Positions 1-39,344 of a stretch of 39,344 nucleotides of DNA are shown here, one piece after another. The stretch is from Desulfotomaculum sp. (GTDB lineage Bacteria > Bacillota > Desulfotomaculia > Desulfotomaculales > Desulfohalotomaculaceae). Each line of letters starts with the position of its first letter. Within the stretch, counting starts at the first letter, position 1. Location: contig JACDOL010000012.1 in the NCBI GenBank assembly GCA_017656165.1, forward strand, positions 1 to 39,344, read 5' to 3'. The position numbers and the translations under genes are program-made. The notes beneath the pieces were generated by a model. The model had not been told where the DNA came from. It saw only the letters and a list, made by a program, of their open reading frames with translations, and ran no database searches.

Positions 1-569
1 TTTTGACGTAAATGTTACAGTCATCGGCGTATCGTACGTACTTATGTCCCCGGCGTATTAGTTCCCAATCTAGCTCATCAAGCATGATATTGGCCAGAAG
101 TGGACTCAGAGGGCCCCCTTGCGGTGTTCCCATTTCACTTCTTACACAGCAGCCGTTTATCATTACCCCTGCTTGAAGGTATCTTCTTATCAGCAATAGC
201 TAAGATTTGGGAAAGGGCCTGCTGGATTAAGCGGTCTAGTACCGTTGGTATCCCTAACAGCCTTACTCCCCCGTCTGGTTTCGGGATTTCGACTCGACGT
301 ACAGGTTTGGGTTGATAGGTTCCGTCTAGGAGTTGCTGTTTAATTTCGGGCCAACGTTCCTTGAGGAATGGAAGAAGGGATTTTGTTTCCATTCCATCAA
401 TTCCCGGCGCTCCCTTATTGCTCTCCACCCGGTACAGTGCTTGAGTCATATTGTCTCTTTCAACCACTTGTTCCATCAGGTGCGTTAGATGGTCTTCGCG
501 GGTCGTTTCCCTGGTTCGTGCCGGAGAAAGACTCGGCACTCCTTCAGTCCCCTGCGGGTTCACAGACAC
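1..569 (-). pseudogene. ltrA: Group II intron reverse transcriptase/maturase, internally deleted and frameshifted
   Basis: The first part (569 to about 200) encodes the RT0-RT2 region with GAPGIDGM, RRVEIPKPDGG and LGIPTVLDRLIQQAL. It then runs out of frame. From about 194 to 1 another frame resumes with IRRYLQAGV, GTPQGGPLSPLLANI and the catalytic RYADDCNIY. Intact relatives have roughly 100 residues between LIQQAL and IRRYLQAG, so a deletion with a frame change has occurred near 195-205. The YADD motif is intact but out of frame with the N-terminal half. The 144-residue upstream reading frame ends at 135. The gene continues past the window edge. No functional maturase is expected from this copy. 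Confidence 0.85.
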
Positions 570-649
570 CCTTGCCTTAAGCTAACGTTTACTGCTACCT
601 TCAACGTTCGGGACTTTCACCCTATAGACATCGCCCATGCCGGGCGCAC
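1..649 (-). mobile_element. Group II intron, 5' part, degenerate and cut by the window edge
   Basis: Read on the minus strand, the element starts at 649 with GTGCGCCCGGCATGGG and then has TATAGGGTGAAAGTCCCG. This is the usual 5' end of a bacterial group II intron. A reverse transcriptase of the intron-encoded type follows on the same strand. Only about 80 nt separate the 5' end from the ORF start, far less than the several hundred nt normally needed for domains I-III, so part of the ribozyme is probably deleted as well. The intron starts directly at the end of a 19-bp terminator stem. Class C group II introns are known to insert behind terminator stems. The 3' end lies outside the window. The class assignment is inference. 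Confidence 0.8.
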
Positions 650-691
650 CTAAATAGTTTGGGCCTTTGTAGAAGGCCCAAACTATTTAGG
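649..691 (-). terminator. 19-bp terminator-like hairpin of the DUF523 gene, interrupted by the intron
   Basis: Arms 649-667 and 673-691 are perfectly complementary around a 5-nt loop. The stop codon of the DUF523 gene (687-689) lies inside the stem. There is no U-tract after the 3' arm on the minus strand because the group II intron begins there. The original U-tract presumably lies beyond the intron. Confidence 0.75.
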
Positions 692-1175
692 GCACAAATT
701 CTTTTAAGATGCTGCAGTCTTTTTTCAAATCCTCTTCAGAAGACAGCTTTATCCCTTCCTGGAACAGCATTTCTGCAAGAACCCCTCGGCCGGGTACTTT
801 TATATTTTTAAATGTACCGTCGTATATCCAGTGCACGCCGCAAGAAGGACTTCTTTCTTTTAAAATAGCCATGGCAATGCTATGTTCCAAGGCTTTATTC
901 ACTGCTTTCCTGGCACCTTCTAGAAAGTTTCTGGTTACATCCTTACCATTAATATCCACCACAACAGCACCACCATTTAAAACATCTTTTCCATCCCCAC
1001 CTTTAATTTCACTTGCAGGACGTGGAGTTGGAAGCCCCCCCCATTCTTCAGGGCAAACTGGCAGGGCTAAGCCTTTAGAAACAAGTTCTGCAATGACCGG
1101 TACCAGGTTGTTACCGCCGTTATATTTACAGTTATAACCGGCTAAACATGCACTAACCAGTATTTTGGCATTCAT
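687..1175 (-). CDS. DUF523 family protein (TudS-like, iron-sulfur)
   Basis: A 162-residue protein of the DUF523 family. The characterised member, TudS, is a 2-thiouracil desulfidase that uses a [4Fe-4S] cluster held by three cysteines. Three matching cysteines are present: C10 in VSACLAGYNC, C41 in VCPEEWGGLPTPR and C112 in ERSPSCG. I use the ATG at 1175 because GGGAG lies about 9 nt upstream; a longer frame reaches 1226 without a ribosome site. The gene is divergent from the EamA permease. The family is certain. The substrate is inference: sulfur removal from thiolated bases is the only activity known for relatives. Confidence 0.85.
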   Translation of the reverse strand: MNAKILVSACLAGYNCKYNGGNNLVPVIAELVSKGLALPVCPEEWGGLPTPRPASEIKGGDGKDVLNGGAVVVDINGKDVTRNFLEGARKAVNKALEHSIAMAILKERSPSCGVHWIYDGTFKNIKVPGRGVLAEMLFQEGIKLSSEEDLKKDCSILKEFVP

Positions 1176-1208
1176 ATTTTTCATCTCCCAAAAATAATTG
1201 TATCTTAA

Positions 1209-1224
1209 GTATGTACAAACATAC
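1209..1224. promoter_or_regulatory. Short palindrome in the divergent intergenic region (possible operator)
   Basis: GTATGT at 1209-1214 and ACATAC at 1219-1224 form a perfect 6-bp inverted repeat with a 4-nt spacer. It lies between the divergent DUF523 and EamA genes. The position suits an operator or a promoter overlap, but no regulator is tied to it. Confidence 0.3.
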
Positions 1225-1270
1225 AACTAAATGTTATCTTAATTAAAAATTATTATGAGGGGAAACGTTA

Positions 1271-2182
1271 ATGAAAAAAGGTTATATGTTAATTGCAGCT
1301 GGTGCAGCCTGCTGGGGCAGCGTTGGTATTTTCAGTACTTTTTTATTCCAGCAGGGTGTACCTGCCATTACCGTTGCCAATTACCGTATTCTGTTAACCA
1401 CATTAATTATTGGTTTATATTTAATTATTTTTCAACGTCATTTACTACAAATTGCAGCAAAAGACCTACCTTTTTTTGCAGCAGCAGGTTTAATTTCAGT
1501 TTGTTTGTTTAACTTTACTTACATTACAGCCATTAATTTAACAACCATAGTAACAGCAGTAATTTTATTGTACACTGCACCTATATTTGTAACCATATTT
1601 TCTAGAATAATTTTCAAAGAAAAAATAACTAAACAAAAAATAACTGCCTTAATATTTACATTAATAGGGTGTTCGTTGGTAGTTGAAGCATATAACCTTG
1701 AAAATATTAGGATTAATTTAACCGGTTTGCTGGCTGGTCTGGGAGCAGGGTTAACTTATGGCCTGTACAGTATATTGGGTAAAAAAGCATTAGCAACATA
1801 CTCATCCTGGACCACTGTTTTTTATTCATTCATCTTCGGCAGTTTGTTACTTTCATGTTTTGGACACCCGTGGGAACAAGTAGACCTCTTAAAAAATAGT
1901 TATACTGCCCGGCTTATGCTGCTAAATGCCTTAATACCTACAGTATTTGCCTATGGATTATATACCTCCGGCCTTAAATATGTAGAATCTAGTAAAGCAT
2001 CAATTATTGCCACCGTTGAACCCGTTGTAGCAGTTCTGCTGGCAGCGTTAATATTTCATGAGCACATCAGTATTTTCCAGCTAATTGGTATATTACTGGT
2101 ATTGGGAAGTGTAGTTTTAATCCAGATGCCCATTTCTAAAAGTAAAAAACAAGAAACAGCAGCAAATTCGGTAAATACATAA
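1271..2182 (+). CDS. EamA/DMT-family permease, ten transmembrane segments
   Basis: A 303-residue hydrophobic protein with the internally duplicated EamA fold (2 x 5 helices) of the drug/metabolite transporter superfamily. It starts with MKKGYMLIAAGAACWGSVGIFS, and the second repeat begins near residue 150 (LTGLLAGLGAGLTYGLYSILG). The TVEPVVAVLLAALIF segment before the last helix is typical of this family. The ATG at 1271 is preceded by AGGGG. Members export amino acids or small metabolites; the substrate cannot be read from sequence. The C-terminal tail is short, polar and lysine-rich, probably cytoplasmic. Confidence 0.9.
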   Translation: MKKGYMLIAAGAACWGSVGIFSTFLFQQGVPAITVANYRILLTTLIIGLYLIIFQRHLLQIAAKDLPFFAAAGLISVCLFNFTYITAINLTTIVTAVILLYTAPIFVTIFSRIIFKEKITKQKITALIFTLIGCSLVVEAYNLENIRINLTGLLAGLGAGLTYGLYSILGKKALATYSSWTTVFYSFIFGSLLLSCFGHPWEQVDLLKNSYTARLMLLNALIPTVFAYGLYTSGLKYVESSKASIIATVEPVVAVLLAALIFHEHISIFQLIGILLVLGSVVLIQMPISKSKKQETAANSVNT

Positions 2183-2195
2183 TTTAATTTTATAA

Positions 2196-2240
2196 TCCCA
2201 TCATGTTGGGCAAAATAAATAAAAATACTCTGATGGGAGG
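2196..2240 (+). promoter_or_regulatory. Ribosome-binding-site-sequestering inverted repeat
   Basis: TCCCATCA at 2196-2203 is complementary to TGATGGGA at 2231-2238, which contains part of the Shine-Dalgarno sequence (GGGAGG, 2235-2240) of the following small gene. In mRNA reading through from the EamA gene, this 8-bp stem would hide the ribosome site. A role in translational control is inference. Confidence 0.4.
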
Positions 2241-2248
2241 TTTTTGAA

Positions 2249-2392
2249 ATGGCTGAACAAACTGAAAGGCGCGACAGTCCCCTGGCAGGGACAACATGGG
2301 CATATCCCAATGCCGGTTTCTGGATTGTTCATGTTATCGGAGTTATAGTAGTAGGCTATCTTGGGTATTATATACTTGCTGGAATGAGATAA
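2249..2392 (+). CDS. Small single-span membrane protein, 47 residues
   Basis: The ATG at 2249 follows a strong GGGAGG (2235-2240) with 8-nt spacing and runs to TAA at 2390-2392. The product begins MAEQTERRDSPLAG, a polar arginine-containing N-terminus, and then has one hydrophobic helix (about residues 23-44, AGFWIVHVIGVIVVGYLGYY) ending at GMR. The gene lies 66 nt after the EamA gene on the same strand and just before a terminator, so it may be cotranscribed with it. I do not recognise the family. Ribosome site, helix and terminator together make a real gene likely. Confidence 0.7.
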   Translation: MAEQTERRDSPLAGTTWAYPNAGFWIVHVIGVIVVGYLGYYILAGMR

Positions 2393-2403
2393 TATAAAAC
2401 ATA

Positions 2404-2437
2404 TTAAACCCCGGTGCGGTTAAGTACCGGGGTTTAA
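2404..2437. terminator. Bidirectional terminator between the small membrane protein and bshC
   Basis: Arms 2404-2415 and 2426-2437 pair over 12 bp around a 10-nt loop. The arms end in TTTAA/TTAAA, giving short U-runs on both strands. It lies between convergent genes; bshC ends at 2434, inside the right arm. Confidence 0.75.
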
Positions 2438-3939
2438 TGCTGCCAGCAGTTGTATGGAAGCAGCCGGTGTTTTAACCAGTGCAGTTGATTTAAAGATGTC
2501 CTGTGAGATTGACGGTTGTACTGTTCTAATTTATTCTTAAGCCAGCTTACCTTTTTTAATATATCCAGCAGATGTTTATCTGCCAGTTTGTCAATTCTAT
2601 TATCTATTACTTTAACCTGCCTGCACAATTCACTGTGGGCCGATATTATATCCTTTTTAAATTTATCAAATATTTCATCAATTGAAACTTCTTGTGTTTG
2701 CTGAAGGTAGTTATGGATACAGCCATTGTGATCTTTTAAAAAGTCTACTGCTCTAATTTTGTACCTGTTTAAATATTTTAGTGCCCTTGGCTCCACAAGA
2801 GTAATACCGGGGCGGGGGTATACAATAGGTATCTGTCTATTATAATGCCGGTATATATTTTTAAGCATTCCGTAATAGCTTATTTCACCGGGCCCGCCCA
2901 CATAAGCCAAGAGGGGAAACATCATTTCTACTGCCACAGGTTTAAGTACCACATTGGGACTAAAAAGCTGGGGTTCAGTTTCGGCCAGCAGAAGCATTTC
3001 ATTTTTATGCCACCTAAGCTTTCCATCCCTGCTTCTAAAACTGTCGCCATTTCTAAACAGTGCTGTCCGCTGACCATTATAATAAAAAAATATATGAGAG
3101 TGTCCCGGCTCATATTTCACCTGGGGCTTAAGTCCCAGTGATGCAACATCATAGTATCCACGGCAAAAAGCATCTTCCACCTCTTTATTTTCCAGCACTG
3201 CCCGGTAAAAAAAAGGTGCCTGTATCCTGCGGAGGCCGGGCAGTAAAGCATCAGCCAGCACTAAACCCAAATCCCTGAACAACCAGGCTAATATAACAGC
3301 AAACCACTGCCCTAAAGTATTACTGTCTTCAAAAGTATCAAATAACTTATCTGCTAAAACCTGCTGGTGCTCTCCCGGACAATTTTTTATCACCTGTTCC
3401 AGTACCAGTTTCATTCCTGGTGTAAGACTTATATTTCCTACTGACTGATATCCTTGATTTTTACAGTATATTTCTAATCTCACCGGTTCATCTCTTCCGG
3501 GAAGGGTAACGTGATTTATTTCGCGGAAATCATGGTCTTCTGAACCAATCCAAAATACCGGGACAACCGGTATATGTAATTTTTTATTCAATCGTTCAGC
3601 CAAGAGGCAGGCTGCCAAAGCTTTATAAACAGTATACAGCGGCCCGGTTAAGAAACCCGGCTGCTGTCCTGTCATAACTATTACAGCGTTATGGCTTATT
3701 TTTTTTATATTCTCTAGGGTTTTATAACCAGCACCAATTTTTTTGTTGTAATCTTTTAGAATAGAAGATAGTTCACGGCGCAGTGCACTTGGATAACCAG
3801 AAATAGATTTTAATCTCCTGCTGTAGCTGTCATTTATATACGGGTTATAATCATATAGATGCGATATACTTTTAAAGTCGAGTAAGTACCTATTAGCTGT
3901 GGGCTGCTGGTAATACAGGGCCTCCTTTACCAGTTCCAA
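2434..3939 (-). CDS. bshC: Putative bacillithiol biosynthesis cysteine-adding enzyme BshC
   Basis: A 501-residue BshC-family protein, slightly shorter than the usual ~540. BshC adds cysteine to GlcN-malate in the last step of bacillithiol synthesis. Family signatures visible are VMTGQQPGFLTGPLYTVYKA near residue 90 and VPVFWIGSEDHDFREINHVT near 125-145, a Rossmann-like core. The basic C-terminal part is the helical coiled-coil that mediates dimerisation in known structures. The start is TTG at 3939 after GGGGG. No bshA or bshB lies in the window, so the pathway cannot be confirmed here. A sigma-A-like promoter lies at 3972-4000. Confidence 0.88.
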   Translation of the reverse strand: MELVKEALYYQQPTANRYLLDFKSISHLYDYNPYINDSYSRRLKSISGYPSALRRELSSILKDYNKKIGAGYKTLENIKKISHNAVIVMTGQQPGFLTGPLYTVYKALAACLLAERLNKKLHIPVVPVFWIGSEDHDFREINHVTLPGRDEPVRLEIYCKNQGYQSVGNISLTPGMKLVLEQVIKNCPGEHQQVLADKLFDTFEDSNTLGQWFAVILAWLFRDLGLVLADALLPGLRRIQAPFFYRAVLENKEVEDAFCRGYYDVASLGLKPQVKYEPGHSHIFFYYNGQRTALFRNGDSFRSRDGKLRWHKNEMLLLAETEPQLFSPNVVLKPVAVEMMFPLLAYVGGPGEISYYGMLKNIYRHYNRQIPIVYPRPGITLVEPRALKYLNRYKIRAVDFLKDHNGCIHNYLQQTQEVSIDEIFDKFKKDIISAHSELCRQVKVIDNRIDKLADKHLLDILKKVSWLKNKLEQYNRQSHRTSLNQLHWLKHRLLPYNCWQH

Positions 3940-3971
3940 GAAAATACCCCCATATTAAATAAATAAAAATA

Positions 3972-4000
3972 CTTATATTATATCTATTTTTTAGCTTCAA
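3972..4000 (-). promoter_or_regulatory. Putative sigma-A promoter of bshC
   Basis: On the minus strand TTGAAG (4000-3995) is followed after 17 nt by TATAAG (3977-3972), about 30 nt upstream of the bshC start. The spacing is ideal and both boxes are near consensus. The region is AT-rich, so chance matches are possible. Confidence 0.45.
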
Positions 4001-4008
4001 CCTATATT

Positions 4009-4467
4009 CTACAGGGGATTATCCTTTAAGCGGGGTTTTTCTTGAATGGCTTTCACCGCCAGTTGGTCGGCTCTATTATTCATTTCATTATCAGAATGCC
4101 CCTTAACCCATACCCATTCAACCTCATGCCGCTGTACCATGTCTAATAACTTTATCCATAGATCAACATTTTTAGCCCGCTCCTTTTTGGTACGCATCCA
4201 ATTATTTGAACGCCATTTCTCAACCCAGCCTTTAGTCATAGCATCTACCAGGTAGCGGCTGTCTGTATATATTGTAACCCTGCAGGAACGTTTCAAAGCT
4301 TCCAGTGCCTTTATTACAGCCATTATTTCCATCCTGTTATTGGTAGTATTATCATAGGCCCCGGATAATTCTTTGCGATGATCTCCATAGAGCAGTACCG
4401 CACCATACCCCCCGGGTCCTGGATTTCCGGAACAGGCCCCATCTGTGTATATTTTTACATGCTGCAA
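4009..4467 (-). CDS. rnhA: Ribonuclease HI
   Basis: A 152-residue RNase HI that cleaves the RNA strand of RNA-DNA hybrids (R-loops, Okazaki primers). The four acidic catalytic residues are present: Asp in IYTDGACSGNPGPGG, Glu in NNRMEIMA, Asp in IYTDSRYL and Asp in NNRADQLA. The basic handle region (KGWVEKWRSNNWMRTKKE) and KGH before the last Asp are also there. I prefer the TTG at 4467 because GGTGGGG lies 5 nt upstream and the protein then begins MQHVKIYTDG, like relatives; an ATG at 4497 is possible. It stands 70 nt downstream of the bshC start on the same strand. Confidence 0.93.
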   Translation of the reverse strand: MQHVKIYTDGACSGNPGPGGYGAVLLYGDHRKELSGAYDNTTNNRMEIMAVIKALEALKRSCRVTIYTDSRYLVDAMTKGWVEKWRSNNWMRTKKERAKNVDLWIKLLDMVQRHEVEWVWVKGHSDNEMNNRADQLAVKAIQEKPRLKDNPL

Positions 4468-4599
4468 GTTATCCCCACCCTGTAAATTATACTGCACTGC
4501 TGTATTTTACCATAATTAAATTATTGGTTACAAACATTGCCTTAACACTGCCAGGATAAAATAATATTGGTAACAGAACTTTTGGGAAGTAGGTTGTAT

Positions 4600-6063
4600 A
4601 TGGATAAAACTGTAAAAAAATCAATAACAGTTATTATTCTGGCAATTTTTATGTCCCTGACCTTCCTGCATCTCTTTGGTGGGGCGGATATATCCATAGA
4701 AGGACTTGAATTTCACGTTAATACTTCTCTGGCACTGCAGGGAACAACACAAATTGAAATCCCCCCCTTGGGACTTATCCGTGCCCATACCCATAATACC
4801 CCAATAAAAATAACCGTCCGCCTTTATAACATAAACTTGGAACGAGTTCAAAATGTATTAGAAAATAAACCCAATCAAGAGGAAATTTTTCGCAAGGTGG
4901 AAGAAAATCTGCGCATAGAAGCTCAGCGTTACATAGCAGAATTAATTTTTCTTGCTGCCTCGGGAGGCATATTTGCTGCTTTTATACTGCGCTCTAATAA
5001 ACCTGCGGATTATTTTAAAGCTATAGCTGTATCCGTAGCTGTTGTAGGTCTGCTGCTGGGAGCTACATACAAAGACTTTCATGCCAGCAGGTTTAACAAC
5101 CCGGAATATGAGGGGGTACTGAAGGCTGCGCCATGGATGATATGTATTGCTGAAAAAACACTGGCTAAAATTGACACCTTAAGCCATAAACTGCAGTTGG
5201 CCGCACAGAACTTTAATGAATTGTACAACCAAATTGAAAACTTAAGTCCCATTGAAGAAACTGAAGGAATCATTAAAGTCCTTCATGTATCAGATATTCA
5301 CAACAACCCAGCTGCTATCCAGCTTATAGGAAGAATGGCTGAATTATTTGAAGTAGACTTCATAATCGATACCGGGGATATAAGTGATTTTGGGACACCC
5401 TTGGAAGGACTGCTTCTAGACAGGATAGAAAACCTTAACGTACCTTATGTATATATAGCAGGAAATCATGATTCACCAGATATAATTAACAAAATGAAAG
5501 AACTTAGTAATGTTATCGTAGCTGAACATTTTGTAGAACTTAACGGCCTTACTATCATGGGCTTTCACGATCCAGCATCCCAAACACAGGATATTGAACC
5601 CCCACCTCCTCATGTAGTAAGACAGTATCTGGATTATATTGAAGATGCAATCCGCAGCAAGGTAAATGACTCCAGGAATAAAATTGATATAATAGCAGTT
5701 CACAGTCCCTACATAGCTAAACCACTGGCAGAAAAAGCACCTATTTTTGTTTTTGGCCACAATCACCAGTATAAGGTTAGCAAAATAAAAAATAGCATTC
5801 TGGTAAATGCGGGAACCAGCGGTGCTTCCGGTCTTGGCACACTGCAGGAAAAGCAAAGAAGACCGTACTCCGTTATGCTGCTTCATTTTAGCAGGCGCCA
5901 GGAAAACAGCCGCCTGCTGGCCGTAGACTCCATTCAAGTTGACAGCATTACAGGAGAATTCAGCATGCAGCGCCACCTATTTTCCCAGCTTAAAGATAAT
6001 AAGCAGGCTGCAGAAGAAATCATTGCTCCGGGTCAGCTTTGGGAAAGCGAAAATGATGAGTAA
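4600..6063 (+). CDS. Membrane-anchored calcineurin-like metallophosphoesterase
   Basis: About 487 residues. An N-terminal hydrophobic segment (residues 7-25) is followed by a soluble region of roughly 85 residues, two more hydrophobic segments (about 115-130 and 141-158), then a metallophosphoesterase domain. Metal-binding motifs are in order: SDIHNNP (D232, H234), DTGDISD, AGNHDSP, AVHSPY and FGHNHQY. With three spans and an inside N-terminus, the catalytic domain would face outward; that topology is inference. The ATG at 4600 is chosen because it follows GGAAGTAGG; an upstream TTG at 4567 would add 11 residues. The substrate is unknown. The gene is divergent from rnhA, with 220 nt of AT-rich sequence after it. 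Confidence 0.85.
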   Translation: MDKTVKKSITVIILAIFMSLTFLHLFGGADISIEGLEFHVNTSLALQGTTQIEIPPLGLIRAHTHNTPIKITVRLYNINLERVQNVLENKPNQEEIFRKVEENLRIEAQRYIAELIFLAASGGIFAAFILRSNKPADYFKAIAVSVAVVGLLLGATYKDFHASRFNNPEYEGVLKAAPWMICIAEKTLAKIDTLSHKLQLAAQNFNELYNQIENLSPIEETEGIIKVLHVSDIHNNPAAIQLIGRMAELFEVDFIIDTGDISDFGTPLEGLLLDRIENLNVPYVYIAGNHDSPDIINKMKELSNVIVAEHFVELNGLTIMGFHDPASQTQDIEPPPPHVVRQYLDYIEDAIRSKVNDSRNKIDIIAVHSPYIAKPLAEKAPIFVFGHNHQYKVSKIKNSILVNAGTSGASGLGTLQEKQRRPYSVMLLHFSRRQENSRLLAVDSIQVDSITGEFSMQRHLFSQLKDNKQAAEEIIAPGQLWESENDE

Positions 6064-6283
6064 TGGGAGTTGGCCAGCTTTTTAAGTGGAAAGGTAGTAG
6101 ATAATTATCCTTATTTACCACCCAGTTCCATGATAACATTTACAGCTAAAAGTATAAATATTGTTATTCCTTAAGTAATATAATTAATAAATTTTTTCAT
6201 CCACAATCACCAGTTAACTGTTTTATACATAACATATTTATAGATTTTAGCAAAATTAAAACAGGAGTGGAGTTGATTAGTAT

Positions 6284-7498
6284 ATGAAAACCCGTCAACC
6301 AATATGCCCGGGCGGCATTCCTTACACCATTCGCCCCGGTGACACATTTTACTCCATTGCCCGCTGGTATGGTGTATCACTGGACGATTTAATTGCTGCC
6401 AACCCGGGAGTTGACCCAGACAATTTAAGAGTAGGGCAGGTTATATGCATCCCCGGGGTAACACCGGGTAAATGCCCGCCAGGAACAAGGCCATATATTA
6501 TCCAGCGCGGCGACACTTTTTGCTCCATAGCCAAGAGGTACGGCATTACAGTTCAAGATTTAATTGATGCCAACCCTGGAGTTGATCCTAACAACCTGCA
6601 GATCGGCCAGACCATATGCATTCCAAAGAAACCGCAGCCAGTATGCCCACCGGGAACATTCCCTTACAGGGTTAAAGCAGGCGATACCTTCTACAGCCTG
6701 GCACAAAGGTACAACACCACTGTAGAAGCCATCAAGGCCGCTAACCCGGGAGTTGACCCCAACAACCTGCAGATCGGCCAAACTATTTGCATCCCAGAAG
6801 CAGGACCGCAGCCGGTATGCCCACCGGAAACATTCCCTTACAGGGTTAGAGCAGGCGATACCTTCTACAGCCTGGCACAAAGGTACAACACCACTGTAGA
6901 AGCCATCAGGGCTGCCAACCCGGGAGTTGATCCTAACAACCTGCAGATTGGCCAGACCATATGCATTCCAAAGAAACCGCAACCAGTATGCCCACCGGGA
7001 ACATTCCCTTACAGGGTTAAAGCAGGCGATACCTTCTACAGCCTGGCACAAAGGTACAACACCACTGTAGAAGCCATCAAGGCCGCTAACCCGGGAGTTG
7101 ACCCCAACAACCTGCAGATCGGCCAAACTATTTGCATCCCAGAAGCAGGACCGCAGCCGGTATGCCCACCGGAAACATTCCCTTACAGGGTTAGAGCAGG
7201 CGATACCTTCTACAGCCTGGCACAGAGGTACAACACCACTGTAGAAGCCATCAGGGCTGCCAACCCGGGAGTTGACCCCAACAACCTGCAGATTGGCCAA
7301 ACCATTTGTATTCCGGGTACACCCGGACCTGGACCATGTCCATCAGGCACCTTCCCCTACAGGGTAAGGCCTGGTGACACATTCTACAGGCTGGCCATAA
7401 GATATAATACTACCGTAGAAGCCATTCAGGCCGCTAATCCAGGTGTTGACCCCAACCGGTTAAGAATAGGTCAAATTATTTGTATCCCTCAGAGTTAA
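6284..7498 (+). CDS. Seven-LysM protein with paired cysteines, no signal peptide
   Basis: 404 residues made almost only of seven LysM repeats of 57-58 residues, beginning near residues 12, 70, 127, 185, 242, 300 and 358. Each has PY.(V/I)..GDTFYS.A.RY, then AANPGVDP and (I/V)GQ.ICIP, with linkers rich in Pro. LysM domains bind N-acetylglucosamine in peptidoglycan or chitin. No signal peptide or membrane segment is visible. Every repeat carries one Cys in ICIP and one at the next CP(P/S), which would allow disulfide cross-linking. In spore formers, LysM proteins without a signal can be mother-cell-made coat or cortex-associated proteins; that is inference. A good terminator follows. Confidence 0.92.
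   Translation: MKTRQPICPGGIPYTIRPGDTFYSIARWYGVSLDDLIAANPGVDPDNLRVGQVICIPGVTPGKCPPGTRPYIIQRGDTFCSIAKRYGITVQDLIDANPGVDPNNLQIGQTICIPKKPQPVCPPGTFPYRVKAGDTFYSLAQRYNTTVEAIKAANPGVDPNNLQIGQTICIPEAGPQPVCPPETFPYRVRAGDTFYSLAQRYNTTVEAIRAANPGVDPNNLQIGQTICIPKKPQPVCPPGTFPYRVKAGDTFYSLAQRYNTTVEAIKAANPGVDPNNLQIGQTICIPEAGPQPVCPPETFPYRVRAGDTFYSLAQRYNTTVEAIRAANPGVDPNNLQIGQTICIPGTPGPGPCPSGTFPYRVRPGDTFYRLAIRYNTTVEAIQAANPGVDPNRLRIGQIICIPQS
6620..7309 (+). repeat. Tandem 345-bp higher-order duplication inside the LysM gene
   Basis: Repeats 3-4 and 5-6 of the LysM gene are nearly identical at DNA level with a 345-bp period (115 codons). The same TTCCAAAGAAACCGCA block starts at 6621 and again at 6966. The duplication is in frame and recent, since even third-codon positions are mostly conserved. 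The open frame on the opposite strand here (6560-7300) is a by-product of this repetition. Confidence 0.85.
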
Positions 7499-7506
7499 CC
7501 ATCCTT

Positions 7507-7545
7507 AAATACGAACCGGTACTATTTACCGGTTCGTATTTTTTA
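7507..7545 (+). terminator. Rho-independent terminator of the LysM gene
   Basis: Arms 7507-7521 and 7527-7541 form a perfect 15-bp stem with a 5-nt loop. A run of T follows to about 7544. Confidence 0.9.
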
Positions 7546-7570
7546 CACTATCAGAAAGTAAATTGTGTAC

Positions 7571-7610
7571 AGCCAAGGTATTTACCGTAGAAAACGATAG
7601 CCAGCAAATG
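7571..7610. repeat. Divergent third copy of an intergenic repeat (copy C)
   Basis: Shares CCAAGGTATTTAC (7573-7585), then a spaced GAAAAC and a GCCAGC/GCTGGC-like block, with the two better copies at 11104-11164 and 12321-12380. It lies between the LysM terminator and the 3' end of recQ. The match is only partial. Confidence 0.4.
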
Positions 7611-7646
7611 TAGGGGGGGCAATTTATTGAACCAATAAGCTGGAGG

Positions 7647-7683
7647 AAAAGCGCCGAGTATGTTTGAGGAGCAAAGGCTTTTT
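7647..7683 (-). terminator. Weak terminator-like hairpin downstream of recQ
   Basis: AAAAGC at 7647-7652 pairs with GCTTTT around 7677-7682 across a long loop, directly after the recQ stop on the minus strand. The stem is short and imperfect. Confidence 0.35.
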
Positions 7684-7684
7684 A

Positions 7685-9736
7685 TCAACAATGATATCCC
7701 ACAATAGCTATTAAATCTCTTCCATATAAATCCAGTTTCTTAGGGCCAATCCCAGGTATCCGGCTTAAATGTTCTAAAGACTTAGGTTTTAAGCGAGCAA
7801 TTTCTTCTAATACCCGGTCGTGAAAAATCATAAATGCAGGCTGCCTGCTCTGCCGGGCCAAGCTGCCGCGGTATTCTTTTAATGCAGACAGCAGTTTATT
7901 ATCGATTTCATTTTTCTTGCAGAAGAGCTTATTTTCAACTACTGTAACGGTATTTTTAACTGCTTCAGCAGGTACAGGCATGGGATTACCTAAAGATAGG
8001 GCTTCCCATCCCTGAGAGGTAAGCTCTAGCACAGGGTATTGATCTCCGTCAATCATTAAATAGCCGTCCCCTAAAAGCCTGTCTATCATTGCCAGTATAG
8101 AATCAATACTGTAATTTTTTAATTTTCCATAATTAGGTATTAGATGGTAGTCGCGCACGATAATATCTTTAGCTTTAGAACCGCGAAGAATTGATGCCAG
8201 CTTTTTTCGACCCACCCCATATCTTAACTGCTGTACACAGCGCAGCACTTCCAGGGGGGCAAATGAATATTCTTCTCCATCTTTACTTTTTGTACAATTG
8301 TCACAGCAGTTTTGGGGACATTTTTTAATTTTCTCCCCGAAATATTCCAGTAAAACCTCACGCCGGCAGCGCCCGCTGTTTATCCAATTTACTAGAAAGG
8401 ACAGCTTGCTGCGCCGGTCAGCCTGACGCCTTTGTGATTCTAATAAAATTGATTGGGCAATTTCAGGCCCCATATTATTGGCGCCTGGTCTTACTTCTAT
8501 ATATTCTGAATATCGTTCCAATAAGGTAATAATCCCCCGTCTTTCCAGGGCAGCGATCAGAAGACGCAGGCGGTTTTCATCCACCCCGGCTCTACCCAGT
8601 TCATTTATATCCAGTTTAGAGCGACCGTTATGCAGGTTTTTCTGGTAAGCCTTCCAAAAAACAACCATGTGTTCTCTAGTTATGCTGTCGTTATCAATCA
8701 TCCATTCATGAAGCGCCCGATCTTTAGGAGTATAAAAAAGAATGCACCTAGCCGGTTCACCATCACGGCCCGCCCGGCCAACCTCTTGATAATATGCTTC
8801 CAAGCTGGAAGGTATGCTGTAATGAATTACAAAACGGATATCTTGCTTATCTATACCCATTCCAAAAGCGTTGGTTGCTACCACCACGTTGTAATCACCA
8901 TTAATAAATCCTTCCTGCACTTCAGCCCTCTGCTCAGAATCCATTCCGGCATGGTATGGTGCTGCTTTGATACCCATACGCGATATTATAAACTGTGCCA
9001 CCTCTTCTGTTTCTTTTCTAGTGGCAGTATAAATAATACCGCTCCCTTTTTCAGAATATAAAATATCCATTAAAGCCGCCAGCTTTGAGCTTCCTTTTTC
9101 CAGCTTTCTTACTTCCAGGTACAAATTAGGCCGGTCGCTGCTTACCACCACCTTAGCAGCATTTTCTATCCCCAACTGCTGCAGAATGTCATACTGAACT
9201 TTTGGCGTAGCAGTAGCAGTAAGAGCTAAAACCCGGGGACGGTTTGCCATATTAATAAACTCCCTTAGATAAAGATAATCCGGCCGGAAGTCATGCCCCC
9301 ATTGAGAAATACAGTGGGCTTCGTCTACCACCAACATAGCCAGTGAAATATCTTCTATTAAACTGGCAAAACTCCTGGTACGAAGACGCTCGGGGGCAGC
9401 ATAGATTATTTTGTATTTTCCATCCCTAATTCCGTCCAATCTTTGTTTTTGCTCTTCTCTAGTTAACTGACCATTTATTAGAGTTACCTGGTGAAGATTT
9501 TTCATGTGCAGGCTGTCCACCTGGTCTTTCATTAAAGCCACCAGCGGGGATATGACTAAGGTTACTCCCGGCAGTATTAAACCAGGCAGCTGATAGCAGA
9601 GCGACTTTCCCTGTCCGGTGGGCATTACAGCCAGCACATCCTCGCCAGCCATCACTTTTTCAATTATTTCCCTCTGGCCGGGGCGGAAATTCTGAAACCC
9701 AAAGTATTTATGTAATGCATCCAGCAGTTCTGCCAA
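7685..9736 (-). CDS. recQ: ATP-dependent DNA helicase RecQ
   Basis: A 683-residue RecQ 3'-5' helicase acting in recombination and fork repair, somewhat longer than the usual ~600. Domains in order: the RecA-like pair with Walker A MPTGQGKS (K44), VVDEAHCISQWGHDF (DEAH at 138-141 plus the aromatic-rich loop) and the arginine-finger motif YYQEVGRAGRDG. Then the zinc-binding part of the RQC domain, with cysteines in SGRCRRE and KKCPQNCCDNC, a winged helix, and a C-terminal HRDC domain from about residue 605 (ALKEYRGSLARQSRQPAFMI). All expected catalytic residues are present. The ATG at 9736 has a usable AAGGAGA upstream. Confidence 0.95.
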   Translation of the reverse strand: MAELLDALHKYFGFQNFRPGQREIIEKVMAGEDVLAVMPTGQGKSLCYQLPGLILPGVTLVISPLVALMKDQVDSLHMKNLHQVTLINGQLTREEQKQRLDGIRDGKYKIIYAAPERLRTRSFASLIEDISLAMLVVDEAHCISQWGHDFRPDYLYLREFINMANRPRVLALTATATPKVQYDILQQLGIENAAKVVVSSDRPNLYLEVRKLEKGSSKLAALMDILYSEKGSGIIYTATRKETEEVAQFIISRMGIKAAPYHAGMDSEQRAEVQEGFINGDYNVVVATNAFGMGIDKQDIRFVIHYSIPSSLEAYYQEVGRAGRDGEPARCILFYTPKDRALHEWMIDNDSITREHMVVFWKAYQKNLHNGRSKLDINELGRAGVDENRLRLLIAALERRGIITLLERYSEYIEVRPGANNMGPEIAQSILLESQRRQADRRSKLSFLVNWINSGRCRREVLLEYFGEKIKKCPQNCCDNCTKSKDGEEYSFAPLEVLRCVQQLRYGVGRKKLASILRGSKAKDIIVRDYHLIPNYGKLKNYSIDSILAMIDRLLGDGYLMIDGDQYPVLELTSQGWEALSLGNPMPVPAEAVKNTVTVVENKLFCKKNEIDNKLLSALKEYRGSLARQSRQPAFMIFHDRVLEEIARLKPKSLEHLSRIPGIGPKKLDLYGRDLIAIVGYHC

Positions 9737-9821
9737 GGTAAAACTCTCCTTATTATATCATCTATACCATTGTACCCCAGCAGTAAAATCTTGTCTATAA
9801 ACTGTCTAGTTTCCTAAAATT

Positions 9822-11027
9822 CTAATACTGAATTTTAAAGCACTTTTCATGCAGTTTTTTTATTATTTGTTCCAGGTGCTCACTGTTCTGAGTTTCTATT
9901 ACCATATTAACCCTAGCATAACCAAGTTCTGCCTCCAGACTGATGCGGTTGTAATAAATCTCCACAATATTGGCTCCCTGGTCTGATATTATTTTTATAA
10001 TGTCCTGCAGGCTGCCAGGTTTATCTAAAATAATTGTAGATAGTTCTGTTTTACGTCCGGCCTTGGCCAACCCCTTATCTACTACCCGACCCAGAACGCT
10101 AATATCGATGTTCCCTCCACTAATTACCGCAACAATTTTTTTCCCAGGAAAGTCAACCTTTCCATTAATTAATGCTGCCATGGATACAGCCCCGGCTCCT
10201 TCAGACACCACCTTAAACTTTTCTAAAAGAAAAAGCACAGCCATAATTATTTCATCTTCGTCTACAGTAATAATTTCATCTACGTACCGGCTGGTTATTT
10301 GATATGTTAATTCACCTGGAGTTTTTACTGCAATTCCATCAGCTATAGTAGCAGCACTCTTTAAGCTAGTTGGCCTGCCTATTTGTAATGATTTTTTCAT
10401 TGAGGCTGCAGCAGCAGATTCAACGCCAATAATTTTTATACCCGGTTTTATTTTTTTGGCTGCCAGGGCTATACCTGAAATTAATCCTCCCCCACCTATA
10501 GGTACAATAATGACATCAGTACCAGGTATCTGTGCCATTATTTCTAAACCAACAGTACCCTGGCCAGATATGATGTGGGGATCATCAAAAGGATGAATAA
10601 ACTGTGCCCCGGTTTTCTGTTTAATATCAACTGCCCGAGCATAAGCATCGTCATAAACATTCCCGTATAATATCACTTCCGCCCCGTAATTTTTCGCGGC
10701 AGATATTTTGGAAAGGGGTGCAGTCTCCGGCATTACAACAATTGATCTAATACCAAAAATGGATGCCGCCAAAGCAACTCCCTGGGCATGGTTGCCTGCA
10801 GAAGATGCTATTACCCCTTTAACCCTTTCTTCCGCATTTAAATTATATATCTTATTGTAAGCACCTCTGATTTTAAAAGAACCTGTTCGCTGCAGGTTTT
10901 CCAGCTTCAAGTAAACATCACAACCGTCACAAATATTGCTGTAAATAAAATCGGTTTTTTTAGAAACGCCAGATAGAACATCCCCTGCTCTTTTGATATC
11001 TTCAAAAGTAATCTCATTAAAATTCAA
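9822..11027 (-). CDS. ilvA: Threonine ammonia-lyase (threonine dehydratase) with C-terminal ACT domain
   Basis: About 401 residues. A PLP enzyme deaminating L-threonine to 2-oxobutyrate, the first step toward isoleucine. The PLP lysine is K52 in RTGSFKIRGA, the phosphate-binding glycine loop is PIGGGGLISG, and a serine-rich SSAGNHAQG loop is present. An ACT-like regulatory domain fills the last ~75 residues (TIILDKPGSLQDI). The short single-ACT form is the TdcB-like type found in many Clostridia. I choose the TTG at 11027 because AAGGTGA lies 5 nt upstream; an in-frame TTG at 11042 has no ribosome site. Upstream lies an intergenic repeat (11104-11164). Confidence 0.93.
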   Translation of the reverse strand: MNFNEITFEDIKRAGDVLSGVSKKTDFIYSNICDGCDVYLKLENLQRTGSFKIRGAYNKIYNLNAEERVKGVIASSAGNHAQGVALAASIFGIRSIVVMPETAPLSKISAAKNYGAEVILYGNVYDDAYARAVDIKQKTGAQFIHPFDDPHIISGQGTVGLEIMAQIPGTDVIIVPIGGGGLISGIALAAKKIKPGIKIIGVESAAAASMKKSLQIGRPTSLKSAATIADGIAVKTPGELTYQITSRYVDEIITVDEDEIIMAVLFLLEKFKVVSEGAGAVSMAALINGKVDFPGKKIVAVISGGNIDISVLGRVVDKGLAKAGRKTELSTIILDKPGSLQDIIKIISDQGANIVEIYYNRISLEAELGYARVNMVIETQNSEHLEQIIKKLHEKCFKIQY

Positions 11028-11103
11028 TTTTATCACCTTCAACGATTACTCAATGTTATGCTTACCAAAAAAACATAAAATATGTTATAAAAAGACTTCA
11101 GTC

Positions 11104-11164
11104 TTATCACCGCCAAGATATTTACACTCCGAAAACACACCGGCATATATATATTGAAGAACAC
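11104..11164. repeat. Intergenic repeat, copy A (upstream of ilvA)
   Basis: About 60 bp closely matching 12321-12380. Both contain TTATCACC, TATTTACACTCCGAAAACAC and a GGCA.ATATA block, with few substitutions. Read on the minus strand, each copy is followed by a short hairpin (here AAGAC/GTCTT near 11093-11106). Copies A and B both lie upstream of minus-strand genes. The nature of the element is unknown. Confidence 0.65.
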
Positions 11165-11210
11165 ACTATCGTTTGCTCTGGTAAATAATTTGACTGCTCA
11201 AAACTTATAA

Positions 11211-11241
11211 AAAAGACCTGCACATTAAAAGTGCAAGTCTT
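11211..11241 (-). terminator. Terminator of clpP
   Basis: On the minus strand AAAGACTTGCAC pairs with GTGCAGGTCTTT over 12 positions including one G-U pair, followed by a T-run. It lies just after the clpP stop. Confidence 0.85.
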
Positions 11242-11253
11242 TTAATAACCAAT

Positions 11254-11844
11254 TTATTTTCTTCTTTTGGTAACAACTTTATCAATAAGACCGTAATCCC
11301 GGGCTTCTTCTGCAGTCATGAAGAAATCTCTTTCTGTATCCCTTGCTATCTTTTCAATTGACTGGCCAGTATGCTGAGCAAGTAGTTTATTTAATGTTTC
11401 TTTCATTTTAATTATTTCCCTGGCATGAATATCTATATCCGTAGCCTGCCCCTGCACTCCTCCCATGGGCTGGTGAATCATAATCCGGGAGTAAGGTAGA
11501 GCATATCTCTTACCTCTCGCTCCTGCCGCCAGCAGAAATGAACCCATACTGGCAGCCTGGCCCATACAGATAGTTGATACATCAGGTCGAATATACTGCA
11601 TAGTGTCATAAATAGCTAACCCAGCTGTTACAACACCACCGGGCGAATTTATATACAGGTAGATGTCCTTTTCCGGGTTTTCTGCTTCTAAAAATAGCAT
11701 TTGGGCTATAACCAAGTTGGCCTTACTATCATCTATTGGACCACCAATAAATATAATCCTATCTTTTAAAAGCCGCGAATAAATATCATATGACCGTTCA
11801 CCCCAAACTGTTTGTTCAACTACAATGGGCACCATTACCGACAT
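11254..11844 (-). CDS. clpP: ATP-dependent Clp protease proteolytic subunit
   Basis: A 196-residue ClpP, normal length, forming the tetradecameric serine protease that degrades proteins fed by ClpX, ClpC or ClpA. The catalytic triad is complete: S99 in [10 protein letters not shown]124 in MIHQPMGG and D173 in TERDFF. The oxyanion loop SPGG (67-70) is present. The N-terminal [12 protein letters not shown] resembles the short propeptide of Firmicutes ClpP. The gene is monocistronic by position. It has a GGGGGG ribosome site and its own terminator, and no tig or clpX is next to it, which is the more common arrangement. Confidence 0.97.
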
Positions 11845-11880
11845 TTATAACCCCCCCACTAAATTTATGGTTAATTATAT

Positions 11881-12219
11881 TCAGCAGCTTTTACCTTTAT
11901 TTCTGCACCGCCTGCCTCCATGTTTGCCGGCATGGTGAAAGTTCCCACCTTCTATCCTTATGGCTTTTCCTTGTACCAGGGCTTCTGCAACTTTGTTTCT
12001 TGCAGTTACAAGAATGCGATGAAAAGTAGGCCTAGAAACCTCCATTCTTTCAGCACATACTTCCTGCTCTAATCCTTCCAAATCTTTAAGGCGTATCGCT
12101 TCTAATTCCTCTACTGTTAAAGCTATCTCTTCCAGTTTTACCAGCGGTACTCCAGCCGGTTTAAAATACGTTATTTCTGGCAAAAATTCCACTCTTCTAC
12201 ATTTAGGTGGCCGTGGCAT
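11881..12219 (-). CDS. DUF134 family helix-turn-helix protein
   Basis: 112 residues of the DUF134 family, with [21 protein letters not shown] at the N-terminus and a sigma-70 region-4-like helix-turn-helix in the middle ([35 protein letters not shown], written here only as a pointer to residues about 34-68). The C-terminal tail has a His/Cys-containing segment ([18 protein letters not shown]). Members are presumed DNA-binding regulators and often lie near iron-molybdenum cofactor-type proteins; none is visible here. A strong sigma-A promoter sits directly upstream. Confidence 0.85.
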
Positions 12220-12240
12220 AACATTTCCCTCCCTAGGTAT

Positions 12241-12269
12241 ATTCTATGGCCAAAATGAACGTATGTCAA
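12241..12269 (-). promoter_or_regulatory. Sigma-A promoter of the DUF134 gene
   Basis: On the minus strand a perfect TTGACA (12269-12264) is separated by 17 nt from TAGAAT (12246-12241). The predicted start point near 12234 leaves a leader of only about 15 nt, just enough for the AGGGAGG ribosome site before the ATG at 12219. Confidence 0.75.
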
Positions 12270-12320
12270 TAATACCTCTTTTATAATCTTAAAGGTATGA
12301 TGTCCATTTAACCTTTGTTG

Positions 12321-12380
12321 TTATCACCACCAAGGTATTTACACTCCGAAAACACGCTGGCACATATACTTGAACGAACT
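12321..12380. repeat. Intergenic repeat, copy B (between lysC and the DUF134 gene)
   Basis: The second close copy of the element at 11104-11164. Read on the minus strand it is followed by AAAGGT...ACCTTT, a 6-bp hairpin in the position where copy A has AAGAC...GTCTT. The DUF134 promoter lies downstream of it, so the repeat is not part of that gene's leader. Confidence 0.65.
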
Positions 12381-12432
12381 CAGTTGTTATCCACAATTTT
12401 AAAAATGCATATTTTCCTAAATAAAAGATAAA

Positions 12433-12452
12433 GGCGCACCCATAGATGCGCC
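12433..12452 (-). terminator. Terminator of the hom-thrB-lysC operon
   Basis: GGCGCA at 12433-12438 pairs with TGCGCC at 12447-12452, flanked by further A/T pairing. A T-rich stretch follows on the minus strand. It lies about 30 nt after the lysC stop. Confidence 0.7.
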
Positions 12453-12484
12453 CTTCCCCTTTCAATATACCCTGTTGTTTTAGC

Positions 12485-13705
12485 TTATGAGATTGCATCC
12501 AACTCGAATTTTTTATGAATAGCTCTAACAGCCTGGACAGCGTGCCGGGACTTAACAACACAGGATACTTTTATTTCTGAAGTAGTTATCATTTCTATAT
12601 TAATTCCCTCGTCAGCCAAAGCTTCAAACATGGTGGCTGCCACGCCAGGATTGCTTACCATACCAGAACCTATAATGGAAACCTTGGATACATCCTCATC
12701 ATGTGCATAACGACTGAAACCAACCTTATCTTGTATCTCTTCAACTACAGACAGAGCTTTCTGGAGATCATCCCTGGCAATTGTAAATGAGATGTCGTTA
12801 ACATTATTACGTACCGCACTTTGAATTATCATGTCCACGTCAATGTTTTTGTTGGCCAGTGCCCTAAAAATCTTAGAAGCAATACCAGGTTTATCGGGAA
12901 CATCATACAGGCCTATCCTGGCCACATTATCGTCGTATGCAACACCGCTAACAACTAATTCTTTTTCCATATTGCTAACCTCCTGAACTATGGTGCCATC
13001 AGTATTAAAATCAAAACTTGAACGTACAGCAATTGGCATATTATACAGTTTAGCTAATTCCACCGAACGAGGGTGCAGAACTTGAGCACCCAAGCTGGCA
13101 AATTCCAGCATTTCGTCATGAGATACATATTTTAATTTACTGGCATCTGGAACGACCCTGGGATCGGCAGTATAAACCCCATCCACATCAGTATAAATCT
13201 CACACAAATCTGCCTTTAATGCCGCTGCCAGTGCCACAGCAGAAGTATCAGAACCCCCGCGCCCCAATGTAGTAATTTCATTTTTTTCACTGACGCCTTG
13301 AAAACCTGCCACTACCACAATATTCCCTTTATTCAACTCGCTTTGTAAACGCTGAACATTTATATCAATAATTTTAGCTTTATTATGTACATTGTTAGTT
13401 TTCACCCCGGCCTGTGCCCCGGTAAGAGAAATAACTTTACATCCCAAATCATTTATGGCCATAGATAGTAAAGCAATTGAAATCTGCTCACCAGTAGAAA
13501 GAAGCATATCAACCTCCCGCTCTACTGGCTTGCTGGTCACTTTTTTCATTAGATCAATAAGCTCATCTGTTGTATCACCCATGGCAGATACTACAACAAC
13601 CATTTTATTGCCAGCTTTATAACCGTCAACTACCCTTTTAGCAACCCTTTTTATACGCTCAGGAGTAGCAACTGAACTGCCTCCATATTTTTGTACAATT
13701 AACAT
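12485..13705 (-). CDS. lysC: Aspartate kinase
   Basis: A 406-residue aspartokinase, which phosphorylates L-aspartate to start lysine, threonine and methionine synthesis. The kinase domain begins [11 protein letters not shown] and contains [16 protein letters not shown]. The C-terminal third holds two ACT domains (from about residue 265), with the effector-binding [13 protein letters not shown] near 275-287. Length and the ACT pair match the Bacillus lysC-type enzyme that is feedback-inhibited by pathway amino acids. It is last in the ACT-hom-thrB-lysC operon, 19 nt after thrB. No lysine riboswitch precedes it, so control is probably through the operon promoter and allostery. Confidence 0.95.
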
Positions 13706-13724
13706 TCTGTTCTTTCACTCCCGT

Positions 13725-14627
13725 CTACATTCTTTCCATTGCCCTGGCACCTACTGGAGTAGGCTCAAGCAGCATGACCTGTGCTATTATGCCGCTTTCT
13801 TTAAAGGTATCCCTCATTACTTTAGCTATTAGTTCAAAATTGTCATCGGCAAAAGCAATTAATGTAGGACCAGCCCCCGATAACACAACGCCTTTAGCCC
13901 CGGCCAGCCTTGCTGCTGCCAGAACTTTTTTCATGCCTGGAACCAGAGATGCTCTGTAATTTTGATGAAGCCGGTCTTCCATGGCACAGCATAATTTATC
14001 TAAATCACCTTTACACAATGCCGCCGCCAACAGAGCAGCACGCCCTACGTTAAAAACTGCATCCTGCAGAGGTACTTGGTTGGGAAGAACTTCCCGGGCC
14101 AGCTTTGTAGAAAGTTTAAAATCCGGTACTGCCACTACTGTCTTTAATCCTGCCGGCGGGGCAATGCAGATATAATGTACTTCTCCTTCAGCTGCAGCCG
14201 AAACTGTTATACCCCCAAACAGAGCGGGAGCCACATTATCGGGATGCCCTTCCATCTGTACTGCCAGGTCCAGCATTTTATCTTTGCTTAATTTACTGCC
14301 TGACAGCAGGTTGGCTGCTACAATCCCGCCAACAATAGCTGCTGCACTGCTGCCCAGTCCACGGCAGACAGGAATTTGATTAGTTAGTTTAATTCTAAGA
14401 CCTGCTGGAAAAAAGTTAACCGTTTCAAATACTTTTAATGCTGCCTGATATACAATATTGCTTTCGTCCCGGGGAATATCCGCTGATCCGTCACCTTGCA
14501 CTTCAATATGCAGCCCCGCATCTAATTTTTCCATTTCTACGACATTATGTAAATTTAACGCCATACCCAAGCAGTCAAACCCTGGGCCTAAGTTTGCTGT
14601 AGTAGCCGGTACATAAACCCGTATCAT
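13725..14627 (-). CDS. thrB: Homoserine kinase
   Basis: A 300-residue GHMP-family kinase phosphorylating homoserine to O-phosphohomoserine for threonine synthase. The ATP loop is PVCRGLGSSAAAIVGG (residues 86-101). The N-terminal VPATTANLGPGFDCLGMAL and the C-terminal GAVLSGAGPT-like motif (GVVLSGAGPTLIAF) are standard. It starts 5 nt after the hom stop, so it is translationally coupled, and is followed by lysC. Threonine synthase (thrC) is not in the window. Confidence 0.96.
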   Translation of the reverse strand: MIRVYVPATTANLGPGFDCLGMALNLHNVVEMEKLDAGLHIEVQGDGSADIPRDESNIVYQAALKVFETVNFFPAGLRIKLTNQIPVCRGLGSSAAAIVGGIVAANLLSGSKLSKDKMLDLAVQMEGHPDNVAPALFGGITVSAAAEGEVHYICIAPPAGLKTVVAVPDFKLSTKLAREVLPNQVPLQDAVFNVGRAALLAAALCKGDLDKLCCAMEDRLHQNYRASLVPGMKKVLAAARLAGAKGVVLSGAGPTLIAFADDNFELIAKVMRDTFKESGIIAQVMLLEPTPVGARAMERM

Positions 14628-14632
14628 TTTCC

Positions 14633-15925
14633 TTACCCCTCAACTCTAATTACATTAGCTACATTCTTAACACAAGATAGCTGTCTAATGTCCAATAGTG
14701 CATCCTGCAGGTTTTCTTCTTTTGTTTCATGGGTAATCAGGACTAGTTCCGCTGTACTGCCTTCTTCATCTTTTTGAATAACTGAAGCCAGACTTACATC
14801 TTTATTTCCAAATACCAGTGCTATAGATGCCAGAACTCCAGGCTTATCTAAAACCAGGAGACGTACATAAAAGCGGCTTTTTGTTTCACTCATCGGTTTT
14901 ATAGGCTTATTATCATAACAAGTACAGCCTATAATCCCAGGAACATTTTTGGCAATGTCCCTGGCAGCATCCATTATATCTGCTACCACTGCGCTGGCTG
15001 TAGGCAGTTCTCCTGCCCCCTGGCCGTAAAACATAGTATCACCCACTGCATCTCCCCGGACAAATACTGCATTGAAAGCATCATTCACCGATGACAGCGG
15101 GTGTTCCTGCGGAATTAAGGTCGGATGCACCCTTACCTCAATACCTTCTTCTGTTAATTTAGCAATACCTAATAATTTAATAATATACCCTAGTTCCTTT
15201 GCATAAGCAATATCTTCCGCTGAAATACTGGTAATTCCCTCCACATATACGTCATCCAGGGTTACCCTGGTATTAAAAGCAATAGATGCTAGAATAGCAA
15301 TTTTACGGGCAGCGTCATAGCCTTCAATGTCTGAAGTAGGATCAGCTTCTGCATATCCCTTTTCCTGAGCTTCCTTTAAAACCTCATCAAAATCACAGCC
15401 CTCTCTAGTCATTTTAGTAAGCATATAGTTAGTTGTACCATTAATAATTCCAAATACTTGTTCAATATTATTTGCTGCAAGACTCTGTTTTAATGTTCTA
15501 ATAATTGGAATTCCACCGGCAACACTGGCTTCAAAAAAAAGATCACAGTTGTTAGCTTCAGCAGCAGCAAAAAGCTCTTTCCCGTGAACGGCTACCATGT
15601 CTTTATTGGCAGTAACAACACTTTTACCTTTATTTAAAGAATTTAAAACATAATTAAGAGCCGGTTCAATACCACCGAGAACTTCCACAACGACATTAAT
15701 TTCCGGGTCGTCAACTATATCATTAATATCAGTAGTTAATATTTCTTCATCAACGTTAATCCCGCGTTTTTTTGTCAAATCTCTAACCAGTATTTTTTTT
15801 ATATCTATTTTTAAACCACTTCTCTGCATAATATTTTGGGCATTCTCTGTTAAAATCCTGTAGACACCTCGCCCAACTGTCCCTAAGCCCAACAATCCTA
15901 TTTTTACCACCTGTTGGTTACTCAT
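14633..15925 (-). CDS. hom: Homoserine dehydrogenase
   Basis: 430 residues, normal for the long form with an ACT domain. It reduces aspartate semialdehyde to homoserine with NAD(P)H. The Rossmann motif GLGTVGRGVY lies at residues 13-22. The catalytic domain has TANKDMVA, FEASVAGGIPIIRTL and the conserved GTTNYMLTKM. The C-terminal ACT domain begins near residue 350 (LLVLDKPGVLASIALVF), consistent with threonine feedback. It is second in the operon, 34 nt after the ACT protein. Confidence 0.96.
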   Translation of the reverse strand: MSNQQVVKIGLLGLGTVGRGVYRILTENAQNIMQRSGLKIDIKKILVRDLTKKRGINVDEEILTTDINDIVDDPEINVVVEVLGGIEPALNYVLNSLNKGKSVVTANKDMVAVHGKELFAAAEANNCDLFFEASVAGGIPIIRTLKQSLAANNIEQVFGIINGTTNYMLTKMTREGCDFDEVLKEAQEKGYAEADPTSDIEGYDAARKIAILASIAFNTRVTLDDVYVEGITSISAEDIAYAKELGYIIKLLGIAKLTEEGIEVRVHPTLIPQEHPLSSVNDAFNAVFVRGDAVGDTMFYGQGAGELPTASAVVADIMDAARDIAKNVPGIIGCTCYDNKPIKPMSETKSRFYVRLLVLDKPGVLASIALVFGNKDVSLASVIQKDEEGSTAELVLITHETKEENLQDALLDIRQLSCVKNVANVIRVEG

Positions 15926-15959
15926 AATAAAGCACCCTCCATTTTTTGCAATAACATTG

Positions 15960-16406
15960 CTAACTTTGTCCCACCAGTTCTACTTTTCGAACCCCGTCTA
16001 ACCCCTGCAGCCGGGTTACCAGTTCTTCCAAGTCACCTATTAAATCTGCGGTTTCAATGGAAATAGTAACATTTGCTACACCTTCCTGGGGAACATTCTG
16101 GTTTATTGTAATTACATTTCCCCTGACATGAGCTATGTTGTTTAGTATATTTGATAGTACCCCGGCACGGTGTTCCAGCATTAAAGACAGGGTAACTATT
16201 TTACCCCGGCTCCATTGATAAAACGGGTATACCCCGTCTTTATACTTGTAAAAAGCACTCCGGGAAAGCCCTACTTTTTCCACCGCATCATTAACTGTTA
16301 TGGCATGTCCTTTACGCAACAATTCCTTAGCCTGAGCTGTTTTTAAAATTGCTTCCGGCAGTATATCTTCCCGTACTAAAAAAAATCGTGGATCCTTACT
16401 ACGCAT
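15960..16406 (-). CDS. UPF0735-type ACT domain protein (PheB-like)
   Basis: 148 residues. The N-terminal half has a short helix-turn-helix-like segment (about residues 20-60, [20 protein letters not shown]). The C-terminal half is an ACT domain (from about residue 70, [20 protein letters not shown]). This family is often next to hom in Firmicutes. An amino-acid-sensing regulatory role is inferred from the domains and position; no biochemical function is established. First gene of the hom-thrB-lysC operon, with a good promoter upstream and AGGGGTGG as the ribosome site. Confidence 0.88.
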
Positions 16407-16460
16407 TGTACCACCCCTGGTTGTCTATGTGGAAAGGATATAAATCCCTCGTGTGAAGAC

Positions 16461-16489
16461 ATTATACCATCTGCATATTTGTAAGACAA
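16461..16489 (-). promoter_or_regulatory. Sigma-A promoter of the ACT-hom-thrB-lysC operon
   Basis: On the minus strand TTGTCT (16489-16484) is followed after 17 nt by a perfect TATAAT (16466-16461). The start point is about 50 nt upstream of the first gene. The leader is too short for a T-box or lysine riboswitch. Confidence 0.8.
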
Positions 16490-16670
16490 TAATTAATTTT
16501 ATTATACCCACAGATATAAAGTAATTATTTTATTAAAATTAAATTTTAAAATTAAACAGCCATAATATGGACTTATCAAAGCATTGCTTACTATTTGGCA
16601 GTTCAACTCCAACAACTGCGCCTAAGAAACTTTAACACCAGCTGAACAACATATATACTACCATACCGAG

Positions 16671-16700
16671 TTAGACTTTACAGCTGTTTCCAGTTATAAT
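16671..16700 (+). promoter_or_regulatory. Possible promoter for the riboswitch-kamA transcript
   Basis: TATAAT at 16695-16700 with TTAGAC at 16671-16676, spacing 18. The -10 box is perfect, the -35 weak. The position about 40 nt upstream of the riboswitch suits its promoter. The rest of 16490-16743 is AT-rich with no gene seen. Confidence 0.35.
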
Positions 16701-16743
16701 AACTAAAACTTTTTAATAAAATATTATAACTTTACTTTTTGTA

Positions 16744-16885
16744 ACGCTTAATTCTTTTTATGAGAAGCGGGGGACCCACTTTTTGGGGGTGAATCCATGC
16801 GGTTGTAAGTCACAGCCAATTGGTAGGGCTACCCTTCAGCCCGAACCCGTCAGCTAACCTCGTAGGCGTAGCAAGGGGAAGCAAA
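16744..16885 (+). ncRNA. Cyclic-di-AMP riboswitch (ydaO-yuaA class)
   Basis: The ydaO core is recognisable in order: CGCTTAAT (16745-16752), GCGGGGGACCCA, GGGGGTGAATCC, GGTAGGGC, GCCCGAACCCGTCAGC and TAACCTCGTAGGCG (ending about 16868). This matches the Bacillus ydaO aptamer closely. The class binds c-di-AMP and usually turns expression off when the ligand is high, on genes for potassium uptake, cell-wall remodelling and osmoprotection. A strong hairpin with U-tract follows (16924-16968), and then a beta-lysine-type gene. No sequence feature suggests loss of the aptamer. Confidence 0.93.
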
Positions 16886-16923
16886 GCTCTAAAGTTAAGC
16901 CTGCCCAATGAGCAGGTTTTCTG

Positions 16924-16968
16924 CCCATACCCCTTGTGCAGTTACCCGGGTATGGGATTTTTATTTTT
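16924..16968 (+). terminator. Intrinsic attenuator between riboswitch and kamA
   Basis: CCCATACCC at 16924-16932 pairs perfectly with GGGTATGGG at 16948-16956, followed by ATTTTTATTTTT. It lies between the aptamer and the kamA ribosome site and is the expected expression platform. An upstream small stem (CCTGC/GCAGG around 16901-16917) may take part in switching. Confidence 0.85.
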
Positions 16969-17002
16969 AAATACAAAGCAGCACATAACAGAGGAGGTAA
17001 TA

Positions 17003-18027
17003 ATGAGTAATATCAAAAACAAATTATTGGAAATTTTTCATGCTGGGAAATGGAACTGCAGGTTAATAAAGACGATATGGAAGATCCGCTCCATGAAGAC
17101 GTGGACTCCCCTGTACCCGGCGTTACCCACCGCTATCCAGACCGGGCACTGTTACTGGTAACTGACCAGTGCTCCATGTACTGCCGTCATTGTACCAGAC
17201 GCCGGCTGGCAGGTTCACATGATAAACCGCTGCCAAAATCTCAAACAGACAAAGCCATCAAGCATATCAAAAGTAACAACAGCATCAGGGATGTTATAAT
17301 TTCCGGCGGTGACCCGCTTACTTTATGCGACAGCAAGTTAGAATATATTTTAAAACAGCTTCGCTCCATCAAACACGTTGAAATAATACGAATAGGTACC
17401 CGAATGCCGGTGGTTTTACCCCAGCGTATTACTGATAAATTGTGCAGCATGTTAAAAAAATACCATCCCATTTGGGTAAATACTCATTTCAACCATCCTA
17501 ATGAAATTACTGAAGAATCGAAAAAGGCATGCCAAAAATTAGCTGACGCAGGTATACCGGTGGGGAACCAGAGTGTTTTATTAAAGAATGTAAATGACTG
17601 CCAGCATATTTATAGAAAACTGGTTCGAGAATTGGTTAAAATCAGGGTTCGTCCTTACTACCTCTACCAGTGTGACCTATCCGTTGGAATTGGTCATTTC
17701 CGCACGTCAGTATCCAAGGGAATTGAAATTATTGAGTCATTGCGCGGACATACGTCTGGCCTATGTGTACCTCAATTTGTGGTAGATGCTCCCGGCGGAG
17801 GTGGAAAAATACCAGTTAATCCTCAATATATGATCTCCCAGTCAGATAGCAAAGTTGTACTGAGAAATTTTGAGGGTAAATTATTCGTGTACCATGAAAC
17901 CAAAGATAAATCAAGCAGCTGCGATGAGTGTATATCATGTATGAAAAACAAAACTGATGAATATGCCAGCCCCGCCGGTTTATTAAGCCCAAATTATTCC
18001 AGAAAAAAAGAAAAACAAGTTGGTTAG
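17003..18027 (+). pseudogene. kamA: Lysine 2,3-aminomutase, N-terminal deletion with frameshift
   Basis: From 17050 the frame encodes 325 residues that align with KamA from its [14 protein letters not shown] region to the C-terminus. The radical-SAM CSMYCRHC motif, the two lysine-recognising aspartates (QCDLS and VVDAPGGGG) and the PLP lysine in PGGGGKIP are all present, which points to lysine rather than glutamate as substrate. The only good ribosome site (GAGGAGG, 16991-16997) serves the ATG at 17003 in another frame, whose peptide begins [18 protein letters not shown], as a KamA start would. About 80-90 residues between the two parts are missing near 17048-17055. No beta-lysine acetyltransferase gene (ablB) is adjacent. 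A shortened product from the ATG at 17050 is possible but has no visible ribosome site. Confidence 0.82.
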
Positions 18028-18050
18028 AGCAAATCACTCCTCCCCCATCT

Positions 18051-18078
18051 TAGCTGCCCATTTGGGCAGCTATTTTTC
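18051..18078 (+). terminator. Terminator of the kamA transcript
   Basis: TAGCTGCCCA (18051-18060) pairs with TGGGCAGCTA (18063-18072), then TTTTT. Confidence 0.88.
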
Positions 18079-18142
18079 TACATATTAAGATATTGTCTAG
18101 ATAAAAACTTTCCGGTCGCTTCGCTCCTAATTAGTGAAATAA

Positions 18143-18170
18143 AAACCCTGACCATTTATGGTCAAGGTTT
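18143..18170 (-). terminator. Terminator of spoIVA
   Basis: AAACC.TGACCA pairs with TGGTCA.GGTTT around a 4-nt loop, with a T-run on the minus strand. It lies 20 nt after the spoIVA stop. Confidence 0.85.
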
Positions 18171-18190
18171 AGAAAGCTTATACTAACTTT

Positions 18191-19669
18191 TTAAATAATA
18201 ATACAAATAAGTCCCCCACTACCATCATTAACAATACGCTGCAGTGTTTCCTGCAATTTTGCCTGGGCGTTCTCAGGCATCCGGTGAATCTTATTTTGAA
18301 CACCTTCCCTTACCAAATCATGCAGGCTCTTACCAAAAATTTCAGATGTCCAAATTTTCTTCGGGTTCTCATCAAATTCATCCAGCATATACCGTACTAA
18401 TTCTTCACACTGCTTTTCAGTACCAATTATGGGAGTTATTTCAGTAGTTATATCTGCTCTTATAATATGCAGCGAGGGGGCACTGGCTTTAAGTTTAACC
18501 CCAAACCGGCTGCCCTGGCGAATTAACTCCGGTTCTTCCAAGTTCATCTCATCTAAACGCGGTGTGACTACCCCGTAACCAGTTTCTTTAACTTCTGCAA
18601 AGGCATCGGAAACTTTATCCCATTCATTTTTAGCCACCGTAAATTCACGCATTAAGCGGAAAATATCTTCGTCCCCGTTAACATCGTGGCCGCATTCTTC
18701 AGATAATACTTTAAAGAACAGCTCCCGTTTTGCCTGCATCTCAATGGCAGCAGTACCGGTTCCCATGTCCATGCTCTTTAAATTTACCTGTTCAACAAAA
18801 TCATAATCTGCCAGTGCTTCTACAGCAGTTTCAATATCGCGCAGCCTCCGAACATGATGTACAGTGGTTTTTACCGCATCTTCAAAGCTGTCTCTCAACC
18901 AGTGCTTGGAATCCAATTCTTCAACCCAAGGCGGAAGTGATATACTAACTTCATTTACTGGGAATTCAAATAGAATTTGTTCTAAAATATATAAAATATC
19001 ATCCTGGTTAAGTTCTGCAGCATTTACAGGAAGCACCGGAACATCATATTTTTCCTGCAGCTCTGCAGATAAAGTCTCAACTTCCGGGGAAGCGGGACGG
19101 ATGCTGTTCATTATAATTACAAAAGGTTTACCCAGTTCTTTTAATTCTTCCACCACCCGTTCTTCGGCTTCCACATAATTTTCCCTGTGAATGTCAGTGA
19201 TAGAACCATCGGTTGTTATTACCACACCAATGGTAGAATGTTCAGATATCACCTTTCGGGTACCTATTTCAGCAGCTTCCTGGAATGGAATGGGATCTTC
19301 AAACCAGGGAGTAGTAACCATTCTAGGGCCATCTTCTTCTTCATAACCCAATGCTCCTTCTACCCTGTAACCAACACAATCCACTAAACGCATTTTTACT
19401 TGGAGGTTTGGACTGATAGTAATATCTACAGCTTCATTGGGCACAAATTTGGGTTCCGTAGTCATAATAGTACGTCCTGCCCCGCTCTGTGGGAGTTCAT
19501 CTTTTGCCCGTTCCCTGTCATGGACATTTTTAATATTAGGAATTACCACTAAATCCATAAATCTTTTTATAAATGTAGACTTGCCGGTGCGTACACCACC
19601 GACTACGCCCAAATAAATATCTCCGCCAGTACGCTCTGCAATATCTCGGAAAAGATCAATTTTTTCCAT
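18191..19669 (-). CDS. spoIVA: Stage IV sporulation protein A, spore coat morphogenetic ATPase
   Basis: 492 residues, the usual length. SpoIVA hydrolyses ATP to polymerise on the outer forespore membrane and forms the base of the spore coat; it is also needed for cortex assembly. The N-terminal TRAFAC-like ATPase domain has Walker A GGVRTGKST (residues 24-32), and the following switch region includes LVDCVGYRVEG. The middle domain and the hydrophobic C-terminus (GGLICIII), which binds the membrane through SpoVM in Bacillus, are intact. The ATG at 19669 has GGAGGGAG 3 nt upstream. It is monocistronic between two gaps. Sporulation sigma control is expected, but no clear SigE promoter could be assigned. 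Confidence 0.97.
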   Translation of the reverse strand: MEKIDLFRDIAERTGGDIYLGVVGGVRTGKSTFIKRFMDLVVIPNIKNVHDRERAKDELPQSGAGRTIMTTEPKFVPNEAVDITISPNLQVKMRLVDCVGYRVEGALGYEEEDGPRMVTTPWFEDPIPFQEAAEIGTRKVISEHSTIGVVITTDGSITDIHRENYVEAEERVVEELKELGKPFVIIMNSIRPASPEVETLSAELQEKYDVPVLPVNAAELNQDDILYILEQILFEFPVNEVSISLPPWVEELDSKHWLRDSFEDAVKTTVHHVRRLRDIETAVEALADYDFVEQVNLKSMDMGTGTAAIEMQAKRELFFKVLSEECGHDVNGDEDIFRLMREFTVAKNEWDKVSDAFAEVKETGYGVVTPRLDEMNLEEPELIRQGSRFGVKLKASAPSLHIIRADITTEITPIIGTEKQCEELVRYMLDEFDENPKKIWTSEIFGKSLHDLVREGVQNKIHRMPENAQAKLQETLQRIVNDGSGGLICIII

Positions 19670-19751
19670 ACATACTCTCCCTCCTTATAAAATATATAAA
19701 CTTAATACCTCCCAATTATACTTAATTATCTATGTAAATAAACGCATCCCT

Positions 19752-19838
19752 CCCCTGCCCACAAACAAGGTTAGGACAGCCGTTAAGCGCTGATCCCAAC
19801 CCAGGCATCGGGTAGTCCCGTCCATGTGTATTTTTTTC
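19752..19838. other. GC-rich, highly structured island in the spoIVA-marR gap (candidate small RNA)
   Basis: The gap from 19670 to 20105 (436 nt) is AT-rich apart from this block. It contains a long hairpin, GGTT.GGA.CAGC at 19769-19780 pairing with GCTG.TCC..AACC at 19789-19801, one base bulged. A second hairpin is CGGG/CCCG (19809-19812 with 19817-19820), followed on the plus strand by a T-run (19831-19837). Either strand could be transcribed; the T-run favours plus, while a G-U pair favours minus. No known RNA family is recognised. Confidence 0.35.
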
Positions 19839-20036
19839 CAGGAGTATACAATAACAATATATATATATTAAGTAAATATTTTTAATATGACCGTATCAGC
19901 AAATAATTTGAAAAAATTAATAGCACACTGATTAATTGTATGTTGTATTAATCTAGAAAAATGATTAAAAACAAAAATTAATTTAATAAAATTACTGCCA
20001 ATTTGTGGAACATAATGTCTATATGCAACGTACACT

Positions 20037-20069
20037 AAAAAAAAACCTTACTGCTCTAAGCAGTAAGGT
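20037..20069. promoter_or_regulatory. Perfect 11-3-11 palindrome upstream of marR; also a minus-strand terminator
   Basis: Arms 20045-20055 and 20059-20069 pair perfectly over 11 bp around CTA. Nine A residues at 20037-20045 give a U-tract on the minus strand, so it is a strong intrinsic terminator in that direction. The nearest minus-strand gene upstream is gpsA, beyond the whole marR gene. It also lies 36 nt before the marR start, where MarR-type regulators commonly bind palindromic operators. Both roles are possible. Confidence 0.6.
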
Positions 20070-20105
20070 AGTAATATTTTAAATTACTTAGTAGAGGTGA
20101 GTACT

Positions 20106-20720
20106 TTGAAAACTAAAAAATCCCCTAACCACAAGCAGCAAACAGCCAATAAAAAGCTCAAACATTTTTTAGAGGGTGATTTAAATAAAACAGCCAAATT
20201 ATTTTTAAAAAATAACCCTTGTATAGATAACCCACTGCTGGCAGAACAGTGGCGCTTATGGATGTACTTGCGAAGGCTGTATCACGTTTTGGATGTTGCA
20301 TTTGAAAAAGAGCTTAAGATCTTAGAATTAACGCCAGCACAATTTACTGCTTTATTAACTATTATTGCTTTCCAGGGACTGTCTATGAGTGATTTAGCAG
20401 CGTTATGTTTATGGAATAGATCAACTGCAAGCCGAATAACTCACTCTCTGAAAAAGAAGGGATTAATAGATATCTTACCTGTAGACGGTAAAACATCAGC
20501 TTTAGAGGCTACTAAAAAAGGGAAAAAACTTGCTGCAGATTATTTTAGTAGAGAAAGAGATACGTTTAAATACAGCCTAATGATAATTGCCGGTGAAGCT
20601 GTTGAAAGTAATAAGGTAAACCAGTGGCTGCAAAATTCACTGGCTTACCTTATTGGAGACGAAGTAATTAAATATATTGAAAATGTATATAAAAGTATTA
20701 AGTCAGCCAGTTCGCCGTAA
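20106..20720 (+). CDS. MarR-family winged-helix regulator
   Basis: 204 residues, longer than the ~145 typical of MarR, because of a basic N-terminal extension of about 45 residues ([16 protein letters not shown] at the start). The winged-helix domain follows a dimerisation helix: [20 protein letters not shown], the recognition region [20 protein letters not shown], and the wing near [10 protein letters not shown]. The start TTG at 20106 is preferred because GAGGTGA lies 5 nt upstream; a GTG at 20097 overlaps that site. Its 3' end overlaps the convergent gpsA gene by 23 bp. A palindrome upstream may be its own operator. The ligand and targets are unknown. Confidence 0.8.
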
Positions 20721-21732
20721 CAATCTCTTCTATCTCCGGCTTACTGTCACGTCCCATAAGTTCCATTACAGCTTCTCTAGCAGAATATCCTTCAAACAAG
20801 ACATTGTACGTCTGCTCTGTAATGGGCATTTCAACCGAATGGAGGGCGGCCAGCTTTTTGGCCGCCCTGGTGGTGCGTACTCCCTCCACCACCATGCGTA
20901 CACTTTCTACAGCCTCCTCCAGGCTCTTACCCTTTCCTATCTCAATTCCAGCTCTCCGGTTTCGGCTGTGCATACTGGTGCAGGTTACTATTAAATCACC
21001 TACCCCGGCCAAACCGGCAAATGTAAAGGGAAAAGCACCCATGGCCTTCCCAAGACGAGTAATTTCAGCTAAACCCCTTGTCATTAAAGCAGCCTTGGTA
21101 TTATCTCCAAATCCCAATCCATCGGCAATACCTGTTCCCAGGGCTATTATATTTTTTAATGCACCGCCTAGTTCCACACCTACTACATCAGGGTTAGTAT
21201 AAACCCGCATACTGGAAGACATAAATAGATCTTGAACATATTCCGCCCTTTTTTGATCCCGGGAGGCCACCACTACCGCAGTAGGAATATCCCTGGCTAC
21301 TTCTTCAGCATGACTAGGACCGGAAAGTGTTACATACCTTTCTACATCTCCAGGTGACGTTTCTTCTTCAAACACTTCTGACATTCTTTTTAATGTGCTT
21401 TCTTCAATACCTTTTGCTACATTTATCACTGTAGCATCAGAAGAAAGAAGTGGATATGTTTTATTAAATACATCTCTAAAAGCATGGGATGGTACACCAT
21501 AAAGAACTGTTCCCACACCGTCTATCACTTTTTCGAGGTCAGTACTGCAGCTGATATTATCAGGTATTTTTATCCCGGGCAGGTATTTTTTATTTTCCCT
21601 CCCTGTATTAATTTCCTCAGCTAATTTATTACTCCTGGCCCACATTTTTACATCATGTCCGTTTCGGGCCAACTGTACTGCAAGTGCGGTAGCCCAACTT
21701 CCCGCACCAACTACAGCAACAGTTATACTCAT
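20698..21732 (-). CDS. gpsA: Glycerol-3-phosphate dehydrogenase (NAD(P)+)
   Basis: 344 residues. It makes sn-glycerol 3-phosphate from dihydroxyacetone phosphate for phospholipid synthesis. The dinucleotide motif [15 protein letters not shown] lies at residues 8-22, the catalytic lysine region is [20 protein letters not shown], and the substrate loop is [14 protein letters not shown]. It is the last gene of the der-plsY-gpsA group, 20 nt after plsY, with GGGAGG before its ATG. It provides the substrate for PlsY next door. Its stop lies inside the 3' end of the convergent marR gene, with no terminator of its own until 20069-20037. Confidence 0.97.
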
Positions 21733-21752
21733 AAATATTTCCTCCCTAACTT

Positions 21753-22373
21753 TTATAACTTCTTCTGGCCAATTTTAAATTCCGTGCCGGAAATCAACCT
21801 TTTAATATTAGAACGATGTTTATAAACAGCAAATACTGCTACCAGCACGGCAAAAATCACGTAGGGTGGGGAGAAGTTAAATAAATAAAAAGTCACTGGT
21901 ATAGATAGGGCAGCCACCATGCTGGATAAAGATACATAACGGGTTACAGCCAGTGTAACAATAAAAAGCAATAAGCCAATCAGCCCTGACCAGGGAGAAA
22001 TAGTAAATATAATCCCTGCACCTGTAGCAATTATCTTTCCACCTTTGAACTTTAAAAATAAAGGATAACTGTGTCCTAAAAGAGCTCCCACTGCAGCAGT
22101 AAGTTCAAAAGCAGCACCACCAAACTGCCAGGCCGATAAAATGGCGGCAAACCCTTTGGCCATATCACCCAGGAGAACAATAATTCCGGGAAGTATACCT
22201 AATGTCCTCCAAACATTGGTAGCACCTATATTACCGCTGCCATACTCACGGATATCTATTCCTTTCCATACCCGCGCCAATATATATCCCGTGGGAAAAG
22301 ACCCCAGCAGATAAGCAATTATGAAATTAAGTAAAATGTTCTGATACTGCAGTTCATCCACCAGTAAATTCAC
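21753..22373 (-). CDS. plsY: Glycerol-3-phosphate acyltransferase PlsY
   Basis: 206 residues, integral membrane protein, acylating glycerol 3-phosphate from acyl phosphate. The three cytoplasmic motifs are present: [24 protein letters not shown] near 25-55, [18 protein letters not shown] near 105-122, and the later [14 protein letters not shown]. About five transmembrane helices. The GTG start at 22373 overlaps the der stop as GTGA, so the two are translationally coupled. Confidence 0.96.
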
Positions 22374-23692
22374 TCCCGCTCACGTTTACGTAGTACAAAT
22401 CTTATTGGTGTCCCCTCAAAACCGTAGGAAGAGCGGAAAACGTTTTCCAGGTAACGTTCATATGAAAAGTGCATTAAATCAGGATCATTAACAAACAGTA
22501 TAAAGGTTGGGGGAGCTACACTCCCCTGCACAGCATACAATATTTTCAATTTTTTACCCTTATCAGATGGCGGTGGGTTCTGCATTACCGCTTCTCTAAC
22601 CAGCTGGTTTACACTGCTGGTAGAAAGGCGCATACTGTGGTTTTCAGCTACAAAATCCACCAATTCAAATATTTTATTTACCCTTTTTTTGGTTAATGCC
22701 GATATATAGATTGTTGGTGCATACTGGATAAAGGCCAGCTCTTCACGTATATCTTCGTCAAATCTCTGCATAGTTTTATCATCTTTTTCAATAAGGTCCC
22801 ATTTATTAATTACTAAAACAATAGCCTTTCCTTTTTCTTCAGCATATCCAACAATACGCTTATCCTGTTCTGTAACCCCTTCAGTGGCGTCAAGCATCAT
22901 TAACACGACATCCGACCGGTCAATTGCCCTTAATGACCTGATAACACTATATCTTTCCGCTGCCATTTCAATACGCTTTCTCCTGCGCATACCGGCAGTA
23001 TCAATTAAAATATAATGCTTTTCCTCCCGCTTTATATGAATGTCAATTGCATCACGGGTGGTACCGGGTATGTCACTGACGATTACCCTTTCTTCTCCTA
23101 GCAATGAATTTACCAGTGTTGACTTGCCTACATTTGGCCGCCCAATAACTGCAATTTTAACAGCATCTTCATCATTATTATTATCTTTATTTTTAGGAAG
23201 AAGACCCACCACTTTATCCAGCAAGTCGCCGGTATTTAGTCCTTCAGCCGCAGAGACAGGTACTGGCTCACCTAAGCCCAGCTCATAAAATTCATAGTAA
23301 GGTATCTTACTGGCATCAAAATTTTCTACTTTATTGGCCACCAGTATTACCGGCTTATCGCTTCGCCTTAGAACAGCTGCCACCTCTTTATCTGTAGGAT
23401 GCACACCTGCTCGAGCATCAACTACAAATAATACCACATCGGCCTCACTAATGGCCAGTTCAGCCTGTTTTCTAACCTGGGCAGTAAACCGGTCAATTTC
23501 CTTAAATTCTATACCACCTGTATCTATCAAGGTAAACTCTGTACCGTTCCATTCAGCATCAAAATATAATCTATCTCTAGTTATACCGGGTTCATCTTCC
23601 ACAATAGCCACCCGGGCTTGAATAATTCTGTTAAACAAGGTGGACTTGCCCACATTAGGACGTCCCACTATAGCCACAATGGGTTTGGGCAT
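22370..23692 (-). CDS. der: Ribosome-associated GTPase Der (EngA)
   Basis: 440 residues, with two tandem GTPase domains and a C-terminal KH-like domain. Der acts in late 50S subunit assembly. P-loops GRPNVGKS are at residues 10-17 and 184-191; DTGG and DTAG switch-II motifs and NKVE/NKWD guanine motifs are present in both. The KH-like domain is about 355-440. Overlaps plsY by 4 nt. The ribosome site is weak, with only a GTGAAG-like sequence before the ATG. Confidence 0.97.
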
Positions 23693-23758
23693 ACTTGAGC
23701 TTCACGACCTTTCTAGATATTTTTTTATAATTACAGCTTTTACTTAAAAAACTTTAAA

Positions 23759-25072
23759 TTAATCTTTAATGATTGCTTCCACCAGCTCAAATGGTGTATC
23801 AACAGGAAGAACAGGAACTTCCAACCTGTTTGAAAGTTCTTGTATTGATATATTATCCAGGAATATGTCCTCCTCCTGATCCTTTAACATTACAGCAGGA
23901 ATAATTAGCTTATCACCAAGATCCTTTTCGTTAAGCTGGGATAATATGTCACTACCGGTCAGCAGCCCTGCCACAGTAACCGATTCTCCAAAAAAACGGT
24001 TGGTAACTCTATGAAGCTCAACTTGGAGACCTTTAATATTATTTAATTCCTTTACTACCTGTCTAATTACAGGATAAGCCAGAATACCCGTTATTATAGA
24101 AATTTTTTTATAATTACTTATTTCATCAGGCAGGTATTGTTTTGCTTCTTCCCACTGGTCGAGAAAAATCCTAGTCAAACCTACACCGTTTTCAATTTGA
24201 GGGTAATCAGCATAATGTTCATCCGGGGGTATGGGCCTTCCAGACATTAGATAAAATTCATCAGATAAAAATACAAAGGGATAATTAAATTTATTTAGAT
24301 ATTTATCCTGCCACAGCTCAGCCTGCTGTACAATTCTTTCCGCTTCCTGTGGTGTAAAGCATTTTAATTCTGCTAAACCTTCCCGGTATGCAGTAAGTCC
24401 TACTGGTACAACTGCCAGCGATCTCACCTGTGGGAATAACTGTGCTAAGTCTTTAACAGTTCTTGACAGCTCTTCTCCATCATTTATTCCAGGGCAGAGT
24501 ACTACCTGGGTGTGCATTTCAATTCCTGCCTCAGCAAGCAGCGTCAGCTGGTGCATTATATTGCCTGCCCGTGGATTACCCATCATTTTTTTGCGCAGTT
24601 CAGGGTTAGTGGAATGCACGGATATATAAAGGGGACTCAAACGCTGCTTTATTATTCTCTTCAAGTCCTCTTCTTTTGTATTTGTTAAAGTAATGAAATT
24701 GCCATATAAAAATGAATGGCGATAGTCATCATCTTTAACATATAGTGAAGGGCGCATATCAGGAGCCATTTGATCTACAAAGCAAAAAAGGCATTTATTT
24801 TGGCACCGTTTAATACGCCCTAGGGCTTCGGTGCCAAAATCTATTCCTAAATCCTCATCAAAGTCCTTTTCTATTTCTATTAACCATTCTTCGCCATGGG
24901 TGTTAATTAATTTAACAACTAATTCCTCGTCACAGGTAAGGAACCTGTAATCGATGATGTCTCGTACAGGTTGTTCATTAATTTCAGTTATTTTATCACC
25001 AGGTTTAATTCCTAATTCTTCAGCAATGCTGCCGGAAACTATACCTGATACTGTTAAACCATATTGCGACAT
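23759..25072 (-). CDS. DUF512 radical SAM protein with N-terminal PDZ domain
   Basis: 437 residues. The N-terminal ~65 residues form a PDZ-like domain (GIVSGSIAEELGIKPGDKI). The radical SAM cysteines follow as CQNKCLFC (C90, C94, C97, a CxxxCxxC spacing). The rest includes the DUF512 region. This conserved bacterial family often sits next to der, as here (66 nt upstream of it). The reaction is not known. The ATG at 25072 has GGAGG at ideal spacing. Confidence 0.88.
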   Translation of the reverse strand: MSQYGLTVSGIVSGSIAEELGIKPGDKITEINEQPVRDIIDYRFLTCDEELVVKLINTHGEEWLIEIEKDFDEDLGIDFGTEALGRIKRCQNKCLFCFVDQMAPDMRPSLYVKDDDYRHSFLYGNFITLTNTKEEDLKRIIKQRLSPLYISVHSTNPELRKKMMGNPRAGNIMHQLTLLAEAGIEMHTQVVLCPGINDGEELSRTVKDLAQLFPQVRSLAVVPVGLTAYREGLAELKCFTPQEAERIVQQAELWQDKYLNKFNYPFVFLSDEFYLMSGRPIPPDEHYADYPQIENGVGLTRIFLDQWEEAKQYLPDEISNYKKISIITGILAYPVIRQVVKELNNIKGLQVELHRVTNRFFGESVTVAGLLTGSDILSQLNEKDLGDKLIIPAVMLKDQEEDIFLDNISIQELSNRLEVPVLPVDTPFELVEAIIKD

Positions 25073-25131
25073 GACTACCTCCGATTCTTGTACTGCATAA
25101 ATTATCTAATACTTGCAGATATTAGTCAAGT

Positions 25132-25314
25132 CTAGTGCTCAACTATAATCATTACACCATTATCCAGTTCATGCACCATGCCGTCAGCAATATTGGCCAG
25201 GGTAGCAGCTATTTTTGATTTTTGTTTTTCATTATCCGCATAAAAAATGGGAACACCGCCGTTCACTGTTTCTCTATTGCTAGTAACAGCTGCGAAAATT
25301 CTTTTTTTGCTCAT
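25132..25314 (-). CDS. Capping complex subunit for YIEGIA
   Basis: A 60-residue protein, MSKKRIFAAVTSNRETVNGG at the start, matching the small family that accompanies YIEGIA proteins. It follows the YIEGIA gene on the same strand, after a hairpin (25362-25415), and precedes the DUF512 gene. Function is not established; a partner role is inferred from conserved neighbourhood. Confidence 0.8.
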   Translation of the reverse strand: MSKKRIFAAVTSNRETVNGGVPIFYADNEKQKSKIAATLANIADGMVHELDNGVMIIVEH

Positions 25315-25361
25315 TAATGTATTTCACCCTTTAAATTTAAGATTACACACGGCAATAATGG

Positions 25362-25415
25362 CCGGCAGTATATGTAGTTACAATATTTACTTAACTGCAT
25401 ATACTGCCGGTTTTT
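25362..25415. other. Long hairpin between the YIEGIA and capping-subunit genes
   Basis: CCGGCAGTATATG (25362-25374) pairs perfectly with 25398-25410, with a further AGTTA/TAACT pairing inside (about 18 bp in all). The T-run is on the plus-strand side (25411-25415), so on the minus strand, where the genes run, it lacks a U-tract. It may act as an mRNA-stabilising or processing stem, or terminate an antisense transcript. Confidence 0.55.
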
Positions 25416-25420
25416 ATTAG

Positions 25421-26332
25421 TTAATCTGCAGCTGCACGACCTGCCTTTGCTGAAAGCGGTTTTCTAACTGCAGTTTCCAGCACTGGAGTGCGATTTACAG
25501 ATTCTATTAAAGCATCCATATCTTTTTCCATAGGCATGGTGTACAGCGCAATTTTACCAGTCCTCCTGTCTTTACGCAACATGGGAGTAAAATCAGGAAT
25601 ATCTATGTCCTTTTTACTGCCCAGTATTACACTAACAGTATGAGCAATTACGTTTCTCTGTCCCATATCGTGAATGGTTGCCCTGGCATTATCATCCTTG
25701 GGATGAATAATCACCCCAAGGCCATCTCTCAAAATTTCTTCGCGCCTTTCTTTTAGCCCAACATTGAATATGGGGATATCATCAACCCAAAGTATAGCAC
25801 CTTCAAATCTCAGCTCAGCTGGTTCCACTGTACATATATCCCCAATGGTCTTACCGGTCATAAAAGTACGAGCAAGCATTAACATTAACAATCCAACTAA
25901 AATGCCCAGCGGCCATCCCAAAAATGTATTTACACCAACTTGCGTTGCTACTGCAGTAATAAAGGCGGAAGCCATAACCAGGTAATTCCGTCCTTCAAAT
26001 GTCCGGGCGATTCCTTCAATATAATCTTTACCTCTTTTAACTAATTCCGTTTCTTCTAAACTTTCAAGGGTTCTTCTCTCCTGGTTGCGTATTTCGGAAA
26101 ACTGCTGGGCAGCTAATGCCAAAAAAGTGAAAGCCGTGTATTCCTTAGCCAGAACTGCAGGTACAGCTACAGCACCAAGAGCAGAGGCCACAAAACCTAA
26201 AGACAGGTGAACCACGTACCCGTGAGGATACCCAGGATACTGGCGGTAATCAATTCGAAGCAGGACCATCCTAGTAAGGGTACCAGCAAGTGTTCCGATA
26301 ATAATCACCAATAGATAGTCCTGCAGTCCCAT
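25421..26332 (-). CDS. YIEGIA family membrane protein
   Basis: 303 residues. The naming motif YIEGIARTFEGRNYLVMAS is present near residues 102-120. At least four hydrophobic segments are visible: N-terminal (YLLVIIIGTLAGTLTRMVLL), around 48-70, around 120-138 and around 140-158. A cytoplasmic-looking C-terminal domain of about 140 residues follows. It starts 4 nt after the spoIIP-1 stop, so the two are likely coupled. Found in spore formers beside spoIIP; a role at the forespore membranes is inference. Confidence 0.85.
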   Translation of the reverse strand: MGLQDYLLVIIIGTLAGTLTRMVLLRIDYRQYPGYPHGYVVHLSLGFVASALGAVAVPAVLAKEYTAFTFLALAAQQFSEIRNQERRTLESLEETELVKRGKDYIEGIARTFEGRNYLVMASAFITAVATQVGVNTFLGWPLGILVGLLMLMLARTFMTGKTIGDICTVEPAELRFEGAILWVDDIPIFNVGLKERREEILRDGLGVIIHPKDDNARATIHDMGQRNVIAHTVSVILGSKKDIDIPDFTPMLRKDRRTGKIALYTMPMEKDMDALIESVNRTPVLETAVRKPLSAKAGRAAAD

Positions 26333-26335
26333 AAT

Positions 26336-27550
26336 TTACTCCTCCTGCTGTTTATCATTTGGGGTTTCACTCTTTTTCTGCCTTTTATTTAATGTTTTCT
26401 CTGCCGGGGCCATAAAGCTGGTCATTTCTTTTCCCAAGCTTTTCATTTTATCAGAGGCACTCTTTAAGCTTCCAGTGCTAATTAATAAGAAGGCGCCCCC
26501 TCCAATCAGCAGAACCCCCACTATCCAGGCCGCGGTTGTCCACCCAGTATTACCTGCACTTTTACCTGTTCCAGTCCCTGCACCACCACCAACTCCCAGT
26601 ACAGTGGGAACAGCGTCAGCCAGTAGTGCAATGCCTTTTTCTGCTCTTTCACGCTTGTTAGTATGTGTCCCTGCCTCTACCAGAATTGCAGTAGGCATGA
26701 GATCCTGGTTGTAGTTACCGTCACCAATAAATATTTCTTTGATTAACTCTGGATGCTGTTTATTGGTATAAGCCATCAAGCGCCTGGCAAAGTCCTTATT
26801 AGATTTCATTTTAGGATTTTGTTTTCCTAATACTAAACGCAGCTGTGTAACTTTTTTATTGCTGATGTTCTTCCTGTAATAATTAGCATCAGGAACTCCG
26901 TCACGGTGAATATCAAATATGGCAATGGGATTTCTTTTCATGAGATCAACTGCCGTACGCCGGGAACGAACATAAGCATTATTGTCATGAGGATCATGCT
27001 TATTATCACTGTATATTACGTCGACACCTCTTTTTTTCAGTTCATCGGCAAATCTTTTTCCAACATTCAATATACCACCTTTAAAAGGTTCTGACTCAGT
27101 GCCATCAGTAGGTACATAAGACTCATCCGTGTGGGTCTGGTAAATTGCTACGGGGCGGTCGCCCTGCTTTTGAGCAGCAACAGGTATTTCATTAAGGTTG
27201 GCAAAATAATCTACCCATGCTAGGTATTCTTTATCAATACCCAGCATTTTAGCTGTCGCTTTACTACCTTCAACCCGGCTGATTTTAAAATGCCGGCTAT
27301 CACTTTTAATAATTTCATCTCCATTTTGAACGTAGCGGCTCATCTTACTAACCAGGCTGCCATCTTCGTCATAAATTTCCACAGTATGACCTGGAACATG
27401 ATTGATCCAATTAGAATTAACTAATGCAGAGGGACTCCATACCGGTTGGGCAGCAATTGTAAAATTGGCAGCAGCCGCTGCCAGCACTGCCACCCCAAGA
27501 ACAAGCATAGTTACTGCCAGGTGAATTTTTTTATGCTTACTGTTCTTCAT
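26336..27550 (-). CDS. spoIIP: Stage II sporulation protein P, copy 1
   Basis: 404 residues. SpoIIP is the amidase/endopeptidase that, with SpoIID and SpoIIM, thins septal peptidoglycan to drive engulfment. An N-terminal signal anchor (about 8-30) precedes the amidase domain; metal-binding residues match THTDESY (H140, E143), DIHRDG (H215) and LVEAGTHTN (E292). Unlike Bacillus SpoIIP, a second hydrophobic span (about 339-358) and a basic tail follow. The ATG at 27550 overlaps the DUF1614 stop as TAATG. It forms a coupled set with the DUF1614 and YIEGIA genes. Confidence 0.9.
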   Translation of the reverse strand: MKNSKHKKIHLAVTMLVLGVAVLAAAAANFTIAAQPVWSPSALVNSNWINHVPGHTVEIYDEDGSLVSKMSRYVQNGDEIIKSDSRHFKISRVEGSKATAKMLGIDKEYLAWVDYFANLNEIPVAAQKQGDRPVAIYQTHTDESYVPTDGTESEPFKGGILNVGKRFADELKKRGVDVIYSDNKHDPHDNNAYVRSRRTAVDLMKRNPIAIFDIHRDGVPDANYYRKNISNKKVTQLRLVLGKQNPKMKSNKDFARRLMAYTNKQHPELIKEIFIGDGNYNQDLMPTAILVEAGTHTNKRERAEKGIALLADAVPTVLGVGGGAGTGTGKSAGNTGWTTAAWIVGVLLIGGGAFLLISTGSLKSASDKMKSLGKEMTSFMAPAEKTLNKRQKKSETPNDKQQEE

Positions 27551-28434
27551 TATTCCCCCCTCCTTTTTTCAGTAATATCGTCTGTTACGCTCGGAACGTC
27601 CGTAAGATTCGTAAAATTTACTCCTTGTTCATGTTTATTGTTTTCTTCTCCAGTAAAAGGCATAGTATCACTAACTTCTATATCTCCAGTTTCCAAGGCA
27701 TTGGCAGTATGCGGCTGAGCCCCCGCTTGTTCATCATGCCTGTTAACCTCAGGCTTTCTTAAACCGGCTAAAAGTTCATCTGGACGTCCTTCAGTTTGAG
27801 GTCCTCCCTGCAATCTTTCCCTCAGCTCACCAAAAATCTCAGCCAAAAGAACGGCCACAATACCAGACAGCACAGTAACGTCAAAGGCTCCAGCACCTCC
27901 TATAGCCACTGTACCCCCTATCGCACCATTCTGTACCAGCCAAATAAAGTGAAATATATCAACTAATACTACTCCCAGTGTGGCAGCAATAAAGGCAGAA
28001 CGGCGGGAACGACCGGCCAGATAGCCGGTAATCCCGGCAGCCAAGGGGTACAAATAAAGTGAATCAATTACACCAAATCTTCCTGCCGGTTCTGGAAGCC
28101 CACTCATTAATAAAGTTCCGGTATAATACACCACTACACCTGTTACCACTGTAGCCACTATTGCTCTGACATATTCTTTACGGGTACCTGCCTTGGCAAG
28201 TAAATATCCCGCCAAACCAATTGGTATTATACCGCCTCCCACGTTAATAGATGCTCTAATATTACCCAGTGGAAGAGGTATAGTTATAAAACTACCAATT
28301 ATCATTGCTGCAATAATACCAAGCGCCGCTTTATCACTAAGCCTCATGCGATCAAGTACGCGTTGTGCCAATCCAAAATAAATTAAAAAAGAAACAATGA
28401 TCAAGGCAATGAGCCCAAATGGAAACTGTGTCAT
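27550..28434 (-). CDS. DUF1614 family membrane protein
   Basis: 294 residues. The first ~215 residues are very hydrophobic (about seven segments) with glycine-rich loops such as GGGIIPIGLAGYLLA and GGTVAIGGAGAFDVTVLSG; the last ~80 are polar and acidic. The family is known from Clostridia without a defined role. It sits between two spoIIP genes and is translationally coupled to the second by TAATG. An involvement in engulfment is inferred from position only. TAAGGAGG precedes its ATG. Confidence 0.8.
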   Translation of the reverse strand: MTQFPFGLIALIIVSFLIYFGLAQRVLDRMRLSDKAALGIIAAMIIGSFITIPLPLGNIRASINVGGGIIPIGLAGYLLAKAGTRKEYVRAIVATVVTGVVVYYTGTLLMSGLPEPAGRFGVIDSLYLYPLAAGITGYLAGRSRRSAFIAATLGVVLVDIFHFIWLVQNGAIGGTVAIGGAGAFDVTVLSGIVAVLLAEIFGELRERLQGGPQTEGRPDELLAGLRKPEVNRHDEQAGAQPHTANALETGDIEVSDTMPFTGEENNKHEQGVNFTNLTDVPSVTDDITEKRRGE

Positions 28435-28503
28435 AATGTCTATCCTCCTTAGGTGTTTTAAATACTGATTTACACCTGTATACTACCCAAGAATAAGATA
28501 TGT

Positions 28504-29850
28504 TTATTCGTTTTGCTTATCTCGAGCTCTACCTCTTTTTTTCTTTACTGGCACCTTTCTTTTAGCCATGGGTTTTAAAGCTGGATGCTGATTTATTTTT
28601 GTATTTACTTGTATAAAAGCAGCCTGGAGGTAGTTAAATAACTTTTGAAATGCTTGCCATTTTATTACTGGTTTTAAAAAATCTACAACCTGGTGTTTAA
28701 TTTTTACTGCTGCTGAAGCAATACTTTTTTTGATAGACATTATTTCAGGTGATGACATTTTTTTTCTTATAGTTAGAGCAGCAGTTTCCACAGTTTTCTC
28801 AAAATTACCCCTGCTGATAAAGTAAAAGGCCGCTGCGGACATTAAAGTAATAATAAATAACCATCCGGCCACTGCCCAACTGCTTCTGCTGTGTTCTTCT
28901 ATTGCTACTTCACCGGGTCCAACACCAGCTGTTAACCCTAATACCGGAGGTACTGCTTCTGCAAAAAGTGTTATCCCTTTTAACGCCTCTTCCAGGGTAT
29001 TTGTATATGTACCCGCTTCCACCAGAACGGCGGTAGATAGTAAATCTTGATTATAGCTGCCGCTTCCCATATAAAGATCCTTTATTAAACCGGGGTACAG
29101 CTGGTGAGCATAAGCCATCAGACGTTTAGCAAAATCCTTGTTTGAAGGATACCTTGGATTCTGCTTACCTATAACCAGCCTTACCTTAGCTACCATACGG
29201 CCATCAATCTTAACCCGGTATTTGCTGCTGCTGGGAACTCCATCACGGTGAATATCAAATAACGCCGCCGGGTTATTTTTTAAAATACCAGCTGCGGTCC
29301 GCCGGGAACGAATATATGCATTATTATCATGAGGATCATGGGGAGTTTTATAATACAGTACATTAACCCCCACACTGCGAAGATAATCTGCAAAATGCTG
29401 GCCAACCTGGTAAATATCTCCTTGAAAGGGTTCAATGGCTTTGCCGCTTTCCGGTAGGTAGGACTCATCTGTGTGAGTGTGATAAATACCAACCGGCCTT
29501 TTTTTCCATTGTCTTGTTGTTGTTTGTACCGCTGCTTTTTTATAGTATTTCAACCAGTGAATATAATCTTTATCTATACCCTTAAAATCAGCATTAGCGG
29601 CATTTTCTTTAACTTCGTTAACCCTGTATAAGCGTCCATCAGGTAGAAGTATTTCATCGCCAATAAACACCTGGCAGGCAAGTTCAGTTATTATACTGCC
29701 ATTACCATCCTTTACCCGGCAATTTTTACCTGCCTCGTGACCTCCTGAGGAAATATAACATGAAGTATTAACAGGTTTGATAAAAAAAATTAGACCTGCT
29801 AATAGCAGCACTTGACAAATTTTATTTATAATAAATTCCTCCCAATTCAC
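28504..29850 (-). CDS. spoIIP: Stage II sporulation protein P, copy 2
   Basis: About 448 residues (GTG at 29850), a paralogue of copy 1. The same metal motifs occur (HTHTDESY, DIHRDG, LVEAGTYTN), and the neighbouring DPHDNNAY.RSRRTA block is shared. An N-terminal hydrophobic anchor, a second span near residue 325 and a longer C-terminal helical region of about 100 residues end in a very basic tail (KRKVPVKKKRGRARDKQNE). The true start is unclear: the only strong ribosome site (GGGAGGA, 29843-29837) lies just upstream of ATT (29832) and ATA (29829), not of ATG, GTG or TTG. Frames starting at TTG 29886 or GTG 29850 lack a ribosome site. Confidence 0.85.
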   Translation of the reverse strand: MNWEEFIINKICQVLLLAGLIFFIKPVNTSCYISSGGHEAGKNCRVKDGNGSIITELACQVFIGDEILLPDGRLYRVNEVKENAANADFKGIDKDYIHWLKYYKKAAVQTTTRQWKKRPVGIYHTHTDESYLPESGKAIEPFQGDIYQVGQHFADYLRSVGVNVLYYKTPHDPHDNNAYIRSRRTAAGILKNNPAALFDIHRDGVPSSSKYRVKIDGRMVAKVRLVIGKQNPRYPSNKDFAKRLMAYAHQLYPGLIKDLYMGSGSYNQDLLSTAVLVEAGTYTNTLEEALKGITLFAEAVPPVLGLTAGVGPGEVAIEEHSRSSWAVAGWLFIITLMSAAAFYFISRGNFEKTVETAALTIRKKMSSPEIMSIKKSIASAAVKIKHQVVDFLKPVIKWQAFQKLFNYLQAAFIQVNTKINQHPALKPMAKRKVPVKKKRGRARDKQNE

Positions 29851-29965
29851 TATGTCAGTAGATATATTTTCCCCGGATAAGAACAATATGCAAAAAATAA
29901 AGGCCAGATGATCTGGTCTTGCCTTGGATAGGTGACAGGGTTTCTTTCAACCCATCGGCTCAGCA

Positions 29966-30040
29966 GACATGCTGGAGCAGAATAAGTAAAAAGTGGCACG
30001 CAAAGCGTGCCACTTTTTACTTATTCTGCTCCAGCATGTC
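29966..30040 (-). terminator. 36-bp perfect inverted repeat at the 3' end of ispH-rpsA
   Basis: Arms 29966-30001 and 30005-30040 are perfectly complementary with a 3-nt loop. The right arm contains the last seven codons and stop of ispH-rpsA. The inner part (about 15 bp, AAAAAGTGGCACGC/GCGTGCCACTTTTT) is an ordinary intrinsic terminator with a T-run on the minus strand; the outer ~21 bp are an unexpected extension. Confidence 0.85.
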
Positions 30041-32062
30041 AGTTAATTCTTTAGGCATAACTTCCGCCAGGCTTACGCCACCACCGGTGTCTTCTTCTGT
30101 CTCCATGACCGGCTGTTCCTGGACTACTTTTTCCTTCGTCTTTTCTTTTTCAATTTTTTGGCGTTCTTTCTTATCATTACGATTTGCTTCTCGAATAGAG
30201 AGGCGAATTCGCTTTTCTTCTGGATCAACAGATAGAACCTTAACGTTAATTTCGTCTCCTTCGGAAACAACATCCTCCGGCTTCTCTACGTGTTCTTCTG
30301 CCAGATGAGAAATGTGAACTAGGCCTTCTACACCAGGTTCAAGCTGTACAAAAGCACCAAAGGGAGCCAGTCGCACCACTTTAGCTGAAACAACACTGCC
30401 TACTGGATATTTTTCTTCCACATTATCCCATGGGTTGGGCAGCAGCTGTTTAAGGCCCAGGGATATCTTTTTGTTTTCCTTATCAACTTTTAATACTTTA
30501 ACTTCAACCTCATCGCCAACATTAAGAACATCCGACGGGTGCTCAATACGATACCAAGCCATTTCGGAAATATGCAGCAGGCCATCAACCCCGCCAATGT
30601 CAATAAAGGCACCGAAGCTTGTCAAACGGCGAACAATACCCTTAACCGTCTGCCCTTCTTCCAGCTTTGCAAATAATTCTTCACGTGCCCTTTCTGCTTC
30701 TTCTTCCAGCACTGCCTTACGGGATAAAATTACCTTCCTGCGGTTTTTATTCATTTCTATAATTTTAACTTTAATTTTTTCATTAAGATATTTAGATAGA
30801 TCTTCAACATAACCAATTTCCACCAGGGAAGCGGGCAAGAAAGCGCGTACTCCTACATCAACCAGCAGGCCTCCCTTAACCACTTCACGCACTGTACCTT
30901 CAACAACGGTACCATTATTCATAGCTTCTTCCAGGCGGCCCCAGTTCTTTTCAATATCAGCACGAACTTTAGATAATAGCGGCCTTCCTTCTTCATCTTC
31001 AGCTTTTAACACCACAACATCTATTTCATCTCCAACCTGGATAATTTCATTTGGGTTGGTGTTATAGCTGGTTAATTCTTTTAGTGGAATAACACCCTCG
31101 GACTTGGCTCCAACATCAACCTGAACCTCATCCTGGTCCACCTGAACCACTTTCCCTTTTACTGTCTCACCTGAACGTAATGTTTTTACCTCCACATTCA
31201 TACCTTCTTCTTGTAATTCCATCTTTTCACCTAACTCCTTCATCCTGCATTTTACCTCCTCAATAACCCAGCTGGGTGTAGACGCACCCGCCGTTAATCC
31301 TGCTCGTTCGGCTCCAGCAAACCATTCGGCCTTAAGTTCACCGGCAGTTTCCACCTGGTATGTGGGCGTTCCTGTACTGCTACAAAGCTTAGTTAATTTA
31401 CCAGTATTAGCACTGCTGCTCCCGCCCACAACAATCATTACATCTACTTTTTTAGCCAGTTCAATAGCTGCCTTTTGACGTTCTGCCGTGGCAAGACAAA
31501 TGGTATTGCTTGCCTTAACCTCTAAGCCTTTCTGCTGTAGGATCCGAACTACATCATTATATATTTTAACCGGCTGCGTGGTCTGTGCTACCACGGCCAC
31601 CCGGTCATATCCTGACATTTTAGCGGCCTGGGAGGCATTTTCGACCACCTGTGCCCTGCCCCCGGTCCAGCTGACTATGCCTTTTACCTCCGGGTGCTTG
31701 GGGTCTCCAACTACTATAACTTGGTAGCCCTCCCTGTCATAATCCCTCGCCAGCTGTTGAGCTTTACTAACAAATGGACATGTAGCATCAACTACAGTAT
31801 GCCCATGTTTTTTGGCTTCTTCAAGCACCTCCGGTCCCACACCATGTGATCTAATAATTAATTTCCCAGGAGGTACATCCTTAGCATCATTTATTTCGAC
31901 AATTCCTTCTTCAGCCAGTTTTTGCACCACCTGCGGGTTATGAATTATTGGACCCAGTGTGTATAAAGGAGAATTTTTGTCCACGGCGGTCTGCCTGGCC
32001 ATATCAATTGCTCTTTTCACTCCAAAGCAAAAACCCGCTTTGGGAGCCACCAATACCTCCAA
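30017..32062 (-). CDS. ispH: Fusion of 4-hydroxy-3-methylbut-2-enyl diphosphate reductase (IspH) and ribosomal protein S1
   Basis: 681 residues. Residues 1-280 are IspH, the last enzyme of the MEP isoprenoid pathway. The cluster cysteines are C12 (GFCFGVKRA), C95 (DATCPFVSK) and C189 (NTICLATAERQ), with the substrate histidines H41, H73 and H123. Four S1 RNA-binding domains follow at about 298-367, 384-450, 470-538 and 554-625, then an acidic/basic helical tail. This fusion is known in Clostridia. The TTG start at 32062 follows GAGGTGAT. Located between plsC and spoIIP-2. It is the only S1-type gene seen in the window. Confidence 0.95.
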   Translation of the reverse strand: MEVLVAPKAGFCFGVKRAIDMARQTAVDKNSPLYTLGPIIHNPQVVQKLAEEGIVEINDAKDVPPGKLIIRSHGVGPEVLEEAKKHGHTVVDATCPFVSKAQQLARDYDREGYQVIVVGDPKHPEVKGIVSWTGGRAQVVENASQAAKMSGYDRVAVVAQTTQPVKIYNDVVRILQQKGLEVKASNTICLATAERQKAAIELAKKVDVMIVVGGSSSANTGKLTKLCSSTGTPTYQVETAGELKAEWFAGAERAGLTAGASTPSWVIEEVKCRMKELGEKMELQEEGMNVEVKTLRSGETVKGKVVQVDQDEVQVDVGAKSEGVIPLKELTSYNTNPNEIIQVGDEIDVVVLKAEDEEGRPLLSKVRADIEKNWGRLEEAMNNGTVVEGTVREVVKGGLLVDVGVRAFLPASLVEIGYVEDLSKYLNEKIKVKIIEMNKNRRKVILSRKAVLEEEAERAREELFAKLEEGQTVKGIVRRLTSFGAFIDIGGVDGLLHISEMAWYRIEHPSDVLNVGDEVEVKVLKVDKENKKISLGLKQLLPNPWDNVEEKYPVGSVVSAKVVRLAPFGAFVQLEPGVEGLVHISHLAEEHVEKPEDVVSEGDEINVKVLSVDPEEKRIRLSIREANRNDKKERQKIEKEKTKEKVVQEQPVMETEEDTGGGVSLAEVMPKELTDMLEQNK

Positions 32063-32121
32063 GCACTATCACCTCAGATTTATTTTTTTGCACCTACAAC
32101 CGCCGTTTTTTCTTCTATAAA

Positions 32122-32703
32122 CTAATCTGTAGTTTGGATAAGGCGGTGAACTTCATCCATTACCATGTGACTGTATTTTTCTAACACCCAGCGGCGGGGT
32201 TTAAAATTTTGGGGCAGTATAATGGGCTCTTCAACAATTAACTTTATCCTGTTGAAGACCCCCCGCGCACCCAGTATTCCAACGGGTACTATCGGCACAT
32301 TATTTTTCACTGCCAGCATTACTGCACCTAAATGTGGCGCCTGCAGTTCTCCAGTAGAACTGCGAGTTCCCTCCGGAAATATCCCTACAACTTCACCTTT
32401 TTTTAGCAGTTCACTGGCCTTCCTTAAAGCAGCACGATCAATTTTGCCCCGATGTACAGGAAATGCCTTCATTAACCCAATTAATTCTCCAAAAACAGGT
32501 ATCTTAAACAGTTCTGCTTTTGCCATAAAATTAACTGGGCGGCTGAAAGCACACCCTACCACCACAGGGTCCCAATAGCTGGTATGGTTTGCTACAACAA
32601 TTAATCCGCCTTTTTGGGGGATATTTTTTAATCCTGCCACCTTCCAACGGCGCAGTACCAGCAGGACGGCCTTTAAGACAGCCCTAGCAAAACTGTAAAC
32701 CAT
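32122..32703 (-). CDS. plsC: 1-acyl-sn-glycerol-3-phosphate acyltransferase
   Basis: 193 residues from the ATG at 32703, which has GGAGG 7 nt upstream. It makes phosphatidic acid from lysophosphatidic acid. Motifs: NHTSYWDP (HX4D, catalytic), FPVHRGKIDRAALRKA (motif II) and FPEGTRSSTG (motif III). An upstream ATG (32763) would overlap cmk and lacks a ribosome site. It acts after PlsY, encoded further along the same array. Confidence 0.95.
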   Translation of the reverse strand: MVYSFARAVLKAVLLVLRRWKVAGLKNIPQKGGLIVVANHTSYWDPVVVGCAFSRPVNFMAKAELFKIPVFGELIGLMKAFPVHRGKIDRAALRKASELLKKGEVVGIFPEGTRSSTGELQAPHLGAVMLAVKNNVPIVPVGILGARGVFNRIKLIVEEPIILPQNFKPRRWVLEKYSHMVMDEVHRLIQTTD

Positions 32704-32759
32704 TGGCTTTCCTCCATGCTCTTTTTGCCAACAGTTTACCCCAAAAAGGCCGTTTAAAA

Positions 32760-33434
32760 TCATTTAACAGATTTATTAATATATGCTACCATTTTATCTA
32801 CTACCTGCTGTACAGTTAATCCAGTTGTATCTATTAAAATGGCATCTTCCGCTTGTACCAGCGGATCTGTCTGCCGGTTTTTATCCATGTAATCCCGCTT
32901 GGATATTTCATTTTTTAATTTCTCCAGCGAAATATTGTAACCTCTTTCTTTTAATTCTTCTTGGCGCCGCCGGGCTCTTTCCTCAATAGATGCTGTTAGG
33001 AAAAACTTTACCTCGGCATTGGGCAGAACCTTGGTTCCAATGTCCCGGCCATCCATTACTACCCCACCGGGAGCTGCCATGGTCTGCTGCTGGCGCCTCA
33101 TGTTTTCTCTCACCTCTGGTATTCTAGCCACGAGGGAAACATGCTGGGATACTTCCGGCTTTCTAATTTCACTGGTTACATCTATACCATCCACAAGTAT
33201 CCTGTAATTTTCCTCGTCGGGAACTAACTCTATGCTGGTTACAGCTGAAAGCCGGGCCAGTTCTTCAGCATCATCGAAACCGCAGTTAAGTTTTAAGGCC
33301 TTCCATGTAACAGCCCTGTACATGCTACCCGTATCTATATACATCAAACCCATTTTTTTTGCTAAAATTTTTGCTACTGTACTTTTTCCGGCCCCAGCGG
33401 GGCCGTCAATGGCAATGTTTATTTTTCTGCTCAT
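32760..33434 (-). CDS. cmk: Cytidylate kinase
   Basis: 224 residues. It phosphorylates CMP and dCMP. The P-loop is IDGPAGAGKSTVAKILA near the N-terminus; YIDTGSMYRA and VVMDGRDIGTKVLPNAEVKFFLTA are standard Cmk signatures. The ATG at 33434 is chosen for GAGGT upstream and for the normal N-terminus MSRKINIAIDG; a longer frame reaches 33491. The position after aroA and before plsC and ispH-rpsA is the common Clostridia order. Confidence 0.96.
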   Translation of the reverse strand: MSRKINIAIDGPAGAGKSTVAKILAKKMGLMYIDTGSMYRAVTWKALKLNCGFDDAEELARLSAVTSIELVPDEENYRILVDGIDVTSEIRKPEVSQHVSLVARIPEVRENMRRQQQTMAAPGGVVMDGRDIGTKVLPNAEVKFFLTASIEERARRRQEELKERGYNISLEKLKNEISKRDYMDKNRQTDPLVQAEDAILIDTTGLTVQQVVDKMVAYINKSVK

Positions 33435-33570
33435 AAAATACCTCGCAAGCTGTTTGTTCTCCGCCAGCAAACAATATTCTAATTTCGACACACCATCCTA
33501 AATTCCTCTTTTTCACAATTAAAAATTGCCAATATAATACTGCTGCTTTATACTGCTGCTGCTTTCCATA

Positions 33571-34857
33571 TTATTCTACTACAAGCATTTTTAATGCATC
33601 AGTAAAACCTGGAAAAGAAATGTTAATTACATCTGCATTTTTTATAACTGTCTTACCCGACGCCACTAGACCTGCCACCGACATTGCCATAGCTATGCGG
33701 TGATCCCCGTAACTCTGGCACACAGCACCGGTAAGTTTTTTCCCTCCGTTTATTATTAGACCATCAGGTTGTTCCTGTATATCTGCTCCTAACTTCACCA
33801 GTTCCTTTGCCACTGCGGATATACGATCAGATTCCTTAACCCGGAGTTCAGCTGCATCTTTTAAAACAGTCTGCCCCTGTGCCGCAGCCGCTGCTACAGC
33901 CAGTACTGGTATTTCATCTATTAAACGAGGAATTATATCTCCTTCGATAACAGTACCTTTTAATGTACTGCCCCGGACTCTTAAGTCACCTACCGGTTCC
34001 CCTGTGTCCAGCCGGTAATTATTAATATCTATATCAGCTCCCATTTCCCGGAGTACCTCTAATATCCCACTCCTGGTTGGATTCAGCCCTACATCTTTAA
34101 TGGTAATGTCTGAACCAGGCACAATGGCCGCAGCAACTATGAAAAAAGCGGCAGAAGAAATATCACCTGGAACTTTTACTGTTTGTCCCCTTAGTTCCCT
34201 TTGTCCCTGTACAGACACAACACAACCGTCTACCTCAATTTCAGCTCCAAAACGTCTAAGCATCCGTTCACTATGATCACGGGATTTAGCCGGTTCCTCA
34301 ACGACGGTTTTCCCGCTGGCAAACAAACCGGCCAGTAATATGGCTGATTTTAACTGGGCACTGGCTACAGGAGTTTTGTAGTATATCGGCTTTAAATTCC
34401 TTCCTTGCACTGCTATTGGAAGCAGAGAAGCATCTTTACGTCCGATAAAAACGGCACCCATTTGTCCCAGTGGGCAAGTAATACGGCCCATAGGCCTCCT
34501 GCGAAGGGATTTATCACCGGTCAAAACAGAAGAAAAATGCTGCCCAGATAGAATTCCTAAAAGGAGCCGGGCAGTAGTACCCGAATTTCCACAGTCCAAT
34601 ATATCGCACGACTCTTTTAACCCGTACAACCCTCTACCTTCTACAGTAACTTTATCACTGCTTTCAGTAATATCTACCCCCATAGCCCTCAAACACTTAA
34701 TAGTTGAAAGGCAGTCTTCTGCCTTTAAAAAATTGGTTATTATAGTTCTGCCGGAGGCTAAGGCCCCAAGCATCACCGCCCGGTGAGAAATAGATTTATC
34801 TCCAGGAACAGTAATATGTCCCTCTAAACTTTTACATTGCTTTATTGTTAATTCCAT
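33571..34857 (-). CDS. aroA: 3-phosphoshikimate 1-carboxyvinyltransferase (EPSP synthase)
   Basis: 428 residues, normal length. It transfers enolpyruvyl from PEP to shikimate 3-phosphate, the sixth shikimate step. Signatures: VPGDKSISHRAVMLGALASG (residues 18-37), LDCGNSGTTARLLLGIL, and RLIDEIPVLAVAAA and KESDRI near the C-terminal half. First gene of the array that runs on to gpsA. The ribosome site is AAGGAGAA. Upstream sequence is shared with the divergent aminotransferase. Confidence 0.96.
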   Translation of the reverse strand: MELTIKQCKSLEGHITVPGDKSISHRAVMLGALASGRTIITNFLKAEDCLSTIKCLRAMGVDITESSDKVTVEGRGLYGLKESCDILDCGNSGTTARLLLGILSGQHFSSVLTGDKSLRRRPMGRITCPLGQMGAVFIGRKDASLLPIAVQGRNLKPIYYKTPVASAQLKSAILLAGLFASGKTVVEEPAKSRDHSERMLRRFGAEIEVDGCVVSVQGQRELRGQTVKVPGDISSAAFFIVAAAIVPGSDITIKDVGLNPTRSGILEVLREMGADIDINNYRLDTGEPVGDLRVRGSTLKGTVIEGDIIPRLIDEIPVLAVAAAAAQGQTVLKDAAELRVKESDRISAVAKELVKLGADIQEQPDGLIINGGKKLTGAVCQSYGDHRIAMAMSVAGLVASGKTVIKNADVINISFPGFTDALKMLVVE

Positions 34858-35055
34858 GTATATTCTCCTTTTATTATTATCCTTTTATTAAAAGTTAAAT
34901 TTTAACATTACCAGTACAGTGGTAGTATTCAACAAGCAGGGTGAAAATACCTACAATAAAGAGTCTTTAAAATCAGCTTAAATAAAGTGTTTGTAACAGC
35001 ACCCTTGTTGATATAAAATGTAATTTAGAAATTTCTGTATTAGGAGCTGATCTTA

Positions 35056-36246
35056 ATGGGTGTTATTGCTGAAAAAGTAGAAAAATTTATATCTGGGGCA
35101 TCCTGGATCCGCAGAATGTTTGAAGAAGGAGATCGTCTTCGCAAAATATACGGCGCTGATAAAGTTTATGATTTTACCTTAGGCAATCCCGTCAATGAAC
35201 CACCAAGTAAATTCAGCCAAGAATTAAAAAAAATAGCAAATAACCCGGTGCCTGGCATGCACAGGTACATGAGCAATGCCGGATATATAGAAACTCGCCA
35301 AGCAGTTGCTGAAGTCCTTGCCGAAAACAGTCAGCTTAATATTAGGGGAGAGCATATAGTAATGACTGTAGGTGCCGGCGGGGGATTAAATGTAGTATTA
35401 AAGTCCATATTAAACCCTGGCGATGAAGTCATTGTTCTGGCTCCTTATTTCGTTGAATACAAATTTTACATAGATAATCACAATGGAGTTACCCGGGAAG
35501 TAACAACTGATGAAAAATTTTTACCAGACATAAAAGCTATTGCCGATGCATTTAACGAAAAAACTAGAGCTATTATAATTAATTCACCCAACAATCCCAC
35601 CGGTGTAGTATATCCATCGGAGATACTTGCAGCCCTAAATGAACTGGTTTTAGAAAAATCACAATTATACGGGCGGCCAGTATATGTAATATCAGATGAA
35701 CCTTATGCTAAAATTTCTTATGATATTGAAGTTCCCAGTGTATTTAAATATATAAAGAATGCCATACTGGTAACCTCTCACAGTAAGGACCTGGCTCTTC
35801 CTGGTGAACGAATCGGTTATGTGGCAGTAAGCCCTAACATAGAAAAAGCGAATCTTCTTGTGGAAGCCCTTGTCTTTTGCAACCGCACATTAGGTTTTGT
35901 TAACGCTCCAGCCCTGATGCAGCGGCTGGTTACCAACCTCCAGCGGGAGAGTGTAGATATAGAAGAATACCGTACCAAACGGGATCTGCTTTACAATTAC
36001 CTGTCAGAACTGGGATTTGAAATGGTTAAACCCCAGGGGGCATTTTATTTATTTCCAAAATCACCTCTGCCTGACGATGTTGAGTTTGCCAAAATTGCAC
36101 TAAAACATAATATATTAGTAGTACCTGGTTCGGGATTTGGTACGCCGGGGTATTTTCGTCTGGCATATTGTATTGACAAAAAAGTAATTGAAAACTCCTT
36201 TTCCTCTTGGAAATCTTTGGCAGATGAATTGCATTTAAAAAAATAG
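35056..36246 (+). CDS. Class I/II PLP-dependent aminotransferase
   Basis: 396 residues, fold-type I aminotransferase of the aspartate/aromatic group. The PLP lysine is K244 in SHSKDLALPGERIGY; NSPNNPTG is at 176-183 and SDEPYAK at 213-219. The family makes amino acids from 2-oxo acids. Its place among aroA and aroF suggests but does not prove an aromatic substrate. AGGAGCTGA precedes the ATG. It is on the opposite strand to its aro neighbours, and a strong terminator follows. Confidence 0.85.
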   Translation: MGVIAEKVEKFISGASWIRRMFEEGDRLRKIYGADKVYDFTLGNPVNEPPSKFSQELKKIANNPVPGMHRYMSNAGYIETRQAVAEVLAENSQLNIRGEHIVMTVGAGGGLNVVLKSILNPGDEVIVLAPYFVEYKFYIDNHNGVTREVTTDEKFLPDIKAIADAFNEKTRAIIINSPNNPTGVVYPSEILAALNELVLEKSQLYGRPVYVISDEPYAKISYDIEVPSVFKYIKNAILVTSHSKDLALPGERIGYVAVSPNIEKANLLVEALVFCNRTLGFVNAPALMQRLVTNLQRESVDIEEYRTKRDLLYNYLSELGFEMVKPQGAFYLFPKSPLPDDVEFAKIALKHNILVVPGSGFGTPGYFRLAYCIDKKVIENSFSSWKSLADELHLKK

Positions 36247-36277
36247 ATACAGGGTTATAACCCTGTATCTATTTTTT
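36243..36277 (+). terminator. Terminator of the aminotransferase gene
   Basis: Arms 36243-36256 and 36259-36272 pair over 14 bp around a 2-nt loop, followed by a T-run. The stop codon (36244-36246) is inside the stem. Confidence 0.9.
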
Positions 36278-36353
36278 ACCAAGTATTTAGCAATTCATGT
36301 GTATATGCTATATACTATATAATATTAATTAGCAGCCTAAAGGAGTGATGCTT

Positions 36354-36947
36354 ATGCATGACAGATTGGTAAAAGAAGTCATGGTCCCAATAAAGGAGTA
36401 TCCCACAATTAACATGAATGCTACCGTTGCTGAAGCAATCAGCATTTTAAAACGAACTTTTAAAAAGCAGTTCAATAACGTCATTACCGGGCACAGGTCA
36501 ATAGTTGTACTGGATGACAAAGGAAAAATAGTTGGAATTCTTACCTTAAGGTCACTGCTTAAAGCTATTGAAATGGAAGCTAACAAAAATAACCCTCTTT
36601 CCAATATTACCTCCTGGGCATTATTTTTTATGAAAAATAAAATTACTGAGCATATAAATATACAGGTAAAAGATATCATGAGAAGTGTAGATTTGGCTTA
36701 TGTATATGAAAATGAAACTATTACTAAAGCTGTTCACATGATACTAACCAAGCAGGTAAACTCCCTACCAGTATTAGAAAAACCTGAAGTTACAGAATTG
36801 ACTATGGGTGAATATCCCCTGGAAAACAGCCGGGTTGTTGGTATCATTAGGACTATAGACATTTTTAACATCATTGGTGACATATTGGAGCTGGATAACA
36901 GTAAAATAATAAATTTTTCAGCAATAAAAAATAGGGTTCAATACTGA
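36354..36947 (+). CDS. CBS-pair domain protein
   Basis: 197 residues made of two CBS domains. The first runs from about residue 5 (VKEVMVPIKEYPTINMNAT to KGKIVGILTLRSLLKAIE). The second runs from about 105 (VKDIMRSVDLAYVYENETIT to SRVVGIIRTIDIF). CBS pairs bind adenine nucleotides such as AMP, ATP or c-di-AMP and usually regulate a partner; none is obvious. The ATG at 36354 lies 8 nt after AGGAG. A bidirectional terminator is shared with convergent aroF. Confidence 0.85.
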   Translation: MHDRLVKEVMVPIKEYPTINMNATVAEAISILKRTFKKQFNNVITGHRSIVVLDDKGKIVGILTLRSLLKAIEMEANKNNPLSNITSWALFFMKNKITEHINIQVKDIMRSVDLAYVYENETITKAVHMILTKQVNSLPVLEKPEVTELTMGEYPLENSRVVGIIRTIDIFNIIGDILELDNSKIINFSAIKNRVQY

Positions 36948-36958
36948 ACCCTACCCTT
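36932..36958. terminator. Bidirectional terminator between the CBS gene and aroF
   Basis: TAGGGTTCA (36932-36940, with one extra A before) pairs with TGAACCCTA (36945-36953). A T-run flanks it in each direction. The stop codon TGA of the CBS gene (36945-36947) is inside the right arm. Confidence 0.85.
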
Positions 36959-37771
36959 TTAACTAAATTTGTATTTTTCCAGTCCTTTTACAGATTGTAA
37001 AAGCTTAGCTAATTCTTGTGGGGTAATTGATTGACAGCCATCTGAAAGGGCGTTTTGAGGATCTGGGTGAACCTCTATCATCAAACCATCTGCCCCCGCT
37101 GCTACAGCGGCCCTGGCAGCAGGTGCAACCAGTTCTCTTCTACCAGTGGCATGACTGGGATCAACAATTACAGGCAGGTGGGAAAGCTGTTTAACTGCCG
37201 GCACAGCTGCTACATCCAGAGTGTTTCTTGTATATCTTTCAAAGGTTCGTATTCCACGTTCACAAAGTATAACCTTCTGGTTGCCTTCAACTAGTATATA
37301 TTCTGCTGCCAGCAGCCATTCTTCAATACTGGCCGACAGCCCCCGTTTCAACAATACCGGTTTATTCATTTTACCCACTTCTCTAAGGAGGGTAAAATTC
37401 TGCATATTTCTACTGCCCACCTGAATTATGTCCGTGTAACGATAAACTAATTCGCCATCACGAACGTCCATAAGCTCAGTCACTACAGGTAAATTTACAG
37501 CACGTCCTACTTCATTTAATATTTTCAAACCCTCTTCCCCTAGTCCTTGAAATGAATAAGGTGAAGTACGGGGTTTAAAAGCACCACCGCGCAGTACATG
37601 TACACCCATATTTTTTAAAACCGGGGCTAATTCAATCATTATTTCCCGGCTTTCAACTGCACAAGGCCCGGCAATTATTAATGTACTTCCACTACCAACA
37701 GCAGCAGTTCCCAGGTCTATTATAGTATCTTCTGCTTTATACTCACGGCTTGCTAATTGAAATGGTGGCAA
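36959..37771 (-). CDS. aroF: 3-deoxy-7-phosphoheptulonate synthase (DAHP synthase), core-only form
   Basis: 270 residues. It condenses PEP and erythrose 4-phosphate at the entry of the shikimate pathway. It is type I-beta: GPCAVES, RGGAFKPRTSPYSFQGLG, IQVGSRNMQNF, VLLKRGLSASIEEW and DPSHATGRRELV are all present, including the metal-binding Cys and His. The ~65-residue N-terminal ferredoxin-like regulatory domain of the Thermotoga-type enzyme is absent: the protein starts at the position matching residues ~68 onward (MPPFQLASREYKAEDTIIDLG, at the linker). The TTG at 37771 follows GGGAGGTG. Allosteric control by aromatic amino acids is therefore unlikely, while the leader looks regulatory. Confidence 0.93.
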   Translation of the reverse strand: MPPFQLASREYKAEDTIIDLGTAAVGSGSTLIIAGPCAVESREIMIELAPVLKNMGVHVLRGGAFKPRTSPYSFQGLGEEGLKILNEVGRAVNLPVVTELMDVRDGELVYRYTDIIQVGSRNMQNFTLLREVGKMNKPVLLKRGLSASIEEWLLAAEYILVEGNQKVILCERGIRTFERYTRNTLDVAAVPAVKQLSHLPVIVDPSHATGRRELVAPAARAAVAAGADGLMIEVHPDPQNALSDGCQSITPQELAKLLQSVKGLEKYKFS

Positions 37772-37782
37772 AATTTAAACAC

Positions 37783-37831
37783 CTCCCAACCAGAACTGCT
37801 GAAATCCATAACAGCCTGGTTCCGGTTATGG
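37783..37831 (-). promoter_or_regulatory. Pseudoknot-capable leader next to the aroF ribosome site
   Basis: In the minus-strand RNA, AACCAGGCTG pairs with CAGC plus CTGGTT (a 10-bp stem with a 4-nt bulge; plus positions 37812-37821 with 37788-37793 and 37798-37801). The loop holds TTATGG (37806-37811), which is complementary to an upstream CCATAA (37826-37831). That gives an H-type pseudoknot, or two mutually exclusive stems. The 3' arm ends directly before the GGGAGG ribosome site (37783-37787). Confidence 0.6.
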
Positions 37832-37879
37832 TAGCTATTTAGCTCATTTAAGCATTTTTAATTATTATATATCATCTTT

Positions 37880-37909
37880 TTTATACATAAATAGTTTTTT
37901 CGCTGTCAA
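37880..37909 (-). promoter_or_regulatory. Sigma-A promoter of aroF
   Basis: Minus-strand TTGACA (37909-37904) and TATAAA (37885-37880) with an 18-nt spacer. The start point near 37873 gives a leader of about 100 nt containing the pseudoknot element. Confidence 0.75.
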
Positions 37910-38016
37910 AAACAACAATTCCTCCCCCCACCTGTGCAATCTGGTTTAATAAGCTGCTTAAAGTAACATATCTAAATATATTGCCATATATTGGTTAATA
38001 AAGGTGGGGTGATATT

Positions 38017-38343
38017 TTGTATAAATTTATTGCCAGTCTTTTTAATCATTTTTTCTACAGCCCCTGTCATATTCAGGAAGACGAAGTTGAGCTTCAGTTA
38101 GAAGATGTCAGTATTAAGTTAATAAGAAAGTTAAACATCAAAGTTCCTCATGAAGTAACAATAGTTATACCCAGGGTTGAACTTCGGGACCGAAAGTACA
38201 AAGATGACCAGCTGGTAGAAGAAAGGGAGCGAATATATAATAGTGTTACCGTGGTCCATGCCCCGAGGCACCCATATTTGGAGAATAAATCAGATTTAAT
38301 TGAACCCGCTACCTCAATTAATTCAATGAAAAAAAATATATAA
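38017..38343 (+). CDS. Hypothetical protein, 108 residues
   Basis: The TTG at 38017 follows GGTGGGGTGAT. The first ~15 residues are mildly hydrophobic (MYKFIASLFNHFFYSP) without a clear signal or membrane span. The rest is mixed polar beta-strand-like sequence (VELQLEDVSIKLI, HEVTIVIPRVELR). No family is recognised. Similarity to conserved sporulation or motility proteins could not be judged. It stands alone between aroF and the hydrolase. Confidence 0.6.
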   Translation: MYKFIASLFNHFFYSPCHIQEDEVELQLEDVSIKLIRKLNIKVPHEVTIVIPRVELRDRKYKDDQLVEERERIYNSVTVVHAPRHPYLENKSDLIEPATSINSMKKNI

Positions 38344-38355
38344 AAGTTAAAAATT

Positions 38356-39267
38356 TTAGCCTCTTAAAATGACATCTAAGTATAAATTAATTAAGTATTC
38401 ATGAACTTTTTTATTATTAAGTATATTAATATGGGAAGTTAAGTCCCTAATAGAAAAATCATTAGCTCTAACTATAAAACCTTCTGTCATCGGCTGCCCG
38501 TTTTGATCCATTATACAACCATTTATTGCTTCTACCACTTTATCTTCTCTTGTTGAAAATGTTGCTACAGATATACCCTCTTTTTTCAGTTTTTTAATAT
38601 CATATCTGCGCATAACCTGCAGCTTAGAACTATAACTGCACTCCCAGAGCAGTTGTCTAACTGCCGGGCTGCTCAAAATGCTGTCAAGCGAATTTAATAA
38701 ATTCATTACAACCCCAGGAATTTTTTTAGACGAACCCAGAAGCGGTGAATTTAAAGTAACAATACCTATAATTTTCTTTCTTAATACGGGACCTGCAGTG
38801 CTGGCAAAATCTAAAGCAATTCTGCCTCCCAGGCTGTGGCCCACCAGGATAAATCTTGCTTCAGGATGAACCAGGGAAATTTGCTCAATTAAATATTCTA
38901 ATCTGCTGGCACTTAATTGTATAGGTTGACCTGTATCTCTGGGAGTATGTTTTTCTGGAAACCACCGGCCATTTTTAACTATACCTCCATTGTAACTGTA
39001 CATTATAAACCTTTCGTCATAATAAGAAAAACCTACTCCAGCAAGTATTTTTCTAAGTTCATAAAAGTGCATGTTATTGTACCTTGTTCCGTCACAGCTT
39101 GATCCCAGGCCGTTTAAAAAAACTATATAAACATTTTCACTTTTATCTTTTAATAAAGGCTTTTTTTCCAGGTACTGCTCTCCATTGGCATCAGGCGCCA
39201 TTTGAAAAACCAAGAATAACGCCGATATTGTAATAACAGCTGTCCCTAACAAACTAAGCTTTTTCAA
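38356..39267 (-). CDS. Secreted alpha/beta hydrolase (lipase/esterase-like)
   Basis: About 303 residues. A signal peptide or anchor spans residues 1-30 (KKLSLLGTAVITISALFLVFQ). The alpha/beta-hydrolase nucleophile is in VGHSLGGRIALDFA, the oxyanion loop near VFLNGLGSS, a likely acid in STREDKVVEA and a likely His in LTSHINIL. The overall type is a PGAP1/lipase-like esterase; the substrate is unknown. The TTG at 39267 is chosen because GGAGAG lies 7 nt upstream and the peptide then starts with a normal positively charged signal; a TTG at 39282 is also in frame. Confidence 0.8.
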   Translation of the reverse strand: MKKLSLLGTAVITISALFLVFQMAPDANGEQYLEKKPLLKDKSENVYIVFLNGLGSSCDGTRYNNMHFYELRKILAGVGFSYYDERFIMYSYNGGIVKNGRWFPEKHTPRDTGQPIQLSASRLEYLIEQISLVHPEARFILVGHSLGGRIALDFASTAGPVLRKKIIGIVTLNSPLLGSSKKIPGVVMNLLNSLDSILSSPAVRQLLWECSYSSKLQVMRRYDIKKLKKEGISVATFSTREDKVVEAINGCIMDQNGQPMTEGFIVRANDFSIRDLTSHINILNNKKVHEYLINLYLDVILRG

Positions 39268-39344
39268 TCCATATCTCTCCAAATTAAAAATAATATTATT
39301 TCATGCTATTTATTATTGCTAATAAAAATATTTTTATCTCTAAA

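Follow-up and report, generated by a model that had tools for sequence, protein, structure and literature searches.

A probable forespore operon pairing a second SpoIIP-type amidase with a DUF1614 membrane protein in Desulfotomaculum-related spore formers

The canonical SpoIIP gene of Bacillus subtilis is transcribed from a mother-cell sigma-E promoter. In Clostridioides difficile, by contrast, SpoIIP is under sigma-F control and acts in engulfment (PMC6934232), and two of its histidines are essential (PMC6221140). Why SpoIIP should be made in the mother cell in one species and in the forespore in the other is unexplained. Bacterial neighbourhoods containing DUF1614, SpoIIP and YIEGIA genes were already published in 2015, together with the prediction of a membrane-remodelling complex (Makarova et al. 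2015, PMC5898192, in the passages that deal with this neighbourhood). Here we describe a locus of this kind in a Desulfotomaculum genome which encodes two SpoIIP proteins in addition to a canonical copy elsewhere.

Layout of the locus

The window, that is, the whole 39,344-nt stretch of DNA that was analysed, carries the five genes of the cluster on the minus strand. Profile searches confirmed the order given in a preliminary description of the locus (SpoIIP-1, DUF1614, SpoIIP-2, YIEGIA and the YIEGIA capping subunit, cap), with a Pfam match for each gene and one SpoIIP paralogue on either side of DUF1614. SpoIIP-1 (28504..29832) and SpoIIP-2 (26336..27550), the latter a predicted doubly anchored SpoIIP-type amidase, score 201 and 192 bits, respectively, against PF07454 (curated cut-off 24.4), and the TIGR02867 match is also above cut-off. 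DUF1614 (27550..28434), a polytopic membrane protein of a SpoIIP-associated subtype, matches PF07758 with 45.8 bits (cut-off 23.9) over profile positions 42–171 only. The remaining two genes encode a YIEGIA membrane protein of the B. subtilis YphB family (25421..26332; PF14045, 411 bits, cut-off 27) and the 60 amino acid cap (25132..25314; PF21835, 85.8 bits, cut-off 24.1).

The DUF1614 and SpoIIP-2 genes overlap in a TAATG, as previously noted, sharing the single base 27550, and SpoIIP-2 is indeed closely coupled to YIEGIA, with a gap of 3 nt (26333–26335) rather than 4 nt. Coupling is limited to these two of the four junctions, since SpoIIP-1 and DUF1614 are separated by 69 nt with a promoter-like site inside, and YIEGIA and cap by 106 nt containing a hairpin (an inverted repeat at 25354..25418 with 27-nt arms, 85% matched); an Rfam search returned no match for this repeat and no Rfam element. 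Beyond cap the cluster is bounded by a sigma-A promoter, TTGACT-N17-GATAAT (25101..25129, minus strand), belonging to the next unit, DUF512-der-plsY-gpsA, a sigma-A-like site being found upstream of DUF512 in 97 of 130 loci (3.8 expected).

The SpoIIP-1 reading frame (mechanical ORF 28504–29886) has no ATG start. The GTG at 29850, proposed earlier as the start, has no ribosome-binding site, whereas an ATT at 29832 is preceded by GGGAGG and aligns with the ATG of a relative (G150), making this ATT the probable start codon.

The arrangement is widely conserved. In a sample of genomes from the same phylum as the host, DUF1614 and SpoIIP are adjacent in 99 loci, too many to be due to chance, and the full DUF1614-SpoIIP-YIEGIA-cap order is present in 56; SpoIIP lies directly after DUF1614 in all 80 named GTDB loci.

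Two kinds of SpoIIP

The host genome encodes a third SpoIIP (G000:C3:47919-48569), overlooked in the preliminary description, which is the canonical copy in spoIIP-yqxA-lepA order; its neighbours we take to be YqxA and LepA from a reading of their sequences and the known gene order rather than from a family search. SpoIID and SpoIIM are also encoded elsewhere in the genome, and the cluster is therefore additional to the canonical DMP set. The cluster SpoIIPs thus do not occupy the spoIIP-yqxA-lepA location, where another SpoIIP sits, and in a phylogenetic tree canonical and cluster copies are separated by starred branches. The two kinds also differ in topology as judged by hydropathy. An extra C-terminal span had been claimed for both cluster proteins, and both do have N- and C-terminal spans rather than the canonical single anchor, followed in SpoIIP-1 by a long basic cytoplasmic tail. 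A C-terminal span is present in 125 of 129 cluster SpoIIPs and absent from 24 of 25 SpoIIPs encoded elsewhere, so this predicted feature is diagnostic of the cluster proteins.

SpoIIP-1, the copy upstream of DUF1614, is not peculiar to this genome, an idea we rejected on finding it in five genomes of the Desulfohalotomaculaceae. In the tree these form a single clade that is sister to the same family's SpoIIP-2, identifying SpoIIP-1, on sequence grounds, as a tandem duplicate of SpoIIP-2 restricted to this family.

A search of PDB sequences with SpoIIP-2 gave nothing useful. Its putative active-site residues (H140, E143, H215 and E292) are invariant in an alignment of canonical and cluster copies, so both kinds of SpoIIP may carry out the same chemistry. 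This identity would fit a second spoIIP copy kept merely for dosage, with DUF1614 a neighbour by chance, but the distinct clade, topology and promoter (see below) and the linkage to DUF1614 in 80 of 80 loci make such an explanation, already disfavoured, very improbable indeed.

A conserved forespore-type promoter

Strict textbook patterns for sigma-F, sigma-G, sigma-E, sigma-K and sigma-H found nothing upstream of DUF1614, and the promoter was revealed only by de novo dyad counting, which returned CATA-N15-GGAA, and a trained weight matrix. The matrix detects a site upstream of 141 of 160 DUF1614 genes, against 3% in shuffled sequences, and of 69/80 and 70/80 genes in held-out halves. This conserved promoter is new here. 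In the window, the best match on either strand (22.7 bits; second best in 834 kb of the genome) lies upstream of SpoIIP-1 (TGCATATT-N11-GGGAAAATATA; 29863..29892, minus strand), and the second (17.4 bits) upstream of DUF1614 (cGAATAAA-N13-TGGGTAGTATA; 28479..28510, minus strand), its –35 element overlapping the SpoIIP-1 stop codon; the latter is found in the same place in all five family members.

As a forespore control we used the sigG promoter in place of that of spoIIR, which was dropped because spoIIR lies directly behind sigG in these genomes, and the conserved block upstream of it is sigG coding sequence. The strict pattern GYATA-N14/15-GG occurs at 14 of 17 sigG loci (0.4 expected), at 69 of 161 DUF1614 loci (6.3 expected) and at none of 23 canonical SpoIIP loci. 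In its geometry the DUF1614 promoter is therefore like the forespore promoter that precedes sigG in these genomes. Canonical SpoIIP genes are instead preceded by sigma-E-like sites in 6 of 23 cases (0.6 expected), a pattern not enriched upstream of DUF1614 (5 against 4.4 expected). A sigma-E promoter is not universal for canonical SpoIIP, however, since the C. difficile gene is sigma-F dependent.

The –10 elements of the two forespore-type promoters are not the same: that of DUF1614 reads GGnnAnnMTA and that of sigG GGnAATAnT, the latter occurring upstream of none of 161 DUF1614 genes. The sigma factor could be sigma-G, placing the operon after engulfment. In that case SpoIIP-2, together with DUF1614, might act from the inner membrane in shaping the germ-cell wall or cortex; alternatively, it might be kept in the spore membrane for use at germination. 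The –10 does end in [AC]AnnMTA at 17–18 nt from GYATA, the sigma-G layout and unlike the sigma-F-type –10 of sigG itself. A weaker match to the matrix (11.7) precedes the gene for spore photoproduct lyase in this genome, a sigma-G gene in B. subtilis. A YIEGIA protein has, moreover, been detected in the inner membrane of B. cereus spores (PMC8624511). Set against this, the GG of the –10, a sigma-F hallmark, is strong in the matrix (0.95 and 0.90), B. subtilis yphB is reported to be sigma-F dependent (PMC12017682), and the C. difficile sigma-F and sigma-G consensus sequences overlap (PMC7438776). On balance we regard a post-engulfment, sigma-G-driven module as unlikely.

Two modules, their proposed role and comparison with known systems

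Phylogenetic profiling shows that the DUF1614 subtype found here, YIEGIA and cap all track sporulation. Among 149 genomes of the phylum, SpoIIP-type DUF1614 is encoded by 111 of the 131 with SpoIVA and by only one of the 18 without it, and a second SpoIIP copy by 110 of the 111 genomes with this DUF1614 and three of the 21 lacking it, all counts that ignore phylogeny. Frequent occurrence in non-sporulating organisms or without spoIIP was seen only for archaeal-type DUF1614 (the Sulfolobus and Methanosarcina controls). The suggestion that the three little-known families are partners holds in part: the DUF1614 subtype and SpoIIP are near-obligate neighbours, and YIEGIA and cap, found in an identical set of 71 genomes, form an obligate pair, but the four are not one joint unit. 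DUF1614-SpoIIP without YIEGIA is seen at 43 loci of the phylum sample and YIEGIA-cap without DUF1614-SpoIIP at 11, and so we recognise two modules. Cap has no detectable homology to the soluble domain of YIEGIA.

The preliminary description had suggested a larger engulfment machine, taken here to unite all five proteins with DMP. The conserved adjacency, the strong association with sporulation and the engulfment role of C. difficile SpoIIP are all compatible with this, but canonical SpoIIP, SpoIID and SpoIIM are encoded separately, the promoter class is unlike that of canonical SpoIIP, the two modules come apart, and 20 of the 131 SpoIVA-positive genomes lack SpoIIP-type DUF1614. We consider a single machine quite improbable; the data support a forespore amidase–scaffold module and do not support a shared engulfment machine.

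Our preferred reading, which we hold to be probable, is of a forespore sporulation operon supplying a second SpoIIP amidase alongside, rather than within, the canonical DMP complex. Given its promoter geometry, the operon would be transcribed in the forespore, where SpoIIP-2 and its duplicate SpoIIP-1 would each be anchored in the membrane by both termini, leaving the amidase domain outside. The sigma-F dependence of yphB and the spore-membrane location of a YIEGIA protein, noted above, also fit this reading; what speaks against it is that, in about a third of the genome, the matrix picked out few other convincing forespore genes. DUF1614 would be the dedicated polytopic partner of SpoIIP-2, most likely taking SpoIIM's role in holding and positioning the amidase. 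This scaffold role draws on gene linkage and analogy, since the AlphaFold model of DUF1614 (pLDDT 80; a helical membrane core, a small beta hairpin and a disordered tail) has no PDB match by fold comparison. The same is true of the YIEGIA model (pLDDT 88), and PDB sequence searches with YIEGIA and cap gave nothing useful. Seated in the forespore membrane, this pair would cleave the peptidoglycan between the two membranes, approaching it from the other side than mother-cell SpoIIP does, either while engulfment is under way or shortly afterwards, with septal peptidoglycan and the germ-cell wall as likely targets. YIEGIA and cap are a separate obligate pair, which usually belongs to the same operon and would sit in the same membrane.

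More tentatively, in most sporulating members of the host's group and in Sporomusa and Pelosinus, the SpoIIP-2/DUF1614 complex may be confined to the forespore, with the wall that separates mother cell and forespore remodelled from both sides by two dedicated SpoIIPs, one under mother-cell and the other under forespore control; Bacillus would have the first only, whilst in C. difficile SpoIIP is forespore-controlled. Both kinds coexist in the group studied here, where the promoters of the canonical SpoIIP are of the mother-cell type and that of the distinct, double-anchored copy is of the forespore type. This points to a second module for cell-wall remodelling, largely unstudied so far, in the sporulation of Desulfotomaculum-related species. 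DUF1614, an uncharacterised membrane family also found in archaea, thereby gains a concrete, testable partner and process, and YIEGIA-cap can now be separated from DUF1614-SpoIIP. Cultured species for such tests include Desulforadius tongensis, Carboxydothermus islandicus, Sporomusa acidovorans and species of Desulforamulus and Desulfoscipio.

The neighbourhood described by Makarova et al. (2015; PMC5898192) is that of arCOG02159/COG4089/PF07758 with SpoIIP and yphB. Relative to the passages of that paper concerned with it, the present account separates two SpoIIP families, recognises cap as obligate and divides the genes into two modules; it also adds the doubly anchored topology, the tandem duplicate and the promoter of forespore type. 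In B. subtilis, YphB and a PF21835 cap belong to the same families as the proteins described here and likewise co-occur, but a control search showed that this species, unlike our locus, lacks DUF1614. SpoIIM resembles DUF1614 by functional analogy only, as a polytopic membrane protein that partners an amidase of the SpoIIP type; it belongs to another Pfam family, is separately encoded in this genome and is linked to DUF1614 by no fold comparison. Canonical SpoIIP, as in B. subtilis (spoIIP-yqxA-lepA) and C. difficile, shares with the cluster proteins the PF07454 domain, an N-terminal anchor, the active-site His and Glu residues and a link with sporulation. The cluster SpoIIPs are set apart by their C-terminal membrane span, basic tail and 'PHD..AY.RSRRT' signature, and by having a DUF1614 partner, a forespore-type promoter and a clade of their own, in genomes that also encode the canonical copy.

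Organisation and surroundings of the cluster

The minus strand carries all five genes, in the order SpoIIP-1, DUF1614 (PF07758), SpoIIP-2, YIEGIA (the B. subtilis YphB family) and cap (the YIEGIA capping subunit), as the preliminary description had it, and the coupling it claimed between DUF1614 and SpoIIP-2 via a TAATG is confirmed, with one common base at 27550. The SpoIIP-2/YIEGIA junction is indeed near-contiguous, although the spacing is 3 nt rather than 4 nt. SpoIIP-1 and DUF1614 are separated by 69 nt, and YIEGIA and cap by 106 nt that include a hairpin (an imperfect 27-nt inverted repeat, 25354-25418) with neither a T run nor an Rfam match. The latter spacing is also enlarged in a same-genus relative, G150 (223 nt). 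SpoIIP-1 has no ATG but seems to start at an ATT at 29832 (GGGAGGAATTT-ATT, 29830-29832) that is preceded by a good ribosome-binding site and aligns with the ATG of G150; the ATT may be an unusual start codon, or may reflect a sequencing error or the beginning of decay.

The surroundings form a conserved block, cmk-plsC-ispH/rpsA-[DUF1614-SpoIIP-YIEGIA-cap]-DUF512-der-plsY-gpsA, with spoIVA beyond. DUF512, a radical SAM/PDZ protein, has its own strong and exceptionally conserved sigma-A-like promoter (TTGACT-N17-GATAAT, 25101-25129 in the window; 97 of 130 loci, 3.8 expected), and the cluster is therefore a transcription unit apart from the downstream housekeeping genes. Most relatives carry two similar short genes between cap and DUF512, and often also a gene resembling type-2 isopentenyl-diphosphate isomerase between rpsA and DUF1614; the window has neither. 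A perfect inverted repeat (36-nt arms, 3-nt loop, 29966-30040) spans the final codons of the ispH-rpsA ORF together with its terminator; no copy was found in 834 kb of the window's genome or in four relatives, and it is possibly a fold-back duplication or an assembly artefact.

Two modules at one locus

Co-occurrence was counted for all families in one common set of 149 genomes, in which SpoIIP is present in 132, the sporulation marker SpoIVA in 131, DUF1614 in 113, and YIEGIA and cap in 71 each. DUF1614 is of two types, one SpoIIP-linked (112 genomes) and one full-length and archaeal-like (23 genomes; for example G103:C41:7786-8280). Profiling against sporulation, as the preliminary description had suggested, shows that the SpoIIP-linked type tracks SpoIVA (111/131 positive versus 1/18 negative genomes, p = 3e-11, not corrected for phylogeny). 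A second SpoIIP accompanies it in 110 of 111 genomes, versus 3 of 21 without it (p = 4e-18, likewise uncorrected), and neither SpoIIP nor DUF1614 is present in G152, a reduced relative.

In a GTDB-wide scan, SpoIIP immediately follows DUF1614 in all 80 loci returned, with YIEGIA next in 57; the genera represented include Desulforadius, Desulforamulus, Desulfoscipio, Carboxydothermus, Sporomusa and Pelosinus. The proposal that DUF1614, YIEGIA and cap are partners holds for YIEGIA and cap, whose genome sets are identical, but DUF1614-SpoIIP occurs without YIEGIA in 43 loci of the phylum sample and YIEGIA-cap alone in 11. DUF1614-SpoIIP and YIEGIA-cap are thus two modules, frequently at one locus. 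Extra YIEGIA-cap pairs without SpoIIP are found at other loci in G036, G075, G108 and G137 (L118, L117, L119 and L116).

The neighbourhood of DUF1614, SpoIIP and yphB was described in a 2015 publication (PMC5898192), together with a general prediction of membrane remodelling. In the open-licence literature searched, we found neither the division of SpoIIP into two families nor its double anchor reported, and likewise no mention of the promoter, the two-module pattern or the duplicate.

Two kinds of SpoIIP

By hydropathy, a C-terminal span is present in 125 of 129 cluster SpoIIPs and absent from 24 of 25 others, the sole exception (L124) sitting within the cluster clade of a maximum-likelihood tree in which a 100/100 branch parts the 21 other canonical SpoIIPs from all cluster copies. 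The SpoIIP-1 copies, found in five genomes of the window's family, group in one 100/100 clade that adjoins the family's SpoIIP-2; this is a tandem duplication at family level, absent from about 100 other DUF1614 loci.

Overlooked by the preliminary description, an additional SpoIIP (G000:C3:47919-48569) in the window's genome has a YqxA-like protein and LepA behind it (both named from reading the sequences), which is the gene order of B. subtilis. With SpoIIM (two matches) and SpoIID (three matches) also encoded elsewhere, the DMP engulfment set (SpoIID, SpoIIM and SpoIIP) is therefore complete without the cluster. H140, E143, H215 and E292, the putative active-site residues, do not vary among the SpoIIPs compared, and the two His essential in C. 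difficile SpoIIP (PMC6221140) are presumably the same residues.

Promoters and a proposed forespore-side amidase

Strict textbook promoter patterns gave no match before DUF1614. In de novo counts of spaced tetramer pairs upstream of DUF1614, CATA-N15-GGAA ranks top, and a matrix of two blocks (TGCATAtt-N11/12-nGGGAAAnnTA) fits 141 of 160 of these regions; with each half used in turn for training, it recovers 69/80 and 70/80 of the held-out regions (shuffles, about 4/80). It is at background upstream of SpoIIP-2, YIEGIA, cap, DUF512, der and canonical SpoIIP. The top two matches on both strands of the window precede SpoIIP-1 (22.7 bits) and DUF1614 (17.4 bits), and only 12 sites reach 15.5 bits in 834 kb of its genome. 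A 56-aa ORF of no known family (L302:98-268, minus strand) lies downstream of a good forespore-type match (17.3 bits). The control was sigG, which is known to be served by forespore-type promoters (PMC3789829, PMC7438776); GYATA-N14/15-GG precedes it in 14 of 17 loci, and also in the window's own genome. The -10 of DUF1614 (GGnnAnnMTA) differs from that of sigG (GGnAATAnT); the two promoters are likely to be used in the same compartment, and the sigma factor of DUF1614 may be F or G.

The DUF1614 model (pLDDT 80) shows a membrane protein built of helices plus a small beta hairpin, and the YIEGIA model (pLDDT 88) shows N-terminal helices and a soluble alpha/beta domain; fold comparison matched neither model to any solved fold. 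DUF1614 and SpoIIP-2 most likely act together as an amidase module on the forespore side. With both of its ends tethered, SpoIIP-2 would be held by DUF1614 much as SpoIIM holds SpoIIP in DMP, and would cut peptidoglycan between the membranes; YIEGIA-cap is a second pair within the same operon. In B. subtilis, yphB is reported to be sigma-F dependent and not essential (PMC12017682), and the inner membrane of B. cereus spores was found to contain a YIEGIA protein (PMC8624511). Canonical SpoIIP is preceded by sigma-E-like sites in 6 of 23 cases (0.6 expected), as in B. subtilis.
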